DNA of 64,000 nt, taken from Deltaproteobacteria bacterium (lineage in GTDB: Bacteria > Desulfobacterota > Syntrophorhabdia > Syntrophorhabdales > Syntrophorhabdaceae). How positions within the stretch are numbered: position 1 is the first letter of the stretch; every line of letters starts with the position of its first letter. The notes beneath the pieces are model-generated. The model was not told where the DNA came from, did no database searches, and saw nothing but the letters and a program-made list of their open reading frames with translations. Made by a program: the position numbers and the translations under genes. Positions 1 through 64,000 of the stretch are shown one piece after another. The stretch spans positions 62,001-126,000 of the forward strand of contig JAKLET010000003.1 in assembly GCA_022711595.1 (NCBI GenBank), in the 5' to 3' direction.

Positions 1-456
1 CTTCGCACGCGCCGAAAGGATCAAAGGGACAAGGTGTTCCGTTCCGTCCTCTCCCCCGTAATAGCGGTGATCGAAGGGGTGCGGCGCCGGTTTATGCGGA
101 AGGAGGGCGGCGATAAGATCGACGGGTCCATTCACAGGTTCAAGCAGGCTGCCTTCAAGAAATTCAACGTTGCCCGTGTTGTTGATGGTGGAATTGTACC
201 TGGCTGCTTCAAGTGATTCCTTGTCTATATCGGTCCCTGATACCCGAGAAGCACCTGCGAGGGCCATGTAGATCCCCAGAACACCCGTCCCGCAACCCGC
301 GTCAACGGCACGGGCTCCCCGTGGAACATCCATGTGGAGCATCATGAACGCCGTTGCGTGATCAGACAGCTTGGCGCGGGGCCCCCATTCGCGTATGATG
401 CCCGCCGGTGTGTCCAGGATGGCCTCCTGCCAGTCGTCAGGTTTCTTGAGCTTCAT
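1..456 (-). CDS. Class I SAM-dependent methyltransferase, N-terminal part (cut by window edge)
   Basis: The reading frame starts at ATG 456 and runs off the left edge after 152 codons. The glycine-rich SAM-binding motif I (DAGCGTGVLG) lies around residues 47-56 and is followed by an acidic TDID strand end about 20 residues later. Further on there is a YYGGEDGTEHL segment like that seen in HemK/PrmA/tRNA-modifying N-methyltransferases. The usual NPP(Y/F) catalytic loop is replaced by an ALLPHKP sequence, so the target atom cannot be inferred. It is transcribed divergently from creB with about 215 bp between. The fold is confident; the substrate is unknown. Confidence 0.75.
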   Translation of the reverse strand, partial: MKLKKPDDWQEAILDTPAGIIREWGPRAKLSDHATAFMMLHMDVPRGARAVDAGCGTGVLGIYMALAGASRVSGTDIDKESLEAARYNSTINNTGNVEFLEGSLLEPVNGPVDLIAALLPHKPAPHPFDHRYYGGEDGTEHLVPLILSARAK

Positions 457-532
457 TGTCAGTTCAGTTTAACATTCGGGCAATCCCCGCGCAACTGGTC
501 CCGGTATACAGATCACAAGAGATTCTCTGATT

Positions 533-570
533 TTCATGATCTTTTCACGGTCTTTTCAAAATTATTTCAC
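533..570 (+). promoter_or_regulatory. Array of four CreB half-sites upstream of creBC
   Basis: Four TTCA(C/T/A) pentamers begin at 533, 544, 555 and 566, i.e. exactly 11 bp apart: TTCAT, TTCAC, TTCAA, TTCAC, each separated by 6 bp. The known E. coli CreB target (cre-tag) is TTCAC-N6-TTCAC. A possible -10 (TAATCT) lies at 581-586. The array lies about 100 bp before the preferred creB start and in the same orientation, which suggests autoregulation of creBC (inference). Confidence 0.7.
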
Positions 571-673
571 TGCAGCCGTGTAATCTGAAGGCGTGTTGAC
601 AGACCACATGACAATTGGCGCGCAGGGTGATACAATGTGCATCGAAACCGCAACGGGGGGTGGAACAGATATC

Positions 674-1354
674 ATGAGAACAAGGATACTGATCGTTGAT
701 GATGAACCTGCCATAGTGGATACCATACAGTATGCCCTTGAGACGGACGGTTTTGAGACCGTGTGCCTTTTCTCCGGGGAATCGCTGATGGATGTCATTG
801 CACAGCAGCGGATCGACCTCGTTGTCCTCGATATCGGGCTTCCCGATATAAGCGGGCTCGAGCTGTGCAAGGAGATAAGAAAGACGCGTGATGTCCCCGT
901 CATTTTCCTCACGGCAAGGACCGATGAGATCGACCGTGTCGTGGGTCTTGAGATAGGGGCGGATGATTACATCACAAAGCCCTTCAGTCCAAGAGAGCTC
1001 GCGGCAAGGGTAAAAGCGGTTCTCAGGAGGACGAACAGCAACTATAATAAGACCTCCTTCACGGAGGCTTTCAGAGTGAACGAATCAAAAAAACAGATCA
1101 CCTATTACGGTGAGGCCCTTGATCTGTCCAGGTATGAATACGAGATCCTGAAAACGTTCATCCGCCGCCCGGGCCATGTTTTTTCACGTGACCACCTTAT
1201 GGACCTTGTGTGGGAACAGCCGGACACCAGCCTTGACCGGACGGTCGATGCCCACATCAAGAACATAAGGGCAAAGCTGAAGGCCGTAAAACCTGAACTG
1301 GAAGCGATCGTAACACACCGCGGCATGGGCTATTCGCTGAGGGACGACCTATGA
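674..1354 (+). CDS. creB: Response regulator CreB, OmpR/PhoB family
   Basis: Cytoplasmic DNA-binding response regulator of 226 residues. The N-terminal receiver domain has the acidic pair DD (9-10), phospho-acceptor Asp53 (VLDIGLP) and Lys102 (TKPF). The C-terminal winged helix (about 130-226) carries the OmpR-type LSRYEYEIL and HRGMGYSL segments. The frame is open upstream to a GTG at 593, but the region 593-673 does not resemble the family, and ATG 674 gives the canonical N-terminus right before the first beta strand, after a G-rich stretch (653-662). Its stop overlaps the creC start (ATGA). It is named from its partner, which closely resembles CreC, from creD nearby and from the cre-tags in front of both operons. 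CreB in enterobacteria controls envelope and acetate-related genes. Confidence 0.85.
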   Translation: MRTRILIVDDEPAIVDTIQYALETDGFETVCLFSGESLMDVIAQQRIDLVVLDIGLPDISGLELCKEIRKTRDVPVIFLTARTDEIDRVVGLEIGADDYITKPFSPRELAARVKAVLRRTNSNYNKTSFTEAFRVNESKKQITYYGEALDLSRYEYEILKTFIRRPGHVFSRDHLMDLVWEQPDTSLDRTVDAHIKNIRAKLKAVKPELEAIVTHRGMGYSLRDDL

Positions 1355-2778
1355 GGCTGGGCACCCGCGTCTTTATCGCCTACCTGGTTATTTCTGTGAT
1401 CTGCTTCTACTATCCTGTCCGGTACATCGTCAAGGAACTTCGTACTTTTTTCAGTGAAAGCGTGGAAGATTCCCTTGCCGACCAGGCAAATATCCTCGCA
1501 TCCATTGTCGGCACACAGATGGAGGCGGGCCGTTTTAAACCGGATGACCTCTATAGGGCCTTCGAAACCGTTTACAAACGGTCGTTGAAGGCGAAGATAC
1601 ATGATTTTATGAAGACCAGTGTGGACCAGAGGGTCTACATCACGGACACAAACGGCAAGGTTGTCTTCGATTCGGAAGACAGGGCAAATATCGGTGCCGA
1701 TTACTCCCGATGGAGAGATGTGGCGCAGACCCTGGGCGGCGAGTATGGCGCGCGCGCTTCCAGGAAGAACCTGAAAGACCCGACAACATCCGTTTTCTTT
1801 GTTGCCGCGCCGATAGTAGTCCACGGAAAGACGGCCGGTGTCCTGACGGTGGCAAAACCGACCACGAACATCAACGCCTTTTTCGAAAAGGAAAAGCCGA
1901 AGATCCTTGGCTTGTGGTCCATCTTTGGTGCTCTTGCCATTGTGCTCGCTTTTTTACTGTCCCTGTGGATCGCCCGGCCCATCAAACGTCTCACGGAATA
2001 CGCCAACGATGTGCGCGAAGGCAAGAGGGTTTCGCTGCCCGAGCTTCCCCGCAGCGAGCTTCGAGATATGGGGCGGGCCCTCGAGAACATGCGGGAGTCA
2101 CTGGAGGGCAAGAAGTATGTCGAGGAATATATCAACACGATGACTCATGAGATCAAAAGCCCTCTTTCCGCCATCAGGGGAGCGGCTGAATTGATGGAAG
2201 AGCAGATGCCGGACGAGCAGCGCGCACGGTTCCTTGCAAACATACGCAGTGAGACGAACCGTATCCAGGCGATCGTTGACCGTATGCTCGAACTGTCGGA
2301 ACTGGAGAACCGCAAGACCCTTCAGACGGCCGAACCGGTATCTCTCGGTGCCACCCTCAAGACTGTCATAGAGGGCAAGGAACCTCTTTTGTCCAGGAAA
2401 GGCTTGTCCCAAAGGATTGATATCGCAGAGGATGTGATAGTGAAGGGGGACGCCTTCCTCCTGTACCAGGCGGTATCTAACCTGATACAGAACGCCATAG
2501 ATTTCAGTCCTCCCGGCGGCCGCATCACACTTACTGCCTGTGTCCGGGACAGGAATGTTCTTTGCACGATCGAAGATGAGGGTCCCGGGATACCGGATTA
2601 CGCGAAGGGCAAGGTCTTTGAAAAGTTCTATTCACTCCAAAGGCCCGATACGGGTAAAAAGAGCACCGGTCTGGGACTGAACTTCGTTAAAGAAGCGGCT
2701 GCATTGCACGGCGGGGAAGTGAAACTCGAGAACCTCTCCGAAGGGGGATTGCGGGCGACATTTACCTTGCCTCTCTGA
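1351..2778 (+). CDS. creC: Sensor histidine kinase CreC
   Basis: Inner-membrane sensor kinase, 475 residues. A signal-anchor TM lies at about 7-27, a periplasmic sensing domain at about 30-185 (with DYSRWRDV...YGAR and FDSE segments that recall E. coli CreC), a second TM at about 187-207, then HAMP (about 208-255), the HisKA phospho-acceptor His266 in MTHEIKSPLSAIRG, and an ATPase domain with N-box (NLIQNAIDFSP), EDEGPGIPDYA and GLGLNFV. The CreC-specific features (IPDYA..FEKFYSL, KSTGLGL) make the assignment firm. It is translationally coupled to creB by a 4-bp overlap. E. coli CreC responds to growth and envelope/beta-lactam stress; the signal here is unknown. Confidence 0.87.
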   Translation: MRLGTRVFIAYLVISVICFYYPVRYIVKELRTFFSESVEDSLADQANILASIVGTQMEAGRFKPDDLYRAFETVYKRSLKAKIHDFMKTSVDQRVYITDTNGKVVFDSEDRANIGADYSRWRDVAQTLGGEYGARASRKNLKDPTTSVFFVAAPIVVHGKTAGVLTVAKPTTNINAFFEKEKPKILGLWSIFGALAIVLAFLLSLWIARPIKRLTEYANDVREGKRVSLPELPRSELRDMGRALENMRESLEGKKYVEEYINTMTHEIKSPLSAIRGAAELMEEQMPDEQRARFLANIRSETNRIQAIVDRMLELSELENRKTLQTAEPVSLGATLKTVIEGKEPLLSRKGLSQRIDIAEDVIVKGDAFLLYQAVSNLIQNAIDFSPPGGRITLTACVRDRNVLCTIEDEGPGIPDYAKGKVFEKFYSLQRPDTGKKSTGLGLNFVKEAAALHGGEVKLENLSEGGLRATFTLPL

Positions 2779-2855
2779 CAGGAGAGACAGTGAATGCGTC
2801 ACTAAATGTGAAGATAAGTCCCTGCCGTCGAAACGAAAGTTTTTTGATAGTTTTA

Positions 2856-5800
2856 TTAAAATACCATTCTTGCCACTGCATTGACGCTATGGGCGATGTA
2901 GCTGCTCTCGCCTAACTGGGCATCGTAACCGATCTGGAATGACAGGCCGTTGTTCATGAACATTGATACGCCTGCACCGCAGAGAAGGAAATTCCTGTCG
3001 GGGGAGGGGGTTTCTATGCTGAACGGAGAGCTCCCTTGGGCCAGCCTCGAAATGATATTGCGGCTGTCCCTCAGGAACTCACGTCCATATGACGCGCGTA
3101 TACCCGGCATAATAACGCCCTTGCCGGTTTCCCATGTGTAATAAAGCTTTCCCCCGATGTTTCCCTGGAGGGACTCGGCTTTCTGCCTGTCCACGTTGAG
3201 GCTCAGCGCGCCCGCTCCTGATTCGGTGTAGCCGTCTATATCGAGCTTGATATACTGGAGCGAGAGCGTCGGTACTATCATCCACTTGTTTATGTTCAGT
3301 TCGTAACCCGTGCCTCCATAAAGGGTGAACTGGCGCCCTGTTGGACTGGAGGATGCGCTGCGGTCAAGACCGGGGAAGACTATGCGGCGGGTGTTCTTGT
3401 AGTCCGACCAGCCGTAGCCCGCCTGGCCGTCCACGAAAAATCCCTTTGTGTACCAGGTCCCGTATACGCCCAGCGTGTAGCCGTCCATCTTCACCTTGCT
3501 GCCGAAATCGTCAATGTCCGCCCGTGAGCCGGTGTACCCTAAAAGAAGACCGGCCGCCAGATTGTTTGTGAACCGATAATCAATGCCGACGGTCATCCCC
3601 GCGCTGGTGAAGCCGTATCCCACCTGATCGGAAGTGTCTCTCTGGTCGCCGGAGATGGCGTTGCCTTTCACGAAAATACCCCATTTCTCATCTTCGACCC
3701 CGGGAAGCATACCGGTAAGGTCAGAGCCTGTGCTGGCGATCAGCAGGGGTTTGTCTTTTCCGTCACGTATGAAGCCATTGTTCCGGAAGACGGCCCCGCC
3801 GGGGTTTGTCCCCCGGACACCGCGTCTTATGTCGCTCAATCGCTCGGAGATGTTGCCCGATTGAAATATGATGCCGCTGATACCCATGCTGAAGGCCGCT
3901 TCGCTTTCCTTCGGTGCTATCTGGTCATAGGCGTGGGCGACCTGGCCGTATGTGGGTATGGCGTCGATGGCGTCAAGGACCGTGTCGAGGTCACCCGTCG
4001 CCGACGGGGCAACGGAGTTGAGCATGGTGCCCACCGACCTCTGGTTGGCATTGAGGTATGCAATGAGGACCTGGTTCATGTAGTCGCGTTCCACCACCAG
4101 GTAAACCTGGTTTGCGACATCGTATTTTGGTTTAAAGACAACGGTTGGCATGATGTTGGTGAGCAGGCTTGTGAACTGTCCTGTCACACCTGTGGCGGCG
4201 GTCAGAAATGTCCCGAAGACGGTCCCGATGGCCGGGGTTGCACCGCCCAGCCATGAGGTCTGAAGGACACCGTTCAAGGATGCGCTTCCGGTGATCGCGA
4301 GAAGGTCATTGCTTGTCGGTGAGGCAACCTCTATGAGAAGTTTGCCTGCCGCTGCCTGGGTGTAACTGCCGGCCAGGGTGAGGGTGCCGATGGAATTGCC
4401 GGGGCTTACGGTGCCGCCTGTGTTGTAGAGGCCCCTTGATGCATGAATTGTACCTGTGCCGCCCACTGTTCCCGAATAAAGCCTGAACAGGTTGCCGAAC
4501 GACCCCGCAGCCTCGGTGAGCTGACCGTTGACTATGAGCGTGCCCCCGTCGACAATAACATTTCTGCTCACCTGGAAGGTCCTGCCCGCCGGGATCAGAT
4601 ATGTGGTGGCGGAATTCATAACGGTCAGGGACAGCGCGTTGATGTCGACGCCCTGTATCATGGTACCCGGTGTGAGCATGACCATCTCACCCATGAGGAA
4701 GGTCACGTTGTAGCCAAGCCATGTGCCGGTGTTTCCCGCGTCGATGTCAGCCACATTGAGCGTCCAGGTGCCCGTGCCATTCTCTCCCCAGAAGGCATTG
4801 GTGAGGAAGGTCCAGCTTTTGTTGGTGAAAGAGGTTGTGTCCTGCTGAGCAGGGTCAAGGTGTGATGTCGAGTAGAGTATCTTGCTGGCCATCGTCGAAG
4901 GTGAGGTGATGGTTGCAGTGAGATCGCCCGCCTTGGCGTGTGTCAATGTGAGCCCCACCTCGACGCCTTCAAGGTGCTGGTTCGCCTCTGCCGCGGTGAG
5001 GTTGAATGTCTGGCTAACACCGGCGGGGTCATCATCGGGGATCGCAAGGCTGAATGCCGCGCTCTTTGTCACCGAGGTCTGTTCGGTCACGTAGGCAACG
5101 TTATGGACCTTTTGAACGAAGGCGCCGGCGTTGATGTTTCCGAAACCGTAGTTGGGATTGAACCGGTTACCCGCCCCGTTTTTGCGCCAGCCGCCGAAGC
5201 TGCTGTCGGAGGTGTCGGACGCGTCTACGACCGTGCTGGTCTTGACGAGGGCGTGCTTGGCCATTCGTATCTCCATCTCCGGGTTGGCTTCTTTCCCCAG
5301 GGCCATGATGCCCGAGACAAGCGGGGTCGACGATGATGTGCCCCCGAAACCGCTGGCGTAGCTCGTATCCGGGAAGAGATCGTCCCTGTCGCCCGAAGTG
5401 TTTGTTGCCGAATAAGCGTTGTAGCCAAGGCCGGCCCCGGTGCGGTCCGTCGTCGTGATGCCGAACCCTGTGTAGTCGCTGCGGTTCGAAGGCGCCGTGA
5501 CGAAGATGCTCGAACCGAAGTTGCTGTAGTTGGTGTACTTGCCGTCGCTCCCCAGGGCAGCTACAGTGATTACGCTGGAATTGTCATGGTCGGCATCCCT
5601 GTTCGCGTCTTCTGTTTTTGTACCGCGTTCGTTCCCTGCGGCAAACACGTGTATGACACCGTTGGCGGCGGTGCGCTTCAAGGCGAGGGTCACGGCAGCG
5701 CTCTGGCCGGCGAAAGGCACTTCGCTGCTGTAACTGTGGTTCTTCACCTGGATCTCCGAAACTCCTTCTATTGTCCCTGTGGTCGGGTTGACGCCGCTCT

Positions 5801-6398
5801 TCCAGTAATAAGCATCAAGGACGTTTTGTTCAGATGATACCGGATCACCTGCTGTCGCAGTCTCGTTCAAACGCAGACCGGCGATCTGGGCGTACGGAGC
5901 GGCGCCGGTTCCGCCTATGCCGTTGCCGCCGCGGGCGGCGGCCACACCGGCGACGGATGTACCGTGGTTGTCGCCTATTTTCTGCGGGCCCTGGGGGGAG
6001 TTTGCGATGGATGCGTTGTCGCTGAAGTTCCTGCTCAGGTCGGCCCGATAATTTGGGGCGATGTCGTAATTGCCGCCGTCGACACCGTCGTCGACGATGC
6101 CTATGACCACCCCCTTTCCTGTGTAACCGAGGCTCCAGGCCCCCAACAGCCCGGCATCGATGCCGGAATTGACCATCAGGGTAGTGGTGCCGGACTGGAC
6201 AGAGCGAAAACTTATGCTTGAAGGTGCCTGGTTAACGAGGTGCCACTGACCGGGGAAATATGGTCTCGCCGTGGCGTTGTAAAAGAAATAAGGATCGTTG
6301 GGGTAGAATGGGTCAAGGTCCTCGCGGCCGGATGCGACAAATGGGGCCAGAACGATGAGCAGGGCGGCAAGGAGGGTTTTTAAATTGAACCTGTTCAT
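2856..6398 (-). CDS. Subtilisin-like serine protease autotransporter (type Va secretion)
   Basis: A 1180-residue protein with a Sec signal peptide (about 1-24), an S8 kexin-like protease passenger, a P/homoB domain (about 430-570), beta-helical passenger with a TVSPGNSIGTLTL autotransporter-associated repeat (about 660-690), and a C-terminal 12-strand-type beta barrel (about 900-1180) ending in Phe (ARMVF), the outer-membrane signature. The catalytic triad is visible: Asp103 (IVDDG), His145 (NHGTSVAG), Ser355 (GTSSSTP), with oxyanion Asn256 (AAGN). The start has GGAG 8 bp upstream. It should be exported, inserted in the outer membrane and display or release the protease. It is convergent with creC, and its own promoter overlaps a palindrome. 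The biological target is unknown. Confidence 0.92.
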   Translation of the reverse strand: MNRFNLKTLLAALLIVLAPFVASGREDLDPFYPNDPYFFYNATARPYFPGQWHLVNQAPSSISFRSVQSGTTTLMVNSGIDAGLLGAWSLGYTGKGVVIGIVDDGVDGGNYDIAPNYRADLSRNFSDNASIANSPQGPQKIGDNHGTSVAGVAAARGGNGIGGTGAAPYAQIAGLRLNETATAGDPVSSEQNVLDAYYWKSGVNPTTGTIEGVSEIQVKNHSYSSEVPFAGQSAAVTLALKRTAANGVIHVFAAGNERGTKTEDANRDADHDNSSVITVAALGSDGKYTNYSNFGSSIFVTAPSNRSDYTGFGITTTDRTGAGLGYNAYSATNTSGDRDDLFPDTSYASGFGGTSSSTPLVSGIMALGKEANPEMEIRMAKHALVKTSTVVDASDTSDSSFGGWRKNGAGNRFNPNYGFGNINAGAFVQKVHNVAYVTEQTSVTKSAAFSLAIPDDDPAGVSQTFNLTAAEANQHLEGVEVGLTLTHAKAGDLTATITSPSTMASKILYSTSHLDPAQQDTTSFTNKSWTFLTNAFWGENGTGTWTLNVADIDAGNTGTWLGYNVTFLMGEMVMLTPGTMIQGVDINALSLTVMNSATTYLIPAGRTFQVSRNVIVDGGTLIVNGQLTEAAGSFGNLFRLYSGTVGGTGTIHASRGLYNTGGTVSPGNSIGTLTLAGSYTQAAAGKLLIEVASPTSNDLLAITGSASLNGVLQTSWLGGATPAIGTVFGTFLTAATGVTGQFTSLLTNIMPTVVFKPKYDVANQVYLVVERDYMNQVLIAYLNANQRSVGTMLNSVAPSATGDLDTVLDAIDAIPTYGQVAHAYDQIAPKESEAAFSMGISGIIFQSGNISERLSDIRRGVRGTNPGGAVFRNNGFIRDGKDKPLLIASTGSDLTGMLPGVEDEKWGIFVKGNAISGDQRDTSDQVGYGFTSAGMTVGIDYRFTNNLAAGLLLGYTGSRADIDDFGSKVKMDGYTLGVYGTWYTKGFFVDGQAGYGWSDYKNTRRIVFPGLDRSASSSPTGRQFTLYGGTGYELNINKWMIVPTLSLQYIKLDIDGYTESGAGALSLNVDRQKAESLQGNIGGKLYYTWETGKGVIMPGIRASYGREFLRDSRNIISRLAQGSSPFSIETPSPDRNFLLCGAGVSMFMNNGLSFQIGYDAQLGESSYIAHSVNAVARMVF

Positions 6399-6460
6399 TT
6401 CATGATCTCCGGCGTGCCGCTTTCATAGATTGACGTGAAATGCATGTTATTAACAGAACT

Positions 6461-6512
6461 GAAGGAAGAACTGCAGAAAGTGCTGCAAGACAATCGCTAC
6501 AGTTCTTTCTTC
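6461..6512. repeat. Inverted repeat in the autotransporter 5' leader
   Basis: Arms 6461-6473 (GAAGGAAGAACTG) and 6500-6512 (CAGTTCTTTCTTC) pair at 12 of 13 positions around a 26-nt loop. It lies between the predicted promoter and the protease start, so it would form a hairpin in the mRNA leader. Function is unknown. Confidence 0.6.
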
Positions 6513-6535
6513 GTGATGCAAACCAGATGATGTGC

Positions 6536-6570
6536 TATTACAATGTAATAAATACCGGGACATAAATCAA
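6536..6570 (-). promoter_or_regulatory. Autotransporter promoter overlapped by a perfect palindrome
   Basis: Read on the minus strand: -35 TTGATT (6565-6570), 17-bp spacer, -10 TACATT (6542-6547). The palindrome TATTACA-A-TGTAATA (6536-6550) covers the -10 box, the place expected for a repressor operator. The nrfA stop is only 20 bp upstream. Confidence 0.55.
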
Positions 6571-6589
6571 GAAAAGAGATGGGGTGGTT

Positions 6590-7870
6590 TTAGGGTTTAG
6601 GTGGACCCGCGGGCTTGTTGGCAGATTCCCTGGCCTTGTGGGCAAGGTCGATGGATTGGCCGAGAATATTAAGCGTCTGCGAGGGATTATGGAACCCCAT
6701 GCTGTTCTCGGCGGCAACGAAGTCCCAGTACCACTGCGCCTTCCTGAGATTTTCCTTTGCCTTTTCAAGTTCATCCTTGTTTGCTCCGGGGGCGGCCAGT
6801 GCCTTCCCGATGGCCTCGTGGGCCCTTGCGATGAGTGTTCCCGCCATATGCTGGAGTCCCCAGACATTTTTCTGGGTTGTCTTGACGCGGTCAAGAAGCC
6901 ATTTTTCCTCTTCGGGATGACACCGCCTGCAGGAGGCGTCTATGTGTTTCATGGGACTTGTGACCCAGTGAGAAGTGTATTTTTTACCCTTCTCACGCAT
7001 GTATGGCATATGGCAATCGGCGCAGGAGATGCCGGCCTTCGCGTGCGTGCTTCCGGCCCATGTCTCAAATTCAGGGTGCTGCGCCTTGAGCATCATTGCC
7101 TGCGAGTCGGGATGGAGCCAGTCGCCCTCAAAGCCTTTTGGTTTTTCCGTGTAGTAGGTGTAGACCTGCTCGGGATGGAACCCCTTGTCCCAGGGCAGGA
7201 TGACCTTTGTTGTTTCAGGTTCAAAATAGTACTCCGTGTGGCACTGGCCGCAGACGTAACTTCGCATCTCCTCCCTGGTTGCTTTCGTAACATCCACGCC
7301 CTTTCGCTGCATGGCCTCGATAAATGCGGGATTTACTACGCGCAGCTCCATGTTTGACGGGTTGTGGCAATTAGCGCATGTGATGGAGTGTTTCATTTTG
7401 GCGAAAAGCTGTCCAAGAGGCGTTTTCGCATAGGACCATCCCATGCTTTTATATATGTCGATGAGATGGGCTGATTTGCACGTCATGCAGGCACCGGGGC
7501 TCTGCAGGGTGATCCGTTTTGTTTCCTTGAGATCCGTAAGGGCGTAAGGGTGTCCCCTGTCCTCCATGTAGTCCTTGCTGAAGGCCATTCCCTTGAAGTT
7601 CGTCAGTATTTCCGGCTGTCTGAGGGAGTGCTGGAACTTGACGGAGCCCCCGAAATCGGTGGCAGACGCGGACATTTGGAGGTTCTTCTGAAAGCTCCCG
7701 TATTGGAGGGGGTAATAGCGGCCCCACACGGCAGGGTCGTATTCACCCTCGGGGATGGCTGATATCCGTGTTTTGTCCGAGGGTTTTAGAAAAAAAGATC
7801 GCACTGTGGCTATGAGTGCAAAGACGCATACGATGGCGATCACGGCAATCAATACGGTTCTTTTATTCAA
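6590..7870 (-). CDS. nrfA: Cytochrome c nitrite reductase, pentahaem catalytic subunit
   Basis: Periplasmic enzyme reducing nitrite to ammonium with six electrons. The 426 residues begin with a membrane signal/anchor segment (about 5-24). Five haem sites are visible: the hallmark CxxCK active-site haem CMTCK at 128-132, then CANCH 165-169, CGQCH 207-211, CADCH 283-287 and CRRCH 314-318. Active-site features of the family are present: Arg105 in DRGHPYA, Tyr in CGQCHTEYYF, and His276 in STHAKAGISC. It overlaps the 3' end of nrfH by 8 bp and is the second gene of an nrfHA operon, the arrangement usual in Desulfobacterota and Epsilonproteobacteria. It serves nitrite respiration or detoxification. 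Confidence 0.95.
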   Translation of the reverse strand: MNKRTVLIAVIAIVCVFALIATVRSFFLKPSDKTRISAIPEGEYDPAVWGRYYPLQYGSFQKNLQMSASATDFGGSVKFQHSLRQPEILTNFKGMAFSKDYMEDRGHPYALTDLKETKRITLQSPGACMTCKSAHLIDIYKSMGWSYAKTPLGQLFAKMKHSITCANCHNPSNMELRVVNPAFIEAMQRKGVDVTKATREEMRSYVCGQCHTEYYFEPETTKVILPWDKGFHPEQVYTYYTEKPKGFEGDWLHPDSQAMMLKAQHPEFETWAGSTHAKAGISCADCHMPYMREKGKKYTSHWVTSPMKHIDASCRRCHPEEEKWLLDRVKTTQKNVWGLQHMAGTLIARAHEAIGKALAAPGANKDELEKAKENLRKAQWYWDFVAAENSMGFHNPSQTLNILGQSIDLAHKARESANKPAGPPKP

Positions 7871-8369
7871 TGCTGAGCCCTCCCTGCCCTGCGGGACGTC
7901 CGTGGACGAGAAATTTATGGCATTTCATACAATCCCCGCCGTCTTTTGCCATCGGCGTGTCCTCGACGGTCGAGAAATGACACCGGAAACAGTTCACATT
8001 TGCTATGCTGCGGGCCTGTTTCGTAAGCCTGATCGTGTACGGGTATGAACGGGTCGTTTCGCCCGCGATGTCACGGATGCCGGCGTAGGTCTTATAAACG
8101 AAGGTGTGTGCGATATTGCCGTGCGGAAGATGGCACTCTATGCAGGCAAACTGCTTGTGCCTCGATACCCGCCAGGAAAAAAAATTGTTCTCCATGCTGT
8201 GACAGGAGCCGCAAAAAAGCGAGATGCCGCCGAAATGGTAACCAGAGAAAACAAGGACCGTGATGACAAAGCCGCAGGCCGCTCCAATACCGATGAGCCT
8301 CCAGACATGTTTTTTTATCACCACGTCGAAATCAGTTCTTCCTTCGTCCTCTTTCGGGGCCATCTTCAT
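7863..8369 (-). CDS. nrfH: NrfH tetrahaem quinol dehydrogenase subunit
   Basis: Membrane-anchored c-type cytochrome of the NapC/NirT family that passes quinol electrons to NrfA. It has 168 residues with one TM helix (about 24-44) and four CxxCH haem sites at 53-57, 76-80, 127-131 and 147-151. The first, CGSCHSM, has the Met two residues after the His that ligates haem 1 in NrfH. Start ATG 8369 is preceded by AGGAAAGA; an in-frame ATG two codons on is an alternative. Its end overlaps nrfA by 8 bp, indicating coupled expression. Confidence 0.93.
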   Translation of the reverse strand: MKMAPKEDEGRTDFDVVIKKHVWRLIGIGAACGFVITVLVFSGYHFGGISLFCGSCHSMENNFFSWRVSRHKQFACIECHLPHGNIAHTFVYKTYAGIRDIAGETTRSYPYTIRLTKQARSIANVNCFRCHFSTVEDTPMAKDGGDCMKCHKFLVHGRPAGQGGLSIE

Positions 8370-8397
8370 TTCTTTCCTGGAATGGGGTCTTTAAGAG

Positions 8398-8426
8398 AGT
8401 TTAGTACGGCAGGGGGCTGACGTCAA
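8398..8426 (-). promoter_or_regulatory. Predicted sigma70 promoter of nrfHA
   Basis: On the minus strand TTGACG (8421-8426), 17-bp spacer, TAAACT (8398-8403). The start site would lie near 8391, about 22 nt before the nrfH start codon. Confidence 0.6.
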
Positions 8427-8478
8427 CGAAAAATCAGGACGTGCTCAGGGCGTACATGATCCTGTCCGGCGCCGTGTA

Positions 8479-8838
8479 TCATTTTAGTACAGGCAGGGCG
8501 CCGGCGGCTGGAACCATATTTATGATGACGCGCATGCCTTTGCCAGGCGGCATGTTAACGCTCACGGGCTGGAGGGCCGCTTCATTCTTTTCATTTACCC
8601 CTTTTACGCGGTACCTTCCGATGAGCATCTCCATGACGCCGGCCATGTAAGATATTTCAACGGTGTCGCCGGGCTTGAGCTTCAGGGGTTCACCGGCGCG
8701 GACCGTCAGGTCCCCGGAGGCGGCGATGCCGGATATCTCGCCCGTGGCAGCGTGCAGCGGGCATGCATAAAAGATCATGGCCGACAAAAGCACAAGGTAA
8801 AATGGCAATAACTTTTTGAATGATGCCGTTCCCTTCAT
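8479..8838 (-). CDS. Small exported protein of unknown function
   Basis: I do not recognise the family. From ATG 8838 (preceded by AGAGAGGTGCAAC) the protein is 119 residues: a signal peptide (KKLLPFYLVLLSAMIFYACPLHAA) and a roughly 90-residue mature part rich in beta-forming residues (LTVRAGEPLKLKPGDTVEIS), with no cysteines after cleavage. The frame is open further upstream to ATG 8916, but that extension is strongly basic and would bury the signal peptide. It sits between nrfH and creD on the same strand, separated by 88 bp from creD, and could be the last gene of the creD transcript. Confidence 0.6.
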   Translation of the reverse strand: MKGTASFKKLLPFYLVLLSAMIFYACPLHAATGEISGIAASGDLTVRAGEPLKLKPGDTVEISYMAGVMEMLIGRYRVKGVNEKNEAALQPVSVNMPPGKGMRVIINMVPAAGALPVLK

Positions 8839-8926
8839 GTTGCACCTCTCTGGCTTGCGGCAGCCGTCCCTGCCGGTGCGTTGCCGCTGCCGCGGGGACG
8901 GCCATATCTTCTTCATATCACCGCAG

Positions 8927-10288
8927 TCATGTTCCTGTCAATCCATCACGGCGGTTTTTATTTTCGCTGCCTCTCCATGACGCGCCGTCCATTTTTTTTA
9001 TGCTGAACCAATCGATGCGCCTGGTGAGGTACATGACCAGCGAGAGGATTATAAAGAGTCCGACGCTTCCCATGAGCAGCGCATAGTCCTCAAGCTGGAG
9101 TGTCACAAAGAGAAAGAGGTACATGGAGGTGAGCACGCAGCCGATGACAGCGGCGGCCTTTTTAGTTTTCAGGACGCTTTTGGCATACATTGAGACAAGC
9201 AGTGTGGTGCTTGTGCTTGAAATGGCGTAAGCGGTGTTAAAGGGCATGTGTTCTGAAAGCGACAGGAGGATGACGTAATAAAGGACGATGGCGAGACCCG
9301 TCAAAGTGTATTGGATCGGATGGACGGCCGCCGCCGAGAAAAGCTCCGTGAGGAAAAAGGCAAGGAAGGTAAGCGTGATGAACATCAGGGCGTACTTTAC
9401 CGCCCGCGTCACTTTCTGGTATTCATCGACAGGCAGATGGAGTTTGACGCCAAGATTGGAATTGCCGAAATTATGCGTATTGCCTGTCCAGGCCTGAGGG
9501 AAATTTCTGTTGAAATGCCGTGTCTTCCAGAGGGCCTTAAAACCGTCGGGTCCGATCCGGCGTTGTTCGGGGAGGGAGCTTCCGATAAAACTGGGGCACG
9601 TCCATGTTGATGATATGTCTGTAATGGTTTCTTTTCCGACCGGCGTAATGTTTAATGCGCCGCTGCCGTTGAGATCGATCTCTGTTGAAAAGGCAAGATT
9701 GGCTTTAACAGATGTGATAGCGGGCAATACGGTCAATCCGGTCTGTATGATACCCGTCGTTTTAGCTCCGGGATCTACGGGAAGCCTGGCGCCGTTCAGG
9801 TCGAACATAACGGCGTTTCTGATCCCGTGGAGATCCGTTATGCCCATTGTGATAAAAGCCTCATTGAGCAAAAGATGTTCCGGTGCGATGCGGTGCTCAT
9901 CGAGTTTTGGAAGGGTGAAGTTTCCTTCGAGTTTAACAGATGCACTGTAAAGGACGACCTCGTATATCCCCCGCCGGCGTACCTCCGGTTTCATGCGGGC
10001 AAGCACATGGAGGGTGTCGGGCAGGATATGGAGATGGTCGATCGAAAAAGAGATCTCGTTTTTGTCGTTTTTTTCCGGTTTCTTGAACGGAATGGTCAGG
10101 ATGGGTCCTGTAAGCGTCTGGACCCCGCCCCATTTCTGGCTTACTTCCTGGGCGGCCGCATTCCGGCGGCCCTCACGTTCGGAGATCAGGGACCGGATGA
10201 AAGTTGCGGGGATGAGAAGCAGGAGCGCCATAAACATTGTCACGAACAGCCTGAGCATAACCGAAGACCTGAGCTTACCGTCAGCCAT
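8927..10288 (-). CDS. creD: Inner-membrane protein CreD (cell envelope integrity)
   Basis: A 453-residue membrane protein: one N-terminal TM (about 10-29) ending in the family-typical LIPATFIRSLISEREGRR, then a large periplasmic domain (about 30-300, including RYxxYEVVLY-like and GPDGFKALWKTRHFNRNFPQ segments characteristic of CreD), and a C-terminal bundle of about six TM helices (about 300-430). In enterobacteria and Aeromonas/Pseudomonas CreD is the principal CreBC-induced gene and affects envelope integrity and beta-lactam response. Its ribosome site AAGGAGG precedes ATG 10288 and lies inside the coding end of a 39-residue upstream gene. A perfect CreB tag lies about 175 bp upstream. Confidence 0.92.
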   Translation of the reverse strand: MADGKLRSSVMLRLFVTMFMALLLLIPATFIRSLISEREGRRNAAAQEVSQKWGGVQTLTGPILTIPFKKPEKNDKNEISFSIDHLHILPDTLHVLARMKPEVRRRGIYEVVLYSASVKLEGNFTLPKLDEHRIAPEHLLLNEAFITMGITDLHGIRNAVMFDLNGARLPVDPGAKTTGIIQTGLTVLPAITSVKANLAFSTEIDLNGSGALNITPVGKETITDISSTWTCPSFIGSSLPEQRRIGPDGFKALWKTRHFNRNFPQAWTGNTHNFGNSNLGVKLHLPVDEYQKVTRAVKYALMFITLTFLAFFLTELFSAAAVHPIQYTLTGLAIVLYYVILLSLSEHMPFNTAYAISSTSTTLLVSMYAKSVLKTKKAAAVIGCVLTSMYLFLFVTLQLEDYALLMGSVGLFIILSLVMYLTRRIDWFSIKKMDGASWRGSENKNRRDGLTGT

Positions 10289-10400
10289 TTTTGTCCTCCT
10301 TGTTGAACAGTACGTGAAATGAGAGCAAATTATTTAGCGTGCCGCAAAAGGCCATGATCATAATTCCAAAAAATGCAAGCCTCCTCCATATCCTGCGCAT
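10281..10400 (-). CDS. 39-residue membrane micropeptide coupled to creD
   Basis: The start codon ATG 10400 follows a strong ribosome site (GGGAGGAGGAACG). The peptide opens MRRIWRRLAFF and has one hydrophobic helix (about residues 8-22) flanked by an Arg-rich N-terminus and ends ...NKEDKNG. Its stop (10281-10283) overlaps the creD start by 8 bp, and its last codons contain creD's Shine-Dalgarno, the classic layout for translational coupling. It is the first gene after the cre-tag. It may act only as a coupling leader or as a CreD-associated membrane peptide. I know of no named counterpart. Confidence 0.65.
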   Translation of the reverse strand: MRRIWRRLAFFGIMIMAFCGTLNNLLSFHVLFNKEDKNG

Positions 10401-10708
10401 CGTTCCTCCTCCCGATGATGCTTCGGTTTGTTGAACGTATTTCAAAGGATGCCATAGCCGTGTGAATCGGCTGTGAAATGAGTATGAATAATTAATGAAA
10501 AATGGTCCGCGTTGACAATACCCGTCAGGGAACGTTACGTTGTGAAAGCGGACATGATTGCAAAATTCCGGATCTTATTGACGGTTCTTATCATGTGGGC
10601 TGGTCCGGCGGAATGGGGCGGTTTTATCGGTTTTGGGACCGACATCTTCGTGGAGCTGATCATGGCGTCGGTCAAGTCAGGTGTTTTTATCCGGCAGCCG
10701 TAAGAAGG
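10401..10708. other. Intergenic region between the creD operon and the rhodanese gene
   Basis: About 308 bp. The part nearest creD holds the cre-tag and leader; a TTGACA (10513-10518) pointing right has no good -10. A short rightward frame (ATG 10554 to 10703) with a hydrophobic sequence has no convincing ribosome site and is not called. Nothing else is evident. Confidence 0.5.
10462..10477 (-). promoter_or_regulatory. Perfect CreB binding tag in front of the creD operon
   Basis: The plus strand reads GTGAATCGGCTGTGAA, i.e. TTCAC-AGCCGA-TTCAC on the minus strand, an exact match to the TTCAC-N6-TTCAC cre-tag. It lies 62 bp upstream of the micropeptide start and points toward creD. A weak -10-like TACGTT follows about 22 bp downstream of the tag. 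Confidence 0.8.
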
Positions 10709-11167
10709 CTATGACCCGGATCCCGTTCCCTTCACCACCGGCAGGCCTTCAGATTTCCACCGTACAATGTCGCCGGCGAAGCGCAGGATGTTCGTGAAAC
10801 CGATTCTCACCATAACGCTTACCGTATCGGCACTGCGCCTGCCTGTCCTGCAATAGACCAGGTATTGCCTGTTTTTATCAAGCTTGTCAAGGCTTGCAAC
10901 GAAGTCCTCGGAATGATAGTTGATGTTGACCGCTCCTTCTATATGCCCGCTTTCGAACTCTTCGGGGGTGCGAACGTCAAGTATGACAAACCCTGCGCTG
11001 CCCTTGTTTTTCTGTATCAACGCCTGCGCTTCTTTCGGTTCAAGTATATTGATCGTGACGGTCCTGCCTGCTGTTGAGACTGTCTGCTGCCCCGGCACGC
11101 TCTGCGAACAGGCTGCGGCAAAGAAGGCAAGAAGCAGACATGAAATAATGGCCCCCGATGTCTTCAT
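10709..11167 (-). CDS. Rhodanese-domain lipoprotein
   Basis: Predicted periplasm-facing lipoprotein of 152 residues with one rhodanese domain. ATG 11167 follows GGAGGAGTAT and opens a signal peptide with a lipobox-like end (FFAAAC, Cys at about residue 19). The domain shows FVILDVRTPEEFESGHIEGAVNI (about 62-82) and the active-site loop YCRTGRRS with the catalytic Cys. It could carry persulfide sulfur. The frame is open further upstream to 11215 without a ribosome site. It is a single gene, divergent from the next one. Confidence 0.85.
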   Translation of the reverse strand: MKTSGAIISCLLLAFFAAACSQSVPGQQTVSTAGRTVTINILEPKEAQALIQKNKGSAGFVILDVRTPEEFESGHIEGAVNINYHSEDFVASLDKLDKNRQYLVYCRTGRRSADTVSVMVRIGFTNILRFAGDIVRWKSEGLPVVKGTGSGS

Positions 11168-11276
11168 ATACTCCTCCTGGGTGGATTTGATCGGCATATG
11201 AGGTTTATAGGTCATCTGGCCCGATAAGTCAACCCATGGTCTCCTTGCCGGTGTTGCTGCATGAACAGCTAATTGC

Positions 11277-11304
11277 TTGACGAACTGTGTATTCGCACTA
11301 TAAT
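11277..11304 (+). promoter_or_regulatory. Strong sigma70-type promoter
   Basis: TTGACG (11277-11282), 16-bp spacer, perfect TATAAT (11299-11304). It drives the 95-residue protein at 11404 with a leader of about 90 nt. Confidence 0.7.
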
Positions 11305-11403
11305 TGAATTATGGAGTTCCCTTTGAGGCTTTCATTCCGCGGATATTATGACGGCCATTTTTAACGGGTTAAATAATATATCGATTAGTCAAGGGGGTGT
11401 TGC

Positions 11404-11691
11404 ATGACAACAAAGAAGGCGGTGAAGGGCAAAAGCAAGACAGTCCGGAAAAGCCCCGGGAAAGCAGCCATCGACAAAAGTTTTGTACTGGCATTAAAAA
11501 ACATTGAAGACATGGCCAGGGAGCAGATCAGCAGCGCGAGCGACCCGTTCAAGGTGGGTATAAAGATAGTGGATGCGATTAAGAAGATGACCACGCGCCT
11601 CGAAAATGAAATAGAGTATGATTCAAGGGATCTGACAGAGGCGTTCGGTTCCGATCCCGGCGTGGTTGGTGTGGGCATAGGTGTTTTTTAG
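11404..11691 (+). CDS. Small basic protein of unknown function
   Basis: A 95-residue cytoplasmic protein with a good ribosome site (AAGGGGGTGTTGC) and a strong promoter upstream. The first 25 residues are Lys/Arg/Ser rich (KKAVKGKSKTVRKSPGKAA), reminiscent of disordered nucleic-acid-binding tails. The rest is predicted helical (LALKNIEDMAREQI...VDAIKKMTTRLENEI) and ends in a Gly/Val-rich GVVGVGIGVF. No family is recognised. Confidence 0.6.
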   Translation: MTTKKAVKGKSKTVRKSPGKAAIDKSFVLALKNIEDMAREQISSASDPFKVGIKIVDAIKKMTTRLENEIEYDSRDLTEAFGSDPGVVGVGIGVF

Positions 11692-11840
11692 ATAATATCG
11701 ATTTACCCATAAAGAGGTGTAATAAGGCCTTTGATCACCGCGGAGCCCCCGGGTTTCGAGTTGTTCGTGAACTCCTCGAAGGCCTGGCGGGATGCCCGGC
11801 GATCACAAAACGGCCGAAAATAATCCAGGGGGAGCAGCTG

Positions 11841-13736
11841 ATGATACGGATTGCGGCAAAAGGGGCGCATGGATCCATTCTTTTTTTGTTTTTTCTTATC
11901 TGCTGGCCCTGTTTTTCGTACGGAGCAGGACAGGCAGTCCGCTTTCCCGTGACAATAGACTATACTTTTATCAAACAGGCCTTTATCAAACAGGCCTTCA
12001 ATCAGCCCGGTGAACGGGCAGTTCCCGTCAATACAGCCGATGGGTGTACACGGATGGACCTCTGGGATCCGGAACTGCAGCCGGGTGAGTCCGCCTTAAA
12101 GCTGATCAGCAACATCAAGCTCCAGACCGGGCTCCCCGTGGGCAAGACATGCTTAAAACTGGGTGAATGGCAGGGGAAGATCGATGTGCTTCAGCAGCTT
12201 GTGGCCGATCCGAAGACTATGAAACTCGGCATGCGGCCCGCAGGTTATAACACGTATAGCCCCGGCAAAACCACGACTTCCCTTGACATGGTTTTCACCA
12301 ATCTTATCCAGACATACCTCACCCCCTATCTTGGCAAAGTAAGCCTTGATTTTAGCGGTGCCGTGAAGGGGGTTCAGGGTTTTCTCCCGGGTTTTTTTGA
12401 ACCGGGGGCAAAGACGCAGGTCAATTCATGGCTTTCGACGCTTCGCATAGACAACATCAGGACCGGTCCCCAGGGTGTGATACTTGATATGGTCATGAAT
12501 GTCGACGCAGCGCCGAAGACTCCAGACAAAGGACCGCAATCACCCGATGCCATAGGGCGCCTTACGAAGAACTGGGAGGATTGGGATTCTTTCCTGGTTT
12601 ACCAGATACAGGCATTGACGGGGCAAACCGTACCTGAGAACGAACGTTCGAGCATCCTGGAGAACCTCCTCGACAGCCGCTATGGTTTTGTGCAGGCGCT
12701 CGAAGAGGGGACACTGAACCAGGATCTGATCTTTAACCAGTTTGTCACTACATGGCAGGACCTGGGTTCTGTGTTCAAAAAGCAGTTTGCCGGGAAATTC
12801 ACGGGTTCCCCCACGGATTACCTTGCCCTCATCGCCACATCCGATGCGCTGGCGGCCCTGAGCGCCGTCGGTCTTTCGGCACGGCCGGAGATTAACGGCG
12901 GCGCCCTGCTTCAACTCGCGAAGCTCATGAGCCCGGCGGGCGTCACGCCGACACTTGCTTACACCCCCTCTGTGAATAATGACCTGAGGAAGTTCTTTGG
13001 TTTCACCGAAACCATCGACGACTCGGGACCTTCATTCCCTGTGATGGAGATCGACGATCCCGAAGGCCGGGAGAGCGGGAGGATTCCCTCGCAGCTCATG
13101 TCTTTTGTACCCTTTGTTGCCATCCCCGCCAATGCGGCCCAGACAACGCCGTCCGTCAGCGCGATAAAGCTCTGGCTTGTTTCAAAGAGCAACATCGAAC
13201 CTTATCTGGAACGTGTGAAGAAAGGACTCGATCAGGGCGCCGGTGAGATCTTTGCCAGGAAGGTCCTGGCGGAACGTTATCATAATGTTTTTCAGAAAAT
13301 GGTCTACGCGACTGCGTGGCAGGAGAGCTGCTGGCGGCAGTTCGTCAGCTCCAAAGGAAAAGTGCGGCCCCTTATGTCATACAACCAGAGTTCCGTGGGG
13401 ATGATGCAGATCAACGAAAGGGTATGGCGCGGCATATACAAGGTGGACAGCCTGCGATGGAACGTGAGCTATAACATACGCGTGGGATGCGAGATCCTCG
13501 ATCTCTACCTGCGCAGGTACGCTCTCAAGAAACCGGAGGCAAAGACCCTCGACGACGACACCCTTGCGAGGGCCCTGTATGCTATGTACAACGGAGGGCC
13601 GGGTCAGTTCAAAAAGTTCCTGGCGAGGAATAAAAGCAAAAGCTTCTGGAAGATAGACAGGCTTTTCTGGGAGAAATACTCGATGGTCAAAGCGGGGGAG
13701 ATGGGAAAGGTTTCCGTCTGTCTCATCGGCAGATAG
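11841..13736 (+). CDS. Periplasmic lytic transglycosylase with large N-terminal domain
   Basis: Predicted to cleave peptidoglycan glycan strands. A signal peptide (1-29, ending FSYGA) follows ATG 11841, which has GGGGGAG 7 bp upstream. Residues about 30-430 form an unrecognised domain. The C-terminal SLT-type muramidase domain (about 475-631) has the catalytic Glu in ATAWQESCWRQF, then SSVGMMQINERVW and ALYAMYNGGPGQF, the standard SLT motifs. Near the N-terminus a 15-bp unit is duplicated in tandem. It stands alone with a Nudix gene 22 bp downstream. Confidence 0.85.
   Translation: MIRIAAKGAHGSILFLFFLICWPCFSYGAGQAVRFPVTIDYTFIKQAFIKQAFNQPGERAVPVNTADGCTRMDLWDPELQPGESALKLISNIKLQTGLPVGKTCLKLGEWQGKIDVLQQLVADPKTMKLGMRPAGYNTYSPGKTTTSLDMVFTNLIQTYLTPYLGKVSLDFSGAVKGVQGFLPGFFEPGAKTQVNSWLSTLRIDNIRTGPQGVILDMVMNVDAAPKTPDKGPQSPDAIGRLTKNWEDWDSFLVYQIQALTGQTVPENERSSILENLLDSRYGFVQALEEGTLNQDLIFNQFVTTWQDLGSVFKKQFAGKFTGSPTDYLALIATSDALAALSAVGLSARPEINGGALLQLAKLMSPAGVTPTLAYTPSVNNDLRKFFGFTETIDDSGPSFPVMEIDDPEGRESGRIPSQLMSFVPFVAIPANAAQTTPSVSAIKLWLVSKSNIEPYLERVKKGLDQGAGEIFARKVLAERYHNVFQKMVYATAWQESCWRQFVSSKGKVRPLMSYNQSSVGMMQINERVWRGIYKVDSLRWNVSYNIRVGCEILDLYLRRYALKKPEAKTLDDDTLARALYAMYNGGPGQFKKFLARNKSKSFWKIDRLFWEKYSMVKAGEMGKVSVCLIGR
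11967..11996 (+). repeat. 15-bp in-frame tandem duplication
   Basis: The unit TTTATCAAACAGGCC occurs twice head to tail (11967-11981 and 11982-11996), adding five residues (FIKQA-FIKQA) just after the signal peptide of the lytic transglycosylase. It is likely a recent slippage product. Confidence 0.9.
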
Positions 13737-13758
13737 CAGAACCGTCCGATGTGAACGT

Positions 13759-14421
13759 ATGAGGAACAGCGGGATCATATTGACACCAGAGGAATTGGAA
13801 AATGCCCTTAGCCTGCCCTTGCCTGGGCATGACGCCCAGCAGCGCATGGCCCCTTCGCACAGGGAATTCATGCCTCCCCCGGGGGCGGCACAGCCCGGGG
13901 TGGGCGGGGTGCTCCTTCTGCTTTACCCGGGCAACGAATCACAAGAGCTCTTTCTCGTTCTCACGGTCCGAACCGATACGGTGGCGGTCCATAAGGGACA
14001 GGTCAGCCTTCCCGGCGGCGCCCGCGAGCCCGGTGATATATCGATCGCGCACACTGCAATTCGCGAAACCTGTGAGGAGATAGGTGTGTGCGGTACGGAT
14101 ATAAGGATCATCGGCGGCCTGACGCCCCTTTATATCGGACCGAGCAATTTCTGCGTTCACCCCTATGTTGCCCATATCCCCTACAGGCCGTCCTTTGTCC
14201 TGCAGACATCAGAGGTGTCAAAGGCGCTCGAGGTGCCGGTCTTGCATTTCCTTGACGGGAAGAACGTTGTCGTTGAGGACTGGCAGATGGAGGACGCGCT
14301 GCGGCGAGTGCCTTACTTCGATGTTTACGGCCATAAAGTATGGGGCGCGACGGCGATCATCATCAGTGAATTTGTCGCTGTCCTCGAAGGACTTGATTCC
14401 CAGGGGAAAAAATGGGAGTGA
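13759..14421 (+). CDS. Nudix hydrolase, CoA-diphosphatase (NudL) type
   Basis: A 220-residue cytoplasmic enzyme. The Nudix helix is visible at about 95-105 (IRETCEEIGV) preceded by the LPGGAREPGDISIAHTA segment, the form found in NudL/CoA pyrophosphatases, which cleave CoA to 4'-phosphopantetheine and ADP. The N-terminus (LTPEELENALSLPLP..HREFMPPP..AQPGVGGVLLLLYPG) also resembles that group. The ribosome site before ATG 13759 is weak. It is probably cotranscribed with the zincin-like gene 10 bp downstream. The substrate is inferred only from similarity. Confidence 0.75.
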   Translation: MRNSGIILTPEELENALSLPLPGHDAQQRMAPSHREFMPPPGAAQPGVGGVLLLLYPGNESQELFLVLTVRTDTVAVHKGQVSLPGGAREPGDISIAHTAIRETCEEIGVCGTDIRIIGGLTPLYIGPSNFCVHPYVAHIPYRPSFVLQTSEVSKALEVPVLHFLDGKNVVVEDWQMEDALRRVPYFDVYGHKVWGATAIIISEFVAVLEGLDSQGKKWE

Positions 14422-14431
14422 TATAGCTGAC

Positions 14432-14812
14432 ATGCCTGTCAGGGTGAACGAAAAGGAGTTCGACCGGATCGTGGCGCGGGCCGTGGACCGGATCCCCCCC
14501 GAGATCAGGGAGCACCTCGACAATATCGTGATCTCGGTGAAGAAACGCCCTTCACCGCAGATGATGCACGAACTGGGAGCACACCCCGACGATCCGCCGC
14601 TCGGCCTTTTCGAAGGTGTCCCGCTCATAGAGCGCTCCGCGACTATGCCCCCGCTCTACCCCGACATGATCTACCTTTTTCAGGAACCTCTTGAAGAGTT
14701 CTGTGAAACGAAGGAAGAACTGGAAGAGGAGATAGAGATTACCCTGGTGCACGAGGTGGCGCACTATATCGGGATGACGGAAGAACGGCTCGCCGAGCTG
14801 GGGTATGATTGA
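14432..14812 (+). CDS. Zincin-like metallopeptidase family protein (minimal MMP-like)
   Basis: A 126-residue protein of the DUF1025-type minimal zincin family. The zinc motif HEVAHYIG (HExxH) near residues 108-115 is followed by MTEERLAELGY, which matches the family's C-terminus. The middle ...PPLGLFEGVPLIERSA...PDMIYLFQEPLEEFC is also typical. ATG 14432 is chosen because the protein then starts at the family-like MPVRVNEKEFDRIV; the frame is open far upstream across the Nudix gene but without plausible coding. Proteolytic activity in this family has generally not been shown. Confidence 0.8.
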   Translation: MPVRVNEKEFDRIVARAVDRIPPEIREHLDNIVISVKKRPSPQMMHELGAHPDDPPLGLFEGVPLIERSATMPPLYPDMIYLFQEPLEEFCETKEELEEEIEITLVHEVAHYIGMTEERLAELGYD

Positions 14813-14823
14813 CGAAAGAACAG

Positions 14824-14856
14824 CTTGAACCGCTTGAATGCTTGAGCGGCTTGAAC
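14824..14856. repeat. Phased short repeat, CTTGAAnnn x4
   Basis: CTTGAACCG-CTTGAATG-CTTGAGCGG-CTTGAACG starts 11 bp after the stop of the zincin-like gene. It is one member of the dispersed 9-bp-phased family seen in many gaps of this window. Confidence 0.7.
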
Positions 14857-14908
14857 GAAAAAACAATCAAAAGGTATTTAATTACGAGGTGACCTGAATA
14901 AAATGGCT

Positions 14909-14937
14909 TTTTGAGAAGGCCTTGCCCATGCTATAAT
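14909..14937 (+). promoter_or_regulatory. Extended -10 promoter
   Basis: A TTTTGA -35 (14909-14914), 17-bp spacer, and TATAAT (14932-14937) preceded by TGC, i.e. an extended -10. It serves the large gene starting at 15028. Confidence 0.6.
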
Positions 14938-15027
14938 TGATCTGTATGTCATACAGCTCAGGCCGACACGAAAACATCCGGGTATTTCACGACATTGCCC
15001 GGGTGGCAGTTTCTCTTCCGGGGGATC

Positions 15028-17520
15028 ATGAAAAAATCAATTGCCCCTGAACAAAATACTCTTGCTGCACGTCAGAAACGGGCCGAGGTTACTATTTACC
15101 CTGCGGTAGCAGACAGCGTTGATCTGCCCGATCTCTTATTCCTTAGGAACAAAGGCGAAGATGTATTTATTCTGCTCACAGAAGCGGAGCAGCAGCCGCT
15201 TCTCAAGAAAAATGCGGCGGTTGCCGACAGGGTGAGGGTGTTGGACGATATGCGGTTAAAGACACTGTTTGCACCTGTCCTGTCCGGGTGCGCAGGTTCA
15301 ACCGTCACCATCAAAATAGTCGGCCGGCGTTCGGCACTATTAAAGGTCACTCTGAATGGGATGAATGTTATCGTTGAAGCACACTGGAGTCTATTCATCC
15401 CGTATTTTTATCACATAAAACCGATTCCTTTCGTCCATCCGGAGATACTGGACATTTTTGCCACTGCGGTCTTGAGCTACGCGGCCCTTGCCATGGATCA
15501 GCCGAAGACCGCCAGGAACGAATCATGGAAGCGCGTGATCGACTCGTACGGGGCCAGGCCCGAGCTTTTACTGGCTTCGCTGGATATTTTCAATAAACCC
15601 AATGTTTACCACATCCGTCCGACAAGGATCTGGCTCAACAGGATCTTTGCAGCCAATGACGAGCATCGTCTGGAGATCGACGTTTCCGCAGACGCCCCGC
15701 CTGTAAACCCGGGGTTCCTGAACGAGCTTGCAGGTTTTGTTCACCGTGTCGTGAAAAATTATGCTTTCCGTTACGGGGATTACCTGTGGACGCAACGATA
15801 CAGAATAAACTTCAGCGACCGCTGCGGGCAGGGCATGATAGAGTGTGAAGGGAAAAATATTGTCATCAATATTCATCCTTTGCTTAATAAGACCGATTGG
15901 AAGCCCGCCGTCTATTTAGGCCTGGGGTATGCGATCATGTTTGCCATGCTCCAGTCATCAGGGAGAGGCGATAAAGAAAAAAACATGCATCTGGCCATGA
16001 TGAAAACATGGAATCGTTATTTAAGCTTTGACGAATCCATGGAGCAACAGGGTGTGCGTGAGCTTTATGAGTTTCCCCGATCAACCGCAGAACAACAGTG
16101 CCGCTGCCTGTCGGAATCCATGATCGGCAAAGAAGGCCAGGAGCGCGTTGATGATTTTATCATGCTCGTGAACTATTCCTTCAAAGAGACGTTCATGGAA
16201 AGGCTGGAAGCTTTGAACGAGCGTTATGGAGGGAAAACAGTCGTTTATTTTGAACAGCTATCGAATGCGGTCCGGAGCCTGAACACCACCTTGATGAGAA
16301 ATAACATTAATCACGGCAAATTGATCGAGGCCTTGCGCAGTGACGGCTTCGATCATATGCAGCTGGCGGATTTTCTGCGTACAGGCAGCCTGGACAACAG
16401 GTGTGTTGTGGATGTGAGCGAATGGCTTTTGTTGAGGACGCTCCTGTATGACCTGATCAACGCCCCGAAGGTCTTCAAGAACGATTACAAAATGCTTTTG
16501 AAGGTCCTGACAAAAGTGAACAAGAGCCTTCTCGTTTATATTTGGACGCTGGGCCTTGAGAACGACGCGCGCTATGAAATCGTCAATGCATACATATCAA
16601 AAGTGATGAACGATATTTTCGTGTTCGACCGCGTGAAGATATACGAGATCGTGTCAGATCCCGTCGAGTGCCTGGAGGCCGAGGCCGTGACTGGATACCT
16701 TTTGAACTGGGCAGGCTTTTCACCTGAAACACGGCGTTCGATCATTGAAAGGATCCTGTCGGACCTGCCGCGCAACGTGGTTGCTCAATTAAAGGTCCAG
16801 ACAACGGGCGATGTGGACGGAATGATCCGGGTGATGGGAACACGTGCCAGCGGGCTCATCGGTTTTTGTCTGCATCAGGCATACCGTTGGGGAAGTACGC
16901 AGGATGAACTTACCAATAGAATCCGTTCCTATTTCCCAAAACTGCTTAAACAGGCCCAGCTGGCCATGCTTCCCACAGAGACGATCAGGGGAGGGACGAT
17001 GCTCCTTTTGCTTTTGGCCCAGATAGTTTCTGACGAGCGCGACGGGTTTGTCGGAAATATTGTCATATCGGAAGGAGAAAGACAGACCGTCCGCGACCTT
17101 ATCAAACAATGCGTCGATTGGGACCAGAGGCATTTTGTAATGATGGTCGCGGGCATAGCGGCCGGTTATATGGGCAGTATCGACGGATGGGCACTTCAGC
17201 AATTTGACAAGCTGCTGGCGCGTTATGATGGCGGGGACCGCGTGATGCTGCGCAGTGTTGTTCAGTTTGATGTCGAGAGAATGATAGAGCGCACCCTGTT
17301 AACGGCAAAGGACGGAGAGGAGAGCGCATTGCTGAAGAAGGTCCAGCTTCTCCGTTTCAGGGTTGACCCCGTTGTCAGCGATGAGGCGAACAGATTCCTC
17401 AGGGCTTTGGCTATCCACTGTGGTGTCGAACCGCCGGAAGTCGACCCGAAGAGAAGAGATATCAGTGAGCTTGTGCTTGCCTTGTCACGGTGCATGAAAT
17501 CACAAAATATGCAGACGTAA
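15028..17520 (+). CDS. Large protein of unknown function (830 residues)
   Basis: I recognise no family. ATG 15028 is preferred (GGGGGATC just upstream); the frame is open to a TTG at 14995. There is no signal peptide and no clear TM helix, so it is probably cytoplasmic. The first 200 residues look mixed alpha/beta; from about 400 onward the protein is mostly helical with repeated amphipathic stretches (RLEALNERYGG, LIEALRSDGFD, RSIIERILSDL, LIKQCVDWDQRHF), suggesting an alpha-solenoid. Cysteines are scattered. It has its own promoter and a following hotdog gene on a separate promoter. Confidence 0.65.
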   Translation: MKKSIAPEQNTLAARQKRAEVTIYPAVADSVDLPDLLFLRNKGEDVFILLTEAEQQPLLKKNAAVADRVRVLDDMRLKTLFAPVLSGCAGSTVTIKIVGRRSALLKVTLNGMNVIVEAHWSLFIPYFYHIKPIPFVHPEILDIFATAVLSYAALAMDQPKTARNESWKRVIDSYGARPELLLASLDIFNKPNVYHIRPTRIWLNRIFAANDEHRLEIDVSADAPPVNPGFLNELAGFVHRVVKNYAFRYGDYLWTQRYRINFSDRCGQGMIECEGKNIVINIHPLLNKTDWKPAVYLGLGYAIMFAMLQSSGRGDKEKNMHLAMMKTWNRYLSFDESMEQQGVRELYEFPRSTAEQQCRCLSESMIGKEGQERVDDFIMLVNYSFKETFMERLEALNERYGGKTVVYFEQLSNAVRSLNTTLMRNNINHGKLIEALRSDGFDHMQLADFLRTGSLDNRCVVDVSEWLLLRTLLYDLINAPKVFKNDYKMLLKVLTKVNKSLLVYIWTLGLENDARYEIVNAYISKVMNDIFVFDRVKIYEIVSDPVECLEAEAVTGYLLNWAGFSPETRRSIIERILSDLPRNVVAQLKVQTTGDVDGMIRVMGTRASGLIGFCLHQAYRWGSTQDELTNRIRSYFPKLLKQAQLAMLPTETIRGGTMLLLLLAQIVSDERDGFVGNIVISEGERQTVRDLIKQCVDWDQRHFVMMVAGIAAGYMGSIDGWALQQFDKLLARYDGGDRVMLRSVVQFDVERMIERTLLTAKDGEESALLKKVQLLRFRVDPVVSDEANRFLRALAIHCGVEPPEVDPKRRDISELVLALSRCMKSQNMQT

Positions 17521-17699
17521 AAAGCGCTGCCTTTAGTGACAGCGAAGCGCCAGGCACGAAATCCAACCGCGGCCCTGCAAGCGCTTTCATTGATTCGCAA
17601 TATCGATTGGCTTCAGGACCCGATTCAATTCAGTTCCTGCAACCAGCATGATCAGCGGTCTTCTGAATGTCCCAGGCTCCATAGAGCAATGCCTGACGC

Positions 17700-17729
17700 T
17701 TGGTATTTCTTCAACTTGTGTTGTATAAT
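17700..17729 (+). promoter_or_regulatory. Predicted sigma70 promoter
   Basis: TTGGTA (17700-17705), 18-bp spacer, perfect TATAAT (17724-17729), about 70 bp before the hotdog-like gene. Confidence 0.5.
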
Positions 17730-17800
17730 CAACTATCAGCAGGGTTGGTGAGGGAAAAGCAGGAACGAAGTTAAGCTGTGCCAAGAACCGTCTTTAATGT

Positions 17801-18298
17801 ATGGAAAACAGATTGCCCCTTCTGGAAAGTGAGCGATACTCACTGGAGAACCTTGTGGACCTTAACAGAAAACAGATCGGGAGATTACTTAAATTGTCCG
17901 AGGAACATGTTGTCATCGATAGGGCGGTGTATGACCCGGTTTACCCAAACGATCTTAAGATCCATAAATTGTTGGCAAAAGACGATATTGATTTTTCAAG
18001 CCATATCCCGGGCTATCAAATTTATCCGAATTATGCCATCGTGAAAATATTGAACCAGGGGATAAGGCTCCTGGTCCGTCTTCTATACCCGGACCTTAGG
18101 GATATTCCAGTTGGCATGATAGAACATACCAAATTGAGAGGGCAGCTCTACCCGGATGACGAGATGAATGTGTTGATTAAAAAGTGGCAGGATAGAAGCA
18201 AGACAGCAAAGTTTGAAATTGCCATCGAGAACCAAAAGGGGGTATTGGTATACGAATCGACAGTCTATGGCACCATAATCAAGAAAAAAAGAAATTGA
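17801..18298 (+). CDS. FabZ-like hotdog protein lacking the catalytic Glu
   Basis: A 165-residue protein whose centre aligns by eye with 3-hydroxyacyl-ACP dehydratase FabZ: SHIPGYQIYPNYAIVKILNQG matches the HFPG...PG...IEA.AQ helix, and GMIEHTKLRGQLYPDD...IENQKGVLVYESTVYGTI matches the FabZ 'kfr.pv.PGD' and final strands. The catalytic His is kept (about residue 68), but the helix Glu is replaced by Lys (IVKILNQ), so dehydration is unlikely; it may bind acyl groups or act in regulation. The assignment rests on motif reading only. The GTAT-rich upstream gap has a promoter at 17700. Confidence 0.5.
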   Translation: MENRLPLLESERYSLENLVDLNRKQIGRLLKLSEEHVVIDRAVYDPVYPNDLKIHKLLAKDDIDFSSHIPGYQIYPNYAIVKILNQGIRLLVRLLYPDLRDIPVGMIEHTKLRGQLYPDDEMNVLIKKWQDRSKTAKFEIAIENQKGVLVYESTVYGTIIKKKRN

Positions 18299-18872
18299 TA
18301 CGTGCCGATGAATACCTGCTTTCCCTCGTAGTATCTGTTGGTTGCGCAATATTGTTCTTTCCCATATTTTTGGGTTGTTCAGGATCATCCATGCCAGTGT
18401 TCTTCGTCCGGCAAGCGTTTTTCCACTTGTAATCTTGTCGTAATTGCAGGAAAATGAATCGGCTGGCGGAGAACGATAAGCCAATCAGCGCCAGAATGGC
18501 AAGACGCGCGATCGGATGTCCAATGCAAAATGAACGTATATCATCGGAGAAGCAAGAATGTTCAAGAAGCCTGTTTTGCCGGTTGTTGCGGCCGTTTTTC
18601 TCGCGGCAGGCGGCACGGCCAGAAGCCTATCGTAAAGTGAAGAAAGGTGGCAGCTATTAAAGGCAGCACGATGACCGTTCTGCGGCGGGCATCAAAATAG
18701 AGCGGAACGAGTGGCGTGAAGAAGGCCGCGGCAAGGGATTAAGAACAAGAGACAGGAGAACAAAGGTGAAGGGTTATAAGGTGACTGCTCTTAACAAGCA
18801 AGTGAAACGCCCGCACACGAGTGGATGAAAAGTATATTCTATTTCAAATAATAAAACATAAGGGGAATGATA
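18299..18872 (+). pseudogene. Gap with a possible decayed secreted-protein gene
   Basis: No intact gene is convincing here. At 18558 an ATG behind GGAGAAGCAAGA opens a clean signal-peptide-like start (MFKKPVLPVVAAVFLAAGG) that stops after 25 codons (TAA 18633-18635). Following sequence has open stretches in other frames up to about 18780 (for example ...AGIKIERNEWREEGRGKGL), which is what a frameshifted remnant would look like. Alternatively it is a genuine 25-residue peptide or simple noncoding DNA. Confidence 0.3.
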
Positions 18873-19694
18873 ATGAAAATCACTATTCGTATCCTGGCAA
18901 GCGTTGTGTGTCTGTTGCTTCTGGCTGTCGGAGTTGCCTTCAGCCAGGAGAAAGATGTTAAAGGTTGCAAGGACCATCCTTTGATTTCAAGAATGAACAA
19001 TTACTATATCAGCAGCTGCAAGAAAGACTTCAACTCCTTCGATTTTTATGTGAAAGAGGGTAACAAAACCATAGAAGGAGAGATGACAAAGATCTCATAT
19101 TCTCTGCGAGAGGGATCGACCCAGCCGAGTTTCCTGCAGGTCCGCCGCAATTACGGCAATGCTGTAAAAAATATCGGAGGGATGGTTGTTTTTGATGAAG
19201 ACCGACGGAGCACATTCAGGGTGACCAGGGGAGGAAAGGAGGCCTGGATTGCGCTTGAGGTCTTCAACGAGGGGCGCAACTATGATCTGGTCGTGCTTGA
19301 AATAGCACCCATGGCTCAGGAAGTGACAGCGGATGCCATGTACAGCGCGCTGAAGAAAGACGGCTTCATGGCCCTTTATATCAATTTCGACACGGGCAAG
19401 TCCGTTATCAAACCCGAGTCCATGCCGATCATCGGACAGATAGCAGCACTTCTCAAAGCTCATCCGGAGCTCAAGGTAAGCATCGAGGGTCACACCGACA
19501 ATGTGGGAACACCTCAGAGCAACAAAACCCTCTCCACGCAGCGCGCCAAATCGGTCATGAGCGCTGTTGTCCAAAAGGGGATTGCCGCGACCAGGCTGAC
19601 AGCTCTTGGTTGGGGGCAGGAGAAGCCGGTTGCGGATAATCGCTCCGAAGATGGCAGGGCCAAGAACCGGCGCGTCGAGATCGTCAAGAAATAA
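18873..19694 (+). CDS. OmpA-family peptidoglycan-binding protein
   Basis: Exported protein of about 273 residues. ATG 18873 is chosen over ATG 18867 because the AAGGGG ribosome site is too close to the latter. It has a signal peptide (about 1-24, ending VAFSQ), a roughly 140-residue N-terminal domain of unknown type, and a C-terminal OmpA-like domain (about 165-273) with the peptidoglycan-binding motif: INFDTGKSVIKPES, EGHTDNVG, NKTLSTQRAKSV and GWGQEKPVADN...RAKNRRVEI. Two cysteines (GCKDHP, SSCKKD) near the mature N-terminus may form a disulfide. It likely tethers the envelope to peptidoglycan. It is followed by a long hairpin terminator. Confidence 0.88.
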   Translation: MKITIRILASVVCLLLLAVGVAFSQEKDVKGCKDHPLISRMNNYYISSCKKDFNSFDFYVKEGNKTIEGEMTKISYSLREGSTQPSFLQVRRNYGNAVKNIGGMVVFDEDRRSTFRVTRGGKEAWIALEVFNEGRNYDLVVLEIAPMAQEVTADAMYSALKKDGFMALYINFDTGKSVIKPESMPIIGQIAALLKAHPELKVSIEGHTDNVGTPQSNKTLSTQRAKSVMSAVVQKGIAATRLTALGWGQEKPVADNRSEDGRAKNRRVEIVKK

Positions 19695-19715
19695 GCGATC
19701 AGTAGTTGGGCCAAT

Positions 19716-19766
19716 TGTCGAAGGGCAAAGGCAGGGTAAGAATGACCCTGCCTTTGCCCTTCGACA
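19716..19766. terminator. Perfect 22-bp hairpin between convergent genes
   Basis: Arms 19716-19737 and 19745-19766 are perfect reverse complements around a 7-nt loop (AAGAATG). It lies between the OmpA-like gene and the convergent nitroreductase, so it probably ends transcription in both directions, although no long T tract follows. Confidence 0.75.
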
Positions 19767-19891
19767 CATCAACCTGCAACAGGTACAGCCGTCGCTCGAG
19801 AGAGATTGCCACCAAATAATACCGGGATTTGCATTGTTTATAAGTTTTTGCCTTTGGCATTAAAGCGACTCAAGCCTTCAAGCGGTTAAAA

Positions 19892-20488
19892 CTATTTTTT
19901 CTGGTATGGTTCCCCGAATGCATCGAGGAACACGATCTCTGAAAGCGGTTTGCGGGGGGTTTCCCTTGGTGTTTCGTCGAAATAGCCAACGGGGGTCATC
20001 TCGGTGATACTGTAACCTTCCGGTATCTTCAGTGCTTCCTCGGCTTTTTTTGCGTCAAAGCTTCCCACGTGAACGGTGCCGAGCCCGAAATTCCAGGCGG
20101 CCAGCACTATATGTTCCATCGCGATGCCCGAGTCGAACATGAACCAGTCGCCCTTGTCCGTTGCAGGAGTGCCTTTATGACAGCCCGAAACCCCTCTTTT
20201 CGCGGCGACGCAAATGACGACAGGGGCATCGACAATGGCTGCCCTGGCCGGGTTTGTGGGACTGAGTGCGTCGCGCAGATCTTCCTTGACCTTCTGGTCT
20301 TTAACGACTATGAATCGCCACACCTGGGTGTTTGCCCACGAAGGCGAGCGCCGTGCCGCCTCGAGGATCTCGCCCAGTATTTCGTCGGGGATATTGTCAG
20401 ACCTGTACTTTCTGACGCTCCTTCTTTCGTTGATTGCCTTTAAAAGATCCACGTTATCATTATGCGATGCGGGAGGAAACTTTGTCAA
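19892..20488 (-). CDS. Nitroreductase-family FMN oxidoreductase
   Basis: A 198-residue cytoplasmic flavoenzyme. Family motifs are visible: INERRSVRKYRSDNIPDE near the N-terminus (FMN phosphate contact), ARRSPSWANTQVWRFIVV, the central AMEHIVLAAWNFGLGTVHVGSF, and the C-terminal MTPVGYFDETPRETPRKPLSEIV. Such proteins reduce nitroaromatics, quinones or act in cofactor metabolism with NAD(P)H. The start is uncertain: TTG 20488 extends the frame, while GTG 20452 sits closer to the conserved domain. It is monocistronic, with an AT-rich gap upstream. Confidence 0.85.
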   Translation of the reverse strand: MTKFPPASHNDNVDLLKAINERRSVRKYRSDNIPDEILGEILEAARRSPSWANTQVWRFIVVKDQKVKEDLRDALSPTNPARAAIVDAPVVICVAAKRGVSGCHKGTPATDKGDWFMFDSGIAMEHIVLAAWNFGLGTVHVGSFDAKKAEEALKIPEGYSITEMTPVGYFDETPRETPRKPLSEIVFLDAFGEPYQKK

Positions 20489-20949
20489 TCATTAATCATT
20501 ATCTTCCCGGTTCTTCAGTTTTCATTGCAGCGGGCCATTTATTGCATCAGGTCCATTTATAGACCCGGTTGCGCGGAACATACCGGGCGGGTACTGACAC
20601 TTTCTATTATGACATTATATAAATAGAAAATAATATAACTAAGAAATATACAATGTGGTATTTAAATAGAACATATAATGCTATTAATAATATCTTGGAT
20701 TTATTTGTTTACAGTTTTACAAGTCCGTTGTTTTCCCGAACACAGGTCTTAAAAAGGCGTGACGAAAACCAATTGAGGCGCGATATATAGTTAAATAACA
20801 GACTAATTAATATCTAAAATGGTTATATAAATGAAATGTAATATAAGTATATAAATAATCGTTGTTGTCCCCGACTATTTCCCGTTGACAGTCACTGCCA
20901 TGTTATATAGGATTCACTATGTATTTTTATGCTTGATAAGGGGCTGTCA
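20489..20949. other. AT-rich intergenic region
   Basis: About 460 bp between divergent genes, markedly AT-rich from about 20590 to 20870 with runs such as TATAAATAGAAAATAATATAAC. No gene, tRNA or hairpin of note is seen. It may be a nucleoid-protein-bound region or the edge of transferred DNA. The right end holds the promoter of the next gene. Confidence 0.5.
20885..20913 (+). promoter_or_regulatory. Predicted sigma70 promoter of the hexapeptide acyltransferase
   Basis: Perfect TTGACA (20885-20890), 17-bp spacer, TAGGAT (20908-20913). The start site would fall near 20920. Confidence 0.6.
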
Positions 20950-21687
20950 ATGAATATAAGCGATAGGCTGGAAAGGGCCGGGAAGATCATTGGAGCCGGT
21001 ATTGATGAAAAGGGCACTGCCGAGATACTGGGTTTCATGGGGGTTAGTAATTTTCCTGTTGAGACCCTTGGAGAGCTCGCACTATACAGCGAGCTTCTTC
21101 CGAAAGTTGTCGATTACGGTTACACGAACAGCCAGCGCCTGCTGCATTTCCTCTGGGATGCGCTGGACAGGAGCCCTATCTGCCTGAACGTCAGTTTTTC
21201 CATCCCCATGCGGCGCATTATTGCCGGGGCCCTTTTCAAAAGGTGCGGCAGGAACCTTATCGCCGAAGAGGGCGTTCGTTTCAATTTCGGTCAGGGCATC
21301 GAGCTGGGCGATGATGTCTTTTTCAATCGCGGTGTCTATCTCGACTCAAAAGGAGGCATAGAGATCGGCAGCTGTTCGGGTTTTGCCGAAAACGTGCAGG
21401 TGTTCACCCATACACACTCCGAGTCGGACCACACCAGGCGTACCTATGGGAAGGTGACCGTGGGGAATTACGTCGTAGTTTATGCCGGATCGGTAATATT
21501 GTCCGGCGTGACGATCGGCGATGAGGCCCTCGTTGCAGCGAGATCACTCGTTGCCCGGGACGTCGAACCCGGTATGATGGTAAGCGGCGTGCCCGCCCTG
21601 CCGGTGCGCCAGCGGCGCAGTGAAGGCAGGCGCGGACGGGGGCTGAACCATCTGTGGCTGAAGGACGGCGCCTACCAGGACAAATAG
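20950..21687 (+). CDS. Left-handed beta-helix acyltransferase (LbH, hexapeptide repeats)
   Basis: A 245-residue protein of the maltose/galactoside O-acetyltransferase (LacA/NodL-like) superfamily. An N-terminal helical part (about 1-85) precedes hexapeptide-repeat strands (GIELGDDVFFNRGVYLDSKGGIEIG..., VTVGNYVVVYAGSVILSGVTIGDEALVAARSLV) and the closing VSGVPALPVR, which is typical of the family. The putative catalytic His lies in TTHTHSE-like FTHTHSESDH. ATG 20950 is favoured by AAGGGGCTGTCA upstream; ATG 20929 is an alternative. The substrate is unknown, possibly a sugar. Confidence 0.8.
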   Translation: MNISDRLERAGKIIGAGIDEKGTAEILGFMGVSNFPVETLGELALYSELLPKVVDYGYTNSQRLLHFLWDALDRSPICLNVSFSIPMRRIIAGALFKRCGRNLIAEEGVRFNFGQGIELGDDVFFNRGVYLDSKGGIEIGSCSGFAENVQVFTHTHSESDHTRRTYGKVTVGNYVVVYAGSVILSGVTIGDEALVAARSLVARDVEPGMMVSGVPALPVRQRRSEGRRGRGLNHLWLKDGAYQDK

Positions 21688-21858
21688 TTCCAACTTCAGA
21701 TCAAAGGCCATACCTTTGCTGTTTTTCCTCGCTGCCTCCCTATATATTTCCAACCGCCTTGCTAAAGCTGGCCAGGACTTAAGAAAAGCCTGCGTCAGGC
21801 TCTCATCTGCGCCACGGCATTGTCTTTGATATGGAAACGTAAATGGGCATCGCCATTC

Positions 21859-21887
21859 TTTACTTTGACGGGGGTCTCTGTTAGAAT
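21859..21887 (+). promoter_or_regulatory. Promoter very close to the peptide-binding gene start
   Basis: TTTACT (21859-21864), 17-bp spacer, TAGAAT (21882-21887). The start site would be near 21894, leaving a leader of only about 10 nt before ATG 21905. Confidence 0.5.
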
Positions 21888-21904
21888 TAGCTTCAATTGC
21901 GCCC

Positions 21905-23539
21905 ATGGTGAATAAAAAGGTCTTTATCTGTTTCATCTGTCTCTTTCTTTTCCTCTCCTGCGGCAAGAAAAGGGACGCCGCCTTCTACGAAGATCCCGGG
22001 AAGCCTGCACACGGTGACATGATCATCACGGGTTCCATCGGGGAACCGTCGAACCTTATCCCCATCCTGTCCAGTGATTCCTCATCTCACGAGATCGCAT
22101 CCTATATCTATAACGGCCTCGTCAAGTACGACAAGGACCTCAACATCGTGGGCGACCTTGCCGAATCATGGGAGGTGTCGAAAGACAGCTTGACTATCAC
22201 CTTCCGGTTGCGCAAGGGCGTCAAATGGCACGACGGAGAGCCGTTTTCCGCCAGGGATGTCATGTACACATATAAGGTCACCATCGACCCTAAAACTCCG
22301 ACACCATATTCAGGCGATTTCAAGCTTGTCAAGAAGGCGGAGATGCCCGACGATCACACATTCAAGGTCACCTACGACAAACCATTCGCCCCGGCGCTCA
22401 TCAGCTGGTCAGTCGCGGTCCTGCCCCGCCATCTCCTCGAAGGGAAGGACATCACGAATTCCCCGCTCAAGAGGAGACCCGTCGGTACCGGGCCTTTCAT
22501 CTTCAGCGAATGGGTCCCCGGAGACCGGGTCATCCTCACGGCGAACCCTGATTATTTCGAGGGCAAACCTTACATTGACCGGTACATGATGAAGATCATT
22601 CCTGACAGCGCCACCATGTTCCTGGAGTTGAAGAACAATTCCATCGACATGATGGGTCTGACGCCGCTGCAGTATGTTAAACAGACCGATTACCCGGCGT
22701 TCAGACGGGAGTTCAACAGGTACAAATACCTTGCCGCCGCTTATACCTACATCGGGTACAACCTCCGACACGGTTTTTTCAAGGATAAAAAAGTTCGCCA
22801 GGCAATGGCCTGCGCGATCAACAAACAGGAGATCATAGATGGAATACTGCTTGGTCAGGGGGTGGAGGCGACGGGTCCTTTCAAGCCCGACATGTGGGCG
22901 CATAACGGTAACGTGAAAAGATACGAATACAATCCGGAGAGGGCGCTGGCTCTTTTGAAAGAGGCCGGATTCGAACGGGGCACCGACGGTGTTTTACGCA
23001 AGAACGGGGCGCCTTTTGAGTTCACCATCCTTGTCAATCAGGGCAACACGGTGCGCATCCAGAGCGCGGAACTCATCCAGCGCAGACTTTCCGCTGTCGG
23101 TATTACGATGAAGATACGTGTCCTTGAATGGGCGACCCTTGTCAACGATTTTATCGACAAAAGGAATTTCGAGGCTGTCCTGCTCGGCTGGACGATACCC
23201 AACGACCCGGACCCCTTCGATGTCTGGCACTCATCAAAACAGGGCCCAAAGGAACTTAATTTCACTTCCTTCGAGAACAGGGAAGTGGATGAAGTGCTTG
23301 TGAAGGCCCGCCATACCCTTGACAGACCGGAAAGGAAGAAGTGCCTGGACCGCTTCCAGGAGATACTGGCCGAAGAGCAGCCGTACACCTTTCTTTTTGT
23401 CCCCTATAGCACAGTGGCGCTGCATAAACGTTTCAAGGCCGTCGAACCTGCGCCCGCCGGCATCATGTACAATTTTATCAAATGGTATGTACCCGAGAAC
23501 CAGGTGAGGTATAAGTCGAATGCTGCGATATCTCGTTAA
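21905..23539 (+). CDS. Peptide/oligopeptide ABC transporter substrate-binding lipoprotein
   Basis: Solute-binding protein of the DppA/OppA family (SBP family 5), 544 residues. Signal peptide with lipobox LFLSC (Cys about 19) implies a lipid-anchored periplasmic protein. Family signatures are visible: LVKYDKDLNIVGDLAESWEVS, TITFRLRKGVKWHDGEPFSARDVMYTY, GTGPFIFSEWVPGDRVILTANPDYF. No Shine-Dalgarno is seen before ATG 21905, consistent with a near-leaderless transcript. The end overlaps the permease gene by 20 bp. The usual second permease and ATPases are absent from the neighbourhood. Confidence 0.9.
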   Translation: MVNKKVFICFICLFLFLSCGKKRDAAFYEDPGKPAHGDMIITGSIGEPSNLIPILSSDSSSHEIASYIYNGLVKYDKDLNIVGDLAESWEVSKDSLTITFRLRKGVKWHDGEPFSARDVMYTYKVTIDPKTPTPYSGDFKLVKKAEMPDDHTFKVTYDKPFAPALISWSVAVLPRHLLEGKDITNSPLKRRPVGTGPFIFSEWVPGDRVILTANPDYFEGKPYIDRYMMKIIPDSATMFLELKNNSIDMMGLTPLQYVKQTDYPAFRREFNRYKYLAAAYTYIGYNLRHGFFKDKKVRQAMACAINKQEIIDGILLGQGVEATGPFKPDMWAHNGNVKRYEYNPERALALLKEAGFERGTDGVLRKNGAPFEFTILVNQGNTVRIQSAELIQRRLSAVGITMKIRVLEWATLVNDFIDKRNFEAVLLGWTIPNDPDPFDVWHSSKQGPKELNFTSFENREVDEVLVKARHTLDRPERKKCLDRFQEILAEEQPYTFLFVPYSTVALHKRFKAVEPAPAGIMYNFIKWYVPENQVRYKSNAAISR

Positions 23540-24494
23540 GCGCCTTTTTTTCATGATCCCCATGGTCTTCGGGATCACCCTGATCTCTTTCGCGGTGATA
23601 CACCTTGTGCCGGGTGAGCCGGGGATGCTCGAGGCGGAGATGAACCCGAAGGTCACAAAAGAGGCCAGGGAACGCATCCGCGCCATTTACGGCCTGGACA
23701 AACCTCTGCACGTCCAGTACTGGACCTGGCTCAAAAGGATCGTCAGGCTCGATTTCGGCACCTCTTTCGCGACCGACAGGCGCCCCGTGATGGATAAGAT
23801 AAAGGAGCGCCTGCCCATCACGATCGTTATCAACCTGCTCGCCATGGGCCTTATCTTCATCTTCGGCATACCCATAGGGATATATTGCGCACGCTACAAG
23901 GATACGATCATGGACAAGCTCCTCACATCCTTCGTTTTCGCGGGGTATGCCGCGCCCACTTTCTGGGTGGCGCTCCTTGCCATGATCTTTTTCGGGGTCT
24001 ACCTGGAGCTTTTTCCCGTGTCGGGGATCAAATCATATGACTACGGTGAAATGAACGTGTTTGAAAAGATCTTTGATATATCGAGGCACCTTGTGCTTCC
24101 TGTTTGTATCTCTGCCGTGGGAAGCCTTGCTGGTATCTCGCGGTATATGAAGAACAGCCTCCTCGAGGTCCTGAGGCAGGAATACATTACGACGGCGTAC
24201 GCGAAGGGCCTCCCGGAAAGCATGGTCCTCAAGAAACATGCCCTGCGCAATGCGCTGTTGCCCGTTATAACGATCCTGGGCCTCTCGGTCCCGGGCCTCA
24301 TCGGAGGCAGCGTCATCTTCGAGAGCATCTTTTCCATACCCGGCATGGGACAGCTTTTCTATTCCAGCGTCATGGCCCGCGATTACCCAACCATCATGGG
24401 CATTCTCGTCATCGGGGCGTTCCTGACGCTCATCGGCAACCTCGTTGCGGACGTCTCCTACGCGGTGGCAGACCCGAGGATAAGGATAGGGTGA
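23520..24494 (+). CDS. Peptide ABC transporter permease, DppB type
   Basis: Inner-membrane permease, 324 residues. It begins MLRYLVKRLFFMIPMVFGITLISFAVIHLVPG, the standard DppB/OppB N-terminus, has about six TM helices, and carries the EAA-type cytoplasmic loop (EYITTAYAKGLPESMVLKKHALRNALLPVITILG) that contacts the ATPases, ending with ADVSYAVADPRIRIG. It follows the binding-protein gene with a 20-bp overlap. No dppC or dppDF follows, so partners must be encoded elsewhere. Confidence 0.92.
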   Translation: MLRYLVKRLFFMIPMVFGITLISFAVIHLVPGEPGMLEAEMNPKVTKEARERIRAIYGLDKPLHVQYWTWLKRIVRLDFGTSFATDRRPVMDKIKERLPITIVINLLAMGLIFIFGIPIGIYCARYKDTIMDKLLTSFVFAGYAAPTFWVALLAMIFFGVYLELFPVSGIKSYDYGEMNVFEKIFDISRHLVLPVCISAVGSLAGISRYMKNSLLEVLRQEYITTAYAKGLPESMVLKKHALRNALLPVITILGLSVPGLIGGSVIFESIFSIPGMGQLFYSSVMARDYPTIMGILVIGAFLTLIGNLVADVSYAVADPRIRIG

Positions 24495-24705
24495 AAGATA
24501 GTTTCAATGTTTGAAAGTTTTTGAAGCGTCTTAAAAAAGAAACCTTTCTTTTCCCTGAAACGGTTCATAAACATTCAAACTCTGAAAAAGTTTGGTCTTA
24601 CGCTTCACGGTTTCAGTTGAGCGGGCGTGAGGCATGCTTTTTGTTTTTCCAGATAATTCTTTGATTTGAAATGGGAATGGGATAATCTGGTCTGAACAGT
24701 TTATT

Positions 24706-25617
24706 ATGGTTAAGACGGTAATAGAAAAGATGGCCGGGGGCCGCATCAGCATGAAGGGATTCACCGGCCTGACGAAGAAGCTTTTTAAAAAATACCAGGC
24801 GGACCACGCCAATATTATCGTATCGTCAATCTCTTTTTATATACTGCTCACATTTATACCCTTCACGCTCTTTTCATTCTTTATCCTCAGCTACGTCATC
24901 GATCTGGGCCACCCGGCGGGGAACCTGGAAAGGTACATTGCCAATGTCATTCCGGCGCCCTATAATGCGGTCATCGTCAAGAAGCTGCTCAGGGAGCTCA
25001 ATGTCATATCGTTGTCAAAAAGACTTTCAGGGCCCCTGGGTCTTATCTTCCTTTTTATCTTCACGTCCCGGCTGTTCGCCGTGCTTCGCCCTTCTTTCCA
25101 GTTGATGTTCGGCAAAAGCCCCAAGGGATTCATAAAGAGCAAACAGGAGGAATTCCTGCTCACCCTGGCATTTGCCTTCATTCAGACCCTCATTTTTTTC
25201 AGCTTCATCTTCTCCGTCATCATCCAGGGGAGATTGGTGAAGGCCTTTGGCGGGATCATCACAAGGGCTTCGGTGGTGCAGTTCTTTTCCGTTTTGGATC
25301 TTTTTCTGGTCGCCGGCATGTTCTTTTTTCTGTATTATTTCCTGACGCCGGTGAGGCAGGGCAGGAAGCTTGTTTTCGTGTCCCTGGCCGGCGCGGTCCT
25401 CTGGCACCTGGGAAAGTATTTTTTCCAGTATTTTGTTCTCTACATAGGCAGGTTCACGGCCTTTTTCGGTACCTATGGAGTGTTCATAGCCTTTCTCTTC
25501 TGGGTTTATTTCTCAGTCTTTGTTTTTGTGACCTGCGCAGAACTGCTCGCTGTTGTTTCCGATTATCCTAAGAGTGGGCCTCGGCCCAACTATGCCCCGT
25601 TCCGATGGAAACAGTGA
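24706..25617 (+). CDS. YihY/BrkB-family inner membrane protein
   Basis: A 303-residue polytopic protein with about six TM helices. It shows the family features SSISFYILLTFIPFTLFSFFIL near the N-terminus and the C-terminal AVLWHLGKYFFQYFVLYIGRFTAFFGTYGVFIAFLFWVYFS, followed by a TCAELLAVV segment. The biochemical role of this family is unsettled. The start is ambiguous (ATG 24706, 24730 or 24751; the last follows a G run). The last 50 bp overlap the convergent polA end. Confidence 0.85.
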   Translation: MVKTVIEKMAGGRISMKGFTGLTKKLFKKYQADHANIIVSSISFYILLTFIPFTLFSFFILSYVIDLGHPAGNLERYIANVIPAPYNAVIVKKLLRELNVISLSKRLSGPLGLIFLFIFTSRLFAVLRPSFQLMFGKSPKGFIKSKQEEFLLTLAFAFIQTLIFFSFIFSVIIQGRLVKAFGGIITRASVVQFFSVLDLFLVAGMFFFLYYFLTPVRQGRKLVFVSLAGAVLWHLGKYFFQYFVLYIGRFTAFFGTYGVFIAFLFWVYFSVFVFVTCAELLAVVSDYPKSGPRPNYAPFRWKQ

Positions 25618-28147
25618 GGGGTACGTCAAGGGAGATCACGTTTTCCATCTCGTCCCTGACCAGCTTTTCCATGATGTCGGTTTCATCCCGGACGACTTCG
25701 AAGAGAAGTTCGTCATGAATCTGCAGGATGAGTTTTGAAGAGAGCCCGCGCTGTCTTAAAGCATGATGGATGTTTATCATCGCCAGCTTGATGATGTCCG
25801 CCGCGGTGCCCTGGATGGGGGTATTCATGGCCGCCCGTTCACCGAGCTGGCGTACGGCCTGATCGTTGTTGTTTATCTCCGGTATGAAGCGTGTTCTTCC
25901 GAAAAGCGTTTTCACGTATCCCTGCCGGCGGGCCTGATCGATGATGTCGTTCATGAAGGCCCTCACTGCCGAGTGCCTTTCGAAGTACCCGTCAATGTAA
26001 TGCTGGGCCTCTCTCTGGGTCACGCCGAGCTCTTTCGCAAGGCCGAAAGCGCTCATGCCGTAGATGATGCCGAAGTTGATGACCTTGGCGACTCGCCGCA
26101 TGTCCTGCGTGACGCCGTCAATGCCGACCCCGAAGACTCCCTGGGCTACGGTGGAATGGATGTCCTCATTCCCGTGGAAGGTCTTGATGAGTTCGGGGTC
26201 TTTGGAAAGGTGCGCCAGGACGCGAAGCTCTATCTGGGAATAGTCTGAAGAGAGCAGCGTACAGCCTTCACCTGGCACAAAGGATTGGCGTATCTTGGGG
26301 CCTTCTTCCCCGCGTATGGGAATGTTCTGAAGATTGGGGTCGCTGCTGGAGAGCCTGCCAGTTGCCACCACCATCTGGTTGAAGGTGGTGTGGATCCTTC
26401 CCGTGTGAGGATTTATGAGTTCAGGAAGCACATCGATATAAGTGTTCTTGAGCTTCGTGAGCGTCCGGTATTCCAGGACTTTGCCCGGCAGAGGATGATT
26501 TACGGAAAGTGTTTCCAGGACTTCCGTGTCCGTCGAAAAACCTGTTTTTGTTTTCTTGACAGGGATCAACCCAAGGGTATCAAAAAGGACGCGGGAGAGC
26601 TGCTGCGGCGAATTGATATTGAAGGGTTCCCCGGAATGGCTGTATATCTCCTTCACGATACCCGTGAGGCGCCCGTCGAATTCTCTCGACAGCTCTCCGA
26701 GTTTTTTTCTGTCCACCCTGACCCCGGCCAGTTCCATATCGGCGAGGACCTCGACCAGGGGCATCTCCGTCCTGAAAAAAAGACCGGTGAGCGCCAGCGG
26801 CTCCATCTTTAAAAGGAGGGTATCGGCAAGGCCGCAGATATAAGGTGCCGTGTCGCGAAGAGACGGCACCATACCGTCCGCCGTGATGCCGGAGTCGGAA
26901 TACTCCTCCAGGATGGTCGCGAGCGAGTAATCTTTGCGCATGGGGTTCACGAGATATGCCGCAAGCATGGTGTCAAAGATCTTTTTTCCGCGAAGCGATT
27001 CACCGGCTATGATAAAAAAAGGCTTCGCGTTGTGCACGATAACTTCCCGGGCGGCGGAAAGGACGGCAGACAGATCATCCATTCCGGCTGAGAGAAAAAC
27101 GCCCTCTCCGTCGGAGGCGGCAAAGGCCTCGAGGCAGAGGTTGCCTGCATTTTTCCCCTGGAATGATGCCGCGACGGCAACACGGCCCATGTTCAACTCC
27201 GCAAGAGTTTTCTCTCTCACTTCTTTTCGGGCGGCCCCTTCGATCCTGATCTCTCTGTAGAGAGCGGTGAATTCGAGCTCACGATATATGCCGCGCAGCG
27301 CCTCGGGGTTTTCGGCACGCTGCGAAAGGTTTTCAACGCCTGTATCGATGGGAACGTCGTACCTGAGCGTGGCAAGTTTTTTACTAAGCTCGGCTTTGTC
27401 TTTGCCGGCGATCAGTTTTTCTTTGACAGATTTTCTGCTGACGGCATCGAGGTTGCCGTATATGTCCTCGACCGATCCCATGGTGCTGACAAGTTCGCGG
27501 GCGGTTTTTCCGCCGATCCCGGGTACGCCGGGAATGTTGTCGGAGCTGTCACCGCAGAGCGAGAGGTAATCGACGATGTTGACCGGAGAGACACCGAACT
27601 TTTCTATGACCTCAGCCTCGCCTATGAGAAGGTTCTTCATGGAATCGAGGATGCGCACCCTGTTCCCGACAAGCTGCATCATGTCTTTATCGCTCGTTAC
27701 GATGGAGATTGTCACGTCATCGTGTGTTTTGAAATGTTCCGTGATGGTCGCAATGATATCGTCCGCCTCGAAACCCTCCTTCTCGATGACCGGCAGCCCC
27801 ATGGCATCGATGATCCTTTTCACGTAAGGTATCTGAAGGGACAGGTTGTCCGGCATGGGGGGACGCTGGGCTTTATATTCCTTTGAGATCTCCTCCCTGA
27901 ACGACGGCCCCCTGGAGTCGAACACGATGATAAGCGTGTCCGGGCTCTCACTGCTTCGAAGCTTTTTTATCATGCTCACAAACGCGTATATGGCGTTCGT
28001 GGGTGTCCCTTTCGAGTTGGAAAGATGGGGGGTGGCGTAGAATGCCCGGTACAGATAAGAATTGCCGTCCACGAGGTAGACGCTTTTATTTGTTTCCTTC
28101 TCAGTGCTTTCGGTCATTGCCCTTTCCGTTCTATTCCCGGCTGTCAT
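25568..28147 (-). CDS. polA: DNA polymerase I
   Basis: Full-length PolI, 859 residues. The 5'-nuclease domain (about 20-310) has LVDGNSYLYRAFYA, GFEADDIIAT, TSDKDMMQLV and LCGDSSDNIPGVPGIGGKTA. The central exonuclease-like domain lacks the DxE proofreading residues: the strand that carries DTE in E. coli reads VAVAASFQG and the second motif reads HNAKPFF, so it is likely inactive, as in Taq. The polymerase domain (about 450-859) has SSDYSQIELRVLAHLS, RRVAKVINFGIIYGMSAFGL and LQIHDELLFEV. The start overlaps the stop of the upstream AsnC-like gene (ATGA), so polA is the last gene of an operon with redox proteins. Confidence 0.95.
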   Translation of the reverse strand: MTAGNRTERAMTESTEKETNKSVYLVDGNSYLYRAFYATPHLSNSKGTPTNAIYAFVSMIKKLRSSESPDTLIIVFDSRGPSFREEISKEYKAQRPPMPDNLSLQIPYVKRIIDAMGLPVIEKEGFEADDIIATITEHFKTHDDVTISIVTSDKDMMQLVGNRVRILDSMKNLLIGEAEVIEKFGVSPVNIVDYLSLCGDSSDNIPGVPGIGGKTARELVSTMGSVEDIYGNLDAVSRKSVKEKLIAGKDKAELSKKLATLRYDVPIDTGVENLSQRAENPEALRGIYRELEFTALYREIRIEGAARKEVREKTLAELNMGRVAVAASFQGKNAGNLCLEAFAASDGEGVFLSAGMDDLSAVLSAAREVIVHNAKPFFIIAGESLRGKKIFDTMLAAYLVNPMRKDYSLATILEEYSDSGITADGMVPSLRDTAPYICGLADTLLLKMEPLALTGLFFRTEMPLVEVLADMELAGVRVDRKKLGELSREFDGRLTGIVKEIYSHSGEPFNINSPQQLSRVLFDTLGLIPVKKTKTGFSTDTEVLETLSVNHPLPGKVLEYRTLTKLKNTYIDVLPELINPHTGRIHTTFNQMVVATGRLSSSDPNLQNIPIRGEEGPKIRQSFVPGEGCTLLSSDYSQIELRVLAHLSKDPELIKTFHGNEDIHSTVAQGVFGVGIDGVTQDMRRVAKVINFGIIYGMSAFGLAKELGVTQREAQHYIDGYFERHSAVRAFMNDIIDQARRQGYVKTLFGRTRFIPEINNNDQAVRQLGERAAMNTPIQGTAADIIKLAMINIHHALRQRGLSSKLILQIHDELLFEVVRDETDIMEKLVRDEMENVISLDVPLTVSIGTGHSWAEAHS

Positions 28148-28614
28148 TTCAGGATAAAGTGTGTCTTTATCTTAAAGGTCCGCTTTTCGGGGAACCGGTA
28201 TATTTTAATAGAATATGTTTTTTCGAGGTCCGCAATAAATCTGTTGATGTCATTTTTCGCCTTCATCGTGACGGTGAACCACAGATTCAGCTCGCCGTCG
28301 CGTTCGTAATTGTGGGTGACCGAGCTCTCGGCGCTCACTGCCAGGGCGATTTCTTCAAGGTGTTCAGGCGGGATCGCGGCAGCGCACAGCAGGCTTGTAT
28401 AACCCATTTTTTTCGGGTCCAGCACGGGGCCGATCCTGCGGATGATACCATCCTGTTTCAGCCTCAGCACTCTTTCCATGGTCTGCATGCCGGTCAGACC
28501 CACTTTTTTCCCGATCTCTTCGAAGGGTTTTTCGACGAATGGCAGCTGTTCCTGAAGCATATTCAGGATCTTTTTATCAATATTGTCCATGGATACCCGG
28601 GTCTTTTTATTCAC
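28144..28614 (-). CDS. AsnC/Lrp-type protein, probable siroheme decarboxylase subunit
   Basis: A 156-residue protein with an N-terminal winged-helix (DNIDKKILNMLQEQLPFVEKPFEEIGKKVGLTGMQTMERVLRLKQDGIIRRIGPVLDP) and a C-terminal ferredoxin-like domain. The VTHNYERDGELNLWFTV segment and C-terminal RTFKIKTHFIL are closer to AhbA/AhbB/NirDLGH siroheme decarboxylases than to amino-acid-responsive Lrp proteins. In sulfate reducers and related anaerobes these catalyse a step of the alternative haem route, which would fit the multihaem NrfHA elsewhere in the window. It starts at GTG 28614 (AAGGTAAGCC upstream); ATG 28590 is possible. A transcription factor role cannot be excluded. Confidence 0.6.
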   Translation of the reverse strand: MNKKTRVSMDNIDKKILNMLQEQLPFVEKPFEEIGKKVGLTGMQTMERVLRLKQDGIIRRIGPVLDPKKMGYTSLLCAAAIPPEHLEEIALAVSAESSVTHNYERDGELNLWFTVTMKAKNDINRFIADLEKTYSIKIYRFPEKRTFKIKTHFILK

Positions 28615-28629
28615 GGCTTACCTTGACCG

Positions 28630-29136
28630 TCAAAGAAAGCGCTCAAAACGCTCTTTTGAGGCTTTGCAGATAGGGCAAGTTCCCGGGGGTTCCTCGCGGC
28701 CGCAGAGGTATCCGCAGACCCTGCATCTCCATACGGGAAGCGGGGGTTTTATTGTTGCGCCCGTCGCCTCGCCGGTTCTTTTACGATAATTCTTGTCGGG
28801 TCTGCGTTCCGGTATTGAAGAAAGGCCCTTGTCGCCCTTCAGTACGGCTTCCGTCACATAGAGAGCGCAGAAGCAGCATCCGTATTCACCAAGGTCTGCG
28901 TCGCGGTAATCGCATGGACAGATGATATCGATGTCCTCTTCCTTTTTTCCGGAGGCCAGTCTGCAGGGACAGCAGGCATAGCCGTAGCGGTTCAGATTGG
29001 TCAAAAGGCCTGTGACGAGGGCCTTGGAGAAACCGGTATCGGGATTGAGGTGATATCCCGATCTTTCCGCTTCTTCGAAGAGCTTTTCGTAATAGAGATC
29101 GATGTTCTTTGAATCGCCGTTTCCGTTGCCGCTCAT
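28630..29136 (-). CDS. Ferredoxin:thioredoxin reductase catalytic subunit fused to rubredoxin
   Basis: A 168-residue redox protein. The N-terminal FTR-beta domain (about 15-110) has the Cys pattern CCPCRLASG...IICPCDYRD...GCCFCALYV, which carries the [4Fe-4S] cluster and redox-active disulfide. A linker leads to a C-terminal rubredoxin domain (about 130-168) with WRCRVCGY...PGTCPICKA, two CxxC knuckles for iron. It would pass electrons from rubredoxin/ferredoxin to thioredoxin-like partners; the adjacent glutaredoxin-like gene is a likely partner. ATG 29136 overlaps the stop of that gene. Confidence 0.88.
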
Positions 29137-29414
29137 AGCTTCAACGCTTCCTTTACATTGTTTTCGTTGAAACCTATGACGCATTTTTCACCGTTCACAA
29201 CGAGCGACGGGAAGGAGCATTTCGGGTTCCAGTACCTCAGGTCGCTGAGCGCCTTTGCCTTGTCTTCATCACCAAGGATATCGACGTCAACATAATCATA
29301 TCCGATACCGGTTTTAGCGAGAAAGTCCTTCATCATCCTGCACCAGATGCATGTGCTCAGGGTATAAAGAACGAGGCTGCCGTGGTCCTTTCCGTCAACG
29401 TGGTTCATCGTCAT
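29133..29414 (-). CDS. Glutaredoxin-like protein (CxxC thiol redoxin)
   Basis: A 93-residue thioredoxin-fold protein. The active site is CIWC in [18 protein letters not shown], followed by YDYVDVDI, a Pro loop (CSFPSLVV) and [14 protein letters not shown] 29414 follows GGAGGACCCGGAA; the frame is open upstream without support. It is the first gene of the run glutaredoxin-FTR/rubredoxin-AsnC-like-polA, with ATGA overlaps between the first two genes. It is probably the thiol partner of the FTR-rubredoxin protein. Confidence 0.85.
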
Positions 29415-29434
29415 TTCCGGGTCCTCCTTCAAAC

Positions 29435-29462
29435 ATAATAGTACCACAGCGGGGGCGCACAA
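29435..29462 (-). promoter_or_regulatory. Predicted promoter of the glutaredoxin-polA operon
   Basis: On the minus strand TTGTGC (29457-29462), 16-bp spacer, TATTAT (29435-29440), about 20 bp before the glutaredoxin-like start. Confidence 0.45.
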
Positions 29463-29588
29463 AAATAGAAATTTCTTTTCAGCCTTGCATGAAAGTTGTA
29501 TCTTTAAAAATACCGGTTTCAGGGCCCTTCACAAAGGGGACGCTCATTGACCGGCTGAGATGGAAAGAAGCAAAAAAGGAGGCATACC

Positions 29589-30104
29589 ATGAAGATCATC
29601 AGGGTTATTTCCATCGTTTTCGTGCTCGCCGCTTTTTTCTGTTCGCCGGCGGCCATGGCGCAGACGGTTATCTCAACAAACACAACAGTTACACCCGGCA
29701 CAGGCGATGCCGCAGTTGATAGAAGATTGTCTGCAATAAACGAGCAGGCGAAGGGCGATCTCAAGAGTTTTGTGACCAGGACCTCAAGTCATTTCGGGGT
29801 CCCCTCCGAAATCGTAGAGGGTCTGCTTAACAGAAAGATGCCCCCCGCAGATGCGTACATGACCATCCTCCTTTCGCACATAACAAAAAAACCTGTTGAT
29901 AATGTCGTTGAGGTTTACGATGCCAACAAAGGAAAGGGCTGGGGTGTCATAGCGAAACAGATGGGCATCAAGCCCGGCTCAGCCGGGTTCCACGCCCTTA
30001 AAAAGGACAATTTTGCGTTGAAAGATAAAGGAAAAGGAAAGGGCAAAGAAAAGGCAAAGGGCAAAGGCAAAAGTAAGGGAAAGTGGGCAGACGGTGATGA
30101 TTAA
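29589..30104 (+). CDS. Secreted protein with Lys/Gly-rich tail, unknown function
   Basis: A 171-residue protein with an AAAGGAGGC ribosome site and a signal peptide (about 1-25, ending AAMAQ). The middle (about 45-135) looks like a helical domain (EIVEGLLNRKMPPADAYMTILLSHITKKPVDNVVEVYD) that I cannot assign. The C-terminal about 25 residues are almost only Lys and Gly with some Glu/Ala (KGKGKGKEKAKGKGKSKGK), a highly basic tail that could bind anionic envelope polymers, nucleic acid or haem-rich surfaces. It is followed by another small secreted protein. Confidence 0.65.
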   Translation: MKIIRVISIVFVLAAFFCSPAAMAQTVISTNTTVTPGTGDAAVDRRLSAINEQAKGDLKSFVTRTSSHFGVPSEIVEGLLNRKMPPADAYMTILLSHITKKPVDNVVEVYDANKGKGWGVIAKQMGIKPGSAGFHALKKDNFALKDKGKGKGKEKAKGKGKSKGKWADGDD

Positions 30105-30175
30105 AGAAGGATCCCAGGTCAAGCGGCGGGATCATTTATATCCATCGGATACAAATTTGAAAGTATAAGGAGCTT

Positions 30176-30523
30176 ATGATGAGAAGAACGTTTATCTTGA
30201 CGGCTGCTTTCTTTATTTGTTTCGGGACCGCTGCTGCAGGGTTCGCAGGGGAAACGGGCAAACCCCAGCAGCAGAGCCCGACTTTTTCGTGTCCCCGCAG
30301 CATTGCCGTGGATGTTACCATAAAGACCTCCGCGGCCGTCGCCGGTTGGGACTCGATACCCGCCCAGAGCAAGTTCTCTCTTTCAATAAAAGAGAATGCG
30401 GTGCGCGGCAATGCCATGTTCTGCCATTACAGCAACGGTACCGTCGACTACAATATCCACAGGGTTTTTCCAAAGGGCAGGACATGCTATATAGCCCCCA
30501 ACCAGTCATTCATATGCCAGTGA
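30176..30523 (+). CDS. Small secreted cysteine-containing protein, unknown function
   Basis: A 115-residue protein with ribosome site AAGGAGCTT before ATG 30176 and a signal peptide (about 1-24, ending AGFAG). The mature part has four cysteines (FSCPRS, MFCHYS, RTCYIA, FICQ), suggesting two disulfides, and a beta-rich sequence. No family is recognised. It sits 71 bp after the Lys-rich secreted protein and before a REP-like terminator, so the two may share a transcript. Confidence 0.6.
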   Translation: MMRRTFILTAAFFICFGTAAAGFAGETGKPQQQSPTFSCPRSIAVDVTIKTSAAVAGWDSIPAQSKFSLSIKENAVRGNAMFCHYSNGTVDYNIHRVFPKGRTCYIAPNQSFICQ

Positions 30524-31239
30524 GAAGACGGCCTGAATGCTTGAACCGCTTGAGCGGGAAAAAAGGAAAGACATAAAGATCATAGTTGCAGCCGTTTGAA
30601 TCGTTTCACGGCCTGTTGATAAACTCCTTTTGCCGTCATCCCGGCGAAGGCCGGGATCTAGGTTTTTTTTCGATGCGGTTGTCCTGGGATAAAAAAGGTT
30701 TCTTCAGTTTCTTTGGTTATTAACCAGACAAACCGAACAAACCATACAAACCGGATAAACCGTATTTGTTTCCCGGACCCGTTCCTTTCGCTTCCTTGGC
30801 TTCAGACCACACCCGCCTAAGCGCTCCGGCTCGCATCGAAGCTTATTACGTACACAGGTCAGCCACGGTTTTTCTTGTTTCTCTGGTTTATTCAGTTTGT
30901 TTGGTTTCTAAGGTCAAAATTGCAAACCTGATTGTAAAACCCTGGTCTGGGGGCAGACCGTTTCCATCTTTTTTGTTTTTGGCGTTCAAACGGCTCAAGC
31001 ATTCGAGCTGTTCAAACCGCCTTAAGCGATTAAGCCGTTTTTGTGTCCACTCAAGGGACGGGTCCATGAGACCGGAGGTTGTGTACACCTACTATTCAAA
31101 CATTCGATCTGTCATTAAAATTGCGAATTATCGTTTATAATGTAGTATTGATATAAAATATTGCCGTCAAATCTACGAGATTGGCTGTAAGGTTTTTTAG
31201 GGTAGTTCTTATCTTCACATTTCAGCATTATCCCTTTTT
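30524..31239. other. Repeat-rich intergenic region bordering the AT-rich block
   Basis: About 716 bp without a credible gene. Contents in order: a CTTGAAnnn repeat (30532-30558), the REP-like hairpin, a ACAAACCnn/ATAAACCnn tandem (about 30727-30766), a degenerate copy (30800-30828) of the loop of the inverted repeat at 37350, then another TTCAAnCGG-type repeat (about 30985-31045). The last 150 bp are AT-rich. Confidence 0.6.
30638..30669 (+). terminator. REP-like GC hairpin followed by a T tract
   Basis: ATCCCGGC (30638-30645), loop GAAG, GCCGGGAT (30650-30657), then CTAGG and eight T residues (30662-30669). The core resembles the widespread proteobacterial GTCATTCCGGCGAAGGCC-type palindromic repeat. 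It also has the form of an intrinsic terminator for the two secreted-protein genes. Confidence 0.65.
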
Positions 31240-33702
31240 TTACTTGCTAGAAGAAATGGGACTTACCAATCCTCGCTGTCCATCGATTCGCACCTTATCT
31301 CCATTCTGTAGAATGGACAGGGCGCCCCGGACAAACATTACTGCCGGAATACCCAATTCACGGGCCGTTACCGCCCCATGTGAAAGAGGACCTCCTGATT
31401 CGGTAATGAGGCCTTTGCATTTGTAAAAAAGAGGTGTCCATGAAGGGTTTGTTGTCCGCGCTACCAGAATCGCATCCTGAGGAACATTAGGAAAATCATC
31501 CACACCCCGCACTAAATAGACACTTCCCTCTGTAGTGCCTGGGCTTCCTGGTACCCCCTTCAATTCATTACCGCCAGGCTCAGACTGGCCGCCAGCGAGT
31601 GTTGACAGATCCCATTTTGGTTCAGTTACCGTTGCCTCCTGATATGCCTTTTTTCGACTGTTTATAGCTACCCTCATTTCTTCGGGAAGATCGAAGGTGG
31701 TTAAAGATTCGAGCTCGTTTTTCGTAAGAAAGAAGAGATCATATTCATCATCGAGGTGGAAACGTCTTCCAAATGCGGCAATTACTCTCCGTACAAGAAG
31801 ATTTATCCTTGTTGTTTCAAAATGCTCCAGGTCGTCAAGCCATGTAAAAGTACCCGCGAGACGGATCAATTCATGGACAAAAACATGCAGGTCCGGTGGT
31901 GAGGCAGACATGACGGATTGTATGGCTTCAACACGGCGCTTCCTGTTCTGTATCTCTTTATCGATCGGCCTGTCCTGATTCGATTCGGCAATAACCAGGA
32001 TCAGCGAAAGCACTACTTCAGGCGCTTCCGCCCATGTAGGCTTGTAATAATCAAAAGTGGTTTCGCGATGACCGTAGTGAGCTACAAATCCTCTAAATTG
32101 CCTGGAAAACTCAGGAAACATATCCATACACCTCAGAACCTGTCTGGCATCCTTTTCGATAAGTGCCCGAAGCTCGCCATTTTTCCTAACCTCCTGGGCC
32201 AATTTGTACAATTCTCTGTTGATCTGGCCGGTTTTTGTGCCGTTGTCCGTGAGTATGCTTTTCACCAGGGTTTGAGCGCGGAACATATCGCCCGTCACGA
32301 GAATGAGATACTCGAAGAGCGTTCTGGTGAGAAAGGATTGGGTCATGGAGATGGCGATGTTGGGTTTAAAGTAGTCGCAGGACACCTTAAAAAGACTTTG
32401 AAAATATTTCTGAAAATCCTCGATATCAAATTTATCAAATATGACAGAGGATAACCGTCCCATTTCAAGAAGGTATCGATCCAGGTCGCGCAACCATTGG
32501 TGAGGCAGATCTATGACCCACTGGAATCTTTCCCTGATCTCAGCTATATGTTTCCTGATCGCTTCCATACTCGACATATCAACCGGCCGATAAAGACCAA
32601 GAAGCTGGACCGCATTCTGATTACCGTACACATATCCATCGGAACAGTAAAACCACGGTCTTGTGGGAAGGCTGATTCCCATGAGCTTGAGTGAATGATC
32701 CAGGGAAATATTGAAGGCCTCATCCACATAGGACCATGTAAGAGGAGTGAGAGGTTCGGGAAATCTTTCAGCCGATTCGTCGCGGGTAAATCGTGGTGGA
32801 ATGCTGGTTTGAGGCCTTGCTTGGAGAATATGAAGGTCGTTGCCGGTATAGGCCCACTCCACATCCTGCGGAGCGCCGAATGTCGATTCAATCTTCTTAA
32901 CCATCTCAGCTATGGAGAATATTTTAGCATCATCCAATGAAGGGCTTTCCTGTTTGTCTGATGAAAGGGCTTCGACTTGTGTTCCGCCGGTATTAGCGAG
33001 GGTTACCTTTGTTTCTTTTCTTCCAATCCTTCGTTCGAGTATTTCCTTCTTCTGCATGTCTACTATCCACGAATCAGTGAGAGATTCCCCCGATACGACA
33101 GACTCTCCAACACCAAAATTGCTTTCTATGAGGACGTGTCCCAGGTTGCCTCCCACAGGATCGACAGAAAAGGCGACACCCGAAATGTCAGAATCGACCA
33201 TAACCTGCACGACCACCGCCATGGACGCGCTTTCCTGATCAAAGCCGTTATGATGCCGATAGAGTACGGCATGTTTGAGCCAGAGCGAGGCAAAACACTC
33301 CCTTGCCTTTCCGGGAACGTCATTCAAATCGACGTTCAGAAACGTATCGTGCTGACCGGCAAAGGCGGCCGACGAGAGGTCTTCGAAGGGCGAGGACGAC
33401 CGGACCGCAAAACGTTTTCCCTCACCGAACCGTTTCAACTCTTCGAGAATGAGCTTCTTGGCGGATTGATCGAATTCCCGGGCCAGTACACTATTGCGCA
33501 TCTCTCGGCATTGTTTCTCGAGAAGGGTATCGTTATCGAAATCGAATGCAGGGTAGACAGGGTAGTTATCCCTGTAGAAGGAAGCCCTGATCACGATTCC
33601 GTCTGGAACATTGTAGCCTTTGGATATGAGGCGCTTCAGATTGTACCCTTTGCCACCATCTTCGTGAATGCTGCCATCCTCACTTAGCCGGCTGAAAATC
33701 AT
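31240..33702 (-). CDS. Three-domain PEP-utilising dikinase (PEP synthase / rifampin phosphotransferase-like)
   Basis: An 820-residue enzyme. The N-terminal ATP-binding (PPDK_N) domain starts with GGKGYNLKRLISKGYNVPDGIVI and includes RSSSPFEDLSSAAFAGQHDTFLN and VEWAY...LHILQARPQT (end near 300). A long middle domain (about 310-690) is not recognised. The C-terminal swivelling phosphohistidine domain has LVARTTNPSWTPLFYKCKGLITESGGPLSHGAVTARELGIPAV with the active His near 775. This order (ATP domain, substrate domain, His domain) is that of rifampin phosphotransferase and its many uncharacterised relatives. ATG 33702 follows a perfect GGGAGGAAGATT site and overlaps the PAP2 gene by 23 bp. The acceptor is unknown; the context suggests a lipid or head-group. 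Confidence 0.8.
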   Translation of the reverse strand: MIFSRLSEDGSIHEDGGKGYNLKRLISKGYNVPDGIVIRASFYRDNYPVYPAFDFDNDTLLEKQCREMRNSVLAREFDQSAKKLILEELKRFGEGKRFAVRSSSPFEDLSSAAFAGQHDTFLNVDLNDVPGKARECFASLWLKHAVLYRHHNGFDQESASMAVVVQVMVDSDISGVAFSVDPVGGNLGHVLIESNFGVGESVVSGESLTDSWIVDMQKKEILERRIGRKETKVTLANTGGTQVEALSSDKQESPSLDDAKIFSIAEMVKKIESTFGAPQDVEWAYTGNDLHILQARPQTSIPPRFTRDESAERFPEPLTPLTWSYVDEAFNISLDHSLKLMGISLPTRPWFYCSDGYVYGNQNAVQLLGLYRPVDMSSMEAIRKHIAEIRERFQWVIDLPHQWLRDLDRYLLEMGRLSSVIFDKFDIEDFQKYFQSLFKVSCDYFKPNIAISMTQSFLTRTLFEYLILVTGDMFRAQTLVKSILTDNGTKTGQINRELYKLAQEVRKNGELRALIEKDARQVLRCMDMFPEFSRQFRGFVAHYGHRETTFDYYKPTWAEAPEVVLSLILVIAESNQDRPIDKEIQNRKRRVEAIQSVMSASPPDLHVFVHELIRLAGTFTWLDDLEHFETTRINLLVRRVIAAFGRRFHLDDEYDLFFLTKNELESLTTFDLPEEMRVAINSRKKAYQEATVTEPKWDLSTLAGGQSEPGGNELKGVPGSPGTTEGSVYLVRGVDDFPNVPQDAILVARTTNPSWTPLFYKCKGLITESGGPLSHGAVTARELGIPAVMFVRGALSILQNGDKVRIDGQRGLVSPISSSK

Positions 33703-34606
33703 AATCTTCCTCCCTTGAAATACTGTGGTCTTCCGTAAACCCGATGCGTTTTGCAAATACGACACTTCCCCAATAGCAAAGGGCACCGAGAGGTGCACCG
33801 CACAGAATATCCGTCACGTAGTGATAGCGAAGATAGACCGTGGAAATGGTAAGCAGAATAAATGGGACCAGATATGCATGATATAGAGACCTGCTCCAAC
33901 GGCGGAAAAAGAGAAGCAGATATAACCCAACCCCCACATGGAGACTGGGAAAAACATCGAACCGCGACGATCCCAGTTTAACCATAAGGGCGTTCAATGA
34001 CGTAAATAAATATCCTTCGATAGGCTTTGAATACAACTCGGCGAAATGCACATAAGGCCCCTCCGCCGGGACGATTGTATAGCCTGAAATCCCAATCCCG
34101 TATAGGGAAAAAATCCCCACACAAAAAACGGTAAGCCTTCTTATGTCACCCGATCCGTAGTAGAGGAATGCGAAGGAAAGGAAGACGATAAAGAGCATGT
34201 ATCCCAGGCTCATGATCTCTGTCAATGGTTTTGAGTAAACCGTCTGGGCTAATATGCTCAAGTCCTGGCCGATAATGAAAACATCTATATTTGCGAGCGC
34301 GCTGTCACTAATTGGTGCGCCAATTAGCGGGACAATCGATTTGATACTGGTGAAAGCAAAATTCATGGCAATCACGTTCCATAATAAACGTATTCGGTAA
34401 AAGACCGGATTCTTATTTGCCTTCCCAAATCTGATCAATAGACCATAAACGAGAATGCAAAAAAAATAAGCCATGGCCCATTCGAACCTTCCAGAATGAA
34501 AGATCAACCTTATCGCGATCTGGAGACACATCGCACACATCAAGACTTCGTGGATCATGATGGAAGTCAAAGAAATATTTTCTGCTATGTTAGCTGGCTT
34601 AGCCAT
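33680..34606 (-). CDS. PAP2/AUR1-like membrane phosphotransferase or phosphatase
   Basis: A 308-residue membrane protein with six to eight TM helices. Signature motifs near the C-terminus, FDVFPSLHVGVGLYLL and STVYLRYHYVTDILCG, are those of the inositol-phosphorylceramide-synthase-like branch of the PAP2 superfamily (catalytic His in PSLH and in RYHYxxD). The start ATG 34606 (AGGATAAAGAT upstream) is chosen because it opens at MAKPANIAEN; the frame extends upstream through the preceding gene. It overlaps the acyltransferase gene by 22 bp and the dikinase by 23 bp, so three genes are tightly coupled. It probably transfers or removes a phospho-head-group at the membrane. Confidence 0.8.
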   Translation of the reverse strand: MAKPANIAENISLTSIMIHEVLMCAMCLQIAIRLIFHSGRFEWAMAYFFCILVYGLLIRFGKANKNPVFYRIRLLWNVIAMNFAFTSIKSIVPLIGAPISDSALANIDVFIIGQDLSILAQTVYSKPLTEIMSLGYMLFIVFLSFAFLYYGSGDIRRLTVFCVGIFSLYGIGISGYTIVPAEGPYVHFAELYSKPIEGYLFTSLNALMVKLGSSRFDVFPSLHVGVGLYLLLFFRRWSRSLYHAYLVPFILLTISTVYLRYHYVTDILCGAPLGALCYWGSVVFAKRIGFTEDHSISREEDYDFQPAK

Positions 34607-35784
34607 ATCTTTATCCTGCGGTTGAGAATAAGAGCATCTTTTCTTCGGGCTGAACACATGGTGAGAAATTGCCTCGCCCCATCCTTCCATTGCCGATATA
34701 TTTTCATGGCCAGAAGCGAGAGGCCGGCATAGATCGCTGCCATTAAAAAGGATGACAGCGAAGGCAATATCAACAACAAAAGTAAACACGCAATTATCTG
34801 AAAAACCAGTAACGAGCCTCCTGCAATAATTCGCCAAAGGGAAATTGTATTATCATCATCGGCAAAACGACGGGCGGCCAGAAACGCTCCGAACAAAGGA
34901 ACGGTATTTAGGGCGAAACCGGCAGCAACGAGAGGTGTCAGGATCAAAAGCAACACAACCTGCAGCGCCATAGAATGCTGAAATGCTGCCGGTGGACGGG
35001 GATGTCTTGCAGAGCCTGTTAGTCTGGATATTTCCGATAGTAGTTCCGGGGGGATTCCCCCCTTCGTATATTGGATACAAATGTTACGATGAGACATTGA
35101 TGGTGATATATGAAGGACCGTATCTGCAAATAGCTCTCCAAGTTTCTGATTCGCTTCATCGGGAAAGGTTACCGCAACCTCTTTTAGTAGCGATTCGACA
35201 AGCGCCTTCAGCTCGTCCAGATTTTTGTATTGTTTGCGAGTGATCGTTCTGGCTGGACCAAAGTATATCTCCACATCGCTCCGAAACTCATATCCGCGTG
35301 AGTAATGAAGTCCGACAGGAATAACTCTAAGGCTGGCTTCCGGTAAGATTTTCAGGGTAAGGGCGATGAGGTGCGCAACACCAACTTGGACCGGCAAAAG
35401 AGTGGGCCCGAGCTTACTTGTGCCTTCTGGAAAAATAACTATTTTCTCACCCTTTTCGATCAGTTCCGCGGTATATTTCAATTGCATCAGATTTTCTTTT
35501 TGTTGCGCGATTGAGCGTGGGTGACGGTATACGTCTATGTTATTGTTAAAAAGAAGTTTAACTATGGGGGACTTTGAAATATTCTTCCCTATTATTAAGC
35601 GGGCATCCTTTATTGCTTTTGATAGTACAAATCCATCAACAGCGCCGTTGCGATGGATTGCCACAAACAATACTGGATCATTAAGAGGAATATTCCCCTT
35701 TCCGGTTATGACGACCTTATTAAAATACGTCCACGCGATAGCCTTGCTGATAAGACCACTTACAAACCCTGAACCAGGTTTCAT
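34585..35784 (-). CDS. PlsC-type acyltransferase with C-terminal membrane domain
   Basis: A 399-residue protein. Residues about 20-210 form a glycerophosphate acyltransferase (LPLAT) domain with the catalytic HX4D motif in IHRNGAVD (about 44-49), and FPEGTSKLGP (about 117-126). The C-terminal part (about 265-399) has about four TM helices and a basic tail, an extension not in plain PlsC. ATG 35784 has GGGGGCGA just upstream. It is the first gene of an overlapping operon with PAP2 and dikinase genes. It would acylate a lyso-lipid or polyol phosphate; the exact acceptor is unknown. Base use looks AT-richer than in the flanking housekeeping genes. Confidence 0.82.
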   Translation of the reverse strand: MKPGSGFVSGLISKAIAWTYFNKVVITGKGNIPLNDPVLFVAIHRNGAVDGFVLSKAIKDARLIIGKNISKSPIVKLLFNNNIDVYRHPRSIAQQKENLMQLKYTAELIEKGEKIVIFPEGTSKLGPTLLPVQVGVAHLIALTLKILPEASLRVIPVGLHYSRGYEFRSDVEIYFGPARTITRKQYKNLDELKALVESLLKEVAVTFPDEANQKLGELFADTVLHISPSMSHRNICIQYTKGGIPPELLSEISRLTGSARHPRPPAAFQHSMALQVVLLLILTPLVAAGFALNTVPLFGAFLAARRFADDDNTISLWRIIAGGSLLVFQIIACLLLLLILPSLSSFLMAAIYAGLSLLAMKIYRQWKDGARQFLTMCSARRKDALILNRRIKIWLSQLT

Positions 35785-36195
35785 TCGCCCCCATTTTTTA
35801 CAACTCCGTCTTTGCTGCCGTTATAGAAATGCGACCAGCAACACAATATACGATGGTCTTTTTTTCGAATTTACTGGTTATCATACAGGGCATATTATGA
35901 AATAGCAAGTAATAATAAATAATGATTACCATGTGTAAACTATAATATCTTTAAAAGTAACAATTTTCTTTCTGCACAGGAAGAAGCAAATGAGATCCCT
36001 TATCCATCTTTTCCAAATCCATGCCGGTGCTAAAAAACTTCCAGTTCCACCTTCAAATCAAGAGTATGGCCTTTTTGTAAAAAGCACAGGTTACGGGATA
36101 TAACATAATAGTTTCCATAACGATGCTATTTTAATCGCTATAATTGCGGGAAACAGTGATCAGTAGAAAGTCAAAAAGGAGTATGTCGAGAACTC
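35785..36195. other. AT-rich gap between two leftward genes
   Basis: About 410 bp containing the operon promoter described at 35880 and otherwise AT-rich sequence. I see no gene, hairpin or repeat of note. Confidence 0.5.
35880..35908 (-). promoter_or_regulatory. Promoter of the acyltransferase-PAP2-dikinase operon
   Basis: On the minus strand TTGCTA (35903-35908), 17-bp spacer, TATGAT (35880-35885). The leader to ATG 35784 would be about 90 nt. Confidence 0.6.
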
Positions 36196-36912
36196 TTAAT
36201 TTTTGTTAACATCTTTTCTCTCCCATAAGAACGTATCCGGTGATTCGGGAAAGATCTTCATTGAATAGTTGTTTGTATCCTTTTCAGTCTTCAATCTGTA
36301 GTGAATTTCCCGGGTGTTATAAATACCGGAAAAATGATACTTCTTTCCATCGGTACAGGAAATCCTTAAAAACGAACCATAAAGGGTATTGATAACAAAC
36401 ACCTTTTCAATTGTGTCGAGGGGAACGTCTTGCGTGAGCGGATTGAATACGTTTTTCCAGATGCAAATACGCTTGTCTACGATCGCCGCTCCTGCCAGCA
36501 GGCGTTTGCGTATGAAGAGCAAGATAAACAAAATGTCGATCAAAAGCAGCGATATCACCATAAACCCCACTTCGAATCTTTGGATAGTACCTTTAACGAT
36601 AGACATATACAAAAAGAAACAGAAGAGGGTAAAGAAAAAAGAGTGCCCTATCATCCGCATGTAAGGCAATATATGAAAAGGCAGGCAAAGATGTTCTCTT
36701 TCCTGAACGGAAGGATAATATGCAACTAAAAAGCCATCGATGTTCTTTCGCCGAAGGTGTATCAGATACAGGAAAAATATAATAACCAGGGCTATCGATC
36801 CTAAGAAGGCTGCCGCATTTAAAGGATTTACCCCCGAAGTGCAGATGATGATGACAAAAAGACTCAAGAAACTGAAAAGTGCAAAAAAAGCGATTGCAAT
36901 TTTATCTGTCAT
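36196..36912 (-). CDS. Membrane protein with a cytoplasmic PH-like domain, unknown function
   Basis: A 238-residue protein with four predicted TM helices (about 5-25, 33-52, 88-108, 115-135). The C-terminal about 100 residues (AAIVDKRICIWKNVFNPLTQDVPLDTIEKVFVINTLYGSFLRISCTDGKKYHFSG) look like a bacterial PH-type domain. No family is named. The gene is AT-rich with codon use like that of the acyltransferase operon. No strong ribosome site is apparent, and it lies in the island-like block on the same strand as that operon. Confidence 0.6.
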   Translation of the reverse strand: MTDKIAIAFFALFSFLSLFVIIICTSGVNPLNAAAFLGSIALVIIFFLYLIHLRRKNIDGFLVAYYPSVQEREHLCLPFHILPYMRMIGHSFFFTLFCFFLYMSIVKGTIQRFEVGFMVISLLLIDILFILLFIRKRLLAGAAIVDKRICIWKNVFNPLTQDVPLDTIEKVFVINTLYGSFLRISCTDGKKYHFSGIYNTREIHYRLKTEKDTNNYSMKIFPESPDTFLWERKDVNKN

Positions 36913-37612
36913 TTAGAGATCACCCTGTTTACCTGTAGCAGTCTATGGATGTCCTCCACTATTTTGCCGATAACCCCCATCTAATATGTCAACTCTATCA
37001 CGAAGTGGACGAACACAAAAGTTGGCTGGGTTATTGGGGAGGTCAACACAATTTTTTCTCATCAAGCAATATCCTACTGTTCCTTTTTTTGAACCAACGC
37101 TTGGAAAACTGGCGATATCGATCAAGCCCGTTCCATCGCTGTTGTGATCTGCCGCCGACCTCCGGTCAAATTGGTCCTTGTTTTGGGGGATTTGTTTTGT
37201 GATATCGTGTTGTTGGTTGCCCGCCCGTAACTGCTTATCCATTTTCTCTAAATCTTCACCGTTATGCAATAGAAAAACTGTTCATTACCGCATAAAAGCT
37301 TGTATAGTGCGAAGTTTGTCAGATTTGTGGATTTCAGGAAGTAATGGAGCGCGGGGCCTCATCCCTTTAAGAGGACGCAAGCGCTCGGCCGGGTGTGGTC
37401 AGAAGCGTGGGAGCAAAAGGGATGAGGCCCCGCGGATGCGGGACATTGGATCCGTGCGCGGGGAGCGACGAACAAATATACCATCTCCGGGCTCTTCGTT
37501 ACGCATGACCTGTCTTTTTTCATATCTTTGCATCTCAAGCACTCAAGCTATTCTTTCAATGATTTTTTACGCTCAAGCGGTTCAAGCTATTCAAGCGGTT
37601 CAAGCCATCTTT
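36913..37612. other. Repeat-bearing intergenic region, right border of the AT-rich block
   Basis: About 700 bp with no convincing gene. It contains the 19-bp inverted repeat at 37350-37434 and, at about 37541-37612, a run of CTCAAGCnn/TTCAAGCGG phased repeats next to the stop of the following leftward gene. Some frames are open across it in both directions, but they lack ribosome sites and family-like sequence. Confidence 0.5.
37350..37434. repeat. 19-bp perfect inverted repeat (REP/MITE-like)
   Basis: Arms 37350-37368 and 37416-37434 are exact reverse complements, GC-rich, with a 47-nt loop. Loop sequence 37376-37408 recurs in degenerate, inverted form at 30797-30829. The structure suggests a small mobile or structural-RNA-like element. 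No transposase is visible in the window. Confidence 0.75.
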
Positions 37613-38596
37613 TTAGTGGAATCCCGACCAGTTTGCCCGAAGGCTGTTGATGTCCTTGTAAACCGTGGTGTGCCTTTTTTTGTCGTATTCAAGGACGTAA
37701 TCGACGAATGTGGGGAGATATCCCTGAATCTTCAAGGTACCGATGATGTTGCCTATATAGGTTTCAAGTATCTCCCGGGGATTGTCGGGCACAAGATTAA
37801 AGGTGCCCGTCCTGAAACGTTTGATGAGCCCTTCGATAACAGCCACGAAAATGATGACAACCTTGCTGGGTATGAGGATGTGGCTGCCATGCAGTTCAAG
37901 CTCCTTGAGCAGGTTGTCGAGGAACTTGACGATCGTCTCGTTGTCCGCCGTTCTGAGAAGGGTTTCGATGAAGAATATAAAGGTATTGATGTACTTGTCG
38001 ATATCGTCGACATGGGATTTGAGCATTTCTTCAAAATACATGGTGTCGACTATTTGCCTGAGAGATCCTTCCTTTGGCAGCAGGAGAAGCTTCTTATCTT
38101 CATATCCCCGTTTTGGCAGGTATTCCACGTATTCAACATAATCGATATTTTTTCTCAGGGCGGCGCATTCCTTTCCGGGATCGAAAAAGATGTCATCAAG
38201 GACAATCCCGGAAATGTTCAGCGTTGATTCGAGTTTGTAGGCCTTGAGGTAACCCTCGCCGAGGAAGGGAAGTATGATCCTGTTCTCGTTGATGACCCCC
38301 GAGAAATCGAGACCGGTTACGTCGCCGCGGGCAATGCCCCCCCGCAGCCAGAAGTCGTTGAGGATGCCCCATGTGTAAATGGAGCGTGTCGTTTCCCTTA
38401 CCTTCTTGAACGATTCAGAGACAACCACGATACTGTCGGAAAAAAGGAAATAGGTGACGTCCCTGTCGTTCAATTCATCGATGGCAGCTATGAGCTTTTC
38501 ATAGCGGTGCATGAGATCGCCGGAAATGAACCGCGAAGTGAATCCGAGGACATCGAAGTACGAAACATATGCATTCTTGATCGTGTCTGTTTCCAT
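37613..38596 (-). CDS. Orphan protein with nucleotidyl-cyclase-fold-like N-terminus
   Basis: A 327-residue cytoplasmic protein of no named family. The first about 150 residues have the pattern YVSYFDVLGFTSRF ... VTYFLFSDSIVVVSES ... WLRGGIARGDVTG ... LGEGYLKAYKLEST, which resembles the FDxxGFT/SDsivv/RGGIxxG layout of class III cyclase homology domains; a metal-binding Asp is present in both FDVLGF and FSDSI. The C-terminal half is helical and unassigned. It has its own promoter overlapping the end of the ATPase gene. Cyclase activity is an inference only; degenerate cyclase-fold proteins are common. Confidence 0.55.
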   Translation of the reverse strand: METDTIKNAYVSYFDVLGFTSRFISGDLMHRYEKLIAAIDELNDRDVTYFLFSDSIVVVSESFKKVRETTRSIYTWGILNDFWLRGGIARGDVTGLDFSGVINENRIILPFLGEGYLKAYKLESTLNISGIVLDDIFFDPGKECAALRKNIDYVEYVEYLPKRGYEDKKLLLLPKEGSLRQIVDTMYFEEMLKSHVDDIDKYINTFIFFIETLLRTADNETIVKFLDNLLKELELHGSHILIPSKVVIIFVAVIEGLIKRFRTGTFNLVPDNPREILETYIGNIIGTLKIQGYLPTFVDYVLEYDKKRHTTVYKDINSLRANWSGFH

Positions 38597-38614
38597 GGCT
38601 GTAACCGCCTACAC

Positions 38615-38643
38615 ATTATAAAGAGTGCCTGCGCTGAAATCAA
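38615..38643 (-). promoter_or_regulatory. Promoter of the cyclase-fold-like gene
   Basis: On the minus strand TTGATT (38638-38643), 17-bp spacer, perfect TATAAT (38615-38620). The -35 overlaps the stop codon of the P-type ATPase gene, and the leader is only about a dozen nucleotides. Confidence 0.6.
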
Positions 38644-41270
38644 CCTCCTCTTTTTTCACGCCGTTCGGTTATACGATGGATCAGTTTTTCAGCCTCAACC
38701 GCAAAGAACACCAGCGATGAAATACCGATACACAGCAGGAGCTCGGCGATGCTCAGGGGCTGGGTCCTAAAAATGGCGTTCAATGGTACAATGTAAATAA
38801 CTGCAAGCTGCATGAGGATAGACAGTAAAACGGCGCCAAGGAGTGCCTTGTTCGAAAAAAGTCCTTGTTTGAAGAGGGATTTTCTGTCGGACCGGATCGC
38901 GAGGGCGTTGGCAAGCTGGGTAAAACAAAGCACTGTAAAGACCATCGTCTGCCATTCCCCGGTATTTGTTTTAATGGATACGTACTGAACGGCAAGGACA
39001 AGGAAGGCCATGAACGCGCCCGCCCAGACCGTCTGTATGCCAAGCCCGTGGGAAAAGATACTCTCTTTCGGATTTCTTGGAGGGCGGCGCATAACATCAT
39101 CCTCGGCAGGCTCCACTGAAAGGGCAAGGGCGGGCAGACTGTCGGTGACGAGGTTGATCCAGAGGATGTGTATCGGCAGAAGAGGAATAGGGAAACCAAG
39201 AAGCTGCGCGAAAAAGATGGTCATGATCTCGCCGGTGTTGGTTGTCAGGAGGTATCTGATGAACTTTCGAATGTTGTCGTATATCTTCCTTCCTTCCTTC
39301 ACCGCCTGGACGATCGTTGAAAAATTGTCATCCAGGAGTATCATGTGGGCGGCCTCCTTGGAAACATCCGTGCCGGTAATTCCCATGGCGACACCGATAT
39401 CGGAGCGTTTAAGGGCGGGGGCGTCGTTTACTCCGTCACCGGTCATGGCGACAAACTGGTGTCTTTCCTGGAGCGCCTTGACGATCTTCAGCTTTTGCTC
39501 GGGCGCGACCCTTGCGTATGCGCGGATATGCTCAACCTTTGTAGCAAATTCTTCATCGCTTAGCCCGGCCAGGGCCGCACCGGTTATGATACCGTCGTTT
39601 TCGCCGAGTATCCCGATCCGTTTTGCGATGGCCGAGGCTGTGACCGGATGGTCTCCGGTGATCATCACGGGTTTGATCCCGGCGCTCTTGCAGAGTGCGA
39701 CGGCTTCCCTTGCTTCATCCCGAGGCGGGTCCATCATTCCGACAAGGCCAAGGATGATGAGATCGTTCTCGACAACATCCACCCGGCACACGTCGGGCAT
39801 AAAGTCCCATTTCTTCATGGCTATGCAGAGGACGCGAAGGCCCCTGGCGGCCATCTCTTCGTTGGCCGCAAGCAGGTCCGGCCTTCGTATTTCCGCCGGT
39901 TTTCCATCTGACCATACCGAGGATGCCTTTTCAATGAGTATGTCGGGTGCCCCTTTTGTGAAGGACAGGTAGCTCCCGTCGCTTTGCCGGTGAATTGTGG
40001 TCATTGATTTGCGGTCGGAGTCGAAGGGCACCTCTCCTACCCTGGGGAATTCCGTCTCCAGTTTGCCCCTGTGGTATCCGTGCTCCATCGCGACACGGCA
40101 GAGGGCCACCTCCGTCGGATCGCCGATGAAGGCCCCTTCCGCGTTCTCCTGCGAATCGTTGTTAAGTGCGATGCCCGTCATGAAATAGGTGAGACCTCGC
40201 GCCGCCTTGTCGCCAGCCTTTATCAACCTGCCGTCTGTGTACAGTTCCTCAACGGTCATGCGGTTGTACGTTAGCGTGCCGGTCTTGTCGGAACATATGT
40301 AGGTCACCGAGCCCAGCGTTTCAACGGCGGGAAGCTTTCTTATTAAGGCGTTCTTTTTGACCATTTTCTTGGCGCCCAGGGCCAGCGAGATGGTGATCAC
40401 TGCGGGCAGCGCCTCGGGAATGGCTGCAACGGCAAGAGAGATGGAGGTGAGGAGCATGAGCAGGGGCTTCTCGCCTCTGAGCAGGCCTATGCCGAAAACG
40501 ATGGCGCAGATGAAAAGGATGGCAATGGCAAGGTTCTTGCCGAAGACGGTCAGCCTTTTCTGCAGGGGCGTTCTTACCTCCGCCTCGTCCTGCAGCATGG
40601 AGGCGATCTTGCCGAGCTCTGTTTGCATTCCCGTTGCGACAGCAATGCCCGATCCTCTGCCGTACGTTACGATTGTTCCTTTGTAGACCATATTGGTCCT
40701 GTCACCGATGGAGAGCCCCGGGTCGGACAGTTCACAGACCGCTTTCTCGACGGGGACCGATTCTCCGGTAAGCGCCGCCTCGTCTATCCTCAGCTGGGCG
40801 GATTCAATTATCCTCATATCCACAGGCACTATGGTTCCGGCTTCGAGTAGAACTATATCGCCGGGCACGATCACCTTCGAGTTGACGGAGTGCACGGACC
40901 CGTCCCGTATGACGTTTGCCATGGGAGCTGCCATCTGCTTCAATGCCTCAATTGCCCTCTCGGCGCGGTATTCCTGAATGAACCCGATCACTGCGTTGGC
41001 AATGACAATGGCAATGATGACAAGCGTATCGGTGAGTTCTCCGATGATGCCCGCCACAACTGCTGCCCCGATGAGGATAAGGATCATGAAATCCTTGAAC
41101 TGGTCAAGGAACATGAAAAAGGGTGTTTTTTTCTTTTTTGCCTTTAGTTCGTTCGGGCCGTACTTTGCGAGTCTTTTTTCCGCTTCCGCAGCGCTCAGGC
41201 CGTCTGCCGTTGTATCAAGGTGTTCATAGATCGACTCCATCCGCTGCTGGTGATAACATTGATCGTTCAT
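38640..41270 (-). CDS. P-type cation ATPase (PMR1/YoaB-like), probable Mn2+/Ca2+ exporter
   Basis: An 876-residue P2-type ATPase. Actuator loop TGES (168-171), ion-site helix PEALPA (285-290), phosphorylation Asp328 in DKTGTLT, MITGDHP and TGDGVNDAPALKRSDIGVAMG are all present, with about ten TM helices and the N-terminal cation-ATPase domain (LDTTADGLSAAEAEKRLAKYGPN). By sequence it would be annotated as a Ca2+ ATPase. Two yybP-ykoY (Mn2+-sensing) riboswitches lie directly upstream, and such riboswitches control Mn2+ efflux genes including YoaB-type ATPases, so manganese export is the better guess. The ribosome site (AAAGGAGAAAACG) lies at the end of the proximal riboswitch. Confidence 0.93.
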   Translation of the reverse strand: MNDQCYHQQRMESIYEHLDTTADGLSAAEAEKRLAKYGPNELKAKKKKTPFFMFLDQFKDFMILILIGAAVVAGIIGELTDTLVIIAIVIANAVIGFIQEYRAERAIEALKQMAAPMANVIRDGSVHSVNSKVIVPGDIVLLEAGTIVPVDMRIIESAQLRIDEAALTGESVPVEKAVCELSDPGLSIGDRTNMVYKGTIVTYGRGSGIAVATGMQTELGKIASMLQDEAEVRTPLQKRLTVFGKNLAIAILFICAIVFGIGLLRGEKPLLMLLTSISLAVAAIPEALPAVITISLALGAKKMVKKNALIRKLPAVETLGSVTYICSDKTGTLTYNRMTVEELYTDGRLIKAGDKAARGLTYFMTGIALNNDSQENAEGAFIGDPTEVALCRVAMEHGYHRGKLETEFPRVGEVPFDSDRKSMTTIHRQSDGSYLSFTKGAPDILIEKASSVWSDGKPAEIRRPDLLAANEEMAARGLRVLCIAMKKWDFMPDVCRVDVVENDLIILGLVGMMDPPRDEAREAVALCKSAGIKPVMITGDHPVTASAIAKRIGILGENDGIITGAALAGLSDEEFATKVEHIRAYARVAPEQKLKIVKALQERHQFVAMTGDGVNDAPALKRSDIGVAMGITGTDVSKEAAHMILLDDNFSTIVQAVKEGRKIYDNIRKFIRYLLTTNTGEIMTIFFAQLLGFPIPLLPIHILWINLVTDSLPALALSVEPAEDDVMRRPPRNPKESIFSHGLGIQTVWAGAFMAFLVLAVQYVSIKTNTGEWQTMVFTVLCFTQLANALAIRSDRKSLFKQGLFSNKALLGAVLLSILMQLAVIYIVPLNAIFRTQPLSIAELLLCIGISSLVFFAVEAEKLIHRITERREKRGG

Positions 41271-41334
41271 CGTTTTCTCCTTTCCGGTGATGCAGCGAGC
41301 CGGCGCCTCAAAGGCTTACCGGATCGTGGTCCTG

Positions 41335-41430
41335 GTAAAGGTCTCGCTCGTTAGCATATCTAACCGGCATACCGGTCGGTGTGACGCCGACGTATTGACG
41401 ATGGTGCCGATAAAAGCTACTCCCCTTTAT
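41335..41430 (-). promoter_or_regulatory. yybP-ykoY (Mn2+) riboswitch, proximal copy
   Basis: On the minus strand the hallmark AAAGGGGAGTAGC (41416-41428) opens the element and GCGAGACCTTT (41337-41347) closes it, with the closing AAAGG/CCTTT stem, a CGTCAATACG segment and GC-rich arms between. The downstream CCGGT can pair with ACCGG next to the ATPase ribosome site, so control at translation is plausible. Confidence 0.85.
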
Positions 41431-41515
41431 ACTGGCCAACTCACACTTATATTATTCCATTTCCAAAGGAACTGCAAAACCTTGAGTTTGGTTCCAGTTC
41501 TTTTCCCTGAAGACC

Positions 41516-41548
41516 ATAATAAAAAAGCGAAACGCTTCGGCATCATGC
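41516..41548 (-). terminator. Intrinsic terminator after the distal riboswitch
   Basis: Directly after the distal riboswitch on the minus strand: GGCATGATGCC, then AAGCG-TTT-CGCTT (41525-41537) and a T-rich tract (41518-41524). The position fits the expression platform of a transcription-controlling riboswitch. Confidence 0.7.
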
Positions 41549-41549
41549 C

Positions 41550-41690
41550 AAAGGTCTCGCTTATCGGCATCTTCAGTCCCGGGCCGATGCTTGTTCTCTT
41601 TGGGGGCCCGGGTCAGTCGCCAACGATAAGGCCAGGAGTTACACTCCGAACTGTTGACCCTATCTTTATCAGCTACTCCCCTTCAGGGTT
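41550..41690 (-). promoter_or_regulatory. yybP-ykoY (Mn2+) riboswitch, distal copy
   Basis: On the minus strand GAAGGGGAGTAGCT (41671-41684) opens and GCGAGACCTTT (41550-41560) closes the element; a GGTCAACA segment and long GC arms with a GGCCCGGG/CCCGGGCC pairing lie between. It starts right after a TATAAT promoter and ends in a terminator. Confidence 0.85.
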
Positions 41691-41696
41691 GTCGTT

Positions 41697-41725
41697 ATTA
41701 TAAATCAAGAGCAGTAAAAATTCAA
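41697..41725 (-). promoter_or_regulatory. Promoter of the double-riboswitch leader
   Basis: On the minus strand TTGAAT (41720-41725), 17-bp spacer, perfect TATAAT (41697-41702). The -35 overlaps the stop codon of the upstream sensor kinase gene. Confidence 0.7.
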
Positions 41726-44289
41726 CCCGGTGGGTTGGAAAGAACCATATCGATGACCTTCCGGAGTTGTTCCAGAGAATACGGCTTCGCCACAACGCCG
41801 GAAAACCCAAATCTTTTGTAATCATCAACAATGGGATCATTGACATAACCGCTTGAAACGACAGCTTTTATATTGGGGTTGATAGCGAGGAGGTTCTGCA
41901 TCGCCTCGCGGCCTCCCATACCGCCCGGCACGGTGAGATCGAGTATGACAAGATCGAATGCGCCTCCCGAAGAGAACTCTTTTTTAAAGAGCGCGATAGC
42001 TTCGGCGCCGTCGCGTGCAAACTCCACCTCATACCCTATGTGTTTGAGGATCTGTCCGGCCATGTCCCGGACCTGTTCCTCGTCATCCATATAAAGGATC
42101 TTTTTTCTTTTTTTGGTATATACAGGGGCCTGATTGGGCTCTATGTCCTCCAGCAGGACCCGTGCCGGAAGATAGACGTAAACTGTCGTACCAATACCTT
42201 TTTTGGATTTGACAGTTATATATCCGTGATGGTTCTTGACTATGGAGTAGCAGATCGCCAGGCCCAGGCCCATGCCCTTTTCGCTCCCCATTTCCTTGGT
42301 GGTAAAATAGGGGTCGAAGATGCGTTCGAGTGATTTCTCATCGATACCGGTACCCGTGTCTTCAACGGATATACAGATGTAATTGCCGGGAGGCAGAGGT
42401 ATCCCGTTCGGACGCGCAAGATCGATGTTCTCCGCCCGTATGGTAATGTTTCCCCCCTCGGGCATGGCTTCCCGTGCATTCATGACAAGATTATGGATGA
42501 CCTGCCGTACCTGTCCTTCATCGACTTCGGCCTTGTAAAGATCGTCGGGGATTTCGAAGACACATCGCGTTGTTGAGCCGGCCAGGGTGATATCCACTGC
42601 GTCATAGATAAGTTCATCGAGAACAGTGAGTTTCTTGACCGGTGTGCCTCCCCTGGCAAATGTGAGCAGTTTATATGAAAGGTCTTTGCCCCTGACGGTA
42701 GCCCTCTCTGCTTCGTCAAGTCTTTTCATGGCTTTTTCGTCGGCATTGAGGAGCATTTTCGCGAAGGATATATTGCCGAGGATGACAGCGAGAAGGTTGT
42801 TAAAGTCATGGGCGATGCCGCCCGCAAGAGTGCCGATGGATTCGAGCTTGCGTATCTTCAGGAGTTCATCCTCCATCCTGCGCTGTTCAGTGATATCGCG
42901 GAACACGATGACGACACCTATGAGAGTGGCGTCTTCGCTTCGGATCGGCGAAGCGCTTCTCGATATGAAATGCTCCGTCCCGTAACGGCTTACGAGCGTG
43001 CCCGATATGGAAAGCGAGAGGGCCTGTCCGGTTTCGAGGATAGTCCGGACAGGGTCATTGCCAGCGGCTGTTTCCTGGTCTTTCATCGTGAAAATATCGC
43101 CCAGGGGTTTACCGCGAGCCTCTTCCTGTGAGAATCCGGTGAGCTGTTCGGCCGCCTTGTTGATAAGGATGACCCTGCCGTTCGTATCAATCGTAATGAC
43201 ACCGTCACCGATTGACCTGAGTGTTACCGCAAGCCGCTCCTTTTCCGTGGCGAGGGCTTTTTCCGCCAGAGATCGTATGGCGATCTCGTTTCTTAAGTCC
43301 CCATTGGCCTCGACAAGCCTCTTTTCGCTCTCTTGGAGCAGTTCTTTTGAAACCGTGGTTTCTTTCAGACGGCCCACCATGCTGTTGAAATCTTCCATCA
43401 GTTTTCTGATCTCTCCTGACAGCACCGGTTTCACGGATACATTGAAATCGCCGTCATTGATCTTTTTTGTTGCATCACTTAAACGTGAGATCCCGCGCGA
43501 AAAGTACATGCCGATGGCAAGGGCGATAAAGGAGACCAGGAGGATGCCCATTCCCATAAAGATGAAACCTCTGTCGCGAAAAGAACCGAAAAGGCTCCCG
43601 GCAGTGCCGGTCAGGTTCGTGGCAGTTCTTTTCTGGATAGCCTTTGCTTCGCGGGTGGGACTGGTAAATTCATCAAGGTGGGCAGTGACAAAAACGCTCA
43701 GACGTACCCCGTCGGAGGTCGACTGCGAAAGGGGCACGATGTACATATATTTTTTAGAAACCGTCCCGTTTTCTTCGATCCAATCAAAATAACCACCCGC
43801 AGGTTTGCCGCTTCGGTTTGTCTTGATGATCTCCCAGTATGCAGGGAGAGATTGTTCATATTTTTCTGTACCGGTATTCTCCAGCTTGCGCTCTTTATGG
43901 AAACGTATGACTCCTGTTTTTGTTTCCTGCAGGCCGGTGTACCCCGTTTTGCCTATGCGCTGGACAGCCAGGTTGCGGAATTTTTTATCACGGCGAAGAT
44001 CGTTCAGGGTCATGTAGGAATGTGACTGGAGCGTGAGGTCGAGCTGTGCGGCTATATCATATGCCTTCTGGCGTATCGATGTTTCGCTTATCCTTGTGAG
44101 GAGCGTGGAACTTCTGGCCCAGCCATCCTCATATCCTTCCTGTATGGCCTGCTGTACCTCGTCCTGAAATTTGGTTCCGTATGTTTCGATGAGAATGCTG
44201 AAGATCGCGATGGGAATGAGCCCAGCAATGAGCGTCATGATAAAGAGGCGTGACCCAAAACTTTTCGGGAAAATGCCAGGCAGCTTCAT
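41722..44289 (-). CDS. Membrane hybrid sensor histidine kinase with PAS and receiver domains
   Basis: An 855-residue signalling protein. Order: TM (about 15-35), a periplasmic Cache-like sensing domain (about 40-235), TM (about 242-262), HAMP (about 263-315), a coiled linker, a PAS domain (about 352-470, VTLRSIGDGVITIDTNGRVILINKAAEQLTGFS), HisKA with His494 in GGIAHDFNNLLAVILGN, an ATPase domain with DTGTGI and GMGLGLAICYSIVKNH, and a C-terminal receiver (about 735-855, MDDEEQVRDMAG, DLVILDLTVPGG, VVAKPYSLEQL). This is a typical orphan hybrid kinase; the signal and output partner are unknown. It ends just before the riboswitch promoter. Confidence 0.92.
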   Translation of the reverse strand: MKLPGIFPKSFGSRLFIMTLIAGLIPIAIFSILIETYGTKFQDEVQQAIQEGYEDGWARSSTLLTRISETSIRQKAYDIAAQLDLTLQSHSYMTLNDLRRDKKFRNLAVQRIGKTGYTGLQETKTGVIRFHKERKLENTGTEKYEQSLPAYWEIIKTNRSGKPAGGYFDWIEENGTVSKKYMYIVPLSQSTSDGVRLSVFVTAHLDEFTSPTREAKAIQKRTATNLTGTAGSLFGSFRDRGFIFMGMGILLVSFIALAIGMYFSRGISRLSDATKKINDGDFNVSVKPVLSGEIRKLMEDFNSMVGRLKETTVSKELLQESEKRLVEANGDLRNEIAIRSLAEKALATEKERLAVTLRSIGDGVITIDTNGRVILINKAAEQLTGFSQEEARGKPLGDIFTMKDQETAAGNDPVRTILETGQALSLSISGTLVSRYGTEHFISRSASPIRSEDATLIGVVIVFRDITEQRRMEDELLKIRKLESIGTLAGGIAHDFNNLLAVILGNISFAKMLLNADEKAMKRLDEAERATVRGKDLSYKLLTFARGGTPVKKLTVLDELIYDAVDITLAGSTTRCVFEIPDDLYKAEVDEGQVRQVIHNLVMNAREAMPEGGNITIRAENIDLARPNGIPLPPGNYICISVEDTGTGIDEKSLERIFDPYFTTKEMGSEKGMGLGLAICYSIVKNHHGYITVKSKKGIGTTVYVYLPARVLLEDIEPNQAPVYTKKRKKILYMDDEEQVRDMAGQILKHIGYEVEFARDGAEAIALFKKEFSSGGAFDLVILDLTVPGGMGGREAMQNLLAINPNIKAVVSSGYVNDPIVDDYKRFGFSGVVAKPYSLEQLRKVIDMVLSNPPG

Positions 44290-44395
44290 AATCTCAATAC
44301 ATCCCCCTTAACCATAGTATATAACATTAATACTCATTGCGGGTAAAGTCGATGATTAATGTCACAAGGGACGGGGAAGGCCGTTTTTGTCGGTA

Positions 44396-44734
44396 TTATA
44401 GGAAGAGGGTTTCTTTGTTGTCGGGGGAGTCGACAAAGAAACGTATGATAAGTCCCTTTTCACCTACTGCTTCATATGCCAGCGGTTGCTGGGAATATAT
44501 GCCGTCGAAGACATATGTGTCGTAAAAAAGGTCATAAAAATGAGCGGCATATACAGAACCTGAAGGATCGGGCGTTCCTATCATGTCAAATGCCTTGATG
44601 TCACTTTGGAAATGTGTCTGTTGATAAAGATCGTCGCTGAACGACCGGGCATTTTCGTAATTTGAAAATATCCCGAACACACCGCGTCCAAGGATTGATC
44701 TGTCCATCACCACGAAAAATTCCATAACTGTCAT
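44396..44734 (-). CDS. Small protein of unknown function
   Basis: A 112-residue, probably cytoplasmic protein. AGGAAAG precedes ATG 44734; a second in-frame ATG three codons on is possible. The sequence is aromatic-rich (FFVVMDRSILGRGVFGIFSNYENARSF, AAHFYDLFYDTYVFDGIYSQQP) with no motif I can assign. The first half could be a small alpha/beta domain. It is 107 bp upstream of the sensor kinase on the same strand. Confidence 0.55.
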   Translation of the reverse strand: MTVMEFFVVMDRSILGRGVFGIFSNYENARSFSDDLYQQTHFQSDIKAFDMIGTPDPSGSVYAAHFYDLFYDTYVFDGIYSQQPLAYEAVGEKGLIIRFFVDSPDNKETLFL

Positions 44735-44800
44735 CTTTCCTTTCTTTGCCGGATAAATATAATATTCAATTAATGCAAATGGAAGGAGAAATCAAGTGTT

Positions 44801-44829
44801 TTGACATCTTCTTGTAACCACCCCATAAT
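44801..44829 (+). promoter_or_regulatory. Strong sigma70-type promoter of the SDR gene
   Basis: Perfect TTGACA (44801-44806), 17-bp spacer, CATAAT (44824-44829), about 60 bp before the start codon. Confidence 0.65.
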
Positions 44830-44894
44830 ATGCGGTAGAATAACGACGTTTTTACGGGGAAATTGTTTAAGAGACAGGTTGAAGGAGCTGTTTT

Positions 44895-45632
44895 ATGAGT
44901 CTAAGGGGTAAAACTGCATTGATAACCGGAGCCGGGCAGGGTATCGGAAGGGCCTGCGCAGAGGTTTTTGCCGATAAAGGGGCCACGCTCATTCTTCTCG
45001 ATAAGAACAAAAATACATTGCCCCGCGTCGCGCATGAGCTCGAAGCAGGGGGGGCTGGCGTGGTTTTCAGGGTCATAGACCTGACTCTCACGCAACCCCT
45101 CCTGAAGGTCATTCACGACCTTCTCGCCCTTTCAAGGATCGATATCCTTATCAATAATGCCGGTTTCGACAAGCCCGGTGTGACATCGAAGATCGACAAG
45201 TATGATTATAATGCAGTTCTCTCCATTCATCTCGGTGTGCCCTTCCTGCTTTCAAAACTTCTGCTTCCACACATGCGTGCCAACGGATGGGGCCGAATAG
45301 TAAATGTCAGTTCCATCTACGGGCTCATGGGCGCCAAGGGCGAGGTTGCGTATTCAGCCGCAAAGGCCGGCGTGCTTGGACTGACCAAGACGCTCGCGAG
45401 AGAGGGCGGAAGAGATGGCGTGACGGTGAACGCCGTTGTACCCGGGATGATCCGTACCCCGCCCATCATCAGGATGCCTGACAAATATAAAGACCCCATT
45501 ATCGCCGAGAGTATGCTCGGCAGGATAGGCGAACCCGAAGAGGTGGCCCGCGCAGTTGCCTTTCTGGCCTCCGACGACGCTTCGTATATAACCGGTACGG
45601 AGATCAGGGTGTCAGGAGGGTGGGGTGTTTAA
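44895..45632 (+). CDS. Short-chain dehydrogenase/reductase (FabG-like)
   Basis: A 245-residue NAD(P)-dependent oxidoreductase. The cofactor motif TGAGQGIG (about 11-18), NNAG (about 85-88), catalytic Ser (NVSSIYG, about 136), and YSAAK (Tyr about 149, Lys about 153) are all present, plus the SDR-typical NAVVPGMIRTP and C-terminal SDDASYITGTEIRVSGGWG. It resembles 3-oxoacyl-ACP reductase but the substrate cannot be told from sequence. It has a strong promoter of its own and converges on the DUF362 gene, with a shared hairpin between them. Confidence 0.88.
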   Translation: MSLRGKTALITGAGQGIGRACAEVFADKGATLILLDKNKNTLPRVAHELEAGGAGVVFRVIDLTLTQPLLKVIHDLLALSRIDILINNAGFDKPGVTSKIDKYDYNAVLSIHLGVPFLLSKLLLPHMRANGWGRIVNVSSIYGLMGAKGEVAYSAAKAGVLGLTKTLAREGGRDGVTVNAVVPGMIRTPPIIRMPDKYKDPIIAESMLGRIGEPEEVARAVAFLASDDASYITGTEIRVSGGWGV

Positions 45633-45660
45633 ATAACAGTTTCAGCATTTCAGCCGTTTA

Positions 45661-45726
45661 AAAACCGTTTCAAAGGTATAAAAAAACTGTCAAACTTTAA
45701 ACTTTGAAACTTTTGAACGGTTTTTA
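45661..45726. terminator. Hairpin between convergent SDR and DUF362 genes
   Basis: AAAAACCGTT (45661-45670) pairs with AACGGTTTTT (45717-45726), with further partial pairing inside (TCAAA/TTTGA). A/T tracts on both sides give terminator character in both directions. It lies within a run of TTTCA/GTTTCA phased repeats and touches the DUF362 stop. Confidence 0.55.
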
Positions 45727-47475
45727 GAGGTTTTGCAGTATCTCGTCGAGCATCTTCCCCAGTTTTGTTTCTTCCGTTTCATTGGCGTATTTCGGGCGTT
45801 CTATATCAGGGAAAAGGCCGAAGATCCCATTCATGATCACCTCGGCGTGAGGAGGGCAGCCGGGCAGGTGCTTTCCCGATGAGGCGTTATGCTGTTGGCA
45901 TATGCCCAGGAAGATGTTTGTTTCCAGGGGATCGATCCCCTTCTTTGTCGAAGGGCCCAGGAAGATATTGACCTTTTTTTCGAAAGGCCGGTCAATCACA
46001 GACCTGTTCGGGTCAGAAGGATCGGGTCTTCGAAGCTTGGAGAGGACAAAATGGAGGTACCCCCTGCAGCCCGGACAGGCATCATCTGCGTGGATATCAA
46101 TGTACTTGCCGCCGGAGATGTCGATGAGGGGCTGTTTGAAATTTTTTGCCACATCACCGATGGCGCTGCCGACAACATTGATCTTTTTTTCTTCGATGGG
46201 CCCCAGGCCTTGCATCCATGCGAGAAAAACGGGCGGAGATATCTTTGGTTCAAGCCCCATTGCCCGCATTGCCACTGCGTCTACGGCGACCGGATTGGTA
46301 CCCCCGATAAGGATGTCCATTTTTTTTGGAGTTCCCGATATGGGACCGAAATCCTCAAGCCCGGTAAGACCGTCGACGATGATCAGTTTCGGTTTTACGA
46401 GATGGTGGATATTGACAAGGTTCTGCCAAAGGCCGAAGAAATGTGTCATGTATTTCTCCAGGGGAGGCATGGCGCCCTGGAGGTTTTTGATGCTAAGAGA
46501 TACCGCGGCCGCAAAATGGATCTTCATGACAGGCATGTTTATGATGACGTCAACCTTTTCAAGAATTGCCGGGACCTTGCGTGACGTCATGCGTTTGCCG
46601 CCGGGGACCTGTTTTTCCACGAGCATGCCGGTGTTAAGATCAACAAGGCTTACGCGGTCCGGGTCAAGGGCAACTATCTCATCGTAGCCGTAATGCTGAA
46701 ACATTTTTGTCGTTTCACTGCGGTTGATCGAAGACCCTTCAGTGATGAAGACACGGGATGCCAGGGGGAGCAAAAGATCCACCAGCGCTTTGACGAGGCG
46801 GGTATCCGTGACTATGCCGCCGACGGTCTCCCCATCTTTGAGGCCATGATCGCTCACGATGTTCGGCTTGATCGCAACTGATTGTCCGGGCTTCACGAAC
46901 TTTTTAAGTCCGCCGAGCCGGTCAATAAGATTGGTGAGCCCGTCCTTTATCTCTTCATAAGTTTGTGTTCCGGGTATTTTTTCTATTGCAACCCGTTCCG
47001 TTTTCCGCCAGGCGTGGAAAGGTTTCTTCTTGATCGTTTTTTTCAGGAGCACCGATGCGCTCAGGTCCATCGTTATCATGTCGAAGCCGTCCTGTTTGAA
47101 TGCGCGGGTGGGACGAAAGCCGTAGTCAAGAAAGAAGCGGTATTTTTCGGTATCTTTCTTGACAAGCGAAACGGCAATAAGACTTTCACGGCTGATGAAC
47201 GCGTCCATCATGGCGGCTGAGGGATTTTTGCCTTTCCAGAGGTTCCCGGCGAGCATTTCCTCTACGGTGCTGGTAGTTTTGTCATAAAAGATCCAGCCGA
47301 CGACCCTGTTGTTTCTCACGGCCCTGAACACTTCGATAGATGGTCTTTTTCCCCATTCCTGCCATTTGAAGGTGATGTACCGGTCATCAATGCCCTTTTG
47401 CCGGTAATGGTTTTCAAGAAGCTTTAAAAGAGTGGAGGTGCGCCTGCCTTTCCTGAATGTTACCGATTGTGCCAT
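45724..47475 (-). CDS. GNAT-like domain fused to DUF362 protein
   Basis: A 583-residue cytoplasmic protein. The N-terminal about 150 residues look like a GNAT acetyltransferase fold (VFRAVRNNRVVGWIFYD ... AVSLVKKDTEKYRFFLDYGFRPTRAF). The rest is a DUF362 domain: VAIKPNIVSDHGLKDGETVGGIVTDTRLVKALVDLL, INMPVMKIHFAAAVSLSIKNLQGAMPP, PKLIIVDGLTGLEDFGPISGTPKKMDILIGGTNPVAVDAVAMRAMG. A C-terminal CPGC and a Cys/His cluster (ICQQHNASSGKHLPGCPPH) may bind metal. AGAGGAG lies 9 bp before ATG 47475. DUF362 proteins are widespread in anaerobes but their activity is unknown to me. Confidence 0.8.
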   Translation of the reverse strand: MAQSVTFRKGRRTSTLLKLLENHYRQKGIDDRYITFKWQEWGKRPSIEVFRAVRNNRVVGWIFYDKTTSTVEEMLAGNLWKGKNPSAAMMDAFISRESLIAVSLVKKDTEKYRFFLDYGFRPTRAFKQDGFDMITMDLSASVLLKKTIKKKPFHAWRKTERVAIEKIPGTQTYEEIKDGLTNLIDRLGGLKKFVKPGQSVAIKPNIVSDHGLKDGETVGGIVTDTRLVKALVDLLLPLASRVFITEGSSINRSETTKMFQHYGYDEIVALDPDRVSLVDLNTGMLVEKQVPGGKRMTSRKVPAILEKVDVIINMPVMKIHFAAAVSLSIKNLQGAMPPLEKYMTHFFGLWQNLVNIHHLVKPKLIIVDGLTGLEDFGPISGTPKKMDILIGGTNPVAVDAVAMRAMGLEPKISPPVFLAWMQGLGPIEEKKINVVGSAIGDVAKNFKQPLIDISGGKYIDIHADDACPGCRGYLHFVLSKLRRPDPSDPNRSVIDRPFEKKVNIFLGPSTKKGIDPLETNIFLGICQQHNASSGKHLPGCPPHAEVIMNGIFGLFPDIERPKYANETEETKLGKMLDEILQNL

Positions 47476-47654
47476 CCCTGTGGTCTCCTCTTTAGGCTGA
47501 AGGATGATGCCTGTGCCGGTTCGCTGTCACGGAACATGAAGATTATATCAGTTTATCAGGCGGGTGAAAAGCAGGATTAATGGAACGGAAACAGCAGGCA
47601 GGGAGTAGAAATAGCCGCTCTGCTGCGTATTGATCATTGCCCTGATCACGGGTA

Positions 47655-47852
47655 TCAAACATAGATATCGATGTTTGATCCCAGAAAAGAGGGGCCGGAT
47701 GTGCTTTGCATGATCTGTTCGATGTTCTGCGCGGCTTCCATGATGGCCTGTGCCACCGCCGCCTCCGCCTCCATCCTGTTTTTGGCAATGGACATGGCGG
47801 CATCTGAACGGGCCACAACATAACTGAATATTGATGAAACAGGGTCGATCAT
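47655..47852 (-). CDS. Small YjfB-like putative motility protein
   Basis: A 65-residue protein starting at ATG 47852 (GAGAGAGCT upstream); the frame is open further upstream without support. A single helical segment (SDAAMSIAKNRMEAEAAVAQAIMEAAQNIEQIM) is followed by the short tail SFLGSNIDIYV. The helix plus 'LG.NIDI.V' ending matches my memory of the YjfB_motility family (DUF, putative motility); confidence is moderate. It is divergent from marR. Confidence 0.5.
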   Translation of the reverse strand: MIDPVSSIFSYVVARSDAAMSIAKNRMEAEAAVAQAIMEAAQNIEQIMQSTSGPSFLGSNIDIYV

Positions 47853-47910
47853 AGCTCTCTCTGAAAGTGTTATCGACGGGTATGTAAGAAACTTAATAAA
47901 AATTACCCCG

Positions 47911-47939
47911 TTGACAAGGAACGCAGAACATCGTATACA
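47911..47939 (+). promoter_or_regulatory. Consensus promoter of the marR-acyltransferase operon
   Basis: Perfect TTGACA (47911-47916), 17-bp spacer, TATACA (47934-47939). AT-rich half-palindromic sequence ATATAAACAGTTCATAT follows and could be a MarR operator (weak). Confidence 0.75.
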
Positions 47940-47975
47940 TATAAACAGTTCATATCTAAACAATAAGAGGTGATC

Positions 47976-48470
47976 ATGGGGCTTACGGAGGAACTGGGTC
48001 TCGACCGTCAAATAGATACCGTGGAGCATGAAAGCCTGCTCAATATCGTTTACACCGGAACAATGATAGCCAGGGCGTCATTCAGGTATTTCCAGGGTCA
48101 CAAGTTGACCGACGCACAATTCAACGTGCTCATGCAGCTCAGGTATGCCGGTGAGAAGACCCTTTCACAGGCTGTATTGGGCCGGCGGCTTGTCGTCAAC
48201 AAGGCGGACATGACAGGGATAATAGACAGGCTTGAAAGGCAGGGGCTTGTCAGGCGACAGGCCCATCCAGAGGACAGAAGAGTTAACATGATCGAAATTA
48301 CAGAGAAGGGCGCGCAGGTGGCAGAAGAATTGGAGCCGGGATATTTCGAGGGTGTCAGGCAGTTGATGTCGGGGATACCTCCTGCGGAGCTGAAAAACCT
48401 GAATGGTATTCTTGAGAGAGTGCGCGGCAATATAAGGGGAATACTGGTATCCCGGCCGGAAAAAGGATGA
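47976..48470 (+). CDS. MarR-family transcriptional regulator
   Basis: A 164-residue winged-helix regulator. The core is LTDAQFNVLMQLRYAGEKTLSQAVLGRRLVVNKADMTGIIDRLERQGLVRRQAHPEDRRVNMIEITEKG, the recognition helix and wing of MarR proteins, followed by the dimer helices. ATG 47976 is chosen (AAGAGGTGATC just upstream) over an in-frame GTG two codons earlier. It overlaps the acyltransferase/acyl-ACP synthetase gene by ATGA, so it likely regulates that gene and itself in response to a fatty-acid-like ligand (inference). Confidence 0.88.
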   Translation: MGLTEELGLDRQIDTVEHESLLNIVYTGTMIARASFRYFQGHKLTDAQFNVLMQLRYAGEKTLSQAVLGRRLVVNKADMTGIIDRLERQGLVRRQAHPEDRRVNMIEITEKGAQVAEELEPGYFEGVRQLMSGIPPAELKNLNGILERVRGNIRGILVSRPEKG

Positions 48471-50656
48471 GGTGGAGGGTGAACAAAAAACGCGGGTTAT
48501 TGAGGGCCATATTCGAAGAAGGGGTCAGGACAATATTCAAATTGTACTTCACTCTTTTGCACAGGATCAGGGTTGAGGGACACGAAAGACTTCCCCGCGA
48601 TGTCGACAAGCTTATCGTCATATCGAACCATGCGAGTCTTCTCGACGGGATCATTCTCTGGACTTATATAGACATAGATCTCAAAATACTTGTCAACCGT
48701 GTCAGGGCCAGGGAATTGCTGCTTCGGCCATTTATGCAAAACCGCTATACCGTTCAGATCGACACCATGAACCCCTATTCGCTCAAGGGGATCATCGAAG
48801 AAGTGAACCGCGGCATCGCCCTTCTGGTATTTCCCGAGGGCCGCATCACCGGGACCGGGAATCTCATGAAGATTTATGAGGGTACTGGTTTTGTGGCATA
48901 CAAAACCGGGGCAAGGATACTTCCTGTTCACCTTGGAAACACGTACGAGACGATCTACTCTAAAAAGCGAAAGGGAAGGAAGGTGTTTGCGCCCATCACG
49001 CTGACCATAGGGGAGGTTCGCGCTCCTATTGATGTCGAGCGTTTCCAGCCCCGGGACAGGAAACGCGAAGCTGCCAGGGCGATTTACGAGATGCTCTGTG
49101 AGATGTTCTATGAGGCACACTACCGCCCGTCGACGCTCGGCCGAGAATTCATGCGCATCTGTAAAGAACAGGGTAAAAAAACACTTTTCAAAGATGCCAC
49201 CGGCGCGCAAGTGAGCTATAGAAAAGGCCTCATGGGGGCCCTTGTTCTGGGAAGAAAGTTTTCCGCATTTCCCGTTTCGAACATCGGTGTTTTCCTGCCG
49301 AACCTTGTAGCCACAGCGTTGCTTATTTTCGGGCTCGAGATATACCGGAAGGTGCCGGTACTTCTCAATTATTCCAGCGGCCCCGGCGCGCTTAAGCACG
49401 CGATGGATCTCGCGGATCTGGAGGTGATCGTAACGTCCAGAACGTTTTTGGAACGCATAAAGGTGCAGCCGTCACTTTTTGAAGGAAAACAGGTCGTTTA
49501 TGTCGAGGATCTCAGGCGGACTATAGGCGTTGCAGACAGGATCGGCGGGATTCTCAAAGCCGTATTCCCCGGTACGCTCACGCGGATAGACCCCGGGCAG
49601 CACAGGGAAACGGCAGTTATCCTGTTCACATCAGGGTCTGAAGGGGTACCCAAGGGTGTCTGCCTGTCACATGACAACATAATCGCGAACATCTGGCAGT
49701 CTCTTTCCCGTATTGATGTGGGAGGCGGCGATTATTTTCTCAATGCCCTCCCCATGTTCCACAGTTTCGGACTCACCGTCGGCACCATACTCCCCGTATT
49801 CGCGGGGGCCCGCTCTTTCCTGTACGTCAGTCCCCTCCACTACAGGATCGTACCGGAGATCGCCTATGACGAGGGGTGCACCATATTGATGGGTACCAAT
49901 ACGTTCCTGAGCGGTTACGGCAGGAAGGCCCACCCTTACGATTTCCACGGGATGCGCTACATATTCTGCGGCGCCGAGGCGCTCAGCGATACCGTCTTTG
50001 AACGCTACGCGAAGGTTTTCGGCATTCGTGTCATGTCCGGATACGGCGTGACCGAGTGCGCCCCCGTTGTCTGCATGAACAGCGCTCTCGAACATGAATA
50101 CGGGACTGTAGGCAAGGTGCTCCCCGGTATTGAATACAAGCTGATGCCCGTAGCGGGGATCGACAACAAGGAAGGCCGCTCCGGCCGTCTGTTTGTAAAA
50201 GGCCGCAACATCATGAAGGGGTACCTCAAGAACGAAGCGGCGAACAGGAAGTATCTTGTCGAGGATGAAGGCTGGTATGATACGGGCGATATAGTCGAGG
50301 TCGATGAGAGCGGTTTCGTGAAGATAGTGGGGAGGCTGAAGAGGTTTTCCAAGATAAGCGGCGAGATGATATCTCTGACGGCCGTGGAAGAGGCACTCTC
50401 CGGCCTTTTCGGCGAGCGCAAGGAAACGGCAATAATGGCCGTCTCCGATGAAAGAAAAGGTGAAAAGCTCGTCCTCGTCACGAACAGCAAGGAAGCCGAT
50501 CTTAAAAAGGCCCGTGAAAGGCTGCGCGAGCGCGGCCTGCCCGACCTTGCCTCACCGCGCGAAATTGCCTACATGAGGGAGATCCCCAAGCTTGGTACCG
50601 GCAAGGTGGATTACGTGAAGCTCGGGGAATTCCTGCTTAAAGAAAATGGTCGATGA
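48467..50656 (+). CDS. Bifunctional acyltransferase / acyl-ACP (acyl-CoA) synthetase, Aas-like
   Basis: A 729-residue two-domain enzyme. The N-terminal LPLAT domain (about 15-200) has NHASLLDG (HX4D) and FPEGRITGTGN. The C-terminal adenylating domain (about 230-729) has ILFTSGSEGVPKGVCLSHDN, MSGYGVTECAPVV, GWYDTGDIV and KLGTGKVDYVKLGEF (catalytic Lys). This is the domain order of Aas, which re-acylates lysophospholipids using fatty acid plus ATP and ACP. It is translationally coupled to marR. The start at 48467 or GTG 48479 (after GGTGGAGG) is uncertain. Confidence 0.9.
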   Translation: MRWRVNKKRGLLRAIFEEGVRTIFKLYFTLLHRIRVEGHERLPRDVDKLIVISNHASLLDGIILWTYIDIDLKILVNRVRARELLLRPFMQNRYTVQIDTMNPYSLKGIIEEVNRGIALLVFPEGRITGTGNLMKIYEGTGFVAYKTGARILPVHLGNTYETIYSKKRKGRKVFAPITLTIGEVRAPIDVERFQPRDRKREAARAIYEMLCEMFYEAHYRPSTLGREFMRICKEQGKKTLFKDATGAQVSYRKGLMGALVLGRKFSAFPVSNIGVFLPNLVATALLIFGLEIYRKVPVLLNYSSGPGALKHAMDLADLEVIVTSRTFLERIKVQPSLFEGKQVVYVEDLRRTIGVADRIGGILKAVFPGTLTRIDPGQHRETAVILFTSGSEGVPKGVCLSHDNIIANIWQSLSRIDVGGGDYFLNALPMFHSFGLTVGTILPVFAGARSFLYVSPLHYRIVPEIAYDEGCTILMGTNTFLSGYGRKAHPYDFHGMRYIFCGAEALSDTVFERYAKVFGIRVMSGYGVTECAPVVCMNSALEHEYGTVGKVLPGIEYKLMPVAGIDNKEGRSGRLFVKGRNIMKGYLKNEAANRKYLVEDEGWYDTGDIVEVDESGFVKIVGRLKRFSKISGEMISLTAVEEALSGLFGERKETAIMAVSDERKGEKLVLVTNSKEADLKKARERLRERGLPDLASPREIAYMREIPKLGTGKVDYVKLGEFLLKENGR

Positions 50657-50761
50657 CCAGATCTCAATAACCGAACATAGAGATAATGACCAATGACCGG
50701 ATAAACCAAATGAACAAGGCTGCCATGATACCGGGAGATGCCGCTCTTTAATTGGTAATTG

Positions 50762-51355
50762 TCATTTTTTTCCCATGCAGACGAAATAGACCTCTGAACT
50801 GACGCTTCGTGATGCGGCCGGTTTGTACGTGGAAACCTTCTCGAATCGCCTTTTTAATTCATCGGTTATGTTTTTCTGAACGGTGGTGAAGAATGATTTG
50901 ATGATGAAATGGCCGCCCGGTTTCAGCCCGCCCTCAACAGTCTTGACAACCGACCCGAAAAGCTCTTCAATGCGTGCGTCGTCCACCTCCCGGATACCCG
51001 AAAGGTTCGGAGCGATGTCGCACGTGATCACATCAAAGGAGGTGAACGGGAGTCCCGAAAGAATTGCGCTGATATCTGTTTCCCTGATATCTCCCTGGAT
51101 GGCGGTGATGTTTTTTGCCGGCAGGGGGGGTGTTGGCAGTATGTCGATGCCCACCACGGTCCCTTTTTCACCGACCATCTCCGAGAGTACCTGGAGGAAG
51201 CTCCCCGGAGAGCAGCCGAGGTCAAGGACGGCGCCGCCTTTTCTCACAATATGGAACTTTGTTTCTATCTCCTTGAGCTTGTAGGCGCTCCTCGCCCTGA
51301 AGCCTTCTTGTTTCGCCTTTTTATAAAATGTATCTTTGAGTACGAACCTACCCAT
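50762..51355 (-). CDS. rlmE: 23S rRNA (uridine-2'-O)-methyltransferase RlmE (FtsJ/RrmJ)
   Basis: A 197-residue SAM-dependent enzyme that methylates U2552 of 23S rRNA in the family. SAM motif DLGCSPGSF (about 45-53), catalytic Asp in ITCDIAPNLSG, Lys in FIIKSFF and Glu in SSEVYFVC are visible, together with the N-terminal SRARSAYKLKEI-type sequence ARSAYKLKEIETKF. The first 8 bp overlap the preceding gene of unknown function. Length is normal for the family. Confidence 0.92.
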   Translation of the reverse strand: MGRFVLKDTFYKKAKQEGFRARSAYKLKEIETKFHIVRKGGAVLDLGCSPGSFLQVLSEMVGEKGTVVGIDILPTPPLPAKNITAIQGDIRETDISAILSGLPFTSFDVITCDIAPNLSGIREVDDARIEELFGSVVKTVEGGLKPGGHFIIKSFFTTVQKNITDELKRRFEKVSTYKPAASRSVSSEVYFVCMGKK

Positions 51356-52415
51356 AGGGATTGATTATGAGGCCGTTTTCGACCGGTTTATCCTCCGCCG
51401 CTTCAAGGGTCTTTCTGAGGAAATGGGCGAGGACATCTGTGAAGGTCCTGCTGCCTTTGATCAACGCGATGGTCTCAAGATAAAGTGCATAGTTTCCCAT
51501 GGCATGAAAGAAATAGGCATAATCTTCAAGCATGCGTTTGAGGAAGGGCTCCTGGGACCTGATGTCGCTGCGTTCTGAAAGGTTCGCGATAAAGGCCGAT
51601 CTCTTTTCTTCTATTATATGCCCGGGCAGGACGATGGTTGTTCCCGACTCGCTGCTGTACTTTTTTTTGTCTTCCCCGGCTTTTTCCCAGTTGAGGAAAA
51701 ACGGTTTGAACATGGGGTGATTCAGTACGTCTTCCATGGAAACATGCTCATCCTGGTCTGGTACCTTCAGATGGTATATGTCTTCAGGTCTGTGTACGGT
51801 GTCTTTCAGGTGGGCCGCAAAGGATTTAAGGGGCTTTATTCCGTCAGTGAAACGGCCCGAACGGTTTGCTCCCTCCTCGACTATGAAGGCGGCGTAGGCG
51901 GGTGATATCTCCGTCAGGAACATGGGCTCCCTGGTATCGGCCTTGTAAGAGGCTATGATCTTTTCCAGGTCCTTGCGGTGAACGGGCGCGCTCATGAGTT
52001 CACGCAGCCCTTCGCTGAAATGTATCTCGCCGTTCAAGAAAACGAAGGTGTTCTTCTTGATCTCGTACGCGGCCATGACAAGCCTTGATTGCGAGATGTC
52101 GAAATTGGTCATGAAGCCCCGGTTTTCACGTGCTTCATCTACCTTTTTAAGGCTCGTCCCTCCTGTCGACCTCGGTTCTTCCACCTTCACTCCCGACGAC
52201 CTCAGTAGGAAGATGAGCTTACGGATCAGTTTTTGTATATCCTTATCATGTTCTTCAGGATAGATGGCATTCAGAAAAAGACCGATGTCCCCGCTTTTTT
52301 CCTTCTTTAGGCCTTCGAGGAGCGAGCGTTTTTCATCATCGGGCATGGTGAAGTAGTATTCAACCTTTTTTTCGAGATCAGCGGCGCTGTCTATCACTTT
52401 GATTATATCGACCAT
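51348..52415 (-). CDS. Protein of unknown function upstream of rlmE
   Basis: A 355-residue, probably cytoplasmic protein with no signal peptide or TM helix. The N-terminal about 75 residues are helical with charged repeats (KVEYYFTMPDDEKRSLLEGLKKEK, HDKDIQKLIRKLIFLLRSSGVKVEEP). The middle has QSRLVMAAYEIKKNTFVFLNGEIHFSEGLRELMSAPVHRKDLEKII, which I cannot place. It ends in an 8-bp overlap with rlmE, so the two are probably coexpressed and may be linked to ribosome biogenesis. Confidence 0.6.
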   Translation of the reverse strand: MVDIIKVIDSAADLEKKVEYYFTMPDDEKRSLLEGLKKEKSGDIGLFLNAIYPEEHDKDIQKLIRKLIFLLRSSGVKVEEPRSTGGTSLKKVDEARENRGFMTNFDISQSRLVMAAYEIKKNTFVFLNGEIHFSEGLRELMSAPVHRKDLEKIIASYKADTREPMFLTEISPAYAAFIVEEGANRSGRFTDGIKPLKSFAAHLKDTVHRPEDIYHLKVPDQDEHVSMEDVLNHPMFKPFFLNWEKAGEDKKKYSSESGTTIVLPGHIIEEKRSAFIANLSERSDIRSQEPFLKRMLEDYAYFFHAMGNYALYLETIALIKGSRTFTDVLAHFLRKTLEAAEDKPVENGLIINPYG

Positions 52416-52438
52416 AGATGCCTTTCGACGAAAGGATT

Positions 52439-52642
52439 TTAAGATTTTACGGTAAAACCGGCTTTTTCTACGGCGCTCTTAAAATCTTTTTCCGTTGCCT
52501 TAGACTCGTCGTACACCACGAGCGCGCTCCCTATTTCCACATCACTTGATGTGACCCCGGAGATGCCGCCCAGGGCTTTTTTAACGGCCATCACGCAATG
52601 CTGGCAGCTCATTCCCTCTATCTTCATTTTCATCTCGGCCAT
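52439..52642 (-). CDS. Heavy-metal-associated (CopZ-like) metallochaperone
   Basis: A 67-residue protein starting at ATG 52642 (GGAGGTTCCC upstream). The HMA metal site is GMSCQHC (two Cys, about residues 9-15); the rest, ALGGISGVTSSDVEIGSALVVYDESKATEKDFKSAVEKAGF, is the standard ferredoxin-like HMA fold. It probably binds Cu(I) or a similar soft metal. No copper ATPase is nearby. The frame is open further upstream without support. Confidence 0.88.
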   Translation of the reverse strand: MAEMKMKIEGMSCQHCVMAVKKALGGISGVTSSDVEIGSALVVYDESKATEKDFKSAVEKAGFTVKS

Positions 52643-52690
52643 GGGAACCTCCTTTTTTTTGATCATTATAACACACAGAAAAAGTAGTTC

Positions 52691-52787
52691 CAGCCGTTTC
52701 AACGGTTTCAGCCGTTTAAGCCGCTAAAAGCCTCAGATCCTTTTTTTAGTTTTTCCGTTCAAACGGTTCAAGCGGTTGAAACGGCTG
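52691..52787. repeat. Phased repeats forming a 13-bp inverted repeat
   Basis: CAGCCGTTTCAAC (52691-52703) and GTTGAAACGGCTG (52775-52787) are perfect reverse complements in a gap made almost entirely of TTTCA/TTCAA/GTTTCA-type phased repeats, between the HMA and Na/Pi genes. Confidence 0.6.
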
Positions 52788-52798
52788 AAACCATTCTT

Positions 52799-54400
52799 TT
52801 AATCATCCTCCAGCCCGTCGACGAGCTGTGCGATGAGGCGGCAATGGTCCGATATCCTTTCGAGATTGACGAGCATGTCCACGTAGATCGGGCCGGATTC
52901 TGCTATGCAGAGTTTTTTATAGAACCTTTCGAGGTGTCGTTCAATGGCGTTCTTTATCTTGATATCGATCCTGCGCTCCCGTTCAAAAACGACCCGTATG
53001 CGCATGATGTCTTTCTGCTCTATGAGAAATGCGGCGTCTGACAGGTTCTCCATAACCAGCGTGCCTATGTCGAGGAACTCTTCTTTGGCGGCCTGCGTGA
53101 AATGGGCCTTGCGCTTGTGTTTTTGCTCGGCCAGTTCGGCGAGGTTGACGGACCTGTCGCCCATGCGTTCGATGTCATAGGCGAAAGCGGAAAAGGCAAA
53201 TAGCCTTTTCGTAAGCGGCTGGGAGAGTTCACCGCAGGAAATCCCCCAGAGATATTTGGTGATCTCTGCCTGCAGGTTGTCCATGACGAGTTCCATGTAC
53301 ATGATACTGCGCTGCCGGCTCTCTCTGTAATTATGGGCAAGGTCCAGACTTTCCTTGAGCATTCTCTGCGCCAGTTTTATTTCGCGGGTCAATTCCTTTT
53401 TTACGCAGACGAGGGCGGCATCGGGATTTATGAGGCATCTCTCGTCAAGGTTCTCGGGCCACAGGGAGAGGGTCTCGTTATCGCCGGGGATGATACGGGC
53501 GATGGCCCGGGAAAAAGGCGACAGGATAAAAAAGAAGAGCAAAACAATGATTAAATTGATTAAAAAGTGGCCCAAGGCGACCTGCTGGGCTATGCTTGAT
53601 GATGCCATTTTGAGGATCCACAGGAAAGGTGAGAGAAATACAAAACAGACCAACCCCCCGAAGAATTTGAAGACAAGATGGGCAATAGCGGTTCTTTTTC
53701 CGTTGGCGTCGCTGGCGACACACCCGATGAGGGCAGTTGCCGTGGTGCCTATGTTGGCCCCGACAATAATGGGAATGGCATTCTCTATGGAAACAAGCCC
53801 CTGCTGGCCGAGTATGACGAGCACTCCTATAGGGATTGCCGACGCCTGGACTATCGCCGTAAATACAAGGCCTATGAGGAGTCCTATGAAGGGGTTTTGG
53901 GCTTTCAGGAAATAATCTATGAAGATGGGGCTGTTCTTCAGAGGCGCCGTCGCATCGCCGATGAGGCTGAGCCCGTAAAAGATCGTTCCAAAATATACAA
54001 GGGCCTCGCCGATAATCTTCAAGCGGCCCCTGGCGGCAAAGAACAGCACTATACCGCAAAAGAGAAAGAGCGGCGAGATGTCGGTGACCTTCCAGACAAC
54101 GAGCTGAATAGTCAGCGTTGTGCCAATGTCGGCACCGAGGAGGATGCCCAGTGAATGATAAAAACTTATCAGGCCGGCGCTGACGAGACCCATGGCGAGC
54201 AGGGTTGTCGCGGAACTGCTCTGGAACAGCATGGTCGTGGCAAGTCCCGTAATGAGGCTGTAAAAAGGTTTTCTGACGGAAAAGCGTATATATTCCCGGA
54301 TGCGTGAACTGAAGACGCTTTGCATCTGCGAGCTCAGCTTCAGCATGCCCAGGAGGAAAAGGGCAAGGCCCGCTAAAAAAAGAAGGATATGGTGGATCAT
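52799..54400 (-). CDS. Na+/phosphate cotransporter with C-terminal PhoU-like domain
   Basis: A 533-residue membrane protein. The two inverted repeats of the Na/Pi family are visible (TTMLFQSSSATTLLAMGLVSAG ... GADIGTTLTIQ and FTAIVQASAIPIGVLVILGQQG ... VGANIGTTATALIG), with about eight TM helices up to about 300. The C-terminal part (about 330-533) is helical and PhoU-like (FAYDIERMGDRSVNLAELAEQ, LVNLERISDHCRLIAQLVDGLE). It likely transports phosphate with Na+ under regulation by the PhoU part. Its end is very near the next gene (spacing of about 3 bp). Confidence 0.9.
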   Translation of the reverse strand: MIHHILLFLAGLALFLLGMLKLSSQMQSVFSSRIREYIRFSVRKPFYSLITGLATTMLFQSSSATTLLAMGLVSAGLISFYHSLGILLGADIGTTLTIQLVVWKVTDISPLFLFCGIVLFFAARGRLKIIGEALVYFGTIFYGLSLIGDATAPLKNSPIFIDYFLKAQNPFIGLLIGLVFTAIVQASAIPIGVLVILGQQGLVSIENAIPIIVGANIGTTATALIGCVASDANGKRTAIAHLVFKFFGGLVCFVFLSPFLWILKMASSSIAQQVALGHFLINLIIVLLFFFILSPFSRAIARIIPGDNETLSLWPENLDERCLINPDAALVCVKKELTREIKLAQRMLKESLDLAHNYRESRQRSIMYMELVMDNLQAEITKYLWGISCGELSQPLTKRLFAFSAFAYDIERMGDRSVNLAELAEQKHKRKAHFTQAAKEEFLDIGTLVMENLSDAAFLIEQKDIMRIRVVFERERRIDIKIKNAIERHLERFYKKLCIAESGPIYVDMLVNLERISDHCRLIAQLVDGLEDD

Positions 54401-54403
54401 TCC

Positions 54404-54733
54404 CTATGAGATCTTGCTGCCGTTCGGGACCGTCTTGTCGAGTGTCAGCAATACCACGGACGACTTGTCATCATTTGATGCCGCAAGGAGCATGCCGTGC
54501 GACATGATCCCCCGCAGTTTGCGCGGTTCCAGATTGGCCACAACGGCTATTCGTTTGCCTATGAGCTCCTCTTTGGAGTAGTACTGTTTGATGCCGGCAA
54601 CTATGAGCCTCTCTTCGCCCATATCGATGGTGAGCTTGTAAAGCTTGTCGGCTCCTTCTATGTCCTCACAGGCCTTGATCTCGGCAACCCGGAGATCTAT
54701 CTTGAGAAAATCGTCAAATATGATGTTTTCCAT
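54404..54733 (-). CDS. Small tRNA-binding domain protein (MetRS C-terminal/CsaA type)
   Basis: A 109-residue OB-fold protein: FDDFLKIDLRVAEIKACEDIEGADKLYKLTIDMGEERLIVAGIKQYYSKEELIGKRIAVVANLEPRKLRGIMSHGMLLAAS. This is the EMAP-II/Arc1p/MetG C-terminal domain. As a free-standing protein it may act as the MetRS beta subunit or as a CsaA-type RNA-binding protein; the sequence does not decide. It is adjacent to the Na/Pi gene in the same direction. Confidence 0.88.
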   Translation of the reverse strand: MENIIFDDFLKIDLRVAEIKACEDIEGADKLYKLTIDMGEERLIVAGIKQYYSKEELIGKRIAVVANLEPRKLRGIMSHGMLLAASNDDKSSVVLLTLDKTVPNGSKIS

Positions 54734-54777
54734 AACGGCTCCTTTAGGCGCCGGCCTTGTCGCCGGCTATAAGATGT

Positions 54778-55407
54778 TCATGGCGCTGCCGCCGTGACTG
54801 TATTTTTTAATATGCCGATGCCTTCGATCTCCACCTCTACTGTATCACCGGGGAGAAGGCCGCCCACACCCGGCGGGGTCCCTGTGATGATCACATCGCC
54901 TGGAAGGAGGGTCATGATCCCGGAAATGAAGGAAAGCAGTTCGTAAACATTGAAGATCATATTGGCGGTCGTTGAATACTGCTTCATCTGACCGTTGACG
55001 CGTGTCTGGATCCTCAAAGCCTCGGGGTTTATATTGTCTGCAATACGCGGTCCAAGAGGGCAGAAGGTGTCGAATGATTTTGCTCTTGTCCATTGTCCGT
55101 CCATTCTCTGCAGGTCCCTTGCGGTCACATCGTTGGCGCAGGTATAGCCGGCGATGTACCGGTGTGCCGCCGCGCTTGGGACGTTTTTCGCTTTTTCACC
55201 GATGACGATGGCCAGCTCTCCTTCATAATGAAGCTCTTTTGTCTGAGGAGGGAAAACGATCTCATCGCCGTGGCCTATGACCGATGTGGATGGTTTCATG
55301 AAGATAAGGGGGTAATCGGGGAGTTCCATGCCCAATTCTTTCGCGTGGTCGCGGTAATTGAGTCCCACGGCGATGATCTTGGACGGATCCGTGAATTTGT
55401 CCATCAT
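54778..55407 (-). CDS. Fumarylacetoacetate hydrolase-family protein
   Basis: A 209-residue enzyme of the FAH superfamily. The metal-binding acidic residues are visible in [15 protein letters not shown], the conserved [14 protein letters not shown] and [26 protein letters not shown] segments are standard. Such enzymes hydrolyse or decarboxylate/isomerise beta-diketo acids, commonly in aromatic breakdown; the exact substrate is unknown. It is 44 bp upstream of the tRNA-binding-domain gene on the same strand. Confidence 0.88.
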
Positions 55408-55556
55408 GCCTCCTGTAAATGGCGGTGTTGTTCTATTTTATGCTTTCCCCGTGACGGACTGTCAAGTATTTTCATTCACTGAAAAAAGTAGCGTCAGTGG
55501 ATAAAATGTAACATAACCCGACATAAGACGAAAGCAGTTTACGCCCGTGCTGTTTT

Positions 55557-55871
55557 TCAGGTTTTGAGCTTCTTCCCCACTTTTTCTTCCAACGAGGCGA
55601 TCTTTCCTTCAAGTCTTCCCGTAGCTCCCTTGCGGATGTCCAGCTTGATCGCCGAGTAGATCCGGTTGCAGTCGGGTTCAAGTTGTTCATGGCAATTCCT
55701 GATGATGGAAAAGGCCTCATCGATGGTGTCCACCTCGATAATGGTGCCCATGGGAGTCAGGCGATAAGAGGCGCCTGACTCATCAACGACCTTCAAAAGC
55801 CTTGATACGTAAGCGCTCACACTTTCCCCCTTGTCTGTGGGGAACATGGCAAACTCGAACAGAACTGACAT
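55557..55871 (-). CDS. MTH1187-type thiamine-binding protein
   Basis: A 104-residue ferredoxin-like protein: FEFAMFPTDKGESVSAYVSRLLKVVDESGASYRLTPMGTIIEVDTIDEAFSIIRNCHEQL. The pattern matches the YqgV/MTH1187 (DUF77) family, members of which bind thiamine or related ligands. It is single, about 150 bp from the next gene in the same direction, and its promoter region is shared with the divergent AsmA-like gene. Confidence 0.8.
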   Translation of the reverse strand: MSVLFEFAMFPTDKGESVSAYVSRLLKVVDESGASYRLTPMGTIIEVDTIDEAFSIIRNCHEQLEPDCNRIYSAIKLDIRKGATGRLEGKIASLEEKVGKKLKT

Positions 55872-55959
55872 AATAACGGCCTCCTTTCTTTTCCTTGTCT
55901 TCCATTGTTCCTGTCTTCACTGTATAATAGTATAAAACATTACAGAGGGGATGAGAAAG

Positions 55960-57132
55960 ATGCCGGAAAAAGGTAAACGAAAAAGAATCATCGTTATTTC
56001 ATTACTGGCGTTTGTCTGTCTTGTTCTGGCGGCAGTCCTTGTTCTCGCGAAATACTCCAATGCTATCGTTAAGAGCGGCATTGAGAGCGCTCTGGGCAAG
56101 GATTTTTCCATTGGCAGCATTGAACTGAAATGGGGGAGCGTCGAGGTTTCGAACCTGGTGATGAAAAACAAGGCGGGCAGGGAGATCGTAAAGGCTGAAA
56201 ACCTTATCGTCAAGGCCAATTTTATGAGCCTTCTCAGGAAGGAATATATCATCTCCAGTGTTCTCGTTAAAAACCCTTATATGTACGTTGAGGTAGACGA
56301 AAAAGGAAATCTTGCAAGCCCTGTCTTTCCAACAGATGAGAAGAAGACCGGAAAGGAAAAGAAAAAGGAAGAGGGGAAGAAGAAAGAAGGAAAGAAAGCC
56401 GATATCCCGGCTGCGGCCCCGGTTGTTTTTAAAAAGATAGTAGTGGTAGGCGGCAGCGTAGATTATCTGGACAGAAAGTCTCCCAGACCTCCGGTTTTGA
56501 CAAAGGTGCGGGACATAAACCTCGAGATGAATGACATCACCGTGCCTTTCGCGGACAACTTCACCCGGTATATCGTGACCGCGAGTGTTCCCGCCGAACA
56601 TGGCAAGGCGAGTGTGAAAAGCGACGGCAAGATCAGGCCCAGGAATAAAGACCTTGAATGCAAGGCCACGGTCAGGGGGCTCGATATCACCCATTTTAAA
56701 CCTTATTTGCACACAAGCGAAAGCGCCAGCGTCGCCAGGGGATTTCTTGATCTGGACATCACGGCGAAGATCGTCTCGAACAGGATCAACGCTCCGGGGA
56801 AGGCGGTGATCAAGGACCTCGAATTCAAAAGCGGCCAGGGTCTCGGCAGCAAGTTCATGGGCGTGCCTGTTTCGCTTGTCGTTTCCTTTTTGAAGGAGAA
56901 AGGCGGTCAGATACCTGTCGATTTTGTCATATCAGGCGACCTTGACAGCCCAAAGTTCAACATAACGGAAGATTTCAAGAGAAAGCTGGCCATCGGGATC
57001 GCCGCAAAACTCGGCTTTTCAATTATCGACGTCGGCAAGTCCGTGTTCGGCGTAGGGACCGAGGGCACACAAAAAACCGGCGAGGGTGTCATGGGAATAG
57101 GCGGAGGGTTGAAGAAGATATTCGGAAAATAG
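55960..57132 (+). CDS. AsmA-like / DUF748-type envelope protein
   Basis: A 390-residue protein with one N-terminal TM anchor (about 10-30) and a periplasmic beta-rich domain. YSNAIVKSGIESALGKDFSIGSIELKWGSVEVSNLVMKNKAGREIVKAENLIVKANF and YIISSVLVKNPYMYVEVDEKGNL are the chorein/AsmA-type strand pattern. A Lys/Glu-rich linker (KKTGKEKKKEEGKKKEGKK) follows, and the C-terminus has a Gly-rich tail. Such proteins are linked to lipid movement across the envelope. ATG 55960 is taken because GAGGGG sits 9 bp upstream; ATG 55951 is possible. A TATAAT (55923-55928) lies upstream. Confidence 0.8.
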   Translation: MPEKGKRKRIIVISLLAFVCLVLAAVLVLAKYSNAIVKSGIESALGKDFSIGSIELKWGSVEVSNLVMKNKAGREIVKAENLIVKANFMSLLRKEYIISSVLVKNPYMYVEVDEKGNLASPVFPTDEKKTGKEKKKEEGKKKEGKKADIPAAAPVVFKKIVVVGGSVDYLDRKSPRPPVLTKVRDINLEMNDITVPFADNFTRYIVTASVPAEHGKASVKSDGKIRPRNKDLECKATVRGLDITHFKPYLHTSESASVARGFLDLDITAKIVSNRINAPGKAVIKDLEFKSGQGLGSKFMGVPVSLVVSFLKEKGGQIPVDFVISGDLDSPKFNITEDFKRKLAIGIAAKLGFSIIDVGKSVFGVGTEGTQKTGEGVMGIGGGLKKIFGK

Positions 57133-57166
57133 AGCAGGAGAGAGGGGACCTGTTTGTTTGGTTTGT

Positions 57167-57400
57167 TCAGTTTCTTTTATATTTCTCGTTCAGCACCCTC
57201 TTGAACCTTGGGGCGTAGATAATATCGAAGGTCTCTTCCTTACCGGGAAATAGCTTGAGTGCCTGCTTTCGCACCCCATCCACTATGTTCATTGCATGAT
57301 CATGTGTGATGTCCTGTGTGCTGATGAACATCAAGGCGAAGTCCACAACAAAACGAAGTCTTTTCAGTTTCTTTTCTTCTTCGAGGAGTTTGTCTTCCAT
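57167..57400 (-). CDS. Small conserved-looking protein of unknown function
   Basis: A 77-residue protein, highly charged (EDKLLEEEKKLKRLRFVVDFALMFISTQDITHDHAMNIVDGVRKQALKLFPGKEETFDIIYAPRFKRVLNEKYKRN). No motif is recognised; the centre could be a short helix-loop-helix. It lies between the AsmA-like gene (convergent) and lspA. The start ATG 57400 has no obvious ribosome site. Confidence 0.5.
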   Translation of the reverse strand: MEDKLLEEEKKLKRLRFVVDFALMFISTQDITHDHAMNIVDGVRKQALKLFPGKEETFDIIYAPRFKRVLNEKYKRN

Positions 57401-57451
57401 GCTGTGTCCTGGTGTCCGCGCGTTACGCCATAAGGGTGCGTGTAAAACCGG

Positions 57452-57922
57452 TTAAGCAGTTTTTTTGCTGCCCGGTAAGAGCTCGGTAAGGAAAAGGAGC
57501 CCGATCCCTATCGTCAGTGCGATGTCGGCTACGTTGAAGGCGGGCCAGTGGTGCGTTCCGTAATAAAAATCAAGGAAATCAACAACATTACCGTATGCGA
57601 ACCGGTCGTATATATTTCCCGCGGCCCCGGCAAGAACGAGGCACAGTGCAAGGGTCTTTGCCATGGTCATGCGGTATCGCAGCAGGATATAGACTATGGC
57701 AAGAGCGACAAGGACGGGCAGGATGGTGAAGATATATTTTGCATAGGAGCTTTGATGAAGAACCCCGAAGACACCGCCGAGGTTCCGGACGTGGACAATG
57801 GAAAAGAAGGAGGTCATCTTTATTTCACCAAGCACCGGCAGGCGGTCTAAAATGAGTCCTTTTGTGACCCTGTCGAGGGCGAATATGACGGGTACTAAAG
57901 CAAGGAGAGCGTATCGGCGCAT
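57452..57922 (-). CDS. lspA: Lipoprotein signal peptidase (signal peptidase II)
   Basis: An inner-membrane aspartyl protease of 156 residues with four TM helices that removes signal peptides from prolipoproteins, several of which are in this window. Catalytic Asp residues lie in AGAAGNIYDRF...GNVVDFLDF and FNVADIALTIG. The start (ATG 57922) is chosen to give MRRYALLALVPVIFALDRVTK, the usual N-terminus. It starts inside the 3' end of ileS (28-bp overlap) without a clear ribosome site, so it depends on coupled translation. Confidence 0.88.
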   Translation of the reverse strand: MRRYALLALVPVIFALDRVTKGLILDRLPVLGEIKMTSFFSIVHVRNLGGVFGVLHQSSYAKYIFTILPVLVALAIVYILLRYRMTMAKTLALCLVLAGAAGNIYDRFAYGNVVDFLDFYYGTHHWPAFNVADIALTIGIGLLFLTELLPGSKKTA

Positions 57923-60654
57923 CGTTTGCACACGTTGGGGAATTTCCCGTCTTTGGGGATGCCGGTCTCATATTGCCAGCAACGCTCACACTTGTCTCCT
58001 TCGGCCCTGAGGACGGTTACATCGAGATCGGGCGCTTTGCGCAGCTCTATCTGGGAAACGATGAAAACGTCCTTCAGTTCGTCGCCAAGCCCTGTCAGGC
58101 AGTCATAATCTTCGTCGGGGGCATTGATTACCAGTTTTGTGTCGAGTGAATGCCCGATTTCTTTTGCCGTGCGTTTCTCCTCGATCTTTTTGTTGGCAAG
58201 CTCGCGGACCTTCCATATCCTGTCCCACCTGGCTTCGATCGCCTCGTCAATCCTGGTTTTGTCTGCCTCGGGGAATTGTGTCAGGAACACGCTTTCTTCC
58301 GTGACGTACCCATTCTTCAGGTAAGACCACATTTCGTCGGCGGTTGACGAGAGCACGGGGGCTATGAGCTTGAGAAGGGTTACGATCGTCTCGTAGATGA
58401 CGGTCTGCGATGCCCTGCGTTTCAAGGCGTCCTTGTGCTCCACGTAGATCCTGTCCTTGACTATATCGAGGTAGAGGGCGCTGAGATCGACGGCACAGAA
58501 ATTATGGATGGCATGGTAGATCGCATGGAACGTGTATGCGCCGTAGGCCTCCCTTACCCGTTCGGTCAGCCTGGTCAGCCTGGAGAGGAGCCATTTGTCG
58601 AGAGAAGACATTTTTTCATAGGCAATGGCGTCGCGCCCGGGTTCGAAATCCTCGTTGATATTTGCGTGGAGGAACCTGAGGGTGTTTCTGATTCTCCGGT
58701 ATGTCTCTACAAGGCGGTTGATGATGTCCTTTGATATCTTGATGTCATCCCGGTAATCCTCGTAGATAACCCAGAGCCGCAAGATCTCCGCGCCGAATTT
58801 TTCTATGATCTCGTTGGGTGCGATTATGTTGCCCAGCGATTTGGACATCTTCCTGCCTGACCCGTCAACGACGAAGCCGTGTGTCAGGACCGCTTTGTAA
58901 GGGGCATGGCCTTCGTTGGCAACGCAGGTGAGCAGTGAACTGTGGAACCAGCCTCTGTGCTGGTCGCTGCCTTCAAGGTACAGGTCGGCCGGGAATTTGA
59001 GCTCCGGTCTTTTTTTACAGACCGCGGCCCAGCTGACACCGGAATCGAACCATACATCGAGGATGTCCTGTTCCCTGGAGAAAGTTGTATTACCGCAACG
59101 GGCGCACTTTGCATCCTCGGGAAGAAAGCGGGCGGCGTCCTTCTCGAACCAGATGTCTGCGCCATGCTGCTTTACGGAGTCTATTACCCTGGCAAAGGAG
59201 GCTTCGCTCCAATGGGGTTCGCGGCATTTATCGCAATAGAAGATAGTGATCGGGATGCCCCAGTTGCGCTGTCTTGAAATACACCAATCGGGACGCACGG
59301 CAAGCATGTTGTAGATGCGGTCTCGGCCCCAGGCAGGGATCCATTGTGTTGCATCTATCTCGGCAAGGCCCTTTTGCCTGAGCCCCTGGTTGTCCATGGA
59401 GATGAACCACTGTTCCGTTGCCCGGAATATGACCGGTTTCTTGCAGCGCCAGCAATGAGGATAGGAGTGCTCTATTTCTTCCGTGTGAAGGAGCCGGCCC
59501 AGTTCTTTAAGCTTTTCTATGACCTTCGGATTGCTGTCGAAGACATTCATGCCCCTGAAGAACTCCACCTCGTCGATGAAAACACCTTTTTCATTGACGG
59601 GAGAATAGATATCGAGACCGTAATGGAGGCCCGTTTCGTAGTCTTCCTCACCGTGGCCCGGCGCGGTGTGAACTGCCCCCGTGCCCGTATCTGCGGCAAC
59701 GTAATCTGCAAATACGACAACTGACTGCCTGTCTATGAAGGGGTGCCTGAAAGTGAGGCTTTTGAGCGTTTCAGGGTCTATGTTTCCGATAATACGGTAT
59801 TCGGTGATGCCGGCACGCTTCACGATATCCTCTACGAGGTCTTTGAGGACAATGTAGATCTCTTTGTCTGTCTCCAGGGAAACATATGTAAAGTCGGGAT
59901 GGATGGCGATTGCAAGATTCGCAGGAAGGGTCCAGGGGGTTGTCGTCCAGATGAGCATGTACACAGGTTTGTCGGGGTAGCCGGCAAAGGCCGTTTCCCT
60001 GTTGCCCGTGTATGGAAATTTCACATAGATCGAACTGGACCGCTTGGTATCGTATTCTATCTCGGCCTCCGCGAGGGCCGTCATGCAGTTCACGCACCAG
60101 TAAACAGGTTTTTTCTTACGGTATGCCTCGCCCCGGAGAAAGAACTTTGCCATTTCCCCGATGATAGTTGCCTGGTATTCATGGTCCATTGTGATGTAGG
60201 GGTGGTCCCAGTCGCCGATGCCGCCGAGTCGCTTGAACTCTTCCCGCTGTATATCGATCCAGCCATTCGCGTAGGAACGGCAGCGCTTGCGCGTCTCGAT
60301 CCTGGATGGATCGACCTTTTTTTGCTTGTACTCTTTTTCGACCTGGTGTTCGATGGGGAGCCCATGGCAATCCCACCCGGGAACGTAATCCGCCCTGAAG
60401 CCGGACATGAATTTTGATTTGACTATGATGTCCTTGAGTATCTTGTTGAGCGCCGTACCGAGGTGTATATTGCCGTTGGCGTAAGGGGGGCCGTCGTGGA
60501 GGATGAATTCCGGGCCGTCTTTCCTTGCCTGGACCATCCTGTGATAGAGGCCCATCTCTTGCCAGCGTGCAAGCATCTCCTTTTCTTTGACGGGCAGATT
60601 GCCCCTCATGGGGAAGGGCGTCCTGGGGAGGTTCAATGTGTCTTTGTAATCCAT
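57895..60654 (-). CDS. ileS: Isoleucyl-tRNA synthetase
   Basis: A class I aminoacyl-tRNA synthetase of 919 residues from ATG 60654. HIGH-type motif ANGNIHLGTALNKIL (about 45-59), KMSKS in GRKMSKSLGN, the editing-domain TAPGHGEEDYETG, and C-terminal zinc cysteines (CERCW ... CKRC) are present; length fits the bacterial enzyme. The frame is open to 60729 but ATG 60654 follows AAGGACAG and gives the family-like MDYKDTLNLPRTPFPMRGNLPVKE. It is followed by lspA in an overlapping pair, an arrangement common in bacteria. Confidence 0.96.
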   Translation of the reverse strand: MDYKDTLNLPRTPFPMRGNLPVKEKEMLARWQEMGLYHRMVQARKDGPEFILHDGPPYANGNIHLGTALNKILKDIIVKSKFMSGFRADYVPGWDCHGLPIEHQVEKEYKQKKVDPSRIETRKRCRSYANGWIDIQREEFKRLGGIGDWDHPYITMDHEYQATIIGEMAKFFLRGEAYRKKKPVYWCVNCMTALAEAEIEYDTKRSSSIYVKFPYTGNRETAFAGYPDKPVYMLIWTTTPWTLPANLAIAIHPDFTYVSLETDKEIYIVLKDLVEDIVKRAGITEYRIIGNIDPETLKSLTFRHPFIDRQSVVVFADYVAADTGTGAVHTAPGHGEEDYETGLHYGLDIYSPVNEKGVFIDEVEFFRGMNVFDSNPKVIEKLKELGRLLHTEEIEHSYPHCWRCKKPVIFRATEQWFISMDNQGLRQKGLAEIDATQWIPAWGRDRIYNMLAVRPDWCISRQRNWGIPITIFYCDKCREPHWSEASFARVIDSVKQHGADIWFEKDAARFLPEDAKCARCGNTTFSREQDILDVWFDSGVSWAAVCKKRPELKFPADLYLEGSDQHRGWFHSSLLTCVANEGHAPYKAVLTHGFVVDGSGRKMSKSLGNIIAPNEIIEKFGAEILRLWVIYEDYRDDIKISKDIINRLVETYRRIRNTLRFLHANINEDFEPGRDAIAYEKMSSLDKWLLSRLTRLTERVREAYGAYTFHAIYHAIHNFCAVDLSALYLDIVKDRIYVEHKDALKRRASQTVIYETIVTLLKLIAPVLSSTADEMWSYLKNGYVTEESVFLTQFPEADKTRIDEAIEARWDRIWKVRELANKKIEEKRTAKEIGHSLDTKLVINAPDEDYDCLTGLGDELKDVFIVSQIELRKAPDLDVTVLRAEGDKCERCWQYETGIPKDGKFPNVCKRCADTLSLL

Positions 60655-60957
60655 GGGGTAACTGTCCTTGTTCAGATCGAAAGTAACCCGGCAGGCGATG
60701 ATCAGCTCGCGACGTATTTTTATGATCAATGAAGGAGCTTCACGTCTTAAGGCTGTCGGAAACCGGCTGGATTCTGTTAATCAAATTAACATAAAGCTGG
60801 TATCTGTTCAAGAAGAATGGAGAAAGTGAGAAAAAGGGACCATGAGGATGGAAATGGCTGATGATCAAATTCCAATAACCGAATAAAATAAAGAGAATGA
60901 CCAACGTAGCCCGGCCCCGATCCTTGTTGTTTACCTTGTTTGGTTGCTGAAATACGG
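60655..60957. other. Intergenic region upstream of ileS
   Basis: About 303 bp. It contains a small palindrome GTTAAT-CAA-ATTAAC (60776-60790) and, at about 60871-60913, an AATAACCGAATAA/AATGACCAA-type repeat like the one at 50657-50731. I looked for a T-box-like leader but see no clear conserved T-box sequence. Confidence 0.5.
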
Positions 60958-61587
60958 TTATTGTCTTTTTGGAGGAACTGTTTCCTTAATAAAATCTATT
61001 AGTTCCCCTTCTTTTCCGGCGTAGAAGTGGGTGGTGTCTATGACCTTGAGATGCTTGTTCGTGACGGGAAGGCCTTTGTATAGCTCGAGAAGGTCATCCA
61101 GGGGGGCGATATCGTCATATGTGCCGCCGACGATAAAGATTTCTTTGCTGAAGGTCTTCAAATGGTCAGATTTATAGATAAGGCATGGAAATGAAACAAG
61201 AAAAAGGCTATCGAACCTCTTTGCCTCAAGGGCGGACCTGCTTACCACCCAGGCCCCAAAGGAATAACCGGCAAGTGTGATATGCGCATCGTCTTCGAGA
61301 TGCCGCGCGAGCAGTTCGTACGCGGCGGCCGCGTCACGGACTTCCCCCTCACCCTCGTCATACTCGCCTTTGCTGTCGCCTACACCGCGGAAATTGAAGA
61401 TCAGCGTCGTATAGCCCTGCGCGGAATATCCATCCTCGATAGCGCTCACGACGTTGTTGTACATATTGCCGCCGTAGAGCGGGTGAGGGTGGCATATGAT
61501 CACCCCGGCTTTTTTGCTCTGCTGGCGGAGCATCCCTTCAAGTTCGTGGTCCGAGGCTATATTGACCCTTTCTATTGACATGGACAT
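60958..61587 (-). CDS. Alpha/beta hydrolase (dienelactone-hydrolase-like)
   Basis: A 209-residue esterase-like enzyme. VIICHPHPLYGGNMYNNVV (oxyanion region), FNFRGVGDSKGEYDEGEGEV, nucleophile Ser in LAGYSFGAWV (about 109), an Asp in VGGTYDDIAP and His in DTTHFYAGKEGEL complete the expected triad. The pattern is that of the widespread CocE/YqiA-like short alpha/beta hydrolases. Substrate is unknown. It is divergent from accD. Confidence 0.85.
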   Translation of the reverse strand: MSMSIERVNIASDHELEGMLRQQSKKAGVIICHPHPLYGGNMYNNVVSAIEDGYSAQGYTTLIFNFRGVGDSKGEYDEGEGEVRDAAAAYELLARHLEDDAHITLAGYSFGAWVVSRSALEAKRFDSLFLVSFPCLIYKSDHLKTFSKEIFIVGGTYDDIAPLDDLLELYKGLPVTNKHLKVIDTTHFYAGKEGELIDFIKETVPPKRQ

Positions 61588-61631
61588 ACTTATTTTGGTA
61601 GTTTTTCAACAAAAATTCAACAGGAAAAGTA

Positions 61632-62495
61632 ATGGGATTATTCAAAAAAAAGGATAAGGAGAAAAAACCTTACCGCGAAATAGACATACAGAAAGAGATA
61701 TCAAAGGCAGAGAAAGAGGAATCACTCTGGAAAAAGTGCAATTCCTGCCAGGAACTGCTCTACAGGAAAGAAGTTGAGCGCAACCAGCATGTCTGCCCGA
61801 AATGCTTCTACCATTTCCCCATTACCGTGGAGGACAGGATCGCCCTCACCTTTGACCGGGGGAGTTTCAGCGAACTTCATAGCGGTGTGGAACCTGTCGA
61901 TTTTCTGAGGTTCAAAGACACGAAACCTTATAAAACAAGATTGGCCGAGACGCAGGAATCGGCAAAGAGAAACGATGCCCTGGTATGCGGCAGTGCCAAG
62001 ATAGGGGGTATATCGATCCTGGCGGCCATTTTCGACTTCAATTTCATGGGTGGTTCTCTTGGCAGTGTTGTCGGGGAAAAGATTACCAGGACCCTTGAAG
62101 AAGGCGCCGGGCAAAGATTGCCGGTCATTCTTTTCTGCTCCTCCGGCGGGGCCAGGATGCAGGAGGGCATTATGTCCCTCATGCAGATGTCCAAAGTTTC
62201 CGGGGCCATATATAATCTGAAGAGCAGCAGGGTCCCTTATATCACTGTCCTTACCGATCCGACGCTCGGAGGCGTGTCTGCAAGCATGGGTATGCTTGGC
62301 GACGTCATTATCGCCGAACCGAAGGCAATGATCGGATTTGCCGGAGAGCGGGTCATCAGGGAGACCATAAAGGCCAAACTCCCCCCGGGGTTCCAACGGG
62401 CCGAGTACCTCCTGGAGCATGGCATGATCGATATGATCTCCTCCCGTAAAGAGTTAAAACAGAAGCTTTACACACTGCTCTCTCTAATTACATGA
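61632..62495 (+). CDS. accD: Acetyl-CoA carboxylase carboxyltransferase beta subunit
   Basis: Cytoplasmic carboxyltransferase subunit that moves CO2 from biotin to acetyl-CoA, making malonyl-CoA for fatty acid synthesis. The N-terminal zinc finger (WKKCNSCQELLYRKEVERNQHVCPKC) and the carboxyltransferase core (VVGEKITRTLEEGAGQRLPVILFCSSGGARMQEG and DPTLGGVSASMGMLGDVIIAEP) are plain. Length 287 is normal. It overlaps folC by 4 bp, the standard accD-folC pairing. Confidence 0.96.
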   Translation: MGLFKKKDKEKKPYREIDIQKEISKAEKEESLWKKCNSCQELLYRKEVERNQHVCPKCFYHFPITVEDRIALTFDRGSFSELHSGVEPVDFLRFKDTKPYKTRLAETQESAKRNDALVCGSAKIGGISILAAIFDFNFMGGSLGSVVGEKITRTLEEGAGQRLPVILFCSSGGARMQEGIMSLMQMSKVSGAIYNLKSSRVPYITVLTDPTLGGVSASMGMLGDVIIAEPKAMIGFAGERVIRETIKAKLPPGFQRAEYLLEHGMIDMISSRKELKQKLYTLLSLIT

Positions 62496-63763
62496 ATAAT
62501 GATTCCTATGAAAGCTCTCTGAAATACCTTTACGGTCTGGAGAAGTTCGGCATGGTCTTCGGCCTCGGTAATGTGCGCCGGCTCCTTGAAAGTATTGGCG
62601 ACCCGCACAGGCCGCTCAGGACGGTCCACATAGCGGGGACGAACGGCAAGGGTTCTGCGGCCAGAATGATCTCCTGCATCCTTAAGGAGGCCGGCTTCAG
62701 GGTCGGCAAATATACTTCGCCTCACCTCGTTTCGTTCACCGAGAGGATCACCGTCGATGAGGAGGAGATCAGCGAAGAGGACGTGGCGTCCCTGACAGAT
62801 TATATCAGGACCAGGGCGGATGCCGGGTGCCCCGGGGGTTTTTATACGTTCTTTGATTTTACTACCGCCCTTGCTTTTGAGTATTTTAAGAGAAAAAAGG
62901 TCGACATTGCCGTTATCGAAACAGGTCTCGGCGGCAGGCTCGATTCAACGAATGTCATCACCCCGCTGGCAAGTGCTATAACCAATGTGGCCTTCGACCA
63001 CATGGGAGAACTGGGCGCTACCCTGGGGAAGATCGCGGCGGAAAAGGCCGGGATCATAAAGAAAGGCGTTCCCGTAGTGACCGGTGCCGCCGGCATGGCC
63101 CTCGGGGTCATTAAAAAAAAGGCCGCCGAACTGGCAAGTCCTCTTTTTGTTCTCGGGAAGGATTTTTTTTTCGAAAAGACCGGCGATAATCGCCTTTCAT
63201 ACAGGGGCATCATGGAAAATTACAGCGATGTTCCTGTAAATCTAAACGGTGATCACCAGCTTGCCAATGCTTCGCTGGCATTGTGTGTGATAGAGATATT
63301 GTCACGGAAAGGGTTCATCGTCCGTGAGTCCGATGTTTGCGGTGCATTGAAGTGTGTCACCTGGCAGGGTCGTCTTGAGATGGTCAGGGAGCGGCCGCTC
63401 GTTTTTCTTGACGGCGCCCATAATGTATCCGGTATCCGGGCGATTGCGCAGTTTCTCATGTCCCGGTACCGTGACCGCAGGAAAGTCCTTGTTTTCGGCG
63501 TGATGAAGGACAAGGAGTACGGCAGGATGCTTGAGGAACTGGACAGTTGCGTGGACATGGCCATCCTCACGAGGCCCGTCACAGACCGGGCGCTGGCTCC
63601 GGAGGCCATGAAGGGATATACACGCAATACCATCGTTGTCAAGGACACGAAGAGCGCTCTCGAGGAAGCTCGAAGGCTTACCGGAGAAAAAGACCTTATA
63701 CTTGTCACCGGTTCATTCTATACGATCGGAGAGGCTAAACAGGCCGTTAATGAGATCTTTTAG
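62492..63763 (+). CDS. folC: Bifunctional folylpolyglutamate/dihydrofolate synthase
   Basis: A Mur-ligase-family enzyme of 423 residues that adds glutamate to dihydropteroate and to folates. P-loop VHIAGTNGKGSAARM (about 45-60), KYTSPHLVSFTERITVD, ETGLGGRLDSTNVITPLASAITNVAFDHMGELG and HNVSGIRAIAQFL are the family motifs. The start overlaps accD by 4 bp, and the end overlaps lptD by 14 bp. All three genes are therefore likely one transcript. Confidence 0.95.
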   Translation: MNNDSYESSLKYLYGLEKFGMVFGLGNVRRLLESIGDPHRPLRTVHIAGTNGKGSAARMISCILKEAGFRVGKYTSPHLVSFTERITVDEEEISEEDVASLTDYIRTRADAGCPGGFYTFFDFTTALAFEYFKRKKVDIAVIETGLGGRLDSTNVITPLASAITNVAFDHMGELGATLGKIAAEKAGIIKKGVPVVTGAAGMALGVIKKKAAELASPLFVLGKDFFFEKTGDNRLSYRGIMENYSDVPVNLNGDHQLANASLALCVIEILSRKGFIVRESDVCGALKCVTWQGRLEMVRERPLVFLDGAHNVSGIRAIAQFLMSRYRDRRKVLVFGVMKDKEYGRMLEELDSCVDMAILTRPVTDRALAPEAMKGYTRNTIVVKDTKSALEEARRLTGEKDLILVTGSFYTIGEAKQAVNEIF

Positions 63764-64000
63764 CATTTTTATCATCATAATGATGATCGTCGCAGCCGGC
63801 TGCCCGCTGCTCGCGGAAGGTGCGGCCGAGATAGGGTTCGGCGGAGGCGAGATAAAGGGACCCGTTGATATCACGGCGGAACGGGTTGAACACGACAGCG
63901 CCGAGAACACCTATACCGCCATAGGAAATGTGGAGATGAGGGACGCCACCCGCACCCTCTTCGCTGATTACGTTTTCCTCGATGACAATACGCATGACGT
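63750..64000 (+). CDS. lptD: LPS-assembly protein LptD/OstA-like, N-terminal part (cut by window edge)
   Basis: Starts at ATG 63750 inside the folC end. An N-terminal signal peptide (SFSIFIIIMMIVAAGCPLLAEGAAE, with a Cys that could be lipidated or not) is followed by GGEIKGPVDITAERVEHDSAENTYTAIGNVEMRDATRTLFADYVFLDDNT, the beta-jellyroll repeat of the OstA/LptA-LptD family. The sequence ends at the window edge after about 83 codons. LptD inserts LPS into the outer membrane; the alternative LptA-like identity is less likely given the context at folC. Confidence 0.75.
   Translation, partial: MRSFSIFIIIMMIVAAGCPLLAEGAAEIGFGGGEIKGPVDITAERVEHDSAENTYTAIGNVEMRDATRTLFADYVFLDDNTHD

Follow-up and report, generated by a model that had tools for sequence, protein, structure and literature searches.

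The operon and its neighbourhood

The window, i.e., the whole analysed stretch of 64,000 nucleotides from a Deltaproteobacteria bacterium, carries at 31240-35784 three overlapping genes on the minus strand, which encode a PlsC-like acyltransferase, a PAP2_3/AUR1-like protein and a dikinase resembling rifampin phosphotransferase (RPH). These genes and two features of the dikinase gene are the following:

34585..35784, minus strand: PlsC-like acyltransferase (P0003), 399 aa, PF01553
33680..34606, minus strand: PAP2_3/AUR1-like putative membrane phosphotransferase (P0002), 308 aa, PF14378
31240..33702, minus strand: RPH-like dikinase (P0001), 820 aa, PF01326 and PF00391
31807..31836, minus strand: acceptor-site signature D-D-L-E-H-F-E-T-T-R, dikinase residues 623-632, module-specific
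31378..31380, minus strand: codon of the catalytic swivel His775 (GGPLSHGAVTARE), invariant in 21 of 21 module dikinases and aligned with RPH His825

The PAP2 reading frame is open from 34837, with a sensible start at the ATG at 34606, and the dikinase frame from 33798, where the ATG at 33702, just preceded by AAGGGAGGAAGATT, was chosen. With these starts, the overlaps are of 22 and 23 bp, in agreement with the 20-odd bp given by the initial annotation. At third codon positions, the GC content is 0.44-0.51 in the three genes and 0.59-0.76 in most measured neighbours, a foreign composition from which a late acquisition of the operon appears probable. A small ORF at 36196 also has a low third-position GC (0.48).

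Predicted activities of the three enzymes

The acyltransferase matches the Pfam Acyltransferase family (PF01553, 6e-14), and its LPLAT domain contains the HX5D (H44-D50) and FPEG (118-121) motifs, of which H44, N46, A48, D50 and FPEG are invariant in the acyltransferases of 23 module members. The PF01553 domain, together with the H-X4/5-D and FPEG motifs, places it among PlsC/GPAT acyltransferases, and its AlphaFold model (pLDDT 90.5) is matched by Foldseek to GPAT1 (8e4y, 1.5e-6) and PlsC (5kym, 4e-6). Its score against the 1-acyl-G3P acyltransferase model TIGR00530 is 38 bits, below the curated cut-off of 103 bits. The extra transmembrane domain previously proposed is recovered as a C-terminal membrane domain of 3-4 helices, with two long hydrophobic stretches (about 267-304 and 313-360) that are helical in the confident model. 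The protein belongs to the same superfamily as the acyltransferase of the lysophospholipid acyltransferase/flippase pair Aas-LplT (PRK08633, PRK06814) but, unlike the latter, it has no AMP-binding (acyl-ACP synthetase) domain, HX5D instead of HX4D, a C-terminal membrane domain of its own, and the PAP2 enzyme and the dikinase as fixed partners.

The PAP2 protein matches PAP2_3 (PF14378, 2.3e-15), with predicted catalytic sites at PSLH (220-223) and T-X5-H262-X3-D266, which are common to AUR1 inositol-phosphorylceramide (IPC) synthase and BT_1522, members of the same PAP2_3 fold family (PMC9246714). The AUR1 structures 9ivc/9vj3 are the best matches of the module PAP2 profile (5e-9). Of the 22 aligned module PAP2 proteins, none has the phosphatase motif KX6RP and 21 lack SRX5HX3D, the exception being a similar string in the row of locus L109; in the C3 phosphatase motif, Thr stands in place of Arg, as in AUR1. 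The protein thus combines a PAP2_3 profile and PSxH...H-X3-D with the absence of phosphatase motifs, which is the AUR1/IPC synthase-like pattern, although it does not match the NCBIfam model of PI-dihydroceramide synthase. The missing motifs favour head-group transfer over phosphate release, and the enzyme would be a head-group transferase more than a phosphatase.

The dikinase matches PPDK_N (PF01326, 4e-71) and PEP-utilizers (PF00391, 1e-23). It is composed of an ATP-grasp domain (about 1-303), an acceptor-binding middle domain (about 304-713) and a C-terminal swivel domain with His775, the domain order of RPH. Its AlphaFold model (pLDDT 86) is matched by Foldseek to RPH over the full length (5hv1, 5e-41), confirming the resemblance noticed earlier, but the identity in the structural match to RPH-Lm (PDB 5hv1, 5fbs; PMC4844700) is 22-23%, and the protein scores 312 bits against the RPH model NF041857 of NCBIfam, whose curated cut-off is 999 bits. 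The middle part, described as unassigned in the initial annotation, is indeed devoid of any Pfam domain (residues 304-740) and corresponds to the substrate-binding domain of RPH. The ATP-site residues (RPH Arg117 and Glu297) and the phospho-carrier His are kept. The same ATP-grasp, acceptor and swivel parts are found in the phenol and hydroxyphenylethanone dikinases PpsAB and HpeHI (PMC12167813), and HpeI structurally matches the ATP-grasp part. These enzymes, however, are two-component, whereas the module dikinase is one fused protein, and genes for the degradation of aromatic compounds were not observed around it; L057, which comes from the phylum and resembles one half of a two-component enzyme, retains Arg at the acceptor position, as is usual.

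The acceptor site is where the module dikinases depart from RPH. The phosphate being transferred is held in RPH by Arg666 and Glu667, and rifampin phosphorylation is lost when either is mutated (PMC4844700). Among nine compared RPH-like enzymes, RPH included, Arg is found in all nine, Glu in eight, and Lys or Arg at position 670 in all nine. At these three positions (R666-E667...K670 of RPH-Lm), the module dikinases have Asp, Asp and His (D623-D624...H627) in 21 of 21 sequences, and an independent ungapped profile alignment to RPH gives the identical residue pairing. T630 and T631 are, like D623, D624 and H627, present in all 21, and outsider RPH-like enzymes carry R-E-x-x-K/R where the module signature lies; further module-specific invariants include D308, E309, R313, Q362, Y444, P447-N448, E547, Y553 and E626. 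Acidic and polar residues are gained (E312, D623, D624, H627, T630, T631), and the hydrophobic rifampin pocket is, on the alignment to RPH, largely replaced. As judged from these alignments, the acceptor site is turned from basic to acidic. Such a site argues against the binding of a lipid chain and makes a non-lipid substrate possible; the acceptor would be a cationic or metal-chelated polar compound, rather than an aromatic compound or a bare lipid chain.

The initial annotation had set its reading against a dikinase acting only on antibiotics or pyruvate. The enzyme is not of the pyruvate type: it has no C-terminal PEP/pyruvate barrel, its His domain being itself C-terminal, and a PEP synthase/PPDK identity is therefore rejected. 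A role in rifampin resistance is unlikely, given the Asp-Asp replacement and the altered pocket.

Conservation and transfer of the three-gene unit

A single-protein pattern search with the window PAP2 gives no close relatives, and these are found only once an alignment is used as the query. Searched against 84,980 species genomes, this PAP2 alignment retrieves 80 loci. The acyltransferase, PAP2 and dikinase genes are adjacent and in unchanged order at 23 other loci, in six phyla:

Thermodesulfobacteriota: L079, L080, L090
Verrucomicrobiota: L081-L084, L092, L095, L096, L103, L104, L107
Planctomycetota: L087
Pseudomonadota: L086, L100, L109, L117, L131, L142
Campylobacterota: L091
Chlamydiota: L097
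One unclassified bacterium: L101

In Helicobacter cinaedi (L112), the PAP2 and dikinase genes form a pair, and plsC is found on the same contig at a distance of 68 kb. As these loci were mostly gathered via PAP2 similarity, dikinase-only searches provide five loci that are free from such a bias. Matches are obtained in 5 of 146 genomes of Akkermansia relatives and in 5 of 149 genomes of Campylobacter relatives, and all five new loci with enough flank (L173, L175-L178) contain the full ordered triad. Of the remaining hits, L179 has an acyltransferase next to a dikinase that is truncated, L180 lies where its contig ends, and L174, on the same contig as L107, was left out of the count of new loci. 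No other gene family is recurrent around the triad loci. The arrangement of the window genes is not due to chance, and the conserved clustering elsewhere, on which the initial annotation had staked its reading, is thus observed. Close PAP2 relatives also stand alone in genomes without a module dikinase, indicating that the PAP2 enzyme can do without both partners in places.

The three proteins have also diverged together, as their pairwise distances are correlated with a Mantel r of 0.91-0.95, the best of 2000 permutations reaching 0.44. These results show that the three genes are one conserved, co-inherited unit. In the dikinase tree, the Planctomycete is placed inside Verrucomicrobia, Campylobacterota are mixed with Alpha- and Gammaproteobacteria, and Desulfobulbaceae are split. 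In the window's own genus and family, there is no acyltransferase or PAP2 relative at E 1e-5, and the dikinase matches are generic and weaker. Among 395 genomes of the phylum, a dikinase match reaching 1e-45 is obtained in only one other, where it corresponds to a generic relative devoid of the module signature. The mixing of phyla in the tree, the patchy distribution and the foreign third-position GC all indicate that the module moves as a unit, and the simplest reading is a joint inheritance and transfer of the three genes. On plasmids, the dikinase gives generic matches only, the acyltransferase one weak partial match and the PAP2 protein none. The Providencia module has no match in E. coli genomes; the only PHROGs match is partial, with a phage 'kinase' family, and PADLOC gives none.

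A putative lipid pathway and its alternatives

Other lipid genes accompany the module in three lineages only. A Parachlamydiales genome encodes the acyltransferase and an LplT-type carrier as one fusion protein (MFS-acyltransferase part of PRK08633, 1e-88); in an Akkermansiaceae genome, an LplT-type carrier gene is directly upstream of the acyltransferase gene (1e-85); and in Providencia, an LCAT-family gene is directly upstream of the module. These carriers and the LCAT-family gene point to lyso-lipid chemistry.

The families and folds established above, the catalytic residues that are kept and the module-specific acceptor site of the dikinase can be arranged into a pathway. We consider about evenly balanced the proposal that the operon is a self-contained, horizontally mobile three-enzyme module building or remodelling one unusual membrane phospholipid, from precursors that every diderm cell would have. 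By homology to RPH, the dikinase would move the beta-phosphate of ATP onto His775, yielding AMP and Pi, and the His775 domain would then swing to the second active site. There, the phosphate would be accepted by a hydroxyl compound of polar nature, probably cationic or chelated to a metal, which could be either the alcohol of a head group or a lipid, at its polar end. The GPAT/PlsC-type enzyme might acylate a lyso-lipid or the phosphorylated acceptor, and the AUR1-type PAP2 enzyme, with its His/His/Asp site, might move the phospho-head group between lipids. We infer that all three enzymes act on one lipid, as well as the order of the steps and the identity of the acceptor. Family and fold identify two of the three partners as lipid enzymes, and the product would be a membrane lipid. 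The suggestion of an unusual lipid made in the initial annotation thus holds as far as one unit and a probable lipid chemistry are concerned, but the ceramide reading that it implies is unlikely.

In a more tentative, somewhat less probable reading, the pathway itself would be new: a head group or lipid would be phosphorylated by a His-dikinase whose acceptor site is of a novel, acidic type and possibly depends on a metal, and the AUR1-type and GPAT-type enzymes would then yield an undescribed class of phospholipids, common to Verrucomicrobia, Campylobacterota, Desulfobacterota, Providencia and others. We know of no example of the swivelling His-dikinase reaction in lipid biosynthesis.

The three genes could alternatively form a lipid salvage cycle, which we regard as unlikely though by no means negligible. 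The dikinase would then be an ATP-driven diacylglycerol or monoacylglycerol kinase producing phosphatidate or lysophosphatidate, PlsC would re-acylate, and the product would be an ordinary phospholipid; the input would be either diacylglycerol, from PAP2 head-group transfer or phosphatase activity, or a lyso-lipid, from LCAT/phospholipase. A kinase together with PlsC and a PAP2 enzyme would indeed close a simple phosphatidate/diacylglycerol cycle, the carriers and the LCAT gene that adjoin some modules are consistent with a recycling of lysophospholipids, and DgkA is absent from the window genome and from seven other module genomes. However, DgkA is present in 13 of the 21 module genomes, where the kinase would be redundant, so that the dikinase is no general stand-in for diacylglycerol kinase. 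The acidic and polar acceptor site, in a protein without any hydrophobic membrane stretch, also argues against this cycle. The making or trimming of a lipid-linked glycan carrier, e.g., undecaprenyl phosphate recycling, instead of a bulk membrane lipid, is improbable. Some PAP2 proteins are undecaprenyl-diphosphate phosphatases, a distant module relative matches the UppP model PRK11837 (2e-6), and all module hosts found are members of groups known as diderm. Nevertheless, glycosyltransferase or polysaccharide genes are not recurrent around the module, the absence of KX6RP and SRX5HX3D described above does not fit a phosphatase, and the acyltransferase would have no obvious role.

It is slightly less probable still that the dikinase phosphorylates an antibiotic or an aromatic compound, like RPH or phenylphosphate synthase, and is co-transcribed with two lipid genes by chance. 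The fold is that of RPH over the full length, and the family takes in RPH as well as the two-component kinases acting on phenol and hydroxyphenylethanone (PMC4844700, PMC12167813). Linkage to both lipid genes across six phyla, co-divergence, the loss of the essential Arg and Glu in all 21 dikinases and the largely replaced rifampin pocket speak against it. The least probable alternative is a sphingolipid head-group module, in which the AUR1-like enzyme would add a phospho-head group to ceramide and the other two enzymes would supply precursors. AUR1 is by sequence the closest solved structure to the PAP2 protein, BT_1522 provides a bacterial example of an AUR1-like PI-dihydroceramide synthase (PMC9246714), and distant PAP2 relatives lie in spt/ceramide-synthase-like/SDR clusters. 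Yet, serine palmitoyltransferase (SPT) is absent from 19 of the 21 module genomes, which give BioF/Kbl-level matches or nothing; scores comparable to those of the cluster SPTs (505-610 bits) are reached in the other two only. In the window genome, which thereby differs from the AUR1 and BT_1522 setting as it does by the coupling of the PAP2 gene to an acyltransferase and a dikinase, the sole SPT-like match is BioF, adjoining an apparent bioA, and the sphingolipid genes expected with a ceramide acceptor are not found. Bacterial sphingolipid clusters (spt, bCerS-like, CerR-like) contain a distant PAP2_3 relative (about 18-26% over the alignment) but no dikinase and no module-type acyltransferase; conversely, spt, ceramide synthase (bCerS) and CerR genes are absent around the window operon and the triad loci. 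Ceramide chemistry is thus unlikely, and a ceramide head-group pathway is rejected: the initial assignment of the PAP2 protein to the inositol-phosphorylceramide synthase type stands for the AUR1-like profile, not for the substrate.

Each enzyme is from a known superfamily, but we could find no described counterpart of the fixed three-gene combination in the open-licence papers covered by our search, subscription literature being outside its scope; within these bounds, the operon keeps its place as a candidate for an undescribed pathway. RPH-like dikinases have been called a large unexplored group by the authors of the RPH structure (PMC4844700), and our results offer a concrete, testable role for one branch of them, whose diagnostic motif, DD-x-EH-x-x-TTR, can be searched by anyone. 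The module occurs in well-studied groups such as Akkermansia, Campylobacter, Helicobacter and Providencia. Should its product be a lipid, dikinase chemistry would enter membrane lipid synthesis, and one lipid of gut and environmental bacteria would have been overlooked so far.

Acyltransferases outside the triad, and a protease gene

Two other genes of the window are:
48467-50656 (+), second acyltransferase of the window, which seems to form one protein with an AMP-binding acyl-ACP/CoA synthetase
2856-6398 (-), large serine protease of subtilisin-like type, its C-terminus resembling that of an autotransporter

The acyltransferase-synthetase is Aas-like, but without the carrier part of Aas, and is weakly matched (2.7e-4) in a profile search with the PlsC profile of the module. 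In Helicobacter cinaedi (locus L162:4869-6362), the module acyltransferase adjoins apparent phosphate-transport (pst) genes, apart from the PAP2-dikinase pair.

Reduced dikinases

At locus L179:4506-6562, an acyltransferase is directly followed by a dikinase reduced to its last 231 residues, this stub being either a deletion remnant or an assembly error. A PpsA-like half dikinase, composed of acceptor and swivel domains without ATP-grasp, is encoded at locus L057:7110-8828 with an MreB-like gene upstream, and no ATP-grasp partner was found in the 11 kb fetched.

Gene settings of PAP2_3 relatives

In two genomes of one genus (loci L068 and L069), an acetolactate-synthase-like TPP enzyme gene lies next to a related PAP2_3 gene. 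A PAP2 relative of Rubripirellula (L102:4858-8558) stands alone and is surrounded by an apparent desaturase gene and an apparent BtaA-like gene, which suggests a betaine-lipid context.

spt and GNAT-type ceramide-synthase-like genes adjoin a PAP2_3 gene at loci L060, L061, L066, L067, L070, L116, L123-L126, L133, L138, L143, L149 and L154, in several Desulfobacterota and Acidobacteria, most of these loci also containing a CerR-like SDR gene. Their PAP2_3 proteins are candidate bacterial ceramide head-group transferases.

Follow-up and report, generated by a model that had tools for sequence, protein, structure and literature searches.

Two yybP-ykoY (Mn2+-class) aptamers of different subtypes in tandem before a P-type ATPase gene of a probable Syntrophorhabdus

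Two aptamers in one leader

The leader of a P-type ATPase gene on the minus strand of the window (the whole 64-kb stretch of DNA analysed here) contains two complete aptamers of the yybP-ykoY (Mn2+) class, one after the other, with no gene between them. The reading that we favor, at a probability of roughly three in four, is that they are two Mn2+ riboswitches which differ both in subtype and in expression platform, that each has a promoter of its own, and that they control the ATPase gene in steps. The window genome appears to belong to the genus Syntrophorhabdus, and the tandem, in a riboswitch class that was thought to have none, is conserved in, and restricted to, this one genus.

The L1 hallmark GGGGAGTAGC is present at exactly two sites in the 64 kb (41681-41672 and 41425-41416) and the L3 hallmark GCGAGACCTTT also at exactly two (41560-41550 and 41347-41337), all on the minus strand, where 0.09 and 0.04 sites, respectively, are expected. 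The first-pass annotation had reported two hallmark pairs on this strand between a TATAAT promoter and the ATPase start; the pairs prove to be unique in the window and to lie in the order that it gave. The distal aptamer, copy A (bp 41545–41687, minus strand), is recognized by the R2 covariance model described below, by the Rfam model RF00080 at a loose threshold and by covariation; it is of the mntP-like, UPF0016-associated subtype with an extended P3 insert, and its loops are L1 GGGGAGUAGC (41681-41672) and L3 plus the P1 3′ strand, GCGAGACCUUU (41560-41550). The proximal aptamer, copy B (bp 41332–41431, minus strand), is recognized by the R1 and R2 models and by covariation and is of an alx-like subtype, with L1 at 41425-41416 and L3 at 41347-41337. 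L1 GGGGAGUAGC and L3 GAGACC are exact in both copies, and both have AAGG/CCUU pairs in helix P1. There is no minus-strand open reading frame of at least 80 aa between 41270 and 41722. By virtue of class membership, Mn2+ is the presumed ligand of both copies.

With only about 49% identity and different subtypes, the two copies are not the product of a recent duplication. Copy A is nearer to the UPF0016-associated subtype (about 0.60 identity) than to copy B (0.49), and it groups with that subtype, which rules out its origin as a local duplicate of copy B. The P3 insert of copy A (window 41572-41620) contains an 8-bp CCCGGGCC/GGCCCGGG stem that is absent from all aligned relatives.

The downstream gene (bp 38,640–41,270, minus strand) encodes a P2A-type (Ca2+/Mn2+) P-type ATPase of 876 aa that starts at 41270, preceded by AAAGGAG. 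Its best NCBIfam match is the PMR1-type family TIGR01522, at 761.8 bits and hence just below the cut-off of 798.3, and its best solved relatives are Listeria LMCA1 (lmo0841) and human SPCA1/ATP2C1; its substrate is presumably Mn2+/Ca2+.

Covariance models and the Rfam score

Two covariance models were built from relatives: R1 from 12 B-type sequences, window copy B included, and R2 from 28 sequences that include window copy B and leave out window copy A. R2 matches the window in two places only, copy B with 87.8 bits and copy A with 50.2 bits (E=1.6e-10 for A), and R1 gives copy B, a member of its training set, 113.3 bits. When run on E. coli K-12 sequence (about 23 kb), R2 matches the mntP and alx leaders and nothing else, and R1 alone finds alx with 48.1 bits (E 3e-10) and mntP with 19.6; the top matches of both models in this sequence are thus validated leaders of the class. 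R1 alone gives the copies A of the ATPase leaders 30-39 bits. When the tandem copies A are ranked by R2, that of the window is the lowest.

The Rfam model behaves differently. RF00080 in Rfam 15 has 177 positions and a gathering score of 45 bits, which is an annotation threshold and not a defining feature of the class, and at that score it has no match in the window; at a loose threshold it finds copy A with 20.6 bits (E 0.0013) and does not match copy B. In a test of the same release on the E. coli leaders (L092 and L093), mntP receives 41.6 bits, again below the cut-off, and alx is left unmatched, although both leaders are reported as Mn-sensing riboswitches (PMC9603457); in only two of 14 control genomes is the cut-off exceeded at all. 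Since it rejects the validated mntP leader and misses alx, the Rfam score is uninformative at this locus, and we dropped it as an arbiter of membership. The expectation of the first-pass annotation that the Rfam model would hit both copies therefore did not hold, whereas a covariance search does find both when the model (R2) is drawn from relatives; the annotation's view that a single copy above threshold would count against the tandem is not applicable to a model that itself passes over mntP and alx. It follows from these scores that a large part of the Mn2+ riboswitch class, validated and new members alike, will escape annotation by gathering score, and this threshold may partly explain why tandems of the class went unseen.

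Covariation supports the folds of both subtypes. In the B-type alignment 94.4% of cells are paired and six pairs have two-sided changes, a result reached by none of 500 shuffles; in the A-type alignment 90.4% of cells are paired, with nine two-sided pairs (39 cells). Sliding the pairing partners abolishes the signal in both alignments. P2 with its conserved UCAA bulge and the P3 hairpin are present, with covariation support, in both subtypes.

Predicted promoters and expression platforms

Upstream of copy A lies a promoter-like site, promoter P1 (TTGAAT-17-TATAAT, bp 41697–41725, minus strand), which overlaps the end of a hybrid histidine kinase gene (bp 41722–44289, minus strand; identified by domains and synteny); the leaders of relatives are laid out in the same way. 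Copy A is followed by a predicted intrinsic terminator with a T run (bp 41521–41563, minus strand; -23.4 kcal/mol), the terminator-like hairpins being placed at 41553-41524. Its 5′ arm contains GCGAGACC and the P1 3′ strand of the aptamer, so that terminator formation excludes closure of the aptamer. When folded alone, copy A takes the expected P1-P2-P3 form; when downstream sequence is added, the minimum free energy (MFE) structure trades helix P1 for a terminator stem that starts in L3 and the P1 3′ strand in each of the six copy-A genomes, and the terminator displaces helix P1 in the full-leader fold of the window, too. The first platform is thus predicted to stop transcription, and the intrinsic terminator that had been noted after the distal copy is seen as predicted hairpins with a T run in an arrangement kept in 6/6 copy-A genomes. 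The same overlapping design recurs where an A-type switch stands singly before a UPF0016 gene, as it also does once in the window genome.

A second promoter, P2 (TTTGCA-18-TAATAT, bp 41449–41478, minus strand), which the first-pass annotation had missed, is placed by consensus and conservation between the copy A terminator and copy B. The pattern TTTRCA-18-TAnTAT is common to the window, G001, G010 and G011 and to G004 and G008, which carry only copy B; it is weaker in G006 and is lost in G002, where copy B has decayed. Consensus and conservation suggest that both promoters are used. Because P2 is conserved between the copies, only transcripts from promoter P1 meet both switches. The first-pass annotation had proposed one transcript controlled at termination and again at translation; both platforms are indeed predicted, but the serial control would apply to P1 transcripts only, and the logic of the locus is likely to be B x (P2 + P1 x A) and not a simple one-transcript series. 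A sharpened two-step response would then be possible only in the P1 branch.

No intrinsic terminator or U run was found after copy B in the window. Instead, the P1 3′ strand of copy B, CCUUUACC (bp 41334–41341, minus strand), can serve as an anti-Shine-Dalgarno arm, as judged from the MFE fold of the platform, and its partner in the predicted OFF state is the ribosome-binding site GGAAAGGAG (bp 41277–41285, minus strand; assigned by position and folding). In general form, the P1 3′ strand CCUUUnCC is complementary to the ribosome-site GGAAAGG, with a variable inner hairpin between them. The MFE structure of the platform alone pairs these two elements in 9/9 genus genomes examined and in L042, a family member outside the genus that also has the CCUUU-SD helix; the helix of L040 is in a slightly different register. 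When helix P1 is forced, the mean unpaired probability of the SD rises from 0.64 to 0.86 in the window, from 0.37 to 0.77 in L034, from 0.31 to 0.80 in L035, from 0.38 to 0.81 in L036 and from 0.63 to 0.85 in one further tandem genome. In window copy B and in L033 the free full-leader MFE structure is without the anti-SD helix (probability about 0.16), which appears once the aptamer 5′ strand is left out and only the platform is folded. Over 10 species 92.9% of the cells of this helix are paired, with no covariation or compensatory changes; covariation cannot confirm it because its bases hardly vary. The earlier statement that the proximal copy leads into the ribosome site agrees with this conserved predicted helix, which has no covariation and, in the window, has a low probability when the full leader folds freely. 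In the outgroups L041, L043 and L044, the B-type switch stands alone and is followed by a terminator of the ordinary kind.

These predicted, mutually exclusive folds suggest the following scheme. Transcripts from promoter P1 would reach copy A first. At low Mn2+, the terminator that takes up the GAGACC loop and the P1 3′ strand of copy A would form and transcription would stop; with Mn2+ present, docked copy A would hold helix P1 closed and the polymerase would read through. Every transcript that reaches the gene, whether from P1 or P2, would carry copy B, whose CCUUU would pair at low Mn2+ with the ribosome-site AAAGG and, with Mn2+ present, with the AAAGG at the copy B 5′ end, which would free the ribosome site. 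Excess Mn2+ would in this way raise both the mRNA level and the translation of a presumed Mn2+/Ca2+ exporter, presumably with a steeper response in the part that comes from promoter P1. The ON direction of both switches is deduced from the modeled folds; it agrees with the antitermination known for the class in B. subtilis (PMC11647493) and the release of the ribosome-binding site known for it in E. coli (PMC9294342).

The difference in subtype, with only about 49% identity between A and B, could also mean that the pair is a two-input gate in which the copies sense different cues or ranges, for example Mn2+ by copy A and Mn2+ plus pH or another metal by copy B. Copy B is similar to the alx leader of E. 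coli, whose known responses include one to alkaline pH in addition to that to Mn2+ (compare PMC9603457). On the other hand, the metal site of class members with solved structures is formed by L1 and L3, and these two loops are identical in both copies; we regard such a gate as rather improbable.

Distribution and history in the genus

Both copies are intact in five genomes (species) of the genus, copy B alone is present in three, and one has copy A with a decayed copy B; the ATPases of the other four tandem species are 77-79% identical to that of the window. Since three members of the genus have no copy A and one has a broken copy B, the pair is not essential. The gene order in the tandem genomes is SDR, 112-aa ORF, hybrid kinase, promoter P1, copy A, promoter P2, copy B, ATPase; in G004 and G008 the segment from the kinase through copy A is missing, and the order is SDR, 112-aa ORF, P2, B, ATPase. 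In G009 the 112-aa ORF precedes copy B and a contig start hides the rest, and the G005 locus is interrupted by a contig end. The outgroup ATPases have copy B only. In a midpoint-rooted ATPase tree, the window genome (G000) branches off first in the genus clade, and the B-only genomes lie nested inside that clade. The simplest history suggested by this distribution is that the kinase and copy A were gained on the genus stem and that both were lost in the branch of G004, G008 and G009. The kinase is present at the ATPase locus only in the copy-A genomes and in G003 (L125) and is absent in the B-only relatives; G003 has retained the kinase gene and, after it, a P1-like TATAAT site, next to an ATPase of a different lineage and with no riboswitch. 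R2 found no aptamer remnant above noise in G003 or G007.

In G002 the proximal aptamer (L037 in G002:C239, about 2132-2230) has decayed, with L1 GGGGGACAGC and L3 GCGCAATC, and the -10 element of promoter P2 has decayed as well; copy A, promoter P1 and the terminator are intact and the ATPase reading frame is open. Here the simplest history would be that copy B decayed together with P2. In G002 it thus seems to be copy A that controls the ATPase, and this bears on an alternative in which the locus consists of two near-independent units, P2 with copy B as the working ancestral control and P1 with copy A as an attenuated leader that adds little. The presence of P2 and B without A in G004 and G008, the B-only switches before the outgroup ATPases and the strength of the copy A terminator all fit such an arrangement. 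However, L1, L3, helix P1 and the terminator of copy A are fully conserved in six genomes in which the spacers have diverged, which together with the state of G002 makes it unlikely that copy A contributes so little.

That copy B can decay in the genus also raises the question of whether one copy in the window genome is itself a decaying remnant and only the other works, and the unusual P3 insert and the low R2 rank of window copy A could be taken to point the same way. Yet neither window copy has lost any core motif, any of the P1-P3 pairs or its platform, and the insert itself forms the CCCGGGCC/GGCCCGGG stem; we consider decay of either copy there very unlikely. Under the favored reading of stepwise control by two working riboswitches, the natural B-only state and the natural A-only state (with decayed B) make the added value of a second metal-ion switch directly testable.

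Rarity of the arrangement and comparison with known systems

A 2022 review of tandem riboswitches (PMC9481103) places the class with those that have no tandems and, in view of its more than 5,000 members, speaks of a "surprising lack of tandem Mn2+ riboswitches". The first-pass annotation had called double arrangements of this class seldom noted; they are indeed rare, but the wording understates the case, as this systematic survey reports none. No later report of a Mn2+ riboswitch tandem was found in the non-preprint literature outside most subscription journals. The genus therefore supplies counter-examples to the reported lack, and the locus is probably the first documented tandem of the Mn2+ class, an ON/ON pair of two subtypes, termination before translation, with a promoter before each copy and confined to one genus.

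In 99 relatives, a pattern search turned up numerous single copies together with several pairs. No further tandem was found in the family (39 genomes) or class (46 genomes), nor in a 395-genome sample of the phylum, of which 44 genomes have a match. A global search of 84,980 species genomes for a pair of exact L1 motifs, spaced by about 186-246 bases, returned 45 loci at that spacing; just four of these are real aptamer pairs, all in the Syntrophorhabdus group and all from genomes already among those compared above: MVQP01000137 and MVQQ01000234 (Syntrophorhabdus sp.), DBQU01000110 and DIFE01000137. The remaining loci were ruled out as tandems, being without L3 or consisting of other repeats. 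An array in Neolewinella maritima (L047, about 4081-4700) was likewise rejected; its repeats of about 115 bp contain GGGGAGTAGC...GCGAGACC without the P2 UCAA bulge and are probably a coincidence.

Each copy resembles the known members of RF00080 (E. coli mntP and alx, B. subtilis yybP and ykoY, L. lactis yoaB) in L1 GGGGAGUAGC and L3 GAGACC, in the P1-P2-P3 architecture with a UCAA bulge in P2, in the metal-export gene downstream and in ON switching, here predicted, through antitermination or ribosome-site release. Unlike the cases of the class described in the literature consulted, which are single copies, this leader combines an mntP-like and an alx-like subtype. Pairs of riboswitches that combine two mechanisms were defined in the tandem review cited above, and the nearest parallels are SAM-II/SAM-V and mixed-platform SAM-II doublets (PMC9481103), in which, as predicted here, the terminator comes first and the ribosome site second for the same ligand class. 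In SAM-II/SAM-V the ligand turns expression off, whereas both platforms here are predicted to turn it on, and the Syntrophorhabdus pair differs further in its presumed metal-ion ligand and in the conserved promoter between the copies. The L. lactis yoaB and S. pneumoniae mgtA leaders similarly place a Mn2+ riboswitch before a P2A ATPase. Theirs is a single switch, like the B-only outgroup leaders L041, L043 and L044 with their terminators; in Syntrophorhabdus, by contrast, the copy B platform is predicted to act on the ribosome site, and an upstream copy A with its own terminator has been added.

The window genome carries a third Mn2+ riboswitch, of A type and with a terminator (G000:C33:15392-15487; L004 1495-1590). 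It precedes a UPF0016-like gene, a putative Mn2+ exporter, and is conserved in the genus and family.
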